From Phenylobacterium sp. (GTDB lineage Bacteria > Pseudomonadota > Alphaproteobacteria > Caulobacterales > Caulobacteraceae), in NCBI RefSeq assembly GCF_030651755.1, contig NZ_JAUSBZ010000164.1, positions 1-42,869 of the forward strand: a stretch of DNA of 42,869 bases, written 5' to 3'. A program made the position numbers and the translations under genes. Positions 1 through 42,869 of this stretch are shown piece by piece; the first letter of the stretch is position 1; every line of letters starts with the position of its first letter. The notes under the pieces were generated by a model. It saw nothing but the letters and a program-made list of their open reading frames with translations, was not told where the DNA came from and searched no databases.

Positions 1-392
1 GCGACCGCGAGATGATCGTGCCCGCCGAAAAGGGTGATCCCGACGCCGATCCCGCCGAGACCGAGTTCGTGACCATCAGCCGGGCCGGACCCCGGGCGGC
101 CTGGATGGCCCTGCGCCCGCACACCGGCCGGACCCACCAACTCCGCGCTCACATGAAGGCCATGGGTCACCCGATCCTGGGGGATCCGAAATATGGCGAT
201 GAGCCCTCGGCTCAGCTCTCAGGTCAGTTGAAGTTGCAATTGCACGCCCGGCGGCTGACCCTGCCGCATCCCTCCAGCGGCATGCTGATCCTTGAGGCGC
301 CGCTCAGCCCGGAGATGAAGGCGGGCTTTGCGCGGTTCGGCTTCGACGAGCATGAGGCCGATCCCGAGCCCTTTGGCCGCAAACGCCGTTAG
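1..392 (+). CDS. RluC/RluA-family 23S rRNA pseudouridine synthase, C-terminal part
   Basis: This is the 3' end of a gene cut by the left window edge. The frame is open from the first bases, so the ATG at 12 is probably internal. The visible part carries the conserved C-terminal RluA-family block around the sequence HTGRTHQLRAHM followed by GHPILGDPKYG, which helps form the uridine-isomerising active site. The catalytic Asp motif (HRLD type) lies upstream of the window and cannot be checked. The family converts specific uridines in rRNA or tRNA to pseudouridine in the cytoplasm. RluC (large ribosomal subunit) is the best guess from the C-terminal sequence, but RluD is not excluded. The stop TAG at 390-392 overlaps the stop of the convergent DUF1501 gene. 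Confidence 0.85.
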   Translation, partial: DREMIVPAEKGDPDADPAETEFVTISRAGPRAAWMALRPHTGRTHQLRAHMKAMGHPILGDPKYGDEPSAQLSGQLKLQLHARRLTLPHPSSGMLILEAPLSPEMKAGFARFGFDEHEADPEPFGRKRR

Positions 393-1630
393 ACCATGCC
401 CAAAATGGGCGCCGCGGCGGCGCTGTCTGGGAAGACGGCGGTGTCCAGCGCCCGACGATCCACGCCCATATGCTCGGCCAGGACACCCTTGAACAGGCTG
501 CGCAAATCGGTGGTCGGGGCGAGATCGCGGTTCTCGAACAGGCGCTCGGCGCGGAGGGTCGGCCAGTCCCCGATGATCCCGCCGGGCTTCAGGGCGCCCC
601 CCAGCACGAGTGCTGTGGCGGCGGTTCCATGGTCGGTGCCAAGAGTGCCGTTGATCCGCGCGGTGCGACCGAACTCTGTCACCACCAGGACCACCGTGTC
701 GCGCCAGCCCGCACCGAGACCCTCCTCAAGGCCGCCGACCAGGGCGTCCAGATAGGCCAGCCGCCGAGTCAGGGCGCCTGACTGGTTAGCGTGGGTGTCG
801 AAGCCATCAAGAGATATGGCGACCATGTCCGCGCCACCGGCGCTCTGCATGAATCCCGCCACTGTGGCCCCCAGGCGGCCGGCGGCTTCGCGGCTGTCGC
901 CCATCAGGGTCCGGGTGAGCCGGGCGGTCTCGGCTGGGCTGAGATCGCCGCTTTCGTCCTGCGCGAGACGGGCAAGATTGGCCTGCGCCAAAATCTCGGT
1001 CTTCAGGCCGCGGCCCAGCGCGGCGCTCAGCACGGGATCATTGGCATAGAGATCCTGTATCAGCATCGGCAGGCGGGCCTGGGTTTCAACCGCTCGACCA
1101 GGCGACCAGGAGGCGGTGGTGAGCGGGCCGCGCATGACCAGGGGCGCCACAGGCCCGACGGAGAGCCCTTCCACCGGAGTCCGGGCCGACAGGCTGGTCA
1201 TGGCCCGATTGAGCCAGCCAGAGCTCACATCGCCGCCGGCGGCGGCCTCCAGACGGTCCTGGGCCGCGAAATGTGACCGGCTGGCCGCAGGCATGGCGAC
1301 GGCCGGCGCAATCCGTCCCTGGCCCGCGGCTATCAGGCGGTGGACGGACTTGAGCTCCGGATGCAGGCCGAAGTCGCGATCGATCCTCAGCGCCTCATCA
1401 GTGATCGCCAGGTCCCGGCGCAGGCCGACATAGTCGCGATCGCCGATCGGCGGGCTGATCGACAGCCCATCGGCGGCGCCACGCAGAATCACCAGAACGA
1501 ACTTCCTCTGCGCCTGCGCGGCGAAGGCCGCTGTCCCGATGAACTGCAGGCCCAGACCCAGCCCCGCGCCTGCCCCCAGCAGGCGGCGGCGGGACAGGGC
1601 GAGGGGAACGGGGGCATGTGCGCGGGTCAT
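389..1630 (-). CDS. DUF1501 family exported protein (twin-arginine signal)
   Basis: The product is 413 aa, the usual size for DUF1501 proteins. The N-terminus has a twin-arginine type signal (SRRRLLGAGAGLGLGLQF, cleavage near AFA-A around residue 38), so export of a folded protein to the periplasm is likely. The body starts with FVLVILRGAADGLS and later has the conserved DGFDTH and GRTARINGTLGTDHG blocks. These resemble the metal-binding core of the alkaline phosphatase/sulfatase fold. Its ATG overlaps the TGA of the upstream DUF1800 gene (ATGA), so the two are translationally coupled. DUF1800-DUF1501 pairs recur in many soil and water bacteria, but the substrate is unknown. I therefore give no enzymatic activity. 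Confidence 0.88.
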   Translation of the reverse strand: MTRAHAPVPLALSRRRLLGAGAGLGLGLQFIGTAAFAAQAQRKFVLVILRGAADGLSISPPIGDRDYVGLRRDLAITDEALRIDRDFGLHPELKSVHRLIAAGQGRIAPAVAMPAASRSHFAAQDRLEAAAGGDVSSGWLNRAMTSLSARTPVEGLSVGPVAPLVMRGPLTTASWSPGRAVETQARLPMLIQDLYANDPVLSAALGRGLKTEILAQANLARLAQDESGDLSPAETARLTRTLMGDSREAAGRLGATVAGFMQSAGGADMVAISLDGFDTHANQSGALTRRLAYLDALVGGLEEGLGAGWRDTVVLVVTEFGRTARINGTLGTDHGTAATALVLGGALKPGGIIGDWPTLRAERLFENRDLAPTTDLRSLFKGVLAEHMGVDRRALDTAVFPDSAAAAPILGMV

Positions 1631-3033
1631 CGGCGTTGAAACTCCGGGCTCATCAATAGAAGGGCGAGGCCTTCGCCCCGGGACTCTGACCCGGCGATCG
1701 CCCGCGCGGTGACGGCGGACAACCGCGCGCCCAGGGCCTGGGCGGCGACCTCGGAGGGATCGCGATCGCCGATCGCCCGGGGTGCAAAGGCTTCGGTCCA
1801 GACCAGGCGCTTGATCAGCCCGTCGGGGGTGGCCCAGGCCGCCTCGTCCTCCGGCCAGCCCTCCGGGGAGGGGGCGTAGAAGGGCCGCTGGCCCATGGCG
1901 GTCAGCATGGAAAGGTCGCCAGGGGTCCGAGGCGCGGCGCCCGCCGCCCGCCAGCTGGAGATCATGAACTCGTAGGGCGTCTTGAACTTGGTCGGCGCCG
2001 GCGCCCAGGCCTCTGGAGCCTCGATCAGGGCCAGGGCCACCTGATCCAGGGCGCCGTCGGACCCCAGCCAGGCCTTTTCCAGGCGGGCGACGAGGGCCGG
2101 GGGCGGGGTGTCTGCGACGAAATGGCGGGCGATCTTGTGCGAAATGAAGCGCGCGGTCTGCGGCCGCCGGGCCAGGTCGCGTAGGATCGCCATGGCCTGA
2201 TCTTCGCCCTGGACCTCGTAGCGGACGCCCATCACCGTCCGGGGCCCCGGCTCGTGGGCGATCTGCCGGAAATAGGTTTCGCCCACCTGCTCGGTGGGGG
2301 AATTGAACCCCCGAAAGGTCAGGCCGGTGAGGGCGCGGGCGAACTCGATGACATCGGCCTGGGTGTAGCCGCCGTCCACGCCCACCGTATGCAACTCCAG
2401 GATTTCCCGGGCCAGGTTCTCATTGAGGCCCGATCGCCCGGTCGCGTCCTTGCGCCGGGCCATCTGTTGGGCGAGGGGGCTGCCTGGCCCCACAGACCCG
2501 TTCTGGTCGAGATAGAGCAGCATGGCCGGGTGGGTCTCGGCGGCCACCAGGAGATCGGTGAAGGCGCCAAAGACATGGGGGCGGATGGCGGCCGCCTCAT
2601 AGGGTCCGATGGTCGCGGTGCGAACGAAATTGCCCGCTCCCACCGTGAAATGGTTGGCCCAGAACAACGCCCACCGCTCGGCGAAGCCGTGATCGGTGGT
2701 CGCGCCGTGGGACGCCCGTTGTAGAAGGTCGGCGTTGATCTCCTCCCGCAGAGCTCGCCGCTGGGTGACCACTTCGGGGCGCAAGTCTTGAGCCTCACGG
2801 CTCTGACGGCGATTGGCGCGGAGGAAGGCCGACTGCGCCTGCCGGAAGCTCTGCAAGGCCTCGGCCCGCGCCAGGGGCAGGGCGCGGGTTGGGGCGGGCG
2901 TCGCCGCGACGGTCTGCTCGGCGAGAAATCCCCGAGGATCGCTGCGCGCTGCGGCGATTTCGCCGGGCCGGGCGCCGAGGCCAAAGCGCGTGGCCGCAAT
3001 TGCGGCCTGGAGATCACGGTCGGGCAGGGCCAT
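1627..3033 (-). CDS. DUF1800 family protein
   Basis: The product is 468 aa. It begins with the family hallmark AATRFGLGARPGE and has the conserved NHFTV, ENLAREILELHTVGV, GYTQADVIEFARALTG and KIARHFVADTPP blocks. I chose the ATG at 3031-3033 because an AAGGAGG ribosome-binding site lies 6 nt upstream. The frame stays open to 3153, but that extension has no such signal and would overlap the divergent ATP12-type gene. No clear signal peptide is visible, unlike its DUF1501 partner. The family is large and alpha-helical with no established reaction. It is co-transcribed with, and translationally coupled to, the downstream DUF1501 gene. The two probably act together at the cell envelope, which is inference from the pairing alone. 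Confidence 0.88.
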   Translation of the reverse strand: MALPDRDLQAAIAATRFGLGARPGEIAAARSDPRGFLAEQTVAATPAPTRALPLARAEALQSFRQAQSAFLRANRRQSREAQDLRPEVVTQRRALREEINADLLQRASHGATTDHGFAERWALFWANHFTVGAGNFVRTATIGPYEAAAIRPHVFGAFTDLLVAAETHPAMLLYLDQNGSVGPGSPLAQQMARRKDATGRSGLNENLAREILELHTVGVDGGYTQADVIEFARALTGLTFRGFNSPTEQVGETYFRQIAHEPGPRTVMGVRYEVQGEDQAMAILRDLARRPQTARFISHKIARHFVADTPPPALVARLEKAWLGSDGALDQVALALIEAPEAWAPAPTKFKTPYEFMISSWRAAGAAPRTPGDLSMLTAMGQRPFYAPSPEGWPEDEAAWATPDGLIKRLVWTEAFAPRAIGDRDPSEVAAQALGARLSAVTARAIAGSESRGEGLALLLMSPEFQRR

Positions 3034-3104
3034 AAGGCGCCTCCTTGCGCGCGGTGGGGTGATCCCCCATTCCACGATTATCCGCCCCATCTCCGTCGCA
3101 TCCA

Positions 3105-3848
3105 ATGGAGTCTGTTTTGAGACGTGGATTTCAAGAGGCCACCGACCGGCCACGGCGTTTTTACAAGACGGTGTCCATCAGGCAGGCCGAGGACGGCTTT
3201 GCGGTCCTGCTGGATGAGCGCCAAGTGCGCGGCCCCCGGGGCGGGCGGCTGGTGACCCCCACACGGGCTCTGGCGGAGATCATCGCCGCCGAGTGGGCCG
3301 GGCAGGGCGAGAGCCTCGACATTGTCGGCATGCACGCCACCCGCCTGGCCAACACCGCCATCGAATCCATTCCCCAGGCTCGCGCTGCCACGGCGCAGTC
3401 GGTCGCCGACTACGCCAGCTCCGACCTGCTCTGCTATTTCGCCGAAGAGCCCCAGGCTCTGGTGGCGAGACAGACCGCCCAGTGGGAGCCCGTTCTGCAG
3501 CGGGCCGAGTCGGAACTGGGCCTTAGCTTCGTCCGCGCAGCCGGGATCATTCATTGCGCCCAACCCGAGGCGACCCTGAGCCAGGTTCGAGACCTGGCCC
3601 TCGCGCTCGACGACTTCCGCCTGGCCGGGGTGGCGTTCGGCGCGTCCCTCTATGGCTCTGGCGTGCTGGCGCTCGCCCTTCAGCGGGGGTGGTTGGATGG
3701 GGGGCAGGCGCTCGCCCTGTCGCGGCTGGATGAAATCTTCCAGGAGGAGGCCTGGGGGATCGATGAGGAGGCCGCTGAACGGGTCGCCCGCCTGTCGATC
3801 GAGTCGGCCATGCTGGACGCCTGGTTTCGCGCCCTGGACGGGGTGTGA
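3105..3848 (+). CDS. ATP12-family F1-ATPase assembly chaperone
   Basis: The product is 247 aa, a normal size for bacterial ATP12-like proteins. Recognisable blocks are RRFYKTV near the N-terminus, the VTPTRALAEIIAAEW motif, and YASSDLLCYFAEEP followed by the RQ...W.P.L pattern near residues 105-130. In mitochondria ATP12 binds the F1 alpha subunit before hexamer assembly. Alphaproteobacteria keep a homolog, and the same cytoplasmic role is inferred here. It is divergent from the DUF1800 gene with about 70 bp between starts, which must hold both promoters. A gap of about 90 bp follows before pccB, with nothing obvious in it except the pccB ribosome-binding site. The sequence identity is convincing, but the atp operon is not in this window. 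Confidence 0.88.
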   Translation: MESVLRRGFQEATDRPRRFYKTVSIRQAEDGFAVLLDERQVRGPRGGRLVTPTRALAEIIAAEWAGQGESLDIVGMHATRLANTAIESIPQARAATAQSVADYASSDLLCYFAEEPQALVARQTAQWEPVLQRAESELGLSFVRAAGIIHCAQPEATLSQVRDLALALDDFRLAGVAFGASLYGSGVLALALQRGWLDGGQALALSRLDEIFQEEAWGIDEEAAERVARLSIESAMLDAWFRALDGV

Positions 3849-3941
3849 GGGCCAATTCTGCTGACGCCGCGTGAACTTGCGCGGCCCTTCGGCGCCCATT
3901 ACGGCTGAGGCCCTCAGTGGTCGTCAGGGAGGGGTGTCGGC

Positions 3942-5468
3942 GTGAAGCAGATCCTCAAAGAGCTCGAAGCCAAGCGGGAAACCGCCCGCCAGGGGGGCGG
4001 CGCCCGGCGGATCGAAGCCCAGCACGCCAAGGGCAAGCTGACGGCCCGCGAGCGGGTCGACCTGCTGCTCGACGAAGGCTCCTTCGAGGAGTTCGACATG
4101 TTCGTCGAGCACCGGGCCACTGACTTCGGCATGGCCGAACAGAAGGTGCCCGGCGACGGGGTGGTCACCGGCTGGGGCACGATCAACGGCCGCACCGTCT
4201 TCGTCTTTTCCAAGGATTTCACCGTCTTCGGCGGATCTCTGTCCAGCGCGCATGCGCAGAAGATTCTCAAGGTCCAACGGCAGGCCCTGAAGATGGGCGC
4301 CCCGATCATCGGCCTGTTCGACGCCGGCGGCGCCCGGATCCAGGAGGGCGTGGACTCGCTCGCCGGCTATGCCGACATCTTCCTGGAGAACACCCTGGCC
4401 TCAGGCGTCATCCCGCAGATCGCCGTGATCATGGGGCCCTGCGCCGGGGGCGACGTCTATTCGCCGGCCATCATGGACTTCATCTTCATGGTGAAGGACA
4501 CGAGCTACATGTACGTGACCGGCCCCGATGTGGTGAAGACGGTCACCCACGAGGACGTCTCCCATGAGGACCTGGGGGGCTACCGGGTCCACGCCATGAA
4601 GTCCGGGGTCGCCGACGGCGCCTTTGAGAATGATCTGGAGGCGATGACCCAGGTCCGCCGGCTGGTGGACTTCCTGCCCACCTCCAACCGCGAGCGCCCG
4701 CCGGTGCGGGTGAGCTTCGATGAGGCCGAGCGGGAGGAGCCCAGCCTCGACACCCTGGTCCCGGCCAATCCCAACAAGCCCTACGACATGAAGGAGCTGA
4801 TCCTTAAGGTCGTGGACGAGGCCGATTTCTTCGAGATTTCCCCGGACTTCGCCAAGAACATCATCTGTGGCTTCGCCCGCATGGACGGTCAGCCCGTGGG
4901 CGTCGTCGCCAACCAGCCGCAGGTGCTGGCGGGCGTGCTGGACATCGACGCCAGCCGCAAGGCCGCCCGCTTCGTGCGTTTCTGCGACGCCTTCGAAATC
5001 CCGCTGGTGACCTTTGTAGACGTCCCGGGCTTCATGCCGGGCACCCGGCAGGAGCAGGGCGGCCTGATCCGCCACGGCGCCAAGCTTCTGTTCGCCTATG
5101 CCGAGGCCACGGTGCCCAAGATCACCATCATCACCCGCAAGGCCTATGGCGGCGCCTACGACGTGATGAGATCCAAGCACATCCGGGGCGACCACAACTA
5201 TGCCTGGCCCACCGCCGAGATCGCGGTGATGGGCTCCAAGGGCGCGGTGGAGATCATCTTCCGCAACCAGACGGCCGAGGAACTGGTCGCCCGGGAGGCG
5301 GAGTACAAGGACCGCTTCGCCAACCCCTTCGTGGCCGCCGCCCGTGGCTATATCGACGACGTGATCATGCCGCACGGCACCCGTCGCCGCATTGTGCGGG
5401 GCCTGCGCTCCCTCAAGGGCAAGGTCCTGACCAACCCCTGGAAGAAACACGACAATATCCCCCTCTGA
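3942..5468 (+). CDS. pccB: Propionyl-CoA carboxylase beta subunit (carboxyltransferase)
   Basis: The product is 508 aa, matching the usual length of PccB. The GTG start at 3942 is preceded by GGGAGGGG with suitable spacing. The N-terminal carboxyltransferase half has [13 protein letters not shown], the acyl-CoA oxyanion block [14 protein letters not shown] (about residues 165-178) and the [13 protein letters not shown] segment. The C-terminal half has [17 protein letters not shown] and the second oxyanion block [12 protein letters not shown]. The enzyme moves carboxyl from carboxybiotin to propionyl-CoA, giving methylmalonyl-CoA in the catabolism of odd-chain fatty acids and Val/Ile. Its partner alpha subunit lies about 2.6 kb downstream on the same strand, separated by four genes. 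Acetyl-CoA may be an additional substrate, but the segments resemble PccB more than AccD or MccB. Confidence 0.93.
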
Positions 5469-5493
5469 GGCGTCCGCCGCCCGGCGGCGTCTC

Positions 5494-5518
5494 GGAACAA
5501 GGTCGGCCCTAACCTGTT
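5494..5518 (+). promoter_or_regulatory. Candidate EcfG/SigT-type promoter of the BON-domain gene
   Basis: GGAAC at 5494-5498 is followed, after 16 nt, by TGTT at 5515-5518. The general stress sigma factor of Caulobacterales and other alphaproteobacteria (SigT/EcfG) reads GGAAC-N16/17-CGTT. This site matches at all positions but one. It lies 50 bp before the ATG of a BON-domain protein, a gene type often controlled by envelope or general stress. It is a prediction from the motif only. Confidence 0.5.
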
Positions 5519-5568
5519 GTCTTTGGAGAGCGCAGACGCGCTCCCAGTCAACAACGGGAGAACGAGCC

Positions 5569-6375
5569 ATGGCCGACAGGTGGACCGAAGATCAGGAATA
5601 TGAGCGCATCCGCGCCATGCGCGGCGATCAGGACCGACGCGCCGGCGGCTATGGGCAGCGGGACGAAGAGGCCCGCAGCTTTTCCCCGCAGCAGGCTTCT
5701 CGCGGCCCCGTGTTCGGGGAGCGCGAGAGCGGCGCCGCCTATGGCCGCGACGCCGAAGGCCGGACAATGTCCCGCGAGGTCAGAGCCCAGCCCGACCGCG
5801 ACCGGATCTATGGCGAAGGCTATTTCGGTCAGGAAGGCTACGCCATGGAGCAAGGGGGCTTCGGCGGCCCCGCGGCGCCTCCGCGGGCCTCGACCCGCGA
5901 CGCCTACGCCCGGGTCTATGGCGGCCACGAACGGCGTATCGATCGCGGGGAGGACCGCGGCTTCTGGGACCGGACCACCGACGAGGTCGCGTCCTGGTTC
6001 GGGGATGATGAGGCCGAACGCCGCCGTGACCGCGACCACGCCCGCAGCCATCGTGGCCGCGGACCCAAGGGCTATGTCCGCCCCGATGACCGCATCAGCG
6101 ACGATGTTCACCACCACCTGACCGACGATCCCTGGATCGACGCCTCGGAGATTCAGGTCCAGGTGAAGGACGGCGAAGTGACCCTGAGCGGCACGGTGGA
6201 TGATCGTCGCGCCAAGCACCGGGCCGAACACTGTGTCGAGGACATCCACGGTGTGAAGCACGTGCAGAACAATCTGCGGGTCCAGCCCCGGGTGGACCAG
6301 GCCTTAGCCACGGGCCAACCGGCTCGGATGGCCGCCAACACCACCCTCGCCAAGGTCTCTGACGGCGAGGAATAG
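5569..6375 (+). CDS. BON-domain protein with long Arg/Gly/Asp-rich N-terminal region
   Basis: The product is 268 aa. Residues 1 to about 170 are low-complexity, rich in Arg, Asp, Gly and Tyr, with repeated YGxE/YGxR fragments such as RIYGEGYFGQEGYAMEQGG. Residues about 173-238 form a BON domain (DDRISDDVHHHLTDDPWID, then VTLSGTVDDRRAKHRAE and GVKHVQNNLRV). BON domains bind membranes or phospholipids and occur in osmotic-shock proteins such as OsmY. No signal peptide is visible at the N-terminus, so a cytoplasmic or membrane-surface location is more likely than periplasmic. A GGAAC-N16-TGTT element upstream suggests general-stress control. The ribosome-binding site is GGGAG about 8 nt before ATG. 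The precise role is unknown. Confidence 0.85.
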   Translation: MADRWTEDQEYERIRAMRGDQDRRAGGYGQRDEEARSFSPQQASRGPVFGERESGAAYGRDAEGRTMSREVRAQPDRDRIYGEGYFGQEGYAMEQGGFGGPAAPPRASTRDAYARVYGGHERRIDRGEDRGFWDRTTDEVASWFGDDEAERRRDRDHARSHRGRGPKGYVRPDDRISDDVHHHLTDDPWIDASEIQVQVKDGEVTLSGTVDDRRAKHRAEHCVEDIHGVKHVQNNLRVQPRVDQALATGQPARMAANTTLAKVSDGEE

Positions 6376-6417
6376 ACCAGATTGCTCGCGGCGCCGCAGC
6401 CAGCCTAGGCTTGGGCG

Positions 6418-7215
6418 ATGGGCGCTGATCTGAACGACTTTGAACCCTGGCTCGCCCTCTGGGACCTCGTCCCGGAGGGCGATGTCATGTCCATGCCCGT
6501 GACGCGTTCACGTCTGCTGCCGGTCCGCGCCGGGACCCAAGCGGCCATGCTCAAACTGGCCCATAGCGTCGACGAGCGGCGCGGCGGAACCATCATGGCG
6601 TGGTGGAGTGGGGAAGGCGCGGCCCCTGTTCTCGCTGTCCAGGATGAGGCGCTGCTGATGGTCCGCGCGCCGGGCGACAGCCTGGTCCCGATGGTCCGCG
6701 AGGGTCGGGATGAGGCGGCCACGGCGATCCTGTGCCAGGTGGTCGCCCGGCTGCATGCGCCGCGGCGACCGCCGCCTCCAGCCGCCCCGCCTCTGAGCAA
6801 GCTGTTCTCCGCCCTGAACCAGTCGGCCGACCCGACCCTGGCGCGCGCCCGCCAGGTGGCCTCTGGCCTGCTTGAGAGCCCCCGCGATCAGGTGCTGCTG
6901 CACGGAGATATCCACCATGGCAATGTGCTGAACTTCGGCGCCGACGGCTGGCTGGCCATCGATCCATGGGGACTTGTGGGCGAGCGAGCCTATGACTACG
7001 CCAACATCTTTCCCAACCCAGACCTGGCCTTTGTCACTGCCGCTCGCTTCGCCGCGCAGCTGGCTCAGGTTGCGCGAGCGGCCGGTCTGGAGCCGGCCAG
7101 GCTGCGGGCCTGGGCCCACGCCCATGCCGGTCTCTCCGCCGCCTGGCACGCCCAGGACGGCAGCGACCCGGCCAAGGCCAGGGCGCTGCTCGCCATCCTT
7201 GAGGCGGCGGGTTAG
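6418..7215 (+). CDS. APH/hydroxyurea-kinase-type phosphotransferase (StrK-like)
   Basis: The product is 265 aa with a protein-kinase-like fold. The catalytic loop is HGDIHHGN (about residues 162-169), followed by AIDPWGLVGERAYDYAN. The IDPWG..GE..YD pattern is typical of the APH_6 family of streptomycin 6-phosphotransferases and hydroxyurea kinases, which transfer phosphate from ATP to a small hydroxyl-bearing substrate. An N-terminal nucleotide-binding lobe (AAMLKLAHSVDERRGG) is present, so the gene looks intact. Chromosomal members of this family often have no demonstrated resistance role, so an antibiotic substrate should not be assumed. The gene follows the BON gene by 42 bp and overlaps tail-to-tail with msrB over the 4 bp TTAG. 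Confidence 0.8.
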   Translation: MGADLNDFEPWLALWDLVPEGDVMSMPVTRSRLLPVRAGTQAAMLKLAHSVDERRGGTIMAWWSGEGAAPVLAVQDEALLMVRAPGDSLVPMVREGRDEAATAILCQVVARLHAPRRPPPPAAPPLSKLFSALNQSADPTLARARQVASGLLESPRDQVLLHGDIHHGNVLNFGADGWLAIDPWGLVGERAYDYANIFPNPDLAFVTAARFAAQLAQVARAAGLEPARLRAWAHAHAGLSAAWHAQDGSDPAKARALLAILEAAG

Positions 7216-7703
7216 CCGGCGCCCCGTTGGGCGTTATCGCCGCGGCCCAGGGGATCGCGCAATGGCTCCCCATGGGGCACGAACTCCAGCGAGACCGAGT
7301 TGATGCAATAGCGCAGGCCCGTCGGCGGCGGGCCGTCGGGAAACACGTGACCCTGATGGCTGCCGCAGCGGGCGCAGCGGGTCTCGACCCTAACCATGCC
7401 ATGGCTGACGTCCCGGACGCCGATCACATGGGCCTCATTCAAGGGGGCGAAGAAGCTGGGCCAGCCGGTGCCGCTCTCAAACTTGGTGTGGGCCCGGAAC
7501 AGGGGCAGGCCGCAGAGGCGGCAGCAATAGTCCCCGTCCTCCTTGTTATCCAGCAGGCCGCCGCAGAACGGGGCTTCGGTTCCATGTCGCAGCAGGACAT
7601 CGGCCTCTTCCAGGGTCAGGTGAGCTTCGAGGGCCTTGCGTTCCGCAGGGTCGGGCGGCGACAGATCAAAAGCGGTCGTCGGGGAGTCGGCTGGCTTGGT
7701 CAT
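7212..7703 (-). CDS. msrB: Peptide methionine-(R)-S-oxide reductase MsrB
   Basis: The product is 163 aa from the ATG at 7701-7703. The frame is open further upstream but would run into the divergent YbjQ-like gene. The enzyme reduces methionine-R-sulfoxide in proteins, using thioredoxin. Visible family features are the zinc-binding pairs (C61/C64 in CCRLCG and C110/C113 in CARCG), the GTGWPSF block and the catalytic cysteine C133 in [11 protein letters not shown]. There is no signal peptide, so it is cytosolic. The C-terminus extends about 20 residues past the core ([14 protein letters not shown]). The gene is convergent with the upstream APH-type kinase, sharing 4 bp, and divergent from the YbjQ-like gene with about 80 bp between starts. 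Confidence 0.93.
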
Positions 7704-7782
7704 GGTCACCAATCTAAGGTCGCCCCCGACAGATCGGAAGGACCCCCTGTCAACAAGGGGGCGAAGTCGGGAGAGCCCAGGA

Positions 7783-8103
7783 ATGATCACCGCCACCACC
7801 CCGAGCATCGCCGAGCGCGAGATCACCAGGACCCTTGGGGTCGTCACCGGCGAGGCGATCATTGGCGCCCATATCTTCCGGGACATCTTCGCTGGCATCA
7901 CCAACATCATCGGCGGCCGGGCTGGGGGATATGAGAAGGCTCTGGGCGAGGCGCGGACCATCGCCCTGCGCGAAATGTGCGCTGAGGCCAGCGGTCTGGG
8001 CGCGGATGCGGTGGTCGGCGTCGACCTCGACTATGAGACCCTGGGGGCCGAGAACGGGATGCTGATGGTCAGCGCCTCGGGTACGGCGGTGAAGCTGCGT
8101 TGA
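7783..8103 (+). CDS. YbjQ/UPF0145 (DUF74) family protein
   Basis: The product is 106 aa, the typical size of the YbjQ family. The blocks [36 protein letters not shown] and [16 protein letters not shown] are characteristic. These proteins form a ring-like pentameric fold, and some are described as putative heavy-metal-binding, but no firm function is known. I chose the ATG at 7783 because it gives the family length and follows GGGAGAGCCCAGGA. An imperfect hairpin (CCCCCT-N7-AGGGGG, 7743-7761) lies in the 5' region. The stop is 11 bp upstream of the pccA ATG, so the two genes are probably cotranscribed. Confidence 0.85.
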
Positions 8104-8114
8104 GTTCGGTGGCC

Positions 8115-10094
8115 ATGTTTTCCAAGATCCTGATCGCCAATCGCGGCGAAATCGCTGTTCGTATCATCAAGACCTGCCGCCGGATGGGGATCGCCACGGT
8201 GGTGGTCTATTCCGAGGCTGACGCCGACTCCATGGCGGTGGAGATGGCCGACGAGGCGGTCTTCATCGGCCCCGCGCCCGCCTCGGAAAGCTATCTGGTG
8301 GCCGACAAGATTGTGGCGGCCTGTCGCGAGACCGGGGCGCAAGCCGTGCATCCGGGCTTTGGCTTCCTGTCGGAAAACGCCGGCTTCGCCCGGCGGCTGG
8401 CCGAGGAGGGGATCGTTTTCATCGGCCCCAACCCTGAGGCCATCGCGGCCATGGGCGACAAGATCGAGAGCAAGAAGGCCGCCGGCCGGGCCGGCGTCTC
8501 CACGGTGCCGGGCCATGTAGGCGAGATCTCCGACACCGCCCACGCTGTCCAGATCGCCGAGGAGATCGGCTATCCGGTGATGATCAAGGCCTCGGCCGGG
8601 GGCGGCGGCAAGGGCATCCGGGTGGCCTGGACCCGCCAGGACGTGGAGGAGGGCTTTCCCGCCGTCCAGGCGGAGGCCAAGTCGAGCTTCGGCGATGATC
8701 GCATCTTCATCGAGAAGTTCATCGAGAGCCCGCGCCATATCGAGATCCAGGTGCTGGGCGACAAGCACGGCCACGTGGTCCACCTGTTCGAGCGGGAATG
8801 CTCGATCCAGCGCCGCAATCAGAAGGTCATCGAGGAGGCGCCCAGCCCGCTGCTGGATGAGGCCACCCGCAAAGCCATGGGCGACCAGGCCATCGCCCTG
8901 GCCAAAGCCGTCGGCTATGACAGCGCCGGCACGGTGGAGTTCGTGGCCGGCCAGGACCGCAGCTTCTTTTTCCTGGAGATGAACACCCGCCTGCAGGTGG
9001 AGCATCCGGTCACCGAGCTGATCACCGGCGTCGATCTGGTCGAGCAGATGATCCGATCGGCCGCCGGCGAACCCCTGGCGTTTGCGCAAGACGATCTGAA
9101 GATCAACGGCTGGGCCATCGAGAGCCGCATCTACGCCGAGGATCCCTATCGTGGCTTCCTGCCCTCGATCGGCCGACTGGTGCGCTACCGGCCGCCGGCT
9201 GAGCTCGATAGCGCGTCGTTGCAGGTGCGCAACGACGCCGGCGTTCGCGAGGGCGACGAGATCTCGATGTTCTATGACCCGATGATCTCCAAGCTGTCGA
9301 CCTGGGCGCCCACGCGCCTGTCCGCCGTCGACGCCATGGGCGAGGCCCTGGAGAATTTTCATATCGAGGGGCTGGGGCACAACATCCCCTTCCTGGCCGC
9401 CGTGATGGATCAGGACCGGTTCCGGTCGGGCCAGATCTCCACCAACTACATCAAGGACGAGTTCCCCGAGGGCTTTCACGGAACCGAACCGACGCCGCGC
9501 CAGACCGATATCCAGATCGCCGCGGCCTGCGCCATGCATCAGGTGCTGAGCGAGCGGGCCTGGCCCGGGCGGGGGCGTCACGACTGGGTGGTCAATCTGG
9601 GCGGCGTCGACCATCCGGTGCGGCTGAGCCTGGACGGGGATGCGGTGAGCGCGGAGCTGACCGAGGCGGGGCGAAGTCTGGTGCTGACCGACATCGACTG
9701 GCGGCCGGGCCAGCCGGTGTTCGCCGCCAACCTGGAGGGGGCGAGATTCTCGGTTCAGGTGCGCCCGGCGGCCGAGGGCTTCGTCATCCGCCATCGGGCC
9801 GCCGAGGCCCGGGTGCTGGTGCTCACGCCGGTTTCGGCCCTGCTGCACAAGCGCCTGCCGGCCAAACAGGCCGCCGACACCGCCAAGCTGGTGCTGTCGC
9901 CCATGCCGGGCCTGGTGGTCAGCCTCAGCGTCGTTGAGGGCCAGGAGGTCAAGGCCGGTGAGATCGTGGCCATCATCGAAGCCATGAAGATGCAGAACAT
10001 CATCCGCGCCGAGCGGGATGGGACGGTGAAGATGGTCGGCCCGAAGGCCGGTGACTCGGTGGCCGCCGATGAGGTGCTCGCCGAATTCGCCTGA
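8115..10094 (+). CDS. pccA: Propionyl-CoA carboxylase alpha subunit (biotin carboxylase + BCCP)
   Basis: The product is 659 aa from ATG 8115 (MFSKILIANRGEIAVRII, the classical start). A TTG at 8100 would add five residues and overlap the previous stop. The biotin carboxylase part (about residues 1-450) has the ATP-grasp glycine loop KASAGGGGKGIRVAW, the RHIEIQVLGDKHG and ECSIQRRNQKVIEEAPSP blocks, and EMNTRLQVEHPVTE. A linker/BT region follows. The C-terminal biotinyl domain carries EAMKMQN, with the biotinylated lysine near residue 625. It carboxylates biotin with bicarbonate and ATP and passes the carboxyl to PccB. The sequence and the linked pccB favour propionyl-CoA. The methylcrotonyl-CoA carboxylase alpha gene elsewhere in this window is a separate paralog. 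Confidence 0.93.
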   Translation: MFSKILIANRGEIAVRIIKTCRRMGIATVVVYSEADADSMAVEMADEAVFIGPAPASESYLVADKIVAACRETGAQAVHPGFGFLSENAGFARRLAEEGIVFIGPNPEAIAAMGDKIESKKAAGRAGVSTVPGHVGEISDTAHAVQIAEEIGYPVMIKASAGGGGKGIRVAWTRQDVEEGFPAVQAEAKSSFGDDRIFIEKFIESPRHIEIQVLGDKHGHVVHLFERECSIQRRNQKVIEEAPSPLLDEATRKAMGDQAIALAKAVGYDSAGTVEFVAGQDRSFFFLEMNTRLQVEHPVTELITGVDLVEQMIRSAAGEPLAFAQDDLKINGWAIESRIYAEDPYRGFLPSIGRLVRYRPPAELDSASLQVRNDAGVREGDEISMFYDPMISKLSTWAPTRLSAVDAMGEALENFHIEGLGHNIPFLAAVMDQDRFRSGQISTNYIKDEFPEGFHGTEPTPRQTDIQIAAACAMHQVLSERAWPGRGRHDWVVNLGGVDHPVRLSLDGDAVSAELTEAGRSLVLTDIDWRPGQPVFAANLEGARFSVQVRPAAEGFVIRHRAAEARVLVLTPVSALLHKRLPAKQAADTAKLVLSPMPGLVVSLSVVEGQEVKAGEIVAIIEAMKMQNIIRAERDGTVKMVGPKAGDSVAADEVLAEFA

Positions 10095-10118
10095 TCAGCG
10101 ATCTCGAGCTTCGCCGTC

Positions 10119-10143
10119 GGAACGGAGGCGCCTGTGGTGGGTT
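10119..10143 (+). promoter_or_regulatory. Candidate EcfG/SigT-type promoter of the PRC-barrel gene
   Basis: GGAAC at 10119-10123 is followed after 16 nt by GGTT at 10140-10143. This fits the alphaproteobacterial general-stress promoter GGAAC-N16/17-CGTT except for the first base of the second box. The element lies 35 bp before the ATG of the PRC-barrel protein. Spacing and quality are the same as in the element before the BON gene, which strengthens both. Confidence 0.5.
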
Positions 10144-10177
10144 CCCTTGAGGCAATTCACCCCAAGAGGAGCCTGAC

Positions 10178-10540
10178 ATGGCCAACGATCCCGCCGACCG
10201 CACCGACATGCGCCTGATCGCCGCCGACAAGGTCGAAGGCGTCAGCGTCTACAACCCCCAGGGCGAAAAGCTGGGCACGGTGGAGAACATCTTCATCGAC
10301 AAGCGTTCCGGCAAGGCCGAGTTCGCCACCATGGCCTTCGGCGGCCTGCTCGGCATGGGCGAGAAGCACTATCCGCTGCCCTGGTCGGTCCTGACCTATG
10401 ACACTGAGCAGGACGGCTTTGTGGTCGCCCTCGAGAAGGAAACCCTGGAAGGCGCGCCGGGCTATGACAAGTCCCGCCTCAGCACCACCGACTATGGCTG
10501 GCGCGACGAGGTCACGGGCTATTACGGCGCCACCGCCTAG
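10178..10540 (+). CDS. PRC-barrel domain protein
   Basis: The product is 120 aa. A PRC-barrel domain covers about residues 10-85 (MRLIAADKVEGVSVYNPQGE, KLGTVENIFIDKRSGKAEF, HYPLPWSVLTYD), followed by a short tail (ALEKETLEGAPGYDKS). Stand-alone PRC-barrel proteins of this length are common in alphaproteobacteria. They are usually stress- or stationary-phase-linked, but their binding partner is unknown. There is no signal peptide or membrane segment. An AGGAG ribosome-binding site sits 8 nt before ATG. The gene has its own candidate EcfG-type promoter and ends 8 bp from the convergent lipB stop, with no terminator hairpin between them. Confidence 0.85.
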   Translation: MANDPADRTDMRLIAADKVEGVSVYNPQGEKLGTVENIFIDKRSGKAEFATMAFGGLLGMGEKHYPLPWSVLTYDTEQDGFVVALEKETLEGAPGYDKSRLSTTDYGWRDEVTGYYGATA

Positions 10541-10548
10541 CTGTGAGC

Positions 10549-11280
10549 TCAGGGGAGGGGCGGGGGTCCAGCCTCCGCGCTCGCCCCGAACACGGATTCG
10601 AAGCCGGCGCGCAAAGCCGCGTCGGCTTCATCCATGCTGATGGGCAGGCCGAGGTCCACCAGACTGGTCACCCCGTGCTCAGTGACCCCGCAGGGCACGA
10701 TGCCCGTGAAATGACTGAGATCCGGCTCCACGTTCAGGGCGATCCCGTGGAATGAGACCCAGCGGCGGAGCTTGACGCCGATGGCGGCGATCTTGTCCTC
10801 CTGTGGCGGAACGCCCGGCGCCCTGCGCTCCACCCATACCCCGACCCGCCCAGGTCGGACGGCGCCCTCCACATTGAAGCGCGCAAGGGCCTCGATCACC
10901 CAGGCCTCCAAAGCCGCGACAAAGGCCCGCACGTCTCGCCGCCGGGCCGTCAGATCAAGCATCACATAGGCCACCCGCTGGCCGGGGCCATGATAGGTGA
11001 ACTGTCCGCCGCGCCCGCTCTGAAACACCGGGAAGCGGTCGGGGGTCAGCAGGTCCTGCGGCCGCGCCGAAACCCCTGCGGTATAGAGGGGGGGATGCTC
11101 CAGCAGCCAGACCAACTCGCCGGCCCGGCCCTCGGCGATGGCGGCGGCGCGGGCCTCCATGGCGGCGACGGCGGCCTCATAGTCCACCAATCCCCGGGAC
11201 ACCGCCCACCCGACGGGGATCCCGTCGGGGCGATGAAAGTTTGTCCCGGAGGGCTCTGGGTTTAACGCGCGGTCAAGCAT
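10549..11280 (-). CDS. lipB: Octanoyl-[acyl-carrier-protein]:protein N-octanoyltransferase
   Basis: The product is 243 aa from the ATG at 11278-11280. The frame runs open to 11508, but that would overlap the divergent FliN-like gene. LipB moves octanoate from octanoyl-ACP to lipoyl domains, the first step of lipoate assembly in the cytoplasm. Signature blocks are [20 protein letters not shown] (about residues 89-108), [19 protein letters not shown] with the catalytic-region lysine (K163), and [15 protein letters not shown] with the catalytic cysteine C197. The partner LipA is not in this window. It stands alone, convergent with the PRC-barrel gene and divergent from the FliN-like gene. Confidence 0.93.
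11262..11276 (+). promoter_or_regulatory. CtrA-box-like element upstream of the FliN-like gene
   Basis: TTAA at 11262-11265 and TCAA at 11273-11276 are separated by exactly 7 nt. This differs at one base from the CtrA full site TTAA-N7-TTAA, the master cell-cycle regulator site of Caulobacterales that controls many flagellar genes. It overlaps the first codons of lipB on the other strand and lies about 75 bp before the preferred start of the FliN-like gene. By my rough estimate, about one hit of this quality is expected by chance in a window of this length and GC content. Confidence 0.3.
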
Positions 11281-11352
11281 GGCAGGCGCAATGTGGGGCT
11301 TCGGACCGCCGGCTGCAAAGCCGCAGTTGAGGCGGCGTGTAGGGGTGCGGGT

Positions 11353-11607
11353 TTGTCCAGTCAGGTCGAGGCGGTCAATGTGGAGATATCGGTCGTGCTT
11401 GGCCGAGCCTCCCTGCCGATGCAGCAGCTTCTGCGCATGGGCCGGGGTGCGGTGATTCCCCTCGACGCCACCGTCAACGAAGAAGTCTGGATCCTCGCCA
11501 ACAACCACCCCGTCGCCCGGGGCGAAATCCAGATCAGCGACGACAAGATCGCCATCGCCGTCACCCGCGGAGCCAATGTGTTCGACTACATGGCCGGCGG
11601 CAGCTAA
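11353..11607 (+). CDS. FliN-like flagellar motor switch (SpoA domain) protein, stand-alone
   Basis: The product is 84 aa from the TTG at 11353 (preceded by AGGGG with 7 nt spacing), or 104 aa from a GTG at 11293. The extra 20 residues do not look like FliN and the shorter start leaves room for the divergent lipB promoter, so I prefer TTG. The whole protein is one SpoA/FliN C-terminal domain: [49 protein letters not shown]. FliN forms the bottom of the flagellar C-ring with FliM and FliG and sets motor switching. No other flagellar gene is nearby, so this is either the sole FliN encoded away from the fliFG-type cluster or a paralog. A CtrA-like box lies upstream. The tRNA-Leu gene follows after 60 bp. 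Confidence 0.75.
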
Positions 11608-11622
11608 GGCGCAAACTCTCCC

Positions 11623-11651
11623 TTCACAAAGCAGCGGCGGTTTGCTACGCC
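11623..11651 (+). promoter_or_regulatory. Candidate housekeeping promoter of tRNA-Leu(GAG)
   Basis: TTCACA (11623-11628) and GCTACGCC (11644-11651) resemble the Caulobacter housekeeping elements TTGACGS and GCTANAWC. The second element ends 16 bp before the mature tRNA 5' end. Both elements are imperfect, but position and order fit a tRNA promoter. Confidence 0.4.
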
Positions 11652-11667
11652 CCGCGGCTCACCACGG

Positions 11668-11752
11668 GCGGTCGTGGCGGAATTGGTAGACGCGCAGCGT
11701 TGAGGTCGCTGTGGGGCAACCCGTGGAAGTTCGAGTCTTCTCGACCGCACCA
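11668..11752 (+). tRNA. tRNA-Leu (anticodon GAG)
   Basis: The acceptor stem pairs GCGGTCG (11668-11674) with CGACCGC (11742-11748), followed by an encoded discriminator/CCA end ACCA. The D-arm contains AATTGGTAGACGC. The anticodon stem CAGCG/CGCTG encloses the loop TTGAGGT, giving anticodon GAG, which reads CUC and CUU leucine codons. A long variable arm (TGGGGCAACCCGTG) marks it as a class II tRNA. The T-arm is GAAGTTCGAGTCTTC. All parts look functional. Confidence 0.95.
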
Positions 11753-11809
11753 GTGAACCAGGAACAGCAGAGCCGGTAGATTTCGAAACGTAGCGCAGGG
11801 GAGGTCGAC

Positions 11810-13231
11810 GTGAGTCGTGAACAGGCCGACCCTGCCGCCGATATCGAGATTGAGCGCGAAGAGGACCTGGAGGATCTCGCCCTAGGCGAGGACTATGCGC
11901 TTAATCCGCAATTCGTCTCCATGGTGGTGGACGCCGCCGATCGCGGCGATTCCGACCGCCTCCGGGAGCTGCTGAGCGCCCTTCATCCCGCCGACGTGGC
12001 CGACCTGATCGGCTTCCTTGCCGCGGAGGACCGCAAGGAAATCCTCCCTCACCTGAATCCCGAAGCCCTGGCCGAGATCCTGTCGGAGCTGGACTACGAG
12101 ATTCGTGAGGAAATCCTCGAGGCTGTCGCCCCTGAAACCCTGGCGCGGGCCCTGGGTGAGCTGGACTCCGACGACGCCGCCGACGTGGTCGAGGACCTGG
12201 AGATCCACAAGCGCGCCGAGGTGTTGGCCGCTCTGCCGGAGGGCGAACGCGCGGCTATCGAAAGCGCCCTGTCCTATGGCGAGGAGACCGCCGGCCGACT
12301 GATGCAGCGCGAGGTGGTCGCCGCCCCGCAGTTCTGGACGGTCGGCCAGGCCATCGACCACTTCCGCCGGGAAGGTGACGACCTGCCCGAGCTGTTCTTC
12401 GACGTCTATGTGGTTGACCCCACCTACCGGCCCGTCGGTGCGGTGCCAGTGAGCACCCTGTTGCGAAGCAAGCGGGATGTGCCGCTGGCGCAGATCATGG
12501 AGTCCCTGTCCGAAATCCCGGTCGATATGGACCAGGAGGAGGTGGCCTACATCTTCGACAAGTACCACCTGATCTCCGCCCCGGTGGTCGAGCCGGGCGG
12601 CCGCCTGGTGGGTCAGATCACCGTCGATGACATTGTCGGCGTCATCCATGAGGAGAGCCGCGAGGATATCCTCGCCTTGGCCGGGGTTTCCGACAGCGGT
12701 CGCCATGGGCGGATTTGGGACATGGTCGCCTCGCGTCTGCCCTGGCTGTTGCTCAACACCCTGACCGCCGCCCTGGCCGTCAGCGTGATCCAGGGATTTG
12801 AGGCTCAGATCGCCGAGGTTGTGACCCTGGCCGTTCTGATGCCCATCGTCGCCTCCCTGGGGGGCAACGGGGCGACCCAGACCTTGACCGTGGCCGTGCG
12901 CGCCTTGGCCAGCCGGGAGCTCTCGGCGGTCAACGCGATGCGGACCGTCAGCCGCGAGATGGTGGTCGGGCTCGTCAATGGCGTGGTCCTGGCCGCGGTG
13001 ACGGGGGTGGCCATCTATCTGGTGTTCGGCGACGTAAGGCTCTGTATCGCCTTCGCCGCGGCCCTCGTGATCAACATGTTTGTCGCGGCCGCCGCCGGCG
13101 CCCTCGTGCCGCTTGCGCTGGAACGCATGGGGCGCGACCCTGCGGTGTCGTCTGCCGTGTTTGTGACCTTCGTCACCGACTTCACAGGATTTTTCGCCTT
13201 CCTGGGCATCGCAGCGCTGATCCTGTTGTAA
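11810..13231 (+). CDS. mgtE: MgtE-type magnesium transporter
   Basis: The product is 473 aa from a GTG start with GGGGAGG about 8 nt upstream. An acidic N-terminal helical superhelix domain covers about residues 30-150 (LLSALHPADVADLIGFL, LDSDDAADVVEDL). Two CBS domains follow at about 155-280, with ETAGRLMQREVVA at the junction and LVGQITVDDIVGVI in the second. The membrane part has about five helices, including WLLLNTLTAALAVSVIQGF and the pore-lining segment LMPIVASLGGNGATQTLTV. The family is a Mg2+ channel gated by cytosolic Mg2+ through the N and CBS domains. The transcript ends immediately before the spmX sigma-54 element, with no terminator hairpin visible. Confidence 0.94.
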   Translation: MSREQADPAADIEIEREEDLEDLALGEDYALNPQFVSMVVDAADRGDSDRLRELLSALHPADVADLIGFLAAEDRKEILPHLNPEALAEILSELDYEIREEILEAVAPETLARALGELDSDDAADVVEDLEIHKRAEVLAALPEGERAAIESALSYGEETAGRLMQREVVAAPQFWTVGQAIDHFRREGDDLPELFFDVYVVDPTYRPVGAVPVSTLLRSKRDVPLAQIMESLSEIPVDMDQEEVAYIFDKYHLISAPVVEPGGRLVGQITVDDIVGVIHEESREDILALAGVSDSGRHGRIWDMVASRLPWLLLNTLTAALAVSVIQGFEAQIAEVVTLAVLMPIVASLGGNGATQTLTVAVRALASRELSAVNAMRTVSREMVVGLVNGVVLAAVTGVAIYLVFGDVRLCIAFAAALVINMFVAAAAGALVPLALERMGRDPAVSSAVFVTFVTDFTGFFAFLGIAALILL

Positions 13232-13232
13232 C

Positions 13233-13247
13233 CGGCCCCTATCTTGC
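13233..13247 (+). promoter_or_regulatory. Sigma-54 (-24/-12) promoter candidate of spmX
   Basis: CGGCCCCTATCTTGC has GG at 13234-13235 and GC at 13246-13247 with the required 10 nt between them. It matches the core of TGGCACG-N4-TTGC, including the full TTGC box. It starts 2 bp after the mgtE stop and about 50 bp before the spmX ATG. In Caulobacter crescentus spmX is activated by TacA with sigma-54, so the site is in the expected place. No enhancer site was identified. Confidence 0.6.
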
Positions 13248-13298
13248 GGCTGGAGACCCAGACCCCGTGTTTGTGTCTCAACATGGATCAGGACGGCC

Positions 13299-14768
13299 AT
13301 GAAACCGCGTCACCAGATCTCCCGCGCTGCGATCGAACTGATCGAACGCTTCGAAGGCTACCGATCCAAGGCTGCGCGTCTTGCTGATGGGCGCTGGACC
13401 ATCGGCTATGGCCACACCCTGACGGCCCGCGAGGGGGCGGAGGTCTCGGAAGAGGACGCCGAGGCCCTGCTGCTCTACGACCTGATCGCCGTCGCCCATG
13501 TGGTCAATGAGTCCACCTATGCGCCGCTGACCCAGAACCAGTTCGACGCTTTGTGCTGCTTTGCGTTCAATATCGGCATCGACAATTTCCGCCGCTCGAC
13601 CGTTCTGCGACGGATCAATGAGGGCCAGCTGCTACAGGCCGCCTGCGCCATGGAGCTTTGGCGCAAGGCCGACTTCGAGGGCGAGCGGATCGTCATCGAC
13701 GCGCTGGTGCGCCGCCGGGCTGCTGAGAAGACCCTGTTCCTGACGCCCATGGACGGCTGGGTGCCCGCGCCGTCCCCGGTGCTGCGGCCCAATATTGACG
13801 CCGACATCGCCGGGATTGTGCCGCGCCAGACCCCATTGGCCGTCCGCGCGGTCCTCGATGGCCTGGACGCCGTCGCCGAGCGGGACCCCACCACCGCCAC
13901 CCTGCAGCCCGCGCCGCCGGAAGAGGACGCAGCGCCCAGTCCGGCCCAGGCCGCCGCGGCGGCCGTAAGCTACCGACTGCAGGCCATCTTCCGCGACCCC
14001 GAGCCTTCATCCGAGGTCTCGCCGCAAGAGACCATGGCCGATACGGCCGGGGAGGGCCCCACCGCGGAGTCCGAGGCGGCGCCTGTTGAGCCCGCTGTCG
14101 CGGGCGAGCAGGAGGCTTCGCCCGAGTCCGTCCCTGATGAGCGACTTTCACCCTCCGCCGACGACACTTCGTCCTCGCTGACCGACAATCTGCCCTCGCC
14201 CCCTGATGGGGCCTCAGAATCCGAGCCGGCGAAGCCTGCGACCTCGACAGCCTCGTGGGCGCCTGCCGTGGGCCTGATGAGCGGCGGCGCTGAGCGCGCC
14301 TTTGTCCTGACCCCTTCGGATGAGGACGACGATGAATCTGCGCCCGAGGTCCGTTCCCCTGAGGTTCGCAACCTGCCTGGCCCGATGCTGGCGGCCAATG
14401 ATCCGCTGGAAGCTCCGGCCGCGCCGCCGGAGGTCGAGGCTCCCGCCGATGATCCGCCGCGGCTGCTGATTGACGATACGGCGCCTGAGCCCTCAACCAT
14501 GACCTTCGAGCCCATGCCCAAGGCCGTGAACCGGGCGGATCTTGGGGCGCTGCTGACCCTGGCGGGCTTGGGTCTGGCCCTGTTCGCCGGCGGGCTGTTC
14601 TGGGCGTTCAACGCCCGGATCACCGAAGGCGGCCTGATCAACCCCCTGACGGTCGGCTGGATCGCGGGCATCACCGGGGTCGGCTTCTTCGGTGTCGCGG
14701 CCTATCAGGTCTTGCAGCGCCTCAGCGGCGACGATGGCCTGGAAGACCTGGACGACCATCCGAACTGA
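13299..14768 (+). CDS. spmX: SpmX, polar localisation factor with inactivated GH24 muramidase domain
   Basis: The product is 489 aa in three parts. Residues 1 to about 150 are a T4-lysozyme-like (GH24) domain with RFEGYR (Glu19) and GRWTIGYGHTLTAREGA (Thr34). Residues about 160-410 are a low-complexity acidic/Pro/Ala/Ser linker. Two membrane helices follow at about 413-436 and 450-473. This is the layout of Caulobacterales SpmX, which recruits the histidine kinase DivJ to the stalked pole. In T4 lysozyme spacing (E-x8-D-x5-T) the middle position here is Leu28 instead of Asp, the substitution I recall being reported for SpmX as loss of lytic activity. A sigma-54 promoter candidate lies upstream. 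The linker is longer than I recall for C. crescentus SpmX. A plain phage lysozyme is excluded by the linker and helices. Confidence 0.9.
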   Translation: MKPRHQISRAAIELIERFEGYRSKAARLADGRWTIGYGHTLTAREGAEVSEEDAEALLLYDLIAVAHVVNESTYAPLTQNQFDALCCFAFNIGIDNFRRSTVLRRINEGQLLQAACAMELWRKADFEGERIVIDALVRRRAAEKTLFLTPMDGWVPAPSPVLRPNIDADIAGIVPRQTPLAVRAVLDGLDAVAERDPTTATLQPAPPEEDAAPSPAQAAAAAVSYRLQAIFRDPEPSSEVSPQETMADTAGEGPTAESEAAPVEPAVAGEQEASPESVPDERLSPSADDTSSSLTDNLPSPPDGASESEPAKPATSTASWAPAVGLMSGGAERAFVLTPSDEDDDESAPEVRSPEVRNLPGPMLAANDPLEAPAAPPEVEAPADDPPRLLIDDTAPEPSTMTFEPMPKAVNRADLGALLTLAGLGLALFAGGLFWAFNARITEGGLINPLTVGWIAGITGVGFFGVAAYQVLQRLSGDDGLEDLDDHPN

Positions 14769-14870
14769 CGGGCGGCGTCCGATCCTGAGGCAGGGCCTGC
14801 CGGTCACGGCGGGAATTTGGGGGTGAATTGTCCCCTCGCGGCGCCGTTTCCCCCGTGATAGGCCCTAGGC

Positions 14871-16037
14871 ATGATGACGACCTCTGGCCCCGCCCTCGAA
14901 TTTGGCCTTGGCGAGTCCGCCGACGCCATCCGTGAGACCACCGCACGCTTCGCCGCGGGCGAAATCGCCCCCAGGGCGGCGGAGATAGACGCCTCCAACA
15001 CCTTTCCCCGGGACCTGTGGCGGCCGATGGGCGCCCTTGGCCTGCACGGGATCACCGTCGAGGAAGCCTATGGGGGCCTCGGCCTCGGCTATCTGGAACA
15101 TGTGGTGGCCATGGAGGAGGTCAGCCGGGCCTCGGCTTCGGTGGGCCTGTCCTACGGCGCCCACTCCAACCTCTGCGTGAACCAGATCCGCCGCTGGGGC
15201 TCTGAGGCGCAGAAGCAGCGCTACCTGCCGCGCCTGATCAGCGGCGAGCATGTGGGCGCCCTGGCCATGAGCGAAGCCGGCGCCGGTTCCGACGTGGTGT
15301 CCATGCGCCTTCGCGCCGAGCCTCATGGCGATCGATACGTGCTGAACGGGACCAAGTTCTGGATCACCAATGCGCCGCACGCCGATGTGCTGGTGGTCTA
15401 TGCCAAGACCGATCCGGAGGTCACCGGCCGGGCGATCACCGCCTTCCTGATCGAGAAGGACTTCAAGGGTTTCAGCTGCGCCCAGAAGCTGGACAAGCTG
15501 GGCATGCGTGGCTCCGACACCGGCGAGCTGGTGTTTGAGGACTGCGAAGTGCCGCAGGAGAATGTGCTGGGCCCGCTGAACGGCGGGGTTGGCGTCCTGA
15601 TGAGCGGCCTGGACTATGAGCGCGCCGTGCTGGCCGGCGGACCGTTGGGCATCATGCAGGCCTGCCTGGACGCCGTGCTGCCCTATGTGCGCGAACGCAA
15701 GCAATTCGGCGCCCCTATCGGTTCCTTCCAGCTGATGCAGGCCAAGGTCGCCGACATGTATGTCGCCCTCAACTCGGCCCGGGCCTATGTCTATGCCGTG
15801 GCCAGGGCCTGTGATGCGGGACTCACCACCCGCTTCGACGCCGCCGGCGCCATCCTGATGGCCTCGGAAAGCGCCGTGAAATGCTCGCTGGAGGCGATCC
15901 AGGCCCTGGGCGGCGCGGGCTACACCAAGGACTATCCGGTGGAGCGCCTGCTGCGGGACGCCAAGCTCTACGACATTGGCGCCGGCACCAACGAGATCCG
16001 CCGCTTCCTGATCGGCCGGGAGCTGATCGGCGGTTAG
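14871..16037 (+). CDS. ivd: Isovaleryl-CoA dehydrogenase
   Basis: The product is 388 aa, a standard acyl-CoA dehydrogenase length. The FAD enzyme oxidises isovaleryl-CoA to 3-methylcrotonyl-CoA in leucine breakdown, passing electrons to ETF. The specific hallmark is [20 protein letters not shown]. General blocks are [52 protein letters not shown] and [20 protein letters not shown]. The catalytic glutamate is expected in [11 protein letters not shown], the IVD position, rather than in the C-terminal position used by medium-chain enzymes. The liuB/liuC/liuD-type genes lie 3 kb downstream with unrelated genes between, so an operon with them is unlikely. Confidence 0.92.
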
Positions 16038-16071
16038 GTCCCGTGTTGATATAGTATAACGCCTCGCTATG

Positions 16072-16091
16072 CTCCGCCCAGCTTGGCGGAG
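16072..16091 (+). promoter_or_regulatory. 5'-UTR hairpin overlapping the Shine-Dalgarno of the exported methyltransferase gene
   Basis: CTCCGCC (16072-16078) pairs perfectly with GGCGGAG (16085-16091) across a 6-nt loop. The 3' arm includes the GGAG that is the only plausible ribosome-binding site for the ATG at 16100. Folding would therefore hide it. No T-run follows, so it is not a Rho-independent terminator for the upstream ivd gene. Confidence 0.4.
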
Positions 16092-16099
16092 AGACGAAG

Positions 16100-16798
16100 A
16101 TGCGGCGCCTGACAGCCCTGGTTTTGATCTCGGTGATGGCGGCCGCAGGGCCGGCCCTGGCGCAACACGGTCATGGCGCCACCGAGCGGTCAGCCGCCAT
16201 GAACCGGACCTGGAGTGAAGAGGTCGCCTCGGTGGCCGAGACGGCGGCCCGATTCGAATCCCCGGAACGCGAGGTCATCGCCCTGCGGCCGGCCATCGTC
16301 GCATCTCTGGACCTGAGGCCGGGGATGGTCGTGGCCGATGTGGGCGCCGGGACGGGGGCCTATCTCAAGCCGCTGGCCGAGGCTGTCGGCGCCGACGGTC
16401 ACGTCTATGCCGTCGATATCTCAGCGCCCTTCGCCGCCTACATGCGTGATCGGGTGGAACGGGAAGGCCTGGGCAATGTGTCGGTGGTCCTGTCGCGCGT
16501 CGACAGCCCGACCCTGCCGCCGAACGCCGTCGACGCCATCCTGGTGGTCAACACCTTCCACCATTTCGAGGCGCCCGAGGCCATGCTGGCCCATTTCAAG
16601 GCCGCTCTGAAACCTGGCGGTCAGCTGGCCATCGTGGATTTCGACCTGGCCCACGGCCATGCCGGCCATCAGGAGGTGGTCGCTCTGGACCGGGCCGGCC
16701 ATGTCGGTCTGATCCAGGCCCACGGTTTTGATCTGGTCGAGGACGTCAGGATCGACGGGATGCGGGAGAACTTCGTCCTGCGATTCGTCCGCCGCTGA
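16100..16798 (+). CDS. Exported class I SAM-dependent methyltransferase-like protein
   Basis: The product is 232 aa. Residues 1-22 form a clear Sec signal peptide (MRRLTALVLISVMAAAGPALA, cleavage before QHGHG). The mature part is a Rossmann methyltransferase: motif I VADVGAGTGAYLKPLAE, acidic end of strand 2 VYAVDIS, then DAILVVNTFHHFEAPEAML and LKPGGQLAIVDFD. SAM-binding residues therefore look intact, yet the signal peptide would place the protein in the periplasm, where SAM is not known to be available. Similar exported methyltransferase-like proteins occur in other proteobacteria without a proven function. The start codon has a GGAG site buried in a hairpin. A glycine-zipper lipoprotein gene follows after 70 bp on the same strand. 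Confidence 0.82.
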   Translation: MRRLTALVLISVMAAAGPALAQHGHGATERSAAMNRTWSEEVASVAETAARFESPEREVIALRPAIVASLDLRPGMVVADVGAGTGAYLKPLAEAVGADGHVYAVDISAPFAAYMRDRVEREGLGNVSVVLSRVDSPTLPPNAVDAILVVNTFHHFEAPEAMLAHFKAALKPGGQLAIVDFDLAHGHAGHQEVVALDRAGHVGLIQAHGFDLVEDVRIDGMRENFVLRFVRR

Positions 16799-16868
16799 AG
16801 CGTCGATTCAGGGGAACCCATGGGCGGTCCTACGCCTTCCTTTTTGAGGAAACCCAAGGAGCCCCCCC

Positions 16869-17075
16869 ATGCGTAAGACCCTGATCGTGATGCCCATCGC
16901 CTTTTCCGCCCTGGCCCTGGCGGCCTGCGGCACCACTGTGACCGAGCGGGCCGCCACCGGCGCCCTGGGCGGCGCCGCCGTCGGCGGCGCCGTCAGCGGC
17001 GACCTCGGCGGGGCTGCGGCCGGCGCAGCGATCGGCGGCGTCGCCGGCGCGGCGACCACCCCCCGCCGTAACTAG
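16869..17075 (+). CDS. Small glycine-zipper lipoprotein
   Basis: The product is 68 aa. A lipoprotein signal ends in the lipobox LAAC (cysteine near residue 20), followed by GTTVTERAATGALGG. The mature part is almost entirely Gly/Ala repeats (GGAAVGGAVSGDLGGAAAGA) of the glycine-zipper type, then a short TPRRN tail. An AAGGAG site lies 8 nt upstream of ATG. Such tiny lipoproteins are attached to the inner or outer membrane and are often abundant, but the role is unknown. The outer membrane is more likely because residue +2 is Gly rather than Asp. The gene ends about 60 bp before a terminator that serves the opposite strand. Confidence 0.8.
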   Translation: MRKTLIVMPIAFSALALAACGTTVTERAATGALGGAAVGGAVSGDLGGAAAGAAIGGVAGAATTPRRN

Positions 17076-17132
17076 ACCTTGGCGCGACCTGACCCAGTCG
17101 TCAGGCTGCACAAGGCTGGATCGAGATACAAA

Positions 17133-17164
17133 AAAGGGCCGGCCCATTGTCGGGGCCGGCCCTT
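17133..17164 (-). terminator. Rho-independent terminator of the small minus-strand unit
   Basis: Read on the minus strand, AAGGGCCGGCC (17164-17154) pairs with GGCCGGCCCTT (17144-17134), with one further inner C-G pair and a 7-nt loop. A run of six T follows. The T-run is only on the minus-strand side, so the terminator ends transcription coming from the 21-codon ORF or from the patatin gene. It cannot serve the plus-strand lipoprotein gene well. Confidence 0.8.
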
Positions 17165-17174
17165 CCATTGTCGG
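17136..17174. repeat. Imperfect tandem repeat forming the terminator stem
   Basis: GGGCCGGCCC followed by ATTGTCGG occurs at 17136-17153. It occurs again as GGGCCGGCCC-TTCC-ATTGTCGG at 17153-17174. Because GGGCCGGCCC is itself palindromic, the two copies pair to form the terminator hairpin. A duplication could have created the terminator. Confidence 0.6.
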
Positions 17175-17205
17175 ACCGCAAGCGCGGCGGCCCGCAACCT
17201 TAGCA

Positions 17206-17217
17206 GCGCTTAAGCGC
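17206..17217. repeat. 12-bp perfect palindrome over the small ORF stop codon
   Basis: GCGCTTAAGCGC is a perfect palindrome that contains the TAA stop of the 21-codon ORF. In RNA it could form only a weak hairpin because it has no loop. As DNA it could be a binding site. Confidence 0.35.
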
Positions 17218-17275
17218 GAACCTCGTGGGAGGCCCAGGCTACGGTCACCGACTGCGACAAGTGACAATGAGACAC
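17210..17275 (-). CDS. Putative 21-aa small ORF with an exceptionally long Shine-Dalgarno
   Basis: On the minus strand a GTG at 17275-17273 starts 21 codons ending in TAA at 17210-17212. The peptide begins MSHCHLSQSVTV and ends SHEVRA. AAGGAGG (17289-17283) sits 7 nt before the GTG. The complementarity extends over GAAAGGAGGTGATCCAG, which pairs with 17 nt of the usual 16S rRNA 3' tail. Upstream is a TTGCCA-N17-CATATT promoter; downstream is a strong terminator. I do not recognise the peptide. It has no signal sequence or membrane segment. It lies downstream of the patatin gene on the same strand but has its own promoter. It could be a real small protein, a translated part of a regulatory RNA, or a leader peptide with no gene after it. 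Confidence 0.5.
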   Translation of the reverse strand: MSHCHLSQSVTVAWASHEVRA

Positions 17276-17311
17276 TGGATCACCTCCTTTCAGTTGTTGA
17301 AGACTGATCTG

Positions 17312-17340
17312 AATATGGGGCGGGATTCTCAAATTGGCAA
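17312..17340 (-). promoter_or_regulatory. Sigma-70-like promoter of the small minus-strand unit
   Basis: On the minus strand TTGCCA (17340-17335) and CATATT (17317-17312) are separated by exactly 17 nt. That is 5/6 and 4/6 to the consensus TTGACA/TATAAT. The predicted transcription start near 17305 gives a transcript of about 175 nt to the terminator. The site lies in the 105 bp between the patatin stop and the small ORF. Confidence 0.5.
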
Positions 17341-17380
17341 ACCCAAGTGTTTGTGATCGTCCGGCCTGTCTGAAACCCCC

Positions 17381-19153
17381 TCAGCGCCAGCCCCGCTTGG
17401 GGCCTTCCTCGCTCAGGGGCGTGCGGCGCCGCATTTCGGTGACTGGTGTGGTCATCGCCTCTAGCGCCTGGCCCATGGCCAGGTAGCCCGCGGAAACGGC
17501 GGGGTCATAGGCTTCCCAGTTGCGAATCTCCACGCCGGTCATGTCCGGGGTGACCAGCAGGTCGACGCTTTCGCGGGCCGCCCGCAGGTCGCGCCCGGTG
17601 GGCACGGTGGCGGCGCGCATCAGAAGCGAGACGATGGGCGGCCCCTGTCGCCAGGCGCCCGACGCGATCCAGCGGAGAACCGATTCCGGACGGGCCACAT
17701 CCTTGGCGGTGATGCTGCGGCCGCGGGTGACATCCACCCCGACCACCGGCCCCAGGTGCAAGGCGCTCATCACATCGGCCGGGAAATTGTTCAGCACGGC
17801 CCCATCGACGAGCACCTCATCCCCCTGGGTGGCCGGCGGCATGACGCCGGGGAGGGCGATGGTGGCGCGCAGGGCGTCGACCAGCCGTCCGCTCCGGTGA
17901 ATCTGATAGGCGCCGGTGGTCAGGTTCGAGGAGACGGCGAAAAAGGGCAGCCAGAGATCGGAAATGCTGGTGTCGCCAAAATGCTCATAGAGGCGGGCGC
18001 GCACCTTCTCCCCCCGGGTCATGGCCACAAGGGGGAAGGCGATGTCGTCCAGGGGGCTGGAGGCGACAAAGGCGTCGCGGATGCGGCGGTCGGCCTCCTC
18101 ATCGGACCAGCCCATGCCCAGCCCCGCGGCGACAATGGCCCCCATGGAGGCTCCGCCGATGAAGTCGATAGGCACGTCCCGTTCCCGCAGGGCGCGGATC
18201 GCCCCCACATGGGCATAGGCCCTGGCGCCGCCGCCGGACAGCACCAGCCCTACCGACTGGCCGGTCAGCACCCGGGCCAGACGGGCGGCGTCGGCCTCAT
18301 CGTCCCGGCGCATATGGAACAGGCGGGCCGGCTGTGCGGCCTTGACCCAGGCCTCGGAGGTCCGCGGCGCCGGGCTCTGTCGGGGATGCATGAGGATCAG
18401 GTCCACCAGCTGGTGAGCCTGAAGAGGTTGGGCCGGATGCAGGATGATATTGGCCGGCGGTGAGGCCGCGGCCTTGCCGATCCGAAACAGTCGGTCGACC
18501 TGCCGGGCCACCACGGCGCGCCAGCCCAGATCCTCGCCCTCGGCGGCGTAGAGGACAAAGTCGTGGGTCCGCTCGACCTCGGAATACCACTCCGTCGGCG
18601 CCATGGCCGCCTCGGCCCCGACGACGGTGACGCTGTAGCCCTGGCGCATGATGTGGCGGGCGATGCGGTCGACGACGGGACGCACGGCGACCGGCTCGCC
18701 CACGGTGACGAACCCATAGACCGACGGTTCGGCGCCGGTGGAGCGGTGAACCTGCCGTCGACTGCGTCGGACCACCAGCTGGGCCAGTTCCAGCATGACC
18801 CCGGGATCACTCTCGGCGGCCTCCAGGAACAGATCGCGGGGCAGGGCGAAGACCTCGGAATCCCGGAGCGCCACCACTCGGGCGGTGTGCGGCGTGCCCG
18901 ACAGCAGGGACATCTCGCCGGCCGGCTCTCCGGGACGGATCACCCCCAGGAACTCCGGCTCCTGCCCCTCGTCGCGACGGAAGGCGCCCAGTCGCCCGGC
19001 GCGGAGGAAGTAGAGGTGATCGGCCGCCTCACCGGGCTCGAACAGCACCCCGCCGCCAGGCAGCGAGAACCATGTCGCATCGCCCTCCACCCGTTCATTG
19101 AAGAACAGCTGGGCGAGTGCGCTGTCACTGGGGAGTTCCGGCAGGCGAGCCAC
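17381..19153 (-). CDS. Cyclic-nucleotide-binding domain / patatin-like phospholipase (NTE-like)
   Basis: The product is 590 aa. Residues about 10-130 form a cNMP-binding domain ([40 protein letters not shown]). A linker region follows at about 145-290. A patatin domain covers about 300-500 with the oxyanion loop SGGGAR (306-311), nucleophile elbow GGASMGA (Ser336) and the catalytic DGA (Asp450). The layout resembles bacterial homologs of neuropathy target esterase, which hydrolyse phospholipids or lysophospholipids, here possibly gated by a nucleotide. There is no signal peptide or obvious membrane helix, so it is probably at the cytoplasmic membrane face. It is divergent from mccB with under 50 bp between starts. 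Confidence 0.9.
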
Positions 19154-19198
19154 GTGGGGAGCCTAGCGCGCAACGGCTCGCCCGGCTATGCCATGCAT

Positions 19199-20806
19199 AT
19201 GACGAGGCTAACTTCCTCCATCGACCCGGCTTCCGAGGCATTTCAGACCCAGGCGCAGCTGAATCGCGGCCTGGTTGACCAACTTCGTGGCCATGTGGCG
19301 CAAGCTGGTCTTGGCGGCCCAGAGGCCTCCCGCGTGCGGCACGAATCGCGGGGCAAGCTTCTGCCGCGCGAACGGGTGATGCGGCTGCTTGACCCTGGCG
19401 CGCCGTTCCTTGAGGTCGGCGCCCTGGCGGCCCACGGACTCTATGACGATGAGGCGCCCGGCGCCGGTCTGATTACGGGGGTGGGCCGGGTGTCGGGCCG
19501 AGAGGTGATGATCGTCGCCAATGACGCGACGGTGAAGGGCGGCGCCTACTTCCCGATGACGGTGAAGAAGCACCTGCGGGCCCAGGAGATCGCCCTGCAG
19601 AACCGGCTGCCCTGCGTCTATCTGGTGGACTCCGGCGGCGCCAATCTGCCCCACCAGGCCGAGGTGTTTCCCGATCGCGATCATTTCGGACGCATCTTCT
19701 TCAACCAGGCCCAGATGAGCGCGGCGGGCGTCGCCCAGATCGCCTGTGTCATGGGCTCCTGCACCGCCGGCGGCGCCTATGTGCCGGCCATGGCCGACGA
19801 GACGGTGATTGTCCGCGATCAGGGCACCATCTTCCTGGGCGGGCCGCCCCTGGTGAAGGCCGCCACCGGCGAGGTGATCAGCGCCGAGGAGCTGGGCGGC
19901 GCCGACACCCATGGTCGTCGCTCCGGCGTGGTCGACCATGTGGCCAATGACGACGAACACGCCCTGTCGATCGTCCGCGCCATCGTCGCCAATCTCAACA
20001 CCACCAAGACCCACGACATGGCCCTGGCCGAGCCGCGGCCGCCGGCCTTTGATCCTGAAGAACTCTACGGCCTCATCCCCGGCGATGTGCGGGCGCCCTA
20101 TGATGTGCGCGAGGTGATCGCCCGCATTGTCGATGGTTCGGACTTCGACGAGTTTAAGGCGCTGTACGGCACGACCCTGGTCTGTGGCTTCGCCCGCATC
20201 TGGGGCTATCCCGTCGCTATTCTGGCCAATAACGGGGTGCTGTTCTCCGAAAGCGCCGTTAAGGGCGCCCACTTCATTGAACTGGCCTGTAAGCGCAGGA
20301 TTCCCCTGGTCTTCCTGCAGAACATCTCCGGCTTCATGGTCGGCGGACGCTATGAGGCCGGCGGCATCGCCAAGGATGGGGCCAAGCTGGTGATGGCGGT
20401 GGCTTGCGCCGAGGTCCCCAAGTTCACCGTCCTGATCGGCGGTTCCTTCGGGGCCGGCAACTACGGCATGTGCGGCCGGGCCTATTCCCCGCGCTTCCTG
20501 TGGACCTGGCCCAACAGCCGGATCAGCGTCATGGGCGGCGAGCAGGCCGCCAGCGTGCTGGCCACCATCCGCCGCGATGGTCTCGAGGCCCGCGGCGAAA
20601 CCTGGCCCCTTGAGGACGAGGCGGCCTTCAAGGCGCCGGTCAAGGCGCGCTATGAGGCCGAGGGCGACCCCTATTTCGCCACCGCACGCCTGTGGGATGA
20701 TGGGATCATCGATCCGGCCCAGACCCGCGACGTGCTTGGACTGTCGATTTCTGCGGCGCTCAATGCGCCTGTGCCGGAGACGCGCTTTGGCGTCTTCCGA
20801 ATGTGA
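19199..20806 (+). CDS. mccB: Methylcrotonyl-CoA carboxylase beta subunit (carboxyltransferase)
   Basis: The product is 535 aa from ATG 19199 ([10 protein letters not shown]); an ATG at 19193 would add two residues. With MccA it converts 3-methylcrotonyl-CoA to 3-methylglutaconyl-CoA in leucine breakdown. MccB-type blocks are [59 protein letters not shown], and in the C-terminal half [22 protein letters not shown] and [22 protein letters not shown]. These differ clearly from the PccB gene in this window. The start region lacks a good Shine-Dalgarno. The gene leads an operon with the hydratase (13 bp gap) and mccA (4 bp overlap), the order liuB-liuC-liuD. Confidence 0.94.
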
Positions 20807-20819
20807 GAGAGCCAAGACC

Positions 20820-21659
20820 ATGAGCAACCCGATCGCCGATCCGCTGGTGGAAGGCCTCGACACCGACGCCACCTCGCCCCTGGTGCGCCTGGAGGCCACG
20901 GTCGAGGGCGTGGCCATCGTCACCCTCAACCGGCCTGAGCGCCGCAACGCCTTTGACGCTGACCTGATCGCGGCCCTGTCAGAGACCTTCGAGACCCTGC
21001 ATGGCGCTGAGCATGTGCGGGTGGTCTTCCTGCGCGGGGCCGGCGGAACGTTCAGCGCCGGCGCCGACCTCGACTGGATGCGGGCCGCCGCCCGGCACAC
21101 CGAGGACGACAATCGCGAAGACGCCATGGCCATGGCCCGGATGCTGAAACTCCTGTGGGATATCCCGGCCCTGACGGTCGCCCTGGTCCAGGGGGGCGCC
21201 TATGGCGGCGGGGCGGGTCTGGCGGCGGCCTGCGACATGGCCATCGCCACCGCTGACGCACAGTTCAGCTTCGCCGAGGTCAAGCTGGGCCTCGTGGCCG
21301 CCACCATCAGCCCCTATGTGGTCGCCGCCGTTGGCCCCCGCACGGCCCGGGGCCTGTTCGCCACCGGCCGCACCTTTGACGCCGCCCATGCGGAGAAGAT
21401 CGGCCTGATCACCAAGCTGGTGGAGGATGACGCCGCCCTCGAAGCGGCCATGACCAGCCTCTCCGCTGAGATGATGGCCTGCGGTCCCATGGCGGTCATC
21501 GAGTCCAAGAGGATTGTCGAGCACGTGGCCTATCAGGAGATCGACCACGGCCTGATGGAGGACACCGCCAAGGTCATCGCCCGGGTGCGGGTCAGTGAAG
21601 AAGGTCAGGAAGGGGTCATCGCCTTCCTGGAGAAGCGTAAGCCCCGCTGGGCCGAATGA
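20820..21659 (+). CDS. liuC: Methylglutaconyl-CoA hydratase (enoyl-CoA hydratase family)
   Basis: The product is 279 aa from ATG 20820. The frame is open further upstream, inside mccB. The crotonase fold is shown by VTLNRPERRNAFDADLI, the oxyanion loop GGTFSAGADLDWM, and the GGAYGGGAGLAAACDMAIA and FAEVKLGLVAATISPYVVAAVG blocks, which suit a hydratase. Substrate is inferred from position between mccB and mccA: 3-methylglutaconyl-CoA hydrated to 3-hydroxy-3-methylglutaryl-CoA. The N-terminus carries about 20 extra residues (DPLVEGLDTDATSPLVRLE) before the domain. Its stop overlaps the mccA start as ATGA. An HMG-CoA lyase gene, which would finish the pathway, is not in this window. Confidence 0.88.
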   Translation: MSNPIADPLVEGLDTDATSPLVRLEATVEGVAIVTLNRPERRNAFDADLIAALSETFETLHGAEHVRVVFLRGAGGTFSAGADLDWMRAAARHTEDDNREDAMAMARMLKLLWDIPALTVALVQGGAYGGGAGLAAACDMAIATADAQFSFAEVKLGLVAATISPYVVAAVGPRTARGLFATGRTFDAAHAEKIGLITKLVEDDAALEAAMTSLSAEMMACGPMAVIESKRIVEHVAYQEIDHGLMEDTAKVIARVRVSEEGQEGVIAFLEKRKPRWAE

Positions 21660-23545
21660 TCACCACCCTCCTGGTCGCCAATCGTGGGGAGATCGCCCGG
21701 CGGATTTTCCGCACCGCCCGGGCGATGGGCCTTGCCACCGTCGCGGTCTACTCCGACGCCGATGCTGACGCCCCCCATGTGCGCGAGGCCGACCAGACCG
21801 TGCGCCTGGGGCCGGCCGCGGCCCGGGAGAGCTATCTGAACGTCGAGGCCGTGCTGGCCGCCGCCCGGGCCACGGGCGCCGACGCCATCCATCCCGGCTA
21901 TGGCTTCCTGTCGGAGAACGTCGCCTTCGCCGAGGCGGTGATAGCTGCGGGCCTGACCTGGGTCGGCCCGCCCCCTGCGGCCATTCGCGCCATGGGCCTC
22001 AAGGATGCGGCCAAGGCTTTGATGATCGCGGCCGGCGTGCCGGTGACCCCGGGCTATCACGGCGAGAGCCAGGACCCCGCCCATCTGGCGCGGGAGGCAG
22101 GTTCCATCGGCTATCCGATCCTGATCAAGGCGGTGGCCGGCGGCGGCGGCAAGGGCATGCGCAAGGTCGAGCGCCCGGCGGACTTCACCGAGGCCCTGGG
22201 CGCGGCCAAGCGGGAGGCGGCCGCGGCCTTCGGCGACGACCGGGTGCTGCTGGAGACCTATGTCGCCAGGCCACGTCATATCGAGGTGCAGGTGTTCGGC
22301 GACGCCCACGGCCAGGTGGTTCACCTGTTCGAGCGCGACTGCTCCCTCCAGCGTCGCCATCAGAAGGTGATTGAAGAAGCCCCGGCGCCGGGCATGAGCG
22401 ACGAGGTCCGCCAGGCGGTCTGCGCCGCCGCCGTCCGCGCCGCCCGGGCGGTGGACTATGTGGGCGCCGGCACGGTGGAGTTCATCGCCGACGCCAGCGA
22501 CGGCCTGCGGGCCGACCGCATCTGGTTCATGGAGATGAACACCCGCCTGCAGGTGGAGCATCCGGTCACCGAGGCCGTCACCGGCCAGGACCTGGTGGAG
22601 TGGCAGCTGCGGGTGGCCGGCGGCGAGCCCCTGCCGCTCACCCAGGGCCAGATCACCCTGAACGGCTGGGCCATGGAGGCCAGGCTCTATGCCGAAAACC
22701 CGGCTGCTGGCTTCCTGCCGTCTATCGGCGAGCTGGAGCATTTCGTCCTGCCCGAGTCGGTCCGCGTCGACACGGGCGTGGAGGCCGGCGGCGCCGTCAG
22801 CCCGCACTATGATCCAATGATCGCCAAGCTGATCGCCCACGGCCCCAGCCGGCGGGTCGCCGCCCACCGCCTGGCCGCCGCCTGCGCCCAGGTCCAGGTC
22901 TGGCCGGTGCGGACCAACGCCGGCTTCCTGGCGCGCTGCCTGGAGGACGCCGACTTCCTGCAGGGCGAGGTCGACACCGGCTTCATCGCCGCCCGCCTGG
23001 ACGCGCTGGCCGGCGCCCGCGCGCCCAGCGACCAGGTCCTGGCGGCTGCGGCCCAAGGGTTGCTCTCACAGACCCCGGTCCCCGCCGCCGAGCCGCAGGG
23101 TCCCTGGAGCGCCTTGACCGGTTTCCGGATCAATGGGCCGCGCCAGGGCCAGGTTCGCCTCTACCGGGATGGCCAGGCCGTCACCGCCCCCCTGGTCGAC
23201 GGCCCCCTGAGCGCTGACGTCCTGCTGGATCAGGCCGGGGCCATCGTGGTGTTCGAGGCGGGCGAGGCTTTCGCCTTCACCGGGACTCCGCCGCAGGCGA
23301 TCACCGGGGAGGGGCCGGCCGGCGATGGGGTCGTCATCGCGCCCATGCCAGGCAAGGTGGTCGCCGTCGCCGTGAGCGCTGGCGACAAGGTCCTCAAAGG
23401 CCAGACCCTGGTCACCCTGGAGGCCATGAAGATGGAGCACGCCCTGACCGCCGCCTTCGAGGGGGTGGTCGAGACGATTTCGGTCGCCGTCGGTGATCAG
23501 CTCAGCGAAGGCGTGGTGCTGGCGCGGCTGACGCCGTCGGCCTAG
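21656..23545 (+). CDS. mccA: Methylcrotonyl-CoA carboxylase alpha subunit (biotin carboxylase + BCCP)
   Basis: The product is 629 aa, starting TTLLVANRGEIARRIFRTAR. The biotin carboxylase part has KAVAGGGGKGMRKVERPADF, ARPRHIEVQVFGDAHGQVVH, DCSLQRRHQKVIEEAPAPG and EMNTRLQVEHPVTEAVTG. The C-terminal biotinyl domain carries LEAMKMEHALTA, with the biotinyl-lysine near residue 592. It carboxylates biotin with ATP and bicarbonate for MccB. Position in the mccB-liuC-mccA operon and the MEH after the biotin lysine favour MccA over PccA. Its start overlaps the hydratase stop, so translation is coupled. The DUF1489 gene follows 9 bp after its stop and may share the transcript. Confidence 0.94.
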   Translation: MITTLLVANRGEIARRIFRTARAMGLATVAVYSDADADAPHVREADQTVRLGPAAARESYLNVEAVLAAARATGADAIHPGYGFLSENVAFAEAVIAAGLTWVGPPPAAIRAMGLKDAAKALMIAAGVPVTPGYHGESQDPAHLAREAGSIGYPILIKAVAGGGGKGMRKVERPADFTEALGAAKREAAAAFGDDRVLLETYVARPRHIEVQVFGDAHGQVVHLFERDCSLQRRHQKVIEEAPAPGMSDEVRQAVCAAAVRAARAVDYVGAGTVEFIADASDGLRADRIWFMEMNTRLQVEHPVTEAVTGQDLVEWQLRVAGGEPLPLTQGQITLNGWAMEARLYAENPAAGFLPSIGELEHFVLPESVRVDTGVEAGGAVSPHYDPMIAKLIAHGPSRRVAAHRLAAACAQVQVWPVRTNAGFLARCLEDADFLQGEVDTGFIAARLDALAGARAPSDQVLAAAAQGLLSQTPVPAAEPQGPWSALTGFRINGPRQGQVRLYRDGQAVTAPLVDGPLSADVLLDQAGAIVVFEAGEAFAFTGTPPQAITGEGPAGDGVVIAPMPGKVVAVAVSAGDKVLKGQTLVTLEAMKMEHALTAAFEGVVETISVAVGDQLSEGVVLARLTPSA

Positions 23546-23554
23546 ACCCCCCCC

Positions 23555-23965
23555 ATGACCGTGCATCTGATCAAGCTCGTCGTCGGCTGCGACACCGTGG
23601 AGGATCTGCTGGACTGGCGCGCGCCCCAGGCCCAGGCCGGAGAGCCCTGGATTCTGCGGACCCGCCAGACGCCCAAGCGTGCGGCTGAGCTCATCGACGG
23701 CGGCTCCCTCTACCGGGTCTATAAGGGCGCCATCCTCACGCGGCAGCGGATCCTGGACGTGACCACGGTGGGCGAGGGGCCCAACGCCCGTTGCGAGATG
23801 CGGCTGGACGAGGTCCTGGTGCGGGTCGCCCCGACCCCCCGGAGGGCCTTTCAGGGCTGGCGCTACCTGGAGGCCAGGGACGCTCCGGCCGACCTGGCGG
23901 GCGAGGGCGGAGAGGATGTTCCCGTGGAACTCGCCCGGCAATTGCGCGGAGCGGGTCTCTGGTAG
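23555..23965 (+). CDS. DUF1489 family protein
   Basis: The product is 136 aa and starts with the family hallmark TVHLIKLVVGCDTVEDLLDW. Other conserved segments are RTRQTPKRAAELIDGGSLYRVYKG (which I read as the core), QRILDV and PRRAFQGWRYLE. DUF1489 is almost confined to alphaproteobacteria and has no known function. It is a basic, soluble protein without signal peptide. It follows mccA closely and is convergent with panC, with only 4 bp between the stops and no terminator hairpin. Confidence 0.88.
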   Translation: MTVHLIKLVVGCDTVEDLLDWRAPQAQAGEPWILRTRQTPKRAAELIDGGSLYRVYKGAILTRQRILDVTTVGEGPNARCEMRLDEVLVRVAPTPRRAFQGWRYLEARDAPADLAGEGGEDVPVELARQLRGAGLW

Positions 23966-23969
23966 GGCC

Positions 23970-24827
23970 TCAGACCGCCATATTGTCGATCAGCCGGGTC
24001 TTGCCCAGAAAGGCCGCCGCCAGCACCCGACCAGGACCGCTCAGAATGTCAGGTCCAGGGTGGGACAGGTCCGAGGCGTTGCGGACCTCGAAATAGTCGA
24101 TCCGCTCAAAGCCCTGGCGTTCCAGGGCCGCGCGCCCGGTGGCCTCCACCTTGGCGACTGGGTCGCCGGTCTTCAGTCGCACAACCGCGTCGGCCAGGAC
24201 GACATTGAGCCGTCCCGCAATGATCCGCTGCTCGGGGGTGAGGTAGGCGTTGCGCGAGGACAGGGCCAGGCCGTCCTCAGCCCGGGCGGTGGGCGCGCCG
24301 ATGATCTCCACCGGCAGGTCGAGGTCCAGGACCAGCCGGCGGATCAACTGAAGCTGCGGGTAGTACTTCTCGCCGAAAACCGCCACGTCGGGCTGCGCCT
24401 GATTGAGCAGCTTGGTCACCACCGTCGCAACTCCGTCGAAGTGACCGGGCCGCGCGGCTCCGTCCAGGGGCTCGCTGACCCCAGATACGCTGACCTTGGT
24501 GGAGAATCCCGCCGGATAGATCTGGCTGACATCGGGCGCATAGAGCAGGTCGCAGCCCGCGCTGGCCAACAGGGCAGCATCACCGGCCTCGTTGCGCGGA
24601 TAGCGCTCGAAGTCCTCTCCTGGCCCAAACTGGGTCGGATTGACGAACAGGCTCGCCACCACCCGTCGGGCGCGGGTTCGGGCCAGCCGCACCAGGGAGA
24701 GATGGCCCTCATGCAGGGCCCCCATGGTGGGCGTCATGGCCACGGTCTCCCCCTTGCCCCGCCAGGCGCGGACCTGCGCCCTCAGCTCGGCCACGGTGCG
24801 GACGACAGGTAGAAAATCAGCAGACAT
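23970..24827 (-). CDS. panC: Pantoate-beta-alanine ligase
   Basis: The product is 285 aa from the ATG at 24825-24827. The frame is open further upstream over mipZ, which is not credible. PanC joins pantoate and beta-alanine with ATP to make pantothenate, the precursor of CoA that all acyl-CoA enzymes in this window need. Signature blocks are TPTMGALHEGHLSLVR (with the HxGH nucleotide motif), ASLFVNPTQFGPGEDFERYPR, RPGHFDGVATVVTKLLNQ, FGEKYYPQLQLIRR and the ALSSRNAYLTPEQR KMSKS-like region. The gene is divergent from mipZ with 165 bp between starts. The panC-mipZ adjacency is also seen in Caulobacter. Confidence 0.95.
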   Translation of the reverse strand: MSADFLPVVRTVAELRAQVRAWRGKGETVAMTPTMGALHEGHLSLVRLARTRARRVVASLFVNPTQFGPGEDFERYPRNEAGDAALLASAGCDLLYAPDVSQIYPAGFSTKVSVSGVSEPLDGAARPGHFDGVATVVTKLLNQAQPDVAVFGEKYYPQLQLIRRLVLDLDLPVEIIGAPTARAEDGLALSSRNAYLTPEQRIIAGRLNVVLADAVVRLKTGDPVAKVEATGRAALERQGFERIDYFEVRNASDLSHPGPDILSGPGRVLAAAFLGKTRLIDNMAV

Positions 24828-24992
24828 GGGGTCTCGACCGGCTCTCAAAGGGACGGCTTGGCTTATGGCTGATGGGCAGGGGGTGCGTCCATCCGTCCAC
24901 AGGCCGCAGGGCCTGCCAAGTTGACGTGAGGGTCGGCATAAGCGTCTCGTTAACCTATAGGCCCGCCTGGCCGAATCGATGGAGCTGGACTC

Positions 24993-25817
24993 ATGTCCCA
25001 ACCCCGCGTGATCGTCGTCGGAAATGAGAAGGGCGGCGCTGGAAAATCGACCATCGCCCTCCACCTCGCCGTGGCCCTGATGTACGGCGGCGCCAAGGTG
25101 GCCGTGCTGGATCTGGACCTGCGCCAACAGTCCATGGCCCACTTCTTCGCCAGCCGCCGAGCCTGGCTGGCGGCCAATGAGGTCGAGGCGCCATTGCCTC
25201 TGGAATATCCGTTGAGCGCCGATCTGGCCGTGGCGACGGACGGGGAGGCGCTCGCCGCCTTCCACCAGGCCTTCGAGGCGGCCAACGCCGAGGCGGACTT
25301 CGTCCTCATCGACACCCCCGGCGGCGACACGGCGATCTCCCGCGCCGCCCATGGCTTGGCCGACCTGATCGTCACCCCGATGAATGACAGCTTCGTCGAT
25401 TTCGACATGCTGGGGGTGGTCGATCCGGTCTCCCTGGATCTCAAGCGGCCCGGCCTTTACTCGGTCACCGTCTGGGACAGCCGCAAGGCGCGCGCTGTGG
25501 CCGACGGCCGCTCCATTGACTGGGTGGTGCTGCGCAACCGTCTGGCGCCCACCGAGGCGCGCAACCGCCGCCGCCTGGACGAACGGGTCAAGGCCCTGTC
25601 CCGCCGGGTCGGCTTCCGCGTTGGGCCAGGCCTGCGCGACCGGGTCATCTATCGCGAGCTCTATCCCTTCGGCCTGACCATCGCCGACCTGTCGCCCGCC
25701 ATCCGCCCGGTGTCGATCTCGCTCCAGCACGTGGCCGCCCGTCAGGAACTGCGCGCCCTGATCGGCGCCCTGGGTCTTGGCGAGGTGACCGGGCAGACCC
25801 TGATGGCGGCCGAATAG
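24993..25817 (+). CDS. mipZ: MipZ, ParA-like ATPase that positions FtsZ
   Basis: The product is 274 aa. The deviant Walker A is GNEKGGAGKST (Lys13 as signature lysine, Lys18 for phosphate). Walker A' is AVLDLDLRQQSMAHFFASR, and the switch is FVLIDTPGGDTAISR. The C-terminal part (DWVVLRNRLAPTEARNRRRL and RVGFRVGPGLRDRVIYRELYPFGLT) is characteristic of MipZ rather than ParA or Soj. MipZ dimers bind DNA and ParB near the poles and block FtsZ polymerisation, restricting division to midcell. TTGACG at 24921-24926 in the upstream gap could be a -35 element, but no convincing -10 follows. A membrane J-domain gene starts 4 bp after its stop. Confidence 0.96.
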   Translation: MSQPRVIVVGNEKGGAGKSTIALHLAVALMYGGAKVAVLDLDLRQQSMAHFFASRRAWLAANEVEAPLPLEYPLSADLAVATDGEALAAFHQAFEAANAEADFVLIDTPGGDTAISRAAHGLADLIVTPMNDSFVDFDMLGVVDPVSLDLKRPGLYSVTVWDSRKARAVADGRSIDWVVLRNRLAPTEARNRRRLDERVKALSRRVGFRVGPGLRDRVIYRELYPFGLTIADLSPAIRPVSISLQHVAARQELRALIGALGLGEVTGQTLMAAE

Positions 25818-25821
25818 GCCC

Positions 25822-26262
25822 ATGCTCTATCTCGCGCTGGGGTGCGCCGCCCTGGCCTTCTTCGTCTGGATGGGTCGCAAGGGCCGACCCATGTTCCAGC
25901 GCCGGGAGTGGCGCATCCTCTCAGGACTGGCGGCGGTGGCGGCCTTCGCGGCGGCGGCCTTCCTGGCGGCGCGCGGCGGCTGGATGTTCGCTCCCGTGCT
26001 GGTGGTCATCGGGCTATGGCTGGCCATGAGCACCCGCACCCACGGCGCCGCGCCGGGGCAGGGTCCTGGGTCAAGGTCGAGGACTGAGACGATGAGCGAG
26101 CGCCAGGCCCGGGAAATCCTTGGGGTCAGCGCCGAGGCCGGTCCCGACGAAATCCAGGCCGCCTATACGCGGCTGATGCGCCGGACCCATCCTGACGCTG
26201 GCGGCTCAGCCGGTCTGGCGGCCCAGATCAATGCCGCCCGGGACCGTCTGCTGCGGCGCTGA
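25822..26262 (+). CDS. Membrane-anchored J-domain protein
   Basis: The product is 146 aa. Residues 1-70 contain two or three hydrophobic segments (LYLALGCAALAFFVWM, then LAAVAAFAAAAFLAARGG and FAPVLVVIGLWLAM). After a flexible Gly/Ser-rich stretch, residues about 90-146 form a short J domain (REILGVSAEAGPDEIQAAY, LMRRTHPDAGG) with the HPD tripeptide needed to stimulate DnaK. The topology, membrane part first and J domain at the C-terminus, resembles mitochondrial Pam18/Tim14. The client is unknown. The gene starts 4 bp after mipZ, so it is cotranscribed and probably translationally coupled, though a role in division is only a guess. The convergent dac gene ends 11 bp downstream. Confidence 0.82.
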   Translation: MLYLALGCAALAFFVWMGRKGRPMFQRREWRILSGLAAVAAFAAAAFLAARGGWMFAPVLVVIGLWLAMSTRTHGAAPGQGPGSRSRTETMSERQAREILGVSAEAGPDEIQAAYTRLMRRTHPDAGGSAGLAAQINAARDRLLRR

Positions 26263-26273
26263 AGCCAGCCTCC

Positions 26274-27539
26274 TCAGGTCGGGCTGATCACCATGCAGGC
26301 CTGGTTTTTCGCCTTGAGAGCCTCACAGGCCGCCTTGGCGCGGCTCTCGGTCAATCCGGAAAAGCGGGCGCGGTAGAAGCCGGCGCTCGGATCGGTGACC
26401 AGGGTGTCGGCGCCGGTGAAGGCCTCGCCAAAGCGCCGCCTTGTCAGCTTCAGCTGTTCCTGGGCCAGGGCCTTGGATTTGAAGGCGCCGACCTGGACCT
26501 GCCACCGGCCGGCAGGCGCGGACTGGGCCGCCGCGCGGCTGGGCGCCGGCGGGGGCGGGGCCGTGGCCAGAACGATCTTCAAGCCGTCCTGATCGCCGTC
26601 GCCCTGCTCGCGGGAGGGCCGCATGATGGGCCCCGTGGGTTCGGGCTCGAACAGGTTCTGAGCCACGGTGATGCGCTCGCCCCGGCTGCGACGGTCGGCG
26701 ACGTCGAAGCCGGTGAGCAGCAGGTCCTGGGCGTGATTGTCCCGGGCCGCCGTCGAGGCCCCGCCGAGCACCACCACGATCAGGCGGCGGTTATTCTTCA
26801 CCCCGGAAATGGCGATGTTGTAGCCCGAGGCGTTGGTGTAGCCGGTCTTCAGCCCGTCCACGCCCAGTTCGCGGCGCAGCAGGCTGTTATGGCCGCGGAT
26901 CTGGGTCCCGCGGAAGTTGAACTCCGGCGTGCTGAACAGGGTGTAGTACTGCGGGAAGTCCCGCATGATGGCGCGCGACAGCACCGCCAGGTCCCGGGCC
27001 GACGACAGCTGCCGGCTGTCGGGCAGGCCCGAGGCGTTGACGAAGGTCGTGGAGTCCATGCCGAGCTCTCGGGCCCGCAGGGTCATCAATGCCGCGAACC
27101 GCGCCTCGCTGCCCCCCAGCTTCTCGGCCACGGCCACGGCCACGTCGTTGGCCGAGCGGATGGCCAGGGCGTGCATGGCCTCTTCCACCGTGATGGAATC
27201 GCCCGCCTTGACGAACAGCTTGGTGGGCGGCGCCGCCGCCGCTCGCGGGGAGAAGACGACCCGGTCGTTCAGCGTCATCTCGCCGGCGGCCAGCTGCTCA
27301 AACATCAGATAAAGGGTCATCACCTTGGTGATTGAGGCCGGGTAGCGCGCGCTGTCAGCCCGCTTGCCATAAAGGACCTCGCCGGTTTCGGCGTCGACCA
27401 CGATGGAGGCGTATTTCGGCTGTTGGGCGGGCAGCTGCAGATAGGGAATCTGCGCCTGGGCGACCGGCGCAGCGACGCCGAGGGCGGTCGCCACAGCGAG
27501 CAGGCCGACAAGAAGCTGGCGGCGGGCGTGTTTAAGCAT
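26274..27539 (-). CDS. D-alanyl-D-alanine carboxypeptidase (PBP5/6 type) with SPOR domain
   Basis: The product is 421 aa from ATG 27537-27539; a GTG 15 nt upstream would add MTDDA. The signal peptide is residues 1-29 (LLVGLLAVATALGVAAPVAQA). The penicillin-binding motifs are SITK (Ser69), SAN (129-131) and KTG (231-233), all intact. Residues about 343-421 are a SPOR domain (WQVQVGAFKSKALAQEQLKL, AGFYRARFSGLTESRAKAAC), which binds denuded septal glycan. The enzyme trims the terminal D-Ala from peptidoglycan pentapeptides in the periplasm, here probably targeted to the division site. Most PBP5 proteins have a C-terminal amphipathic helix instead of a SPOR domain; the SPOR version recurs in alphaproteobacteria. 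Confidence 0.92.
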   Translation of the reverse strand: MLKHARRQLLVGLLAVATALGVAAPVAQAQIPYLQLPAQQPKYASIVVDAETGEVLYGKRADSARYPASITKVMTLYLMFEQLAAGEMTLNDRVVFSPRAAAAPPTKLFVKAGDSITVEEAMHALAIRSANDVAVAVAEKLGGSEARFAALMTLRARELGMDSTTFVNASGLPDSRQLSSARDLAVLSRAIMRDFPQYYTLFSTPEFNFRGTQIRGHNSLLRRELGVDGLKTGYTNASGYNIAISGVKNNRRLIVVVLGGASTAARDNHAQDLLLTGFDVADRRSRGERITVAQNLFEPEPTGPIMRPSREQGDGDQDGLKIVLATAPPPPAPSRAAAQSAPAGRWQVQVGAFKSKALAQEQLKLTRRRFGEAFTGADTLVTDPSAGFYRARFSGLTESRAKAACEALKAKNQACMVISPT

Positions 27540-27699
27540 CGCGTCGTCCGTCACGTCTGGGGTTTATGACGCGTCCCCCCGAAGGGCCGCGCCAAGGATC
27601 AAACGCTAACATGACATGCCCCGCCTTGCGCGAGGGTAAACACCTGTTGAGGAATACAATTGGTCGCAGCCGCCACCTTACAGGCGAGCCGCAACGGCG

Positions 27700-27714
27700 T
27701 TGTGCAGTGCACAA
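27700..27714. promoter_or_regulatory. Palindromic operator candidate 1 upstream of the phasin gene
   Basis: TTGTGCA-G-TGCACAA is a perfect inverted repeat with 7-bp arms around one central base, 155 bp before the phasin ATG. PhaR regulators of alphaproteobacterial phasin genes bind TGC/GCA-rich palindromes, so this is a reasonable PhaR operator candidate. The rest of the 330-bp gap left of it (27540-27699) shows no gene and no structure I can support. Confidence 0.45.
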
Positions 27715-27722
27715 AAACAAGG

Positions 27723-27751
27723 TTGACTGCTGCGGTGCAACATGAGATGTT
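27723..27751 (+). promoter_or_regulatory. Weak sigma-70-like promoter candidate of the phasin gene
   Basis: TTGACT (27723-27728) is a good -35 element. After 17 nt comes GATGTT (27746-27751), a weak -10. The -10 lies inside the second palindrome, so a protein bound there would block it. The -35 is the better supported part. Confidence 0.35.
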
Positions 27752-27753
27752 GC
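27737..27753. promoter_or_regulatory. Palindromic operator candidate 2 upstream of the phasin gene
   Basis: GCAACAT-GAG-ATGTTGC is a perfect inverted repeat with 7-bp arms and a 3-nt spacer. It overlaps the putative -10 of the phasin promoter, the classic place for repressor binding. Its sequence differs from the first palindrome except for the outer GCA/TGC. Confidence 0.45.
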
Positions 27754-27792
27754 GGGTGCGTAAAGCATAGCCTCCCGAGACCAAGTTCAAGT

Positions 27793-27854
27793 GCGGCCGT
27801 CGCCGCGCTTCCTGACTTCTCCCCAGCGCGGCCGCCGCCGCGCGTTCTGACTTC
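27793..27854 (+). repeat. Imperfect direct repeat in the phasin leader
   Basis: Two 27-bp copies (27793-27819 and 27828-27854), 35 bp apart, agree at 24 positions. Each starts GCGGCCG and ends CTGACTTC. They lie directly upstream of the ribosome-binding site (TAGGAG), so they would be in the mRNA leader if the promoter upstream is correct. Confidence 0.6.
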
Positions 27855-27869
27855 AATAGGAGCTCAGCC

Positions 27870-28316
27870 ATGGCCGCCGCCGCTGAAACCGTCAAGACCG
27901 CCAAAACCGCCGCCGAGGAAATGTCCCTGGCCGGCAACCACGCCTTCAAGGAAGCCATGGAAAAGTCCATGACCGCCCTGGCCGAAACCAGCACCCATTC
28001 CAAGAAGAACCTCGAGGCCATGATGGCTTCCGCCACGGCCGCCGCCAAGGGCGCCGAGGCTGTCAGCGCCGAGGCGATGGCCTACACCAAGAAGAGCGTC
28101 GAAGAGCAGATGGCCGCCGCCAAGGCCCTCGCCGCCGCCAAGAGCCTGCAGGAAGCGGTCGAGCTCCAGACCGCTTTCACCAAGAAGGCGATGGAATCCT
28201 ACATGGCCGAGATGACCCGCATGTCGGAGATCTTCACCGCCTCGATGAAGGACTCCATGAAGCCGATCAACGAGCGCGTCACCGCGACCGTCGAGCGTCT
28301 GCAAGCCGCCCGCTAG
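27870..28316 (+). CDS. Phasin family protein
   Basis: The product is 148 aa, rich in Ala, Lys, Glu and Met, and almost wholly helical (FKEAMEKSMTALAETSTHSK, KKNLEAMMASATAAAKGAEA, YMAEMTRMSEIFTASMKDSM). This is the phasin_2 pattern. Phasins coat polyhydroxyalkanoate granules in the cytoplasm and control their number and size. No PHA synthase gene is in this window. The ribosome-binding site is TAGGAG 8 nt before ATG. The upstream region holds two perfect palindromes and a direct repeat, and a strong terminator follows the stop, so the gene is a single-gene transcript, probably strongly expressed and regulated. Confidence 0.88.
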   Translation: MAAAAETVKTAKTAAEEMSLAGNHAFKEAMEKSMTALAETSTHSKKNLEAMMASATAAAKGAEAVSAEAMAYTKKSVEEQMAAAKALAAAKSLQEAVELQTAFTKKAMESYMAEMTRMSEIFTASMKDSMKPINERVTATVERLQAAR

Positions 28317-28352
28317 GCGGGGTGGCGCCCCTGGGCGCCGCACGATCTCTTG

Positions 28353-28386
28353 AAAGCCCGGTCCGGCGACGGACCGGGCTTTTCTT
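28353..28386 (+). terminator. Rho-independent terminator after the phasin gene
   Basis: AAAGCCCGGTCCG (28353-28365) pairs perfectly with CGGACCGGGCTTT (28370-28382) across the tetraloop GCGA, followed by CTT. The 13-bp stem lies 36 bp after the phasin stop. Confidence 0.88.
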
Positions 28387-28432
28387 ATGGACTGAACTCT
28401 CAGGTTTGGCCGCGCCTTGCCGGCAAAACCGG

Positions 28433-28450
28433 GTTCCACTTTTGTGGAAC
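28433..28450. repeat. Intergenic inverted repeat upstream of the RidA-family gene
   Basis: GTTCCAC-TTTT-GTGGAAC has perfect 7-bp arms and a 4-nt loop, 20 bp before the RidA ATG. The surrounding bases (GCAAAACCGG before, GCGCTCTAGAG after) recall a dispersed intergenic motif I have seen in many alphaproteobacterial genomes (AAACCGG-TTTCCACTTTT then GCTCT). That recall is from memory and unverified here. Confidence 0.55.
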
Positions 28451-28469
28451 GCGCTCTAGAGACTAGGGC

Positions 28470-28931
28470 ATGTCCACCGTTGAAGAACGCTTGGCCGCGC
28501 TTGGCGTCCGCCTGCCCGAGCCCTCCGCCCCGGTCGCCAACTACGTGCCCTTCGTCCGGGCCGGCCGCCTGCTGCACATTTCTGGACAGGTGTCCCGGGA
28601 CGCCCAGGGGGGCGTGACCGGCGTCGTCGGCCAGGACGTGGATCTGGAAACGGCGCGGCACGCCGCGCGCCTGTGCGCGATCAACCTCATCGCCCAGATG
28701 AAGGCGGCTTGCGGGGGCGACCTGCGCAAGGTTGTCCGCGTGGTCAAGCTCGGCGGCTTCGTGCAGGCCGGCCCCGACTTCTTCGACATTCCCCAGGTGG
28801 TGAACGGGGCCTCTGACCTGATGGTCGACGCCTTTGGCGAGATCGGCCGCCACGCCCGCTCGGCGGTCGGGGTCTATCGGCTGCCGATGAACTTCGCCGT
28901 CGAAGTGGATGCGGTGGTGGAGGTCTCGTGA
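28470..28931 (+). CDS. RidA/YjgF-family protein (TdcF-like)
   Basis: The product is 153 aa, the length of the longer RidA subfamily. Blocks are VRAGRLLHISGQVSRDAQGG, RHAARLCAINLIAQMKAACGG, VVRVVKLGGFVQAGPDF and the C-terminal GRHARSAVGVYRLPMNFAVE. The Arg before SAVGV is at the position of the catalytic arginine in true RidA enamine/imine deaminases, which protect PLP enzymes from 2-aminoacrylate. This subfamily lacks proven substrates, so the reaction is inferred. The gene is the first of three genes joined by 4-bp start-stop overlaps, so it is the probable lead of a coupled operon. Confidence 0.88.
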   Translation: MSTVEERLAALGVRLPEPSAPVANYVPFVRAGRLLHISGQVSRDAQGGVTGVVGQDVDLETARHAARLCAINLIAQMKAACGGDLRKVVRVVKLGGFVQAGPDFFDIPQVVNGASDLMVDAFGEIGRHARSAVGVYRLPMNFAVEVDAVVEVS

Positions 28932-29674
28932 GGGAACGTTTCGGCGAGGCCTGGGACCTCCTGTTCCACCCGCCGGTGGCCCATCGCGGCCTGTGGACGC
29001 CAGATGGCGCGCCGGAAAACTCGCTGGGCGCCTTCCAGGCCGCCTGCGCCGCCGGCTACGGCATCGAACTGGATGTCCACCTGTCGGCCGATGGCGAGGC
29101 GATGGTCTTTCATGACAACACCCTGTCCCGGATGACGGGGGTCGAGGGGCGGTTGCGAGACCACACGGCCGCCGAGCTGGGGGAGATGTCCCTCAAGGGC
29201 ACGGACGAGACCATTCCGACCCTGCTGGAGACCCTGGCCCTGATCGGCCACCGGGCCATGGTGCATATCGAGCTCAAGACTCACTGGGGCGAGGTGGGGC
29301 CCCTGGAGCGCAGGGTCCACGAGATCATCATCGACCACGCCGGCCCCCTCTGCATCATCGGCTTCAATCCCTATTCCCACGCCTGGTTCGCCGAGCACTA
29401 TCCGGGCGTCCTGCGGGGCCTGGACTCCTTCAGCTACAAGGATGTGAAGCATCTGAGCGAGGACCAGCGTCAGGCCTATGCTCGCCTGGAGCAGGTGGAG
29501 ATCGCCCGCCCGCACTTCCTGGCCCTTGGCCTCGACATGCTTCCCGATGCGCGGGCCGACGCCTATCGGGCCCAGGGCATGCCGGTGGTGGCCTGGACCG
29601 TCCGTCAGCCCGAACAGTGGGAGGCGGTCAAGGACCACTGTGACAACCTGATCTTTGAGGGCTTCCACCCGTGA
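28928..29674 (+). CDS. Glycerophosphodiester phosphodiesterase
   Basis: The product is 248 aa from a GTG whose last bases overlap the RidA stop (GTGA). The GDPD active-site pattern is complete: AHRGLW...APENSLGAF, IELDVHLSADGEAMVFHD and MVHIELKTH, with the C-terminal VVAWTVRQPEQW and DNLIFEGF. The enzyme splits glycerophosphodiesters into glycerol-3-phosphate and an alcohol using a divalent metal. There is no signal peptide, so it is cytoplasmic, like UgpQ rather than periplasmic GlpQ. It sits between RidA and a FemAB/GNAT-like gene, both overlapping by 4 bp, implying fixed stoichiometry rather than chance adjacency. Confidence 0.92.
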   Translation: MRERFGEAWDLLFHPPVAHRGLWTPDGAPENSLGAFQAACAAGYGIELDVHLSADGEAMVFHDNTLSRMTGVEGRLRDHTAAELGEMSLKGTDETIPTLLETLALIGHRAMVHIELKTHWGEVGPLERRVHEIIIDHAGPLCIIGFNPYSHAWFAEHYPGVLRGLDSFSYKDVKHLSEDQRQAYARLEQVEIARPHFLALGLDMLPDARADAYRAQGMPVVAWTVRQPEQWEAVKDHCDNLIFEGFHP

Positions 29675-30822
29675 GCCTGAAGCCGGCGGTCCGTGTGAAC
29701 CGCCGCATCGCCGACATCGGCAGGACGGCCTGGGACGCCTGCGCCGCGCCCAGCGGCAACCCCTTCGTCGCCTATGACTTTCTCGACGTGCTCGAACAGG
29801 CCGGCTGCGCGGTGGAGCGCACCGGCTGGGGGCCTCAGCACCTGGCCATCGAGGATGGGGCCGGCGAGGTGGGGGCGGTCATGCCCCTCTATCTGAAGTC
29901 CCACAGCCAGGGCGAATACATCTTCGACCACAGCTGGGCCGACGCCTATGAGCGGGCTGGCGGGCGATATTATCCCAAGCTCCTGTCGGCTGCGCCCTTC
30001 ACCCCGGCCACGGGTTCCAGGCTGCTGGTGCGCCCCGACGTTCCCGTCGAGGCCGGCTACGAGATGCTGCTTGGAGGCGCCCTGACCCTCTGCCAGCAGA
30101 TGGGCGTCTCCTCGGTTCACATCAATTTCCCGCCGCAGGCGGAATGGGACTGGCTGGGCGCCCAGGGGCTCGCCCAGCGTCAGGGCCAGCAGTACCACTG
30201 GTTCAACCGGGGCTACGGGACCTTTGACGAGTTCCTGGCCGACCTATCCTCAGGCCGGCGCAAGACCATCCGCCGGGAGCGCCGCGACGCCCAGGCGGGG
30301 CTGGAGATCGCCTGCCTCACCGGGGCCGACCTCACCGAGGACGCCTGGGACGCCTTCTACGGCTTCTACATGGACACCGGTTCGCGGAAATGGGGCCAGC
30401 CCTATCTGAACCGGCGGTTCTTTTCCCTGCTCGGCGAGCGGATGGCCGACAGGGTGTTGCTGATCATGGCCCGGCGCCACGGCCGCTGGATCGCCGGCGC
30501 CCTGAATCTCGTCGGGGACGACGCCCTCTACGGCCGCAACTGGGGCTGCGTCGAGGACGTGCCCTTCCTGCATTTCGAGCTCTGCTACTATCAGGCCATC
30601 GATTGGGCCATCAGCCGCGGCCTGGCCCGGGTCGAGGCCGGCGCTCAAGGCCAGCACAAGATCGCCCGGGGCTATCTGCCGACGCCGGTCTATTCGGCCC
30701 ATTACATCGCCGATCCCGTCCTGCGCGGTCCCGTGGAGGACTTCGTCGCCCGGGAGAAGGCCGCCGTTGACGGCGAGATGGAGTGGCTGGCCGAGGAATA
30801 CTCCCCCTTCCGCCAGGGCTGA
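29671..30822 (+). CDS. FemAB/GNAT-like protein (DUF482, peptidogalycan biosynthesis type)
   Basis: The product is 383 aa from a GTG overlapping the GDPD stop. It matches the DUF482 family by NPFVAYDFLDVLEQAGC, VMPLYLKSHSQGEYIFDHSW, YYPKLLSAAPFTPATGSRLL and the C-terminal KIARGYLPTPVYSAHYIAD. The family is a double GNAT fold related to FemAB aminoacyl transferases and is labelled peptidogalycan biosynthesis in databases, but no reaction is proven. The stretch RRKTIRRERRDAQAG is strongly basic. There is no signal peptide or membrane segment. It ends the three-gene coupled set, and the HIT gene 63 bp downstream has its own ribosome-binding site. Confidence 0.85.
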   Translation: MSLKPAVRVNRRIADIGRTAWDACAAPSGNPFVAYDFLDVLEQAGCAVERTGWGPQHLAIEDGAGEVGAVMPLYLKSHSQGEYIFDHSWADAYERAGGRYYPKLLSAAPFTPATGSRLLVRPDVPVEAGYEMLLGGALTLCQQMGVSSVHINFPPQAEWDWLGAQGLAQRQGQQYHWFNRGYGTFDEFLADLSSGRRKTIRRERRDAQAGLEIACLTGADLTEDAWDAFYGFYMDTGSRKWGQPYLNRRFFSLLGERMADRVLLIMARRHGRWIAGALNLVGDDALYGRNWGCVEDVPFLHFELCYYQAIDWAISRGLARVEAGAQGQHKIARGYLPTPVYSAHYIADPVLRGPVEDFVAREKAAVDGEMEWLAEEYSPFRQG

Positions 30823-30885
30823 GGTCGTCGCAGGCCCGCCGGTGATTTGCTAGACACGACCCATCAACGTCAGACGGAGCGCGCC

Positions 30886-31323
30886 ATGAGCCTGGACGGG
30901 ACCTACGACCCCAACAATATCTTCGCCAAGATCCTGCGCGGCGAGGCGCCCTGCGCCCGGGTGTTCGAGGACGATCACGTTCTGTCGTTCATGGATGTCT
31001 TTCCGCAGGTGAAGGGTCACACCCTGGTGATCCCCAAGCACTCCACCGCCCGCAACCTGCTGGAGGAGGAACCGCAGGTGCTCGGCCCGCTGATTCTCGG
31101 GGTACAGCGGGTGGCGCGCGCCGTGCGCGCGGCGTTCTCGCCCGACGGCGTGGTAATCACCCAGTTCAATGGGACCGCCGCCGGCCAGACCGTCTTCCAT
31201 CCCCACTTCCACATCCTGCCCCGCTGGGATGGGGCGGCGGTGGGCCGCCATGCGTCCGGCGGCATGGCCGATCCTGCTGAACTGAAGGTCCTGGCCGAGC
31301 AGATCGCCGCCCAGATCGTCTGA
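30886..31323 (+). CDS. HIT family nucleotide-binding protein
   Basis: The product is 145 aa from ATG 30886; an in-frame TTG at 30847 would add 13 residues of poor quality. The start IFAKILRGEAPCARVFEDDH, VFPQVKGHTLVIPKHS and the histidine triad HPHFHILPRW are the standard HIT layout of the Hint branch. Such enzymes hydrolyse AMP-lysine or other adenylate conjugates in the cytoplasm. It is followed by a symmetric terminator shared with the convergent clpA gene. Confidence 0.9.
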   Translation: MSLDGTYDPNNIFAKILRGEAPCARVFEDDHVLSFMDVFPQVKGHTLVIPKHSTARNLLEEEPQVLGPLILGVQRVARAVRAAFSPDGVVITQFNGTAAGQTVFHPHFHILPRWDGAAVGRHASGGMADPAELKVLAEQIAAQIV

Positions 31324-31343
31324 TCCAAATGGCCACCTACGAA

Positions 31344-31371
31344 AAAGCCCCGGCCGATCGGCCGGGGCTTT
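31344..31371. terminator. Bidirectional terminator between the HIT gene and clpA
   Basis: AAAGCCCCGGCC-GATC-GGCCGGGGCTTT is a perfect 12-bp stem with a 4-nt loop. A-run on the left (AAAAA) and T-run on the right let it work in both directions. It sits between two convergent genes, HIT (+) and clpA (-), as expected. Confidence 0.9.
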
Positions 31372-31395
31372 GACGTTTCAGCGGTGGAGACTGAC

Positions 31396-33720
31396 CTAGT
31401 CGGCCAGTTCGGCGGCCGCATCCTTGGACGGGTTCTCGATGGTCGGCGCGCCCGGCTCGCGGGAGTCGCCTTCGATCTCGAAGTCCAGCTTGCCGTCCTT
31501 GAGCACCACGCGGACGTGGCCGCCCTTGACCAGTCGGCCAAACAGGATCTCGTCGGCCAGGGGCTTCTTGATGTGCTCCTGGATGACCCGGGCCAGCGGC
31601 CGGGCGCCATAGAGCTCGTCGAAGCCATTGTCGGCCAGCCAGCCGGCCGCCTCGTCGGTGGTCTCGATGGTGACGTGGCGATCAGCCAGCTGGGCTTCCA
31701 GCTGCATGACGAACTTCTGCACCACCTGGCGGATGATCGACTGATCCAGCGGACGGAAGGCCACCACCGCATCGAGGCGGTTGCGGAATTCCGGGGTGAA
31801 GACCCGCTTGATCGCCTCTTCGGCCTCGTGGTCAGCCTTGCCCCGGCCAAAGCCGATGGTGTTGCGCTGAGAGTCGGCCGCGCCGGCATTGGTGGTCATG
31901 ATGAGCACCACATTGCGGAAGTCGATCTTCTTGCCGTTGGAGTCGGTCAGCACCCCGTGGTCCATGACCTGCAGCAGGATGTTGTAGACGTCCGGGTGGG
32001 CCTTCTCGATCTCGTCCAGCAGGACAACCGCGTGGGGATGCTGGTCGACGGCGTCGGTCAGCAGGCCCCCCTGGTCGAAGCCCACATAGCCCGGAGGCGC
32101 GCCGATCAGGCGGCTGACCGTGTGCCGCTCCATATACTCCGACATGTCGAAGCGCAGGAGCTCGATGCCCAGTGTCGAGGCCAGCTGCCGAGCGGTCTCG
32201 GTCTTGCCGGTGCCGGTGGGGCCCGAGAAGAGGTAGCAGCCGATCGGCTTGTTGGGATCGCGCAGGCCGGCCCGGGCCATCTTCATGGCCGCAGACAGCT
32301 GGTCGATCGCCTCGTCCTGGCCGTAGACCGCCCGCTTCAGGTCGGTCTCCAGCTGCTTCAGCGCCTCGGTGTCGGACTTGGAGACCGACTTGGGCGGGAT
32401 GCGGGCGATCTTGGCCACCACGGCCTCGATCTCCTTGACCCCGATGGTCTTCTTCCGACGGCTCTCGGGCAGCAGCATCTGGCTGGCGCCGGCCTCGTCG
32501 ATCAGGTCAATCGCCTTGTCCGGCAGCTTGCGGTCATTGATGTACTTGGCCGACAGCTCGACGGCGGCCTTCAGGGCGTCGTTGGTGTAGCGGAGCTTGT
32601 GGAACTCCTCGTAATAGGTCTTCAGGCCCTTCAGGATCTTGATCGTGTCCTCGAGCGTGGGCTCGTTGACGTCGATCTTCTGGAAGCGCCGGACCAGCGC
32701 CCGGTCCTTCTCGAAGTGCTGACGGAACTCCTTGTAAGTGGTCGAGCCCATGCACCGCAGGGCGCCCGAGGCCAGGGCCGGCTTCAAGAGGTTGGAGGCG
32801 TCCATGGCCCCGCCGCTGGTGGCGCCGGCGCCGATCACCGTGTGGATCTCGTCGATGAACAGGATGGCGTCGGGGTGGTTCTCCAGCTCCTTGACCACCT
32901 GCTTGACCCGCTCCTCGAAGTCCCCGCGATAGCGGGTGCCGGCCAGCAGCGCCCCCATGTCGAGGGAGAAGATGGTCGCGCCAGCAAGCACTTCAGGCAC
33001 CTGCTTGTTGACGATCTTGCGGGCCAGACCCTCGGCGATGGCGGTCTTGCCGACTCCGGGATCGCCCACCAGCAGCGGGTTGTTCTTGGTGCGCCGGCAC
33101 AGGATCTGGATGCAGCGCTCGACCTCGGCGGCGCGACCGATCAGGGGATCGACCTTGCCCTCCTTGGCCTTCTCGTTGAGGTCGACGCAATAGGCCTCCA
33201 GGGCCTCGCCGCCGGTCTTCACCGAAGGCTTCTCCTCGTCGTCGGCGCCCTTGACGGGCTTGCCCTCGACGGTGGCGCCGGCCTTCTTGGCGATGCCGTG
33301 GGCGATGTAGTTGACCGCGTCGTACCGCGTCATGTCCTGCTCCTGCAGGAAGTAGGCGGCGTGGCTCTCGCGCTCGGAGAAGATGGCCACCAGCACATTG
33401 GCGCCGGTGACGTCCTCCCGTCCGGACGACTGGACATGGATGACCGCGCGCTGGATGACGCGCTGGAAGCCCGCCGTCGGCTTGGCGTCCTCCCCGTCAT
33501 CGACCACCAGCGAGCGGAGCTCATTGTCCACATAGCCGGTGAGGGTGGCCCGCAGGGCGCCCAGGTCGACGTCGCAGGCGCGCATGACGGCTGCGGCTTC
33601 CTCATCGTCGATCAGCGCCAGAAGCAGGTGCTCCAGGGTCGCGTATTCGTGCTTTCGCTCATTGGCGTAAGCGACCGCGCGATGCAGTGATTCTTCGAGT
33701 GGGCGTGAAAACGAGGGCAA
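31396..33720 (-). CDS. clpA: ClpA, ATPase subunit of the ClpAP protease
   Basis: The product is 774 aa from a TTG start (33720-33718) that follows GAGAGG by 8 nt; the N-terminus [20 protein letters not shown] is the expected one. The N domain with two Clp repeats covers about 1-145. The first AAA+ module has [17 protein letters not shown] and [14 protein letters not shown]; the second has [17 protein letters not shown] and [16 protein letters not shown], with the TTNAGAADS sensor region. The IGF loop that docks on ClpP is present as NTIGFGRG. It unfolds substrates for ClpP and takes N-end-rule cargo from ClpS, encoded 10 bp upstream in the same operon. The rare TTG start could lower its translation relative to clpS. 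Confidence 0.96.
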
Positions 33721-33730
33721 TATGAGCCTC

Positions 33731-34060
33731 TCAATCCTTTTCCATGGTGCATTGAAGCGGGTGTTGATGCCGCCTGGCGGTATCTACGACCTGTGCGACT
33801 TTGGTCTCGGCCACCTCGAAGGTGAAGACACCGCAAACGCCCACGCCATACTGATGTACGTGCAGCATGATCCTCGTCGCTTCTTCGCGCGACTTGTTAA
33901 AGTACTGCTCCAGGACATAAACGACGAACTCCATAGGCGTGTAGTCGTCGTTCAGCAGCAGGACGCGATACATGGACGGCTTCTGCGTCTTCGGCTTGGT
34001 CTGGGTGATGACCGCCGATTTGACGCCCGTCGACACATCACCTTGCTTGCGCTCGGCCAT
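33731..34060 (-). CDS. clpS: ClpS, N-degron adaptor of ClpAP
   Basis: The product is 109 aa. The flexible N-terminal extension (about 25 residues) is needed for delivery to ClpA. The core follows: [20 protein letters not shown], with the Asn-Asp pair and the Met that shape the N-degron pocket, then [20 protein letters not shown] and ETKVAQVV. It binds proteins with bulky hydrophobic N-terminal residues and hands them to ClpA. Its ribosome-binding site AGGAG lies 8 nt upstream. A TTCAAA-N17-TCTAAT promoter is visible about 45 bp before the start. It is the first gene of clpS-clpA. Confidence 0.96.
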
Positions 34061-34103
34061 CGAAAACGTCTCCTGGCGGGAGTCTGGTTCCCGCCGCTAA
34101 GGG

Positions 34104-34132
34104 ATTAGATATGGAAAAGGGTCGCGTTTGAA
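34104..34132 (-). promoter_or_regulatory. Sigma-70-like promoter of clpS-clpA
   Basis: On the minus strand TTCAAA (34132-34127) and TCTAAT (34109-34104) are separated by exactly 17 nt, 4/6 and 5/6 to consensus. The predicted transcript start is about 35 nt before the clpS ATG, leaving space for the AGGAG site. Confidence 0.55.
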
Positions 34133-34190
34133 AGGGTTGAAATCGTCGAAGCCCGACCCCAAGCAGCCGACGCCCATCTTTTTATCGCTG

Positions 34191-34202
34191 CGCCTATAGG
34201 CG
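34191..34202. repeat. 12-bp perfect palindrome in the dinB-clpS gap
   Basis: CGCCTATAGGCG is a perfect palindrome 13 bp beyond the dinB stop, with TTTT on its plus-strand right side. It has no loop, so it is a poor terminator. It may be a protein-binding site or chance. Confidence 0.3.
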
Positions 34203-34215
34203 TTTTCGCCCCTGC

Positions 34216-35490
34216 TCAATCCCGATCGGAGGGTTTTAACCGCAGGGCGCGCCCTGTTGTCAGGGCCTGGGGGCCGAACCTCGCCCTTATGGCGTCGGCG
34301 GTCTGTTCCTCCGCCAGAATCCTCTGCTCATCGCCGCCGAACAGGTCGCCGCCCCCTTGCGCGGCGGGCGAAAGCTCGCCCAGGCCCACGCCAATCAGGC
34401 GGAAGGTGCGACCATCGGCCTCGCGACGCAGGAGTTCGCGGGCGGCGGCGAACAGGGTCTTGGCCGTCTGAGTCGGTTCGGCCAGGGCGCGGCGGCGGGT
34501 CAGCAGCCGAAAATCTGTGGTCTTCAGCTTCAGGGTGGCGATCTGCCCGGTGACGCCTGCGCTTCGCGCCTGCCGGGCGACTCGGTCGCACAGGGGCGCC
34601 AGCCGGTCCTCCAGGGCGCCATAGTCCGACAGATCGCTGTTGAAGGTCGTTTCGGCGCTGATTCCCTTGCGGACCTGATCGGGGTCCACCGGGCGGGTGT
34701 CGCGCCCGTGGGCGAGGTCGAACAGCCGCAGGCCGTGCGCCCCGAAACGGCTGGCCAGGAATTTCTGGTCCTGCCGGGCCAGATCGCCAATGGTCCTCAG
34801 GCCCGCGGCCTCCAGGGTCTTCACCATGGCCGGCCCCACGCCGGGCAGCAGACCCACCGGTCGCGGGGCCAGGAAGCCCTTGGCCTCAGCCGCGCCGATC
34901 ACCGAAAAGCCCCGGGGTTTGTCCAGATCCGAGGCGATCTTGGCCAGGAACTTGTTGGGGGCCAGACCGATGGAGACGGTGAGGCCGGTCTGCGCCTCGA
35001 TGGCCGCCTGCGCCCGGGCCAGGGTCACGGCAGGCGGGGCGCCATGCAGGCGCTCGGTGCCGGCCAGGTCCATCCAGGCCTCGTCCAGGGACAGGGGCTG
35101 GACCAGGGGCGTCAGCTCCGCCAGCAGCCCCATGATGATCTTGCTCTGCGCCTTGTACTTGGCGAAGTCCGGCTTGATCACCACGGCCTGCGGGCAGGCG
35201 GCCAGGGCCTTGAACATCGGCATGGCCGAGCGCACCCCATAGACCCGGGCCATATAGCAGCAGGTGGTGACCACCCCGCGGACCCCGCCGCCGACGATCA
35301 CCGGCAGGTCGCGCAGTTCGGGCCGGTCACGCTTCTCCACCGAGGCGTAGAAGGCGTCGCAGTCCATATGCGCCATGCACAGGTCGAACAGCTCGTCATG
35401 CGCCACCAGCCGGGGCGAGCCGCAGGATGGGCAGCGCCGGGCGGTCGGCCCGTCGCCGGTCCACAGACAGTCGCGGCACAGGGCCTTCAT
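34216..35490 (-). CDS. dinB: DNA polymerase IV (Y-family) with N-terminal zinc finger
   Basis: The product is 424 aa. Residues 1-24 form a small zinc ribbon with CRDC (Cys5, Cys8) and CPSC (Cys20, Cys23), typical of one alphaproteobacterial DinB branch. The Y-family catalytic parts are HMDCDAFYASVEKRDRPEL and VQPLSLDEAWMDLAGTE, followed by helix-hairpin-helix GLLPGVGPAMVKTLEAAG and a little-finger domain. The C-terminus (RARFGPQALTTGRAL) is a normal end; I see no clear beta-clamp QL(S/D)LF box. The enzyme copies damaged DNA with low fidelity. Its ATG overlaps the stop of the ROK kinase (ATGA), so it is translated as part of the HAD-ROK-dinB operon. I found no LexA-type GTTC-N7-GTTC box next to it. 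Confidence 0.93.
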   Translation of the reverse strand: MKALCRDCLWTGDGPTARRCPSCGSPRLVAHDELFDLCMAHMDCDAFYASVEKRDRPELRDLPVIVGGGVRGVVTTCCYMARVYGVRSAMPMFKALAACPQAVVIKPDFAKYKAQSKIIMGLLAELTPLVQPLSLDEAWMDLAGTERLHGAPPAVTLARAQAAIEAQTGLTVSIGLAPNKFLAKIASDLDKPRGFSVIGAAEAKGFLAPRPVGLLPGVGPAMVKTLEAAGLRTIGDLARQDQKFLASRFGAHGLRLFDLAHGRDTRPVDPDQVRKGISAETTFNSDLSDYGALEDRLAPLCDRVARQARSAGVTGQIATLKLKTTDFRLLTRRRALAEPTQTAKTLFAAARELLRREADGRTFRLIGVGLGELSPAAQGGGDLFGGDEQRILAEEQTADAIRARFGPQALTTGRALRLKPSDRD

Positions 35491-36383
35491 GGCGCCTCAG
35501 GGGGCCAGAGCCAGGCCGCGCCCCGCACGCCTGAGGAGTCGCCGTGGACGGCCGCGCGAACGGGGGTGTCGAAGCCGTCGGCGAACACATGCGGCGCGAT
35601 GGCCGCGGGCAGCTGCTCATAGAGCTCGGCCACATTGGACATCCCCCCGCCCAGGACAATGACGTCGGGATCGATCAGGTCCGCCACCACGGCCAGGGCG
35701 CGGCCCAGACGGTCGACGTAACGCTGCAGGCTCGCCAGCGCCCCTGGCGCCCCCTGGCGGGCCTGGGCGATGATCTCCGGCGCGGCCAGGCCCGTCCCGT
35801 GGTCGGCGGCCAGGGCGGGGCCCGATATCCAGGTCTCCAGACAGCCCCGGCGTCCGCACCAGCAGGCCGGCCCGGGGTGCTCTTGCGCGGTGGGCCAGGG
35901 GAGGGGGGTGTGACCCCACTCGCCGGCCACCCCGTTGCGGCCCTCCAGGAGCCTCCCGTCCACCACCACGCCGCCGCCGCAGCCGGTGCCCAGGATGGCG
36001 GCGAACACCACGCTGGCGCCCGCGCCCGCCCCATCGGCGGCCTCCGACAGGGCCAGGCAGTTGGCGTCATTGGCCAGGCGCACGGGGCGGGCGAGGGCCG
36101 CCTCCAGGTCCTGGCCAAATCGCTCGCCGTTCAGCCAGACGGAGTTGGCGTTGCGGATCAGCCCCGTGGTGGGAGAGATCGAGCCCGGCATGCCGACCCC
36201 GATCCGCGCCGCCCGCCCGCCGGCCTCCGCCTCCACGGCGGCCACCAGTTCGGCGACCACCGAGAGGGCCGGTTCATAGGCCCCCGGATTGGGCCTGCGC
36301 AGGCGGGCGACGATGGCCCCGCCCGCGTCCAGGGCCGCGGCCTCGATCTTGGTGCCGCCGAAATCGACCCCGATGCGGATCAT
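35487..36383 (-). CDS. ROK-family sugar kinase (fructokinase-like)
   Basis: The product is 298 aa from ATG 36381-36383; the upstream open frame is inside the HAD gene. The ATP-binding loop [18 protein letters not shown] is at the N-terminus. The ROK signature with zinc ligands is [11 protein letters not shown], then [15 protein letters not shown]. The sugar-binding region includes [11 protein letters not shown] and [14 protein letters not shown], and the C-terminal [10 protein letters not shown] is typical. The family phosphorylates fructose, glucose, mannose or N-acetyl sugars in the cytoplasm; the substrate cannot be fixed from sequence. It has no DNA-binding domain, so it is a kinase and not a repressor. 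It lies 13 bp after the HAD gene and overlaps dinB by 4 bp. Confidence 0.88.
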
Positions 36384-36396
36384 CGTCTTTGCGGCG

Positions 36397-37098
36397 TCAG
36401 GAGATCGAGTCGGCGATGGCGATGCGCAGGGCGTCCCAGTCGTCGATTCGGGTGTGCCGGTCGGGCGCGGCCGGGGCCAGGGGCCGCAGGCGCGGATCGG
36501 CCACATGCTGGAAGCGCGCCACCTTGGGCGCGGTCTCGGCCACGGAGTCCAGATTGGGCAGCAGATCGTCGATGAAGGCGGCGGGCCCCTTCACCTGTTC
36601 AGCCAGGGCGCCGGCCAGCGGTCCCTTGGGGCCCGTATTGAGCAGCAGGGGATAGTCCAGGTCGTTGCGCCCCAGCCAGCGGGCCCGCGCCAGCCGGCCT
36701 TGGCCCGGCGCATTGGTCAGGATGACCACCCCGGCCTGCTCGGCCAGGCGGCGCAGGGCTTCGGCCGCGCCCTCGGCCACCCGCATCTCGCCAGAGCCAT
36801 AGCGGAAGAAGTCGTCATAGTGCCGGCGGCCCTCCTCGATCTCCAGGTGCGCCGTCTCGCCGGGGCGATAGATGTTCTGAAACAGGGCGAACCGTTCGAC
36901 CCGGAACTCCAGGCCCCGTTCCGCCAGGAAGGCGCCGAACCCCTCCATGAAGTGACCCAGCACCTCGTCCACATCGACGATCACCAGGGGGCGGCCGGGA
37001 TCAAGGCCGAGACTCTCCACCTGCGGCGCCCGCGGAGCGGACCGCGCGGAGACCACGGTGTCGGCGGGCGATGGGGAAGGGTGCGGCGTGTCGACCAC
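36397..37098 (-). CDS. HAD-superfamily phosphatase-like protein
   Basis: The product is 233 aa from a GTG at 37098; no good ribosome-binding site is visible, so the start is uncertain. Motif I is [18 protein letters not shown] (the two aspartates spaced DxD), motif [12 protein letters not shown], and motifs [15 protein letters not shown]...[15 protein letters not shown] cap domain lies between motifs I and II ([20 protein letters not shown]). It is a probable cytoplasmic phosphatase of small molecules, but the substrate is unknown. A Pro/Ser-rich N-terminal tail of about 30 residues precedes the fold, which may mean the true start is internal. It heads the HAD-ROK-dinB operon and is divergent from divK. 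Confidence 0.78.
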
Positions 37099-37114
37099 TG
37101 GCTCTCTCGTGCGG

Positions 37115-37129
37115 CTAACGCCAGTTTAA
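37115..37129 (+). promoter_or_regulatory. CtrA-box-like element upstream of divK
   Basis: CTAA (37115-37118) and TTAA (37126-37129) are spaced by exactly 7 nt, one base away from the CtrA full site TTAA-N7-TTAA. It is 80 bp before divK. In Caulobacter crescentus divK transcription depends on CtrA, so position and gene agree. Confidence 0.5.
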
Positions 37130-37209
37130 GGATATCCGTGGGATCAATGGAAACAAAGGTGGGGTCGGCGGCAGATTCGCTGGCCGACAAGAGCATCGTC
37201 GGGATGACC

Positions 37210-37575
37210 ATGGCCAAGAAGGTCCTCATCGTCGAGGATAACGAGCTGAACATGAAGCTGTTTCATGATCTGCTCGACGCGCAAGGGTACGAGACCCTGC
37301 AGACCCGCGAAGGCCTGCAAGCCCTCTCTTTGGCCCGTGAGCACCGTCCCGACCTGATTCTCATGGACATCCAGTTGCCGGAGATTTCCGGGCTGGAGGT
37401 CACCAAATGGCTGAAGGAAGACGATGAGCTGGCCCATATCCCCGTGGTCGCCGTCACCGCCTTCGCCATGAAGGGCGATGAGGAGCGCATCCGCGAGGGC
37501 GGCTGCGAGGCCTACATCTCCAAGCCGATTTCCGTGTCGCACTTCCTCGACACCATTCGCCGACTCCTGGAGTAG
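37210..37575 (+). CDS. divK: DivK, single-domain response regulator of the cell cycle
   Basis: The product is 121 aa from ATG 37210; an ATG at 37204 would add MT. With the chosen start the phospho-acceptor is Asp53 ([20 protein letters not shown]), the number used for C. crescentus DivK. Other parts are [39 protein letters not shown] and the lysine in AYISKPISV. The sequence is nearly that of C. crescentus DivK from memory. DivJ phosphorylates it and PleC removes the phosphate; phosphorylated DivK acts on DivL to switch off CtrA. It is followed by pleD after 6 bp, a conserved tandem. A CtrA-like site lies upstream. The neighbouring spmX product would place DivJ at the pole. Confidence 0.96.
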
Positions 37576-37581
37576 GCCGCC

Positions 37582-38946
37582 ATGTCAGCACGCATCCTGG
37601 TCGTGGACGATATCGAGGCCAATGTCCGCCTGCTCGAGGCCAAGCTGAGCGCTGAGTACTATGAGGTGCTGACGGCCTATGACGGCCCGACCGCGCTCGC
37701 CATGGCCGCGGCAGAACAGCCCGACATCGTGCTGCTGGACGTGATGATGCCCGGCATGGACGGCTTTCAGGTCTGCCGGCGCCTGAAGGACGATCCCGAG
37801 ACCCGCCACGTGCCGGTGGTGCTGGTCACCGCTCTCGACGGCCGCGCCGATCGGATCGCCGGCCTGGAGGCCGGCGCCGATGAATTCCTCACCAAGCCCA
37901 TTGACGACGTCATGCTGTTCGCCCGGGTGCGCAGCCTGACCCGCCTGAAGACCGTCATCGACGAGCTGCGGGTGCGCGAGGCCTCGGGCCGCCGCATCGG
38001 CGTCATCGCCGGGGCGGGCTCGCGCCTGGGCGGCACGGGCGGCCGGGTGCTGATCGTCGATGATCACGAGCGTCAGGCCCAGCGGGTCGCCGCCGAGCTC
38101 TCCATTGAACACCGCCCGGTCATCGAATCCGAGCCCGACAAGGCTCTGCTGACGGCCCGGGGCCCTGTGGACCTGGTGATCGTCAATGTCACCGCCCGCA
38201 GCTTCGATGGCCTGCGCTTCTGCGCCCAGCTGCGCTCGGACGAGGCCACCCGCCACCTGCCGATCCTGGCCATTGTCGACTTCGACGAGCGGCCCCGGCT
38301 GATGAAGGCCCTGGACATCGGGGTCAACGACCTGCTGTCCAAGCCCATCGACCCCCAGGAACTGTCGGCTCGCGCGCGGACCCAGATCCGCCGCAAGCGC
38401 TACACCGACTATCTGCGGGACAATCTCGACCATTCCCTGGAGCTGGCGGTCACCGACCAGCTCACCGGCCTGCACAATCGCCGCTACATGTCCGGCCAGC
38501 TGGAAGCCCTGGTCAAGCGCGCCGCCCATGGGGGCGAGCCGGTGGCGGCCCTGCTGATCGACATCGACCATTTCAAGAAAATCAATGACGGCTACGGCCA
38601 CGATGTGGGCGACGAGGTGCTGCGGGAATTCGCGGTGCGCCTGGCCTCCAACGTCCGGGCCGTGGACCTGCCCTGCCGCTATGGCGGCGAGGAATTCGTG
38701 GTGGTCATGCCCGGCACCCGCATCGAGGACGCCGAGCGCATCGCCGAACGCATCCGCCTGCATGTGGCCGGCGCGCCCTTCCGCGTCGCCCACGGGACCG
38801 AGCTCCTGACCGCCACCATCTCCATCGGGGTCGCCGCCACCATCGGCCCCGACGACACCCCTGACACCCTGCTCAAGCGGGCAGACGAGGGCCTCTATGA
38901 GGCCAAGTCCTCCGGCCGCAACAAGGTCATATCCCGGGCGGCGTAA
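37582..38946 (+). CDS. pleD: PleD, response regulator diguanylate cyclase
   Basis: The product is 454 aa, which I recall as also the C. crescentus PleD length. The receiver domain 1 (1-120) has Asp53 in IVLLDVMMPGMDGFQ. The second receiver-like adaptor domain (about 154-275) has GRVLIVDDHERQ, but VIVNVTARSFDG where an Asp would be, so it is not a normal phospho-acceptor. The GGDEF domain is about 285-454, with GGEEF at 368-372 and the product-inhibition site RAVD at 359-362, the same numbers I recall for the Caulobacter protein. Phosphorylation dimerises PleD, making cyclic di-GMP during the swarmer-to-stalked transition. It overlaps no gene and is in operon with divK. Confidence 0.96.
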   Translation: MSARILVVDDIEANVRLLEAKLSAEYYEVLTAYDGPTALAMAAAEQPDIVLLDVMMPGMDGFQVCRRLKDDPETRHVPVVLVTALDGRADRIAGLEAGADEFLTKPIDDVMLFARVRSLTRLKTVIDELRVREASGRRIGVIAGAGSRLGGTGGRVLIVDDHERQAQRVAAELSIEHRPVIESEPDKALLTARGPVDLVIVNVTARSFDGLRFCAQLRSDEATRHLPILAIVDFDERPRLMKALDIGVNDLLSKPIDPQELSARARTQIRRKRYTDYLRDNLDHSLELAVTDQLTGLHNRRYMSGQLEALVKRAAHGGEPVAALLIDIDHFKKINDGYGHDVGDEVLREFAVRLASNVRAVDLPCRYGGEEFVVVMPGTRIEDAERIAERIRLHVAGAPFRVAHGTELLTATISIGVAATIGPDDTPDTLLKRADEGLYEAKSSGRNKVISRAA

Positions 38947-39008
38947 GCCGTAGTCAAGGTTCCGTTGCAGGTATAGCCTCGACCCCAAAACAACCTGGGG
39001 AGGCGCCT

Positions 39009-39374
39009 ATGATCGCCGTATCAGCGTGGCTTGCCATTGCGTTCGGAACGCTCGGAGCGATCCTAGAAGTCCTGCGAAACTGGCCTGACTGGCAGTGGTG
39101 GCCCTTCTGGGTCGTCGACTACGTCGCCGCTGGCCTGCTGATCGTTGGTGGCGTCAGCGCGCTACGGCGTCGCGGTGAACGCGTGCTAGCGGGCGGGTGG
39201 GGCTTCGCCTGCGCCATGTTCTGGATGTCGTTCTTCAGCCACCTGGGCGGCCTTCGCGCAGCCGTAGAGGTCAGCGCCCGTGAACAGCGTCTGACCCTCA
39301 TCATCGGCGTCATGTTCGCGGTGACGGTGTGCGGGCTGATGCTGACCTTGCTCGGCCAGTCGCGGCGACGATAG
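39009..39374 (+). CDS. Small membrane protein of unknown function
   Basis: The product is 121 aa with GGGGAGG 6 nt before ATG. Four hydrophobic segments are visible: VSAWLAIAFGTLGAILEVL (about 4-22), WVVDYVAAGLLIVGGVSAL (34-52), LAGGWGFACAMFWMSFF (60-76) and LTLIIGVMFAVTVCGLMLTL (94-114). Basic residues between segments suggest a cytoplasmic loop (RRRGER) and a cytoplasmic C-terminus (RRR). I do not recognise the family. It is separated from pleD by 62 bp, with no shared function seen, and is followed by a bidirectional terminator. Confidence 0.7.
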   Translation: MIAVSAWLAIAFGTLGAILEVLRNWPDWQWWPFWVVDYVAAGLLIVGGVSALRRRGERVLAGGWGFACAMFWMSFFSHLGGLRAAVEVSAREQRLTLIIGVMFAVTVCGLMLTLLGQSRRR

Positions 39375-39385
39375 GCCAAAACGCA

Positions 39386-39414
39386 AAACGCCCGGCTGAT
39401 CCAGCCGGGCGTTT
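39386..39414. terminator. Bidirectional terminator between the membrane protein and rpmG
   Basis: AAACGCCCGGCT (39386-39397) pairs with AGCCGGGCGTTT (39403-39414) across GATCC. A 12-bp perfect stem flanked by AAAA on the left and TTT on the right can stop transcription from both sides. It lies between two convergent genes. Confidence 0.88.
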
Positions 39415-39441
39415 CCTTGTTCGGGTGCGCGGAAAGCGATC

Positions 39442-39609
39442 CTACTTGATCTTGCCTTCGCGGAATTCCACGTGCTTGCGCACGACGGGGTCGTACTTCT
39501 TCATGACCAGCTTGTCGGTCTTGGTGCGGGCGTTCTTCTTGGTCACGTAGAAAAAGCCGGTGTCCGCCGAGGAGTTCAGGCGGATCTTGATGGAAGCTGG
39601 CTTCGCCAT
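39442..39609 (-). CDS. rpmG: 50S ribosomal protein L33
   Basis: This is a 55-aa ORF, the exact family length. The product starts [20 protein letters not shown] and ends FREGKIK, with the family segment [19 protein letters not shown]. It contains no cysteine, so it is the zinc-independent form of L33. L33 sits near the E site of the large ribosomal subunit and is non-essential in some bacteria. Gene order near pleD is also found in Caulobacter. A TTGACT-N16-TATTGT promoter is visible about 65 bp upstream, and the bidirectional terminator follows the stop by 27 bp. Confidence 0.95.
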
Positions 39610-39672
39610 GGTCGGTCCTCGCGGGGCCGGTCAAGCGCGCTTACCCCGGCAGTCATTTCGAATGAGCCGCGG

Positions 39673-39700
39673 ACAATACGAATCCGCAGACCAAAGTCAA
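39673..39700 (-). promoter_or_regulatory. Sigma-70-like promoter of rpmG
   Basis: On the minus strand TTGACT (39700-39695) and TATTGT (39678-39673) are separated by 16 nt, 5/6 and 4/6 to consensus. It is placed 64 bp before the rpmG ATG, in the gap after the pirin gene. Confidence 0.55.
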
Positions 39701-39724
39701 TGCGGGGACGCCCTGGGGCTTAAT

Positions 39725-40561
39725 CTAGGCGCCCGCCGTCGTCAGCCGCCCCGTCTGGTAGTCCATGAACGCCTGGCGGATCTCGTCGACGGTGTTCATC
39801 ACGAAGGGGCCGTGGGCGACCACGGGTTCGTCGATGACGGGGGCGGCGTAGAAGAGGGCTCGGACGGGTGTCTGGGCCTTTACGGGCAGAACGTCGTCGG
39901 CGTCCGCAGCATGGGTCCAGGCGTGCTGGTCGGCGCGGACGGGGGTTGTTGAGCCCTCGCCCACCTGGGCCTCGCCCTCCAGCACGAGCAGGAAGCCCCG
40001 CCAGCCGGCCTTCAGAGGCAGGGCCAGGGTCGCGCCGGCGTCCAGGCGCAGGTCCATCAGGGCCAGGGGCCAGAGGCTGCCGTGGGGCCGGCTCTCCCCG
40101 CCCAGCTCGCCGGCATAGAGCCTGGCCTCATAGCCCTCACCGGTGACGAGGGCCGCCTCGCTCGCCCGCTGATCGCCATAGCGGGCGGGCGTCATCTTCT
40201 GGGCCGCCGGCAGGTTGAGCCACAGCTGCAGGGAATGGACGCCCCGCGGTCCCGGCATCTCCGAATGCATCACCCCGCCGCCGGCGGTCATGAACTGGAC
40301 GTCGCCGGGCTCCAGCTCGCCATGGGCGCCGGTATGGTCCTCGTGCAGCATCTGGCCTTCCAGGACGAAGGTCACCGTCTCCATGCCCCGGTGCGGATGG
40401 GTCGGGAAGCCGGCGGGCGGGGCGAACCAGTCCTCGGCCAGGAACAGGAAGGGGCTGTAGGGGCGGTGGTCCTGCGGCGCGATGATCAGGCGGTTCTGAT
40501 GGCGGGGACCCAGCACATTGCGCGGGCCGGCGGTCTCGACGCGGTCGATGGAAAGCGCCAT
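39725..40561 (-). CDS. Pirin family protein
   Basis: The product is 278 aa with two cupin halves. The N-terminal half has the pirin metal-site pattern FPTHPHRGMETVTFVLEG with HEDHTG, then GDVQFMTAGGGVMHSEMP, giving His/His/His/Glu ligands. The C-terminal half (LPLKAGWRGFLLVLEGEAQ) lacks a clear metal site, as usual. Bacterial pirins can have quercetin 2,3-dioxygenase activity or act as redox-sensitive regulators; which applies here is unknown. The gene follows the FMN reductase gene by 5 bp, both probably transcribed together, which hints at a redox or stress role. Confidence 0.9.
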   Translation of the reverse strand: MALSIDRVETAGPRNVLGPRHQNRLIIAPQDHRPYSPFLFLAEDWFAPPAGFPTHPHRGMETVTFVLEGQMLHEDHTGAHGELEPGDVQFMTAGGGVMHSEMPGPRGVHSLQLWLNLPAAQKMTPARYGDQRASEAALVTGEGYEARLYAGELGGESRPHGSLWPLALMDLRLDAGATLALPLKAGWRGFLLVLEGEAQVGEGSTTPVRADQHAWTHAADADDVLPVKAQTPVRALFYAAPVIDEPVVAHGPFVMNTVDEIRQAFMDYQTGRLTTAGA

Positions 40562-40566
40562 GGGCT

Positions 40567-41124
40567 CTAGCCGCCCACCTTGGCGATCCAGGCGGCGAAC
40601 TTGTCGCCCCAGCCCTCGATGACGGCGACGAACTTGGGTTCGGCAAAGCCGCCGTCGGCCGTGAACTGCTCGTCCCGATGGGTGAAATAGATCTGCGGCA
40701 TGCCCATCACCGCCACATTGATGGCGGTCAGCACATTGCGCAGGTCGACCTGGGCCGCGGCCGTGCCCACGGCGCCCGGGGTTGAGCCGGCGATGGCCGC
40801 AGGCTTGCCCGACCACACCCCCTGGCCCGGCGGGCGCGAGGCCCAGTCGATGGCGTTCTTCAGCACGCCGGGCATGCCGCGGTTGTATTCCGGCGTCACG
40901 AACAGCACGGCGTCGGCCGCCTTGATGGCGTCCTTGAAGGCGATGACGGCGGCCGGCAGCTCGGCCTCGTGGTCCTGGTTGTAGAGCGGCACATCGGCAT
41001 AATCGACGATCTGCAGGTCGAGCTTCCCCGCGACGGTCTTGGCGATGGCCTGGGCCAGACGCCGGTTCACGGACTGGGCGCGAAGACTGCCGATGATGAC
41101 GGCGACCTTGGGTCGATCGGACAT
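40567..41124 (-). CDS. NAD(P)H-dependent FMN reductase (flavodoxin-like fold)
   Basis: The product is 185 aa. The flavin-phosphate loop is VIIGSLRAQSVNRRLAQAI, the central block is FVTPEYNRGMPGVLKNAIDW, and SGKPAAIAGSTPGAVGTAAAQ follows. This is the NADPH-dependent FMN reductase/ChrR-YieF group, which reduces quinones, azo compounds or metals in the cytoplasm; the natural substrate is uncertain. It sits between the NUDIX gene (20 bp upstream) and pirin (5 bp downstream) on the same strand. Confidence 0.9.
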   Translation of the reverse strand: MSDRPKVAVIIGSLRAQSVNRRLAQAIAKTVAGKLDLQIVDYADVPLYNQDHEAELPAAVIAFKDAIKAADAVLFVTPEYNRGMPGVLKNAIDWASRPPGQGVWSGKPAAIAGSTPGAVGTAAAQVDLRNVLTAINVAVMGMPQIYFTHRDEQFTADGGFAEPKFVAVIEGWGDKFAAWIAKVGG

Positions 41125-41144
41125 GCGGACTCCTAAGTGGGTTT

Positions 41145-41855
41145 CTAGAGGTGGCCGAGCCTATGGCCCTTCACCCCGAAACGCATATAGGGGGACGGAC
41201 GCTCCGGATCCTCCAGGCGCAGCACCGCTTCCTTGATCATGGTTCGCGTCACCATGGGCAGCTCCAGGCCCAGCGCATCGTCGAAATCCACCCAGGCGAT
41301 CTCCTCCAACTCCCCGCAATCGGGCTGGCGGTCCAAGCTGATCAGGCGCTCGGCGTCGGCCATCAGGAACCAGGTGTCGAACCGCTTGGCCAGCATGGGC
41401 GGGGTGACCGCCCGGGCGATGATCTCCATGGCTTCCAGGTCGGGCAGGGCGCCCTGGGCCAGGAACTCCCGCCAGGGGCCGACGCCGGGCCGTGGCGGGG
41501 CCTGCTTGGCCAGCAACAGGCCTGCCTCCTCGAAGGTCTCGCGGATGGCCGCCAGCGCCAGAGCGCGGCCGCGGCCGAGCTTGATGTGACGGTCGAACTT
41601 GGCCGCCACCTCGGGGCGCAGGTCGGTGGCGTGGGGGGCGCGGAAGTCGGCCCGGTCGATCCGCCCGCCCGGAAACACCCACAGATTGGGCATGAAGTCA
41701 TGGCCGCTGTTGCGCTTGCCCATCAGGACGCGGGGCTTGGCGGCGTCCCGGCGGACCAGGATGATGGTGGCGGCGTCCCGGGGCTTCACGGCCCGGGCGC
41801 CTTCGGGGCGCATGCGGCCGCCCTCAGGGCGGCGGGGAATCTCAGCTTCGCTCAT
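41145..41855 (-). CDS. NUDIX hydrolase
   Basis: The product is 236 aa. The fold starts at AATIILVRRDAAKPRVLMGK; the Nudix box is split, with WVFPGGRIDRAD first and, after about 30 residues, the helix ALAAIRETFEEAGLLLA containing the REx2EE metal-binding core. This insertion is typical of the NUDT7/8/19-like subgroup, which often act on CoA derivatives. Given the CoA-rich context a CoA-type substrate is possible, but it is inference. No signal peptide is seen. The gene lies 64 bp from the RNase R stop and heads the NUDIX-reductase-pirin row. Confidence 0.85.
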   Translation of the reverse strand: MSEAEIPRRPEGGRMRPEGARAVKPRDAATIILVRRDAAKPRVLMGKRNSGHDFMPNLWVFPGGRIDRADFRAPHATDLRPEVAAKFDRHIKLGRGRALALAAIRETFEEAGLLLAKQAPPRPGVGPWREFLAQGALPDLEAMEIIARAVTPPMLAKRFDTWFLMADAERLISLDRQPDCGELEEIAWVDFDDALGLELPMVTRTMIKEAVLRLEDPERPSPYMRFGVKGHRLGHL

Positions 41856-41919
41856 GAAACAACTGTATGACTGACGCCGGACCCTTAGGAAGGCTGACCT
41901 TAGGTCAAGGCCGCGCGAC

Positions 41920-42869
41920 TCACCGCCGCCGGTGCTTGCCGCCCTGCCGGGGCAGGGGCGGGCGGCCGGCCTTGCGGCGGATGCCCAGGCGTGGCCGCGG
42001 GGCGGTGGGATCGGGCGCAGCCGGCTCGCTCAACATCTCGAACAGCAGGCCGCCGGTGATCGGGGTGGCTTCCCGCAACCGCACCTCGACGCTCATGCCG
42101 AGCGGCCAGCGGGCGCCGGAGCGCTCGCCGATCAGGGCGTGCATCTTCTCGTCGTGGACGAAGAACTCGTCCCCCAGATTGGAGATCGGGATCAGGCCGT
42201 CGGCGCCGGTCTCGGCCAGGCGGATGAACAGGCCGAATCTCGTGACGCCGGTGATGCGGCCGAAGAAGGTCGCGCCCACCTTGTCGGAGAGGAAGGCGGC
42301 CACATAGCGGTCGGTCGCGTCGCGCTCGGCGGCCATGGCCCGGCGCTCGGCGTGGGTGATCTCCTCGGCGGTGGCCTTCATGTGGGAGATGTCCCAGTCG
42401 CTCAATCCGTCGGGTCCGCCGGGCAGGTTGAGGCCGAGCGCGCTGATCAGGCCCCGGTGGACGATGAGGTCGGCGTACCGGCGAATAGGCGACGTAAAGT
42501 GCGCATAACGGGCCAGATTCAGGCCGAAATGGCCGATATTGTCGGTGGAATAATGGGCCTGCATCTGGGTGCGCAGGACCACCTCGTTGACGATCTCCGC
42601 ATGCGGTCCCTCTCGCGTGAGGTCCAGCAGGCGGTTGAACCGGTCGGTGCGGGCGGCCTCGCCCTTGGACCAGTTGACCGAAATCGAGCCTAAGAATTCC
42701 GCAAGCGAATCAAGCTTCTCCGGGCTCGGCGCATCGTGGATCCGGTAGATCAGCGACGTGCGCTTGGCCTCCAGGGTCTCGGCGGCGCAGACATAGGCCT
42801 GGATCATCAGCTCCTCGATCAGCTTGTGCGCTTCGAGGGACGGCCGCGGCGTGATCGAGGCGACCTTGC
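41920..42869 (-). CDS. rnr: Ribonuclease R, C-terminal part (cut by the window edge)
   Basis: About 316 codons are visible; the frame is open to the right edge, where it begins KVASITPRPSLEAHKLIEEL. The ATG at 42807 is internal. Visible parts belong to the end of the RNB nuclease domain (HFTSPIRRYADLIVHRGLI) and the S1 domain (GATFFGRITGVTRFGLFIRL, ADGLIPISNLGDEFFVHDEK), followed by a basic tail (RKAGRPPLPRQGGKHRRR). RNase R degrades structured RNA 3' to 5' and takes part in rRNA and tmRNA quality control. The active-site aspartates lie outside the window. RNase II is less likely because of the basic tail. Confidence 0.93.
   Translation of the reverse strand, partial: KVASITPRPSLEAHKLIEELMIQAYVCAAETLEAKRTSLIYRIHDAPSPEKLDSLAEFLGSISVNWSKGEAARTDRFNRLLDLTREGPHAEIVNEVVLRTQMQAHYSTDNIGHFGLNLARYAHFTSPIRRYADLIVHRGLISALGLNLPGGPDGLSDWDISHMKATAEEITHAERRAMAAERDATDRYVAAFLSDKVGATFFGRITGVTRFGLFIRLAETGADGLIPISNLGDEFFVHDEKMHALIGERSGARWPLGMSVEVRLREATPITGGLLFEMLSEPAAPDPTAPRPRLGIRRKAGRPPLPRQGGKHRRR

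Follow-up and report, generated by a model that had tools for sequence, protein, structure and literature searches.

The window analysed here is a 42,869-nt stretch of a Phenylobacterium sp. contig (NZ_JAUSBZ010000164.1), and its minus strand carries a compact transcription unit in which all parts described by the initial annotation were found. These are a promoter (17312–17340, with TTGCCA at 17340–17335, a 17-nt spacer and CATATT at 17317–17312), a leader, TTCAACAAC (17293–17301), a 17-nt Shine-Dalgarno (SD) sequence complementary to the textbook 16S rRNA 3′ tail and hereafter called full-tail, GAAAGGAGGTGATCCAG (17275–17291), a short ORF of 21 codons with a GTG start and a TAA stop, VSHCHLSQSVTVAWASHEVRA (17210–17275), and an intrinsic terminator with a stem-loop of 14 pairs and a T-run (17132–17166). 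The GTG at 17275 lies 7 nt past GGAGG, and the final G of the SD sequence is the first base of this start codon. One promoter-like site was found where 0.1 was expected, and two terminator-like sites where 0.5 were expected. With up to two mismatches allowed, 0.10 occurrences of GGATCACCTCCTTTC would be expected in the window; there is one, and it is exact. The 13-mer AAGGAGGTGATCC has a single exact match in the 3.24-Mb assembly and one-mismatch matches at 16 other places. A fragment of a 16S gene, or an antisense artefact of one, was rejected as the source of the SD sequence, since an Rfam scan of the window returned no rRNA and both a promoter and a terminator are conserved as parts of the unit itself.

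The RNA is predicted to fold at −86.3 kcal/mol versus a shuffle mean of −65.7 kcal/mol (z −4.38; 0 of 200 shuffles as good). In the minimum-free-energy fold, CAUUGUC of codons 3–5 pairs with GACAAUG, which abuts the terminator. This closing helix between codons 2–5 and the pre-terminator bases was overlooked by the initial annotation. Its 5′ arm (17263–17272, minus strand) consists of the TC of codon 2, a bulged T and CATTGTC, and its 3′ arm (17164–17172, minus strand) consists of GACAATG followed by GA, directly before the terminator. Rare codons had been pointed out earlier; TCT, CAT and TGT are accounted for by the closing helix that they form, not by codon preference.

The claim that no family had been described for this RNA is wrong, because positions 17135–17299 (minus strand) match the Rfam family RF01867, "caulobacter sRNA CC2171", over the whole model (1–159) with 95.4 bits, above the cut-off of 75. 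The RF01867 consensus structure itself contains the CAUUGUC/GACAAUG helix followed by a terminator, and both are present in the window RNA. The family reportedly originates from Landt et al. in 2008, and from the gene-number offset we take CCNA_R0051 to be, probably, the Caulobacter crescentus copy of the CC2171 RNA. A literature search, with most subscription journals outside its reach, found no functional study of RF01867 RNA or CCNA_R0051. RF01867 is listed by Rfam 15 with one added covarying pair (PMC11701678), and a Mesorhizobium huakuii survey assigns to it MH_s33, whose entry of 215 nt we take as an RNA-seq transcript length (PMC5596092). CCNA_R0051 is described as 209 nt long, with its own promoter, between CCNA_02253 and CCNA_02254, and as raised 4.4-fold, non-specifically, with mitomycin C (PMC6237742); it was classed as G1-expressed and still listed as non-coding in 2018 (PMC5988900). 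The name of the family is already known, and what is new is its reach and its anatomy.

To describe this reach we used two covariance models, RF01867 and a model (R1) built from an alignment of 83 loci (A1). RF01867 matches 331 of 390 genomes of the window's bacterial family at E ≤ 0.01, 217 of them above the cut-off, and within the window's genus R1 recognises the RNA in 98 of 101 genomes (74 of 75 among high-quality ones), one of the 98 (G283) at 26 bits only. In a class sample of 385 genomes, 96 match RF01867 and 157 match R1 at E ≤ 0.01, many of the weaker R1 matches spanning the terminator only. Divergent members score below the Rfam cut-off, which is exceeded in 14 of these genomes versus 91 that match R1 at E < 1e-5. 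In a phylum sample of 299 genomes, R1 matches 61 at E ≤ 1e-4, of which 59 are Alphaproteobacteria; the other two (L334, L335) fall outside the class and were read as chance. A scan of named genomes with the pattern GGAGGTGN{3,5}RTGTCNCAYTGYC gave at least 120 loci, including ones in Sphingomonas, Methylobacterium, Bosea, Microvirga, Azospirillum, Brevundimonas and Phenylobacterium, and one locus (L125, a Phenylobacterium MAG) encodes a peptide identical to that of the window. Of the first 180 loci, 120 were picked by this SD pattern, so counts of SD core, start codon and SHC are inflated in that set; ORF length and 3′ element were not part of the pattern. Loci outside the pattern set come from covariance models that include the 3′ element.

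Sixty divergent matches were read individually, representing 59 of the 91 class genomes with E < 1e-5 plus a second match in one of them (G401); G542, G530 and the 30 best, mostly loci of the RF01867 class search, were left out of this reading. GGAGG is followed by a start codon 6–7 nt on in 60 of 60, and the ORF has 14–36 codons in 57 and 55–56 codons in the other three (L246, L266, L269). By eye, the proteins of these three have a signal-peptide look, and their loci carry the usual SD sequence and a matching closing helix; the two of these proteins that were tested gave no Pfam match. A near-C-terminal motif resembling EQP[SL] occurs in ten peptides (L211, L234, L244, L245, L247, L254, L257, L260, L262, L265).

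Several genomes of genus g6 give two to four RF01867 matches, and the named Brevundimonas loci (L065, L086) fall into two types, one with an ATG start (MSHCLTPRAARR...) and one with a GTG start (VSHCHQSRAVAA...), which suggests paralogues. Among 47 viral contigs retrieved from IMG/VR with the SD pattern, six carry an apparent unit (L338, L339, L341, L360, L349, L373), four with a 14–16-aa KRCHLA type, one with a 33-aa and one with a 21-aa SHC type peptide; in L339, L341 and L373 the unit is close to the end of the stretch and may be host flank of a prophage.

The initial annotation had described an independent transcription unit, and its promoter position is kept among relatives along with the terminator. 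The consensus of 30 genus loci retains TTTGC and CCCATATT at this position, and the best promoter-like site ends 22–26 nt before the SD sequence in 115 of 178 loci, not thinned for relatedness, versus 13 in shuffles. The leader TTCAACAAC is kept in the consensus of the 30 genus loci and in A1, and more weakly across 175 loci. According to crude ORF calls, upstream neighbours lie on the same strand at 87 loci and on the opposite strand at 79, downstream ORFs lie on the same strand at 66 of 155 loci and on the opposite strand at 89, and for 185 of 321 neighbours the set contains no relative. In the window, the upstream same-strand gene encodes a cNMP-binding/patatin protein, relatives of which lie upstream at six other loci. 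The unit is free-standing, with no conservation of the genes downstream. A leader peptide with an attenuator for a downstream gene classically consists of a short ORF and then a terminator, but such a role had been denied for this RNA from the start; these neighbourhoods, in which no conserved co-directional gene directly downstream was found, make that role scarcely credible.

The conserved SD sequence is GAAAGGAGGTGATC(C), which is complementary to the textbook 16S tail. Where the spacer is 7 nt (155 non-redundant loci), GGAGGTG is followed by A in 128 and by G in 27, both of which can pair with the 16S U, and the two positions beyond are T in 152 and then C in 155. The last two spacer positions are more variable, with ~12% of loci unable to pair at each. 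The 16S 3′ end as such was not found in four assemblies (G000, G296, G304, G320), and the 16S-tail probe CTGGATCACCTCCTTTC matched in one of three relatives, there only as the antisense of the CC2171 RNA gene. Since rRNA seems to be masked or absent in these assemblies, the SD-16S complementarity rests on the textbook 3′ end. As far as sequence can tell, the SD is longer than translation would need, and its extension appears to be kept beyond that need.

An exposed GGAGG could also serve as a sponge for sRNAs with anti-SD motifs, for example the alphaR8 family SisA–D, whose members have in common a 10-mer carrying an anti-SD signature and for which CrfA acts as a sponge in C. crescentus (PMC12559287). 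The conserved extension GATC(C) fits 16S rRNA and would be superfluous for CCUCC motifs, and the ORF would be left unaccounted for, which together make a sponge very unlikely.

Covariation was estimated in A1 for the named structure of 16 pairs, in which 97.0% of cells are paired and the covariation score is 0.279 versus 0.168 in shuffled alignments. Cells changed on both sides number 77 versus 17.8 (sd 3.5) in shuffles; most of the 77 belong to the terminator, where compensatory changes occur in 8 of 9 counted pairs, and five to the closing helix, in which codons 3–5 are paired with the pre-terminator element in 97.4% of cells. Divergent members give stronger evidence for the closing helix than these A1 counts, with partners such as TCTAATGAGATT/AATCTCATGG (L211), GACGAGATC/GATCTCG (L228), CATGGT/ACCATG (L217), AGTGA/TCACGGA (several loci) and AAAGC/GCTTT (L266). 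A local hairpin in which codons 3–5 sequester the SD sequence, the fold preferred by RNAalifold on A1, was disfavoured, as in L060, from the same place as L211, these codons (AATGAGA) pair with the 3′ element (TCTCATG) and not with the SD sequence.

Pairing with the locus's own 3′ element was compared with permuted partners in a set of 60 divergent loci plus 15 hand-picked from the 180; no terminator was found in 6 of the 75, and the remaining 69 were thinned to 45 distinct loci. Own pairing averages −7.13 kcal/mol versus −4.88 (sd 0.30) for permuted partners, with 0 of 20,000 permutations as low. In 7 of 45 loci the true partner comes out first; it falls in the better half in 37 and in the worse half in 8 (last in L244). 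A control segment (codons 9–13) gives −7.39 versus −6.56 permuted (41 of 5,000), so base composition contributes to the pairing signal. In 82 non-redundant CATTGTC loci, GA follows the 3′ element in 73; here the 3′ element was chosen by best pairing, and the few mismatches are partly by construction.

The exceptional SD sequence and a genuine short ORF, both proposed earlier, are kept over non-redundant loci, and with the promoter they are the three elements on whose conservation in relatives the initial annotation had staked its proposal. The ORF has 18–30 codons in 146 of 162 non-redundant loci (14–36 in 159), versus 22 of 159 and 30 of 158 with 18–30 codons in the other two frames and 20.5% in shuffles, and its typical length is about 24 codons. 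Start codons are GTG in 95, ATG in 62 and TTG in 5 of these loci. For the ORF body, dN/dS is 0.76 (bootstrap 0.62–0.93, 67 independent pairs) versus 0.92 and 0.82 in the other two frames, and an earlier count over 42 pairs gave 31% synonymous codon changes versus 23% expected. Frame and length are held far more strictly than the peptide sequence. RF01867 is filed as a non-coding sRNA, and the kept ORF frame would speak for translation of a peptide that seems barely constrained.

We weighed whether the RNA is the mRNA of a functional, lineage-specific small protein with a strong SD sequence, whose 3′ UTR helix limits its own translation. The kept ORF length, the upper bound of 0.93 on dN/dS, the excess of synonymous changes and the interchange of GTG, ATG and TTG starts are all as expected for such a protein, and the Sinorhizobium meliloti protein SEP1 may be a family member for which a product was seen. 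A dN/dS below 1 leaves room for peptide function. However, peptide bodies of different families share little past M/V-S, dN/dS is near that of the other frames, an ordinary SD sequence would suffice, and codons 3–5 track the 3′ element, not the peptide. A functional small protein is, in our judgement, improbable. The peptide body is lineage-specific and may be dispensable. The peptides are not hydrophobic (mean GRAVY −0.04; 4 of 159 above 0.8), and a hok-like type I toxin, which calls for a short hydrophobic membrane peptide, was disfavoured on these values. On balance, the evidence points to ribosome capture and translation, more than to the sequence of the peptide, as what is conserved.

Published evidence on translation points in both directions. 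SEP1 has 23 aa and a pI of 4.18, is conserved in Rhizobiaceae, had the highest translation efficiency among 54 new sORFs, and was supported by a Western-blot signal and one peptide spectrum (PMC10117765). The S. meliloti Ak57 member of the CC2171 family, unannotated in its record, encodes the peptide MSNEISDLVMDMGEVKESRQPSA of 23 aa with a computed pI of 4.177, and its 3′ element CTCATGGA fits its own TCTAATGAG. From length and pI, not from sequence, we infer that SEP1 is the S. meliloti member of this family. PLSDB record CP090106.1 (L384) bears the label pSymB of S. meliloti Ak57, yet its 3.72 Mb come closer to the size of a chromosome. For C. crescentus, a 2014 study reported most ncRNA regions as untranslated, with two unnamed exceptions (PMC4117421); this report and the non-coding listing of CCNA_R0051 count against translation of the CC2171 ORF.

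The energetic cost of initiation was computed over 89 loci, in which clearing the initiation region costs 11.5 kcal/mol. The 7-nt SD core (−9.5 kcal/mol) covers this cost in 9 of 89 loci and the full tail duplex (−28.3 kcal/mol) in 89 of 89, with net binding averaging −16.9 kcal/mol. When the 3′ element is blanked, the cost is 8.7 kcal/mol and the SD core then suffices in 61 of 89. For 70 of 89 loci, the minimum-energy fold includes the closing helix. Judged by these calculations, the extended SD and this helix resemble two parts of a single switch, each fitted to the other.

The same net binding, the near-full complementarity to the free 16S tail and a first spacer position that varies among pairing bases only would also be expected of a ribosome-associated RNA that masks the anti-SD of 30S subunits, slowing initiation on other mRNAs, whether or not its ORF is translated; SprF1, which binds ribosomes through its purine-rich 5′ end, is a precedent (PMC8938821). 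Such occupation would leave unaccounted for the kept frame, length and stop, and equally the start codon at the standard 7-nt distance, and we consider it unlikely.

Instead, we propose that the RNA is a free-standing small mRNA whose conserved features all concern ribosome capture, which opens the closing helix, a reading for which we find belief and doubt evenly balanced. At rest, codons 2–5 pair with the pre-terminator bases and close the RNA, as covariation and folding show. A 30S subunit would then be captured by an SD sequence that matches nearly the whole single-stranded 16S tail, and, to judge from the computed energies, this binding could pay for opening of the helix, with the initiating ribosome covering codons 2–5. 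The full duplex must shorten for initiation, because pairing up to the start codon would keep this codon away from the P site; initiation may be slowed by such an arrangement, which may then serve as a trap. The ribosome would translate about 24 codons and leave, and the RNA could close again. The RNA would in this way toggle between closed and ribosome-loaded states, with its level, its stability or its freed 3′ segment possibly reporting or buffering the supply of free 30S subunits.

We infer that 30S capture opens the helix, that the ORF is translated, and that the function lies in the switch and not in the peptide. In its most explicit form, which we offer tentatively and which falls somewhat short of being probable, the function would be that of being translated and not the product: a class-wide sensor or trap for free 30S subunits, in which the SD would span all of the free 16S tail, the RNA's own 3′ end would lock the initiation region, and the ORF would time translation by its length of about 24 codons, its amino-acid content being near-neutral. 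Such an RNA would couple free-ribosome supply to the state or lifetime of an RNA. The options of the initial annotation, namely a small protein, a dual-function RNA or a ribosome-titrating RNA, are all still live.

The CC2171 observation stands and is larger than first stated, comprising promoter, SD sequence, frame and length, helix, terminator and breadth. If the proposed reading is true, a "non-coding" Caulobacter sRNA would rank among the class's more widely conserved small translated units, and its architecture would offer a clean test of RNA-based sensing of free 30S subunits in bacteria because it links a short ORF and an RNA switch to the tail of 16S rRNA. If SEP1 is a member, this would provide the genetic element for a strongly translated, unexplained S. 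meliloti small protein. The case also calls for caution with RNA families labelled non-coding.

Among known systems, fold-back inhibition of the hok mRNA is similar in that the 3′ end of a small mRNA pairs with that mRNA's own translation start region, and differs in that peptides of the CC2171 family are not hydrophobic. SprF1 of Staphylococcus aureus would be alike in ribosome occupancy via a purine-rich 5′ stretch, if the CC2171 RNA acts so (PMC8938821); however, SprF1 is an antitoxin RNA and not a member of the CC2171 family, whose RNA combines a conserved ORF with a full-tail SD and a closing helix of its own. The dual-function attenuator rnTrpL/peTrpL of S. meliloti likewise is a small RNA carrying a short ORF that is translated, and is reported to act in trans; it is leaderless and precedes trpE, whereas the CC2171 RNA has an extreme SD and its downstream gene is unconserved (PMC10117765). 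RcsR1, considered as a possible relative, was dropped, as a review states that its transcription starts from where rnTrpL, the trp attenuator RNA, is also transcribed. SEP1 shares 23 aa and a pI of 4.18 with the Ak57 member of the same architecture, and differs in that its RNA is not described as RF01867 in the passages on it (PMC10117765). Finally, the window RNA fits the whole RF01867 model, including the same CAUUGUC/GACAAUG helix, but where the Rfam label denotes a Caulobacter sRNA gene, we find a class-wide unit with a conserved short ORF and a full-tail SD.
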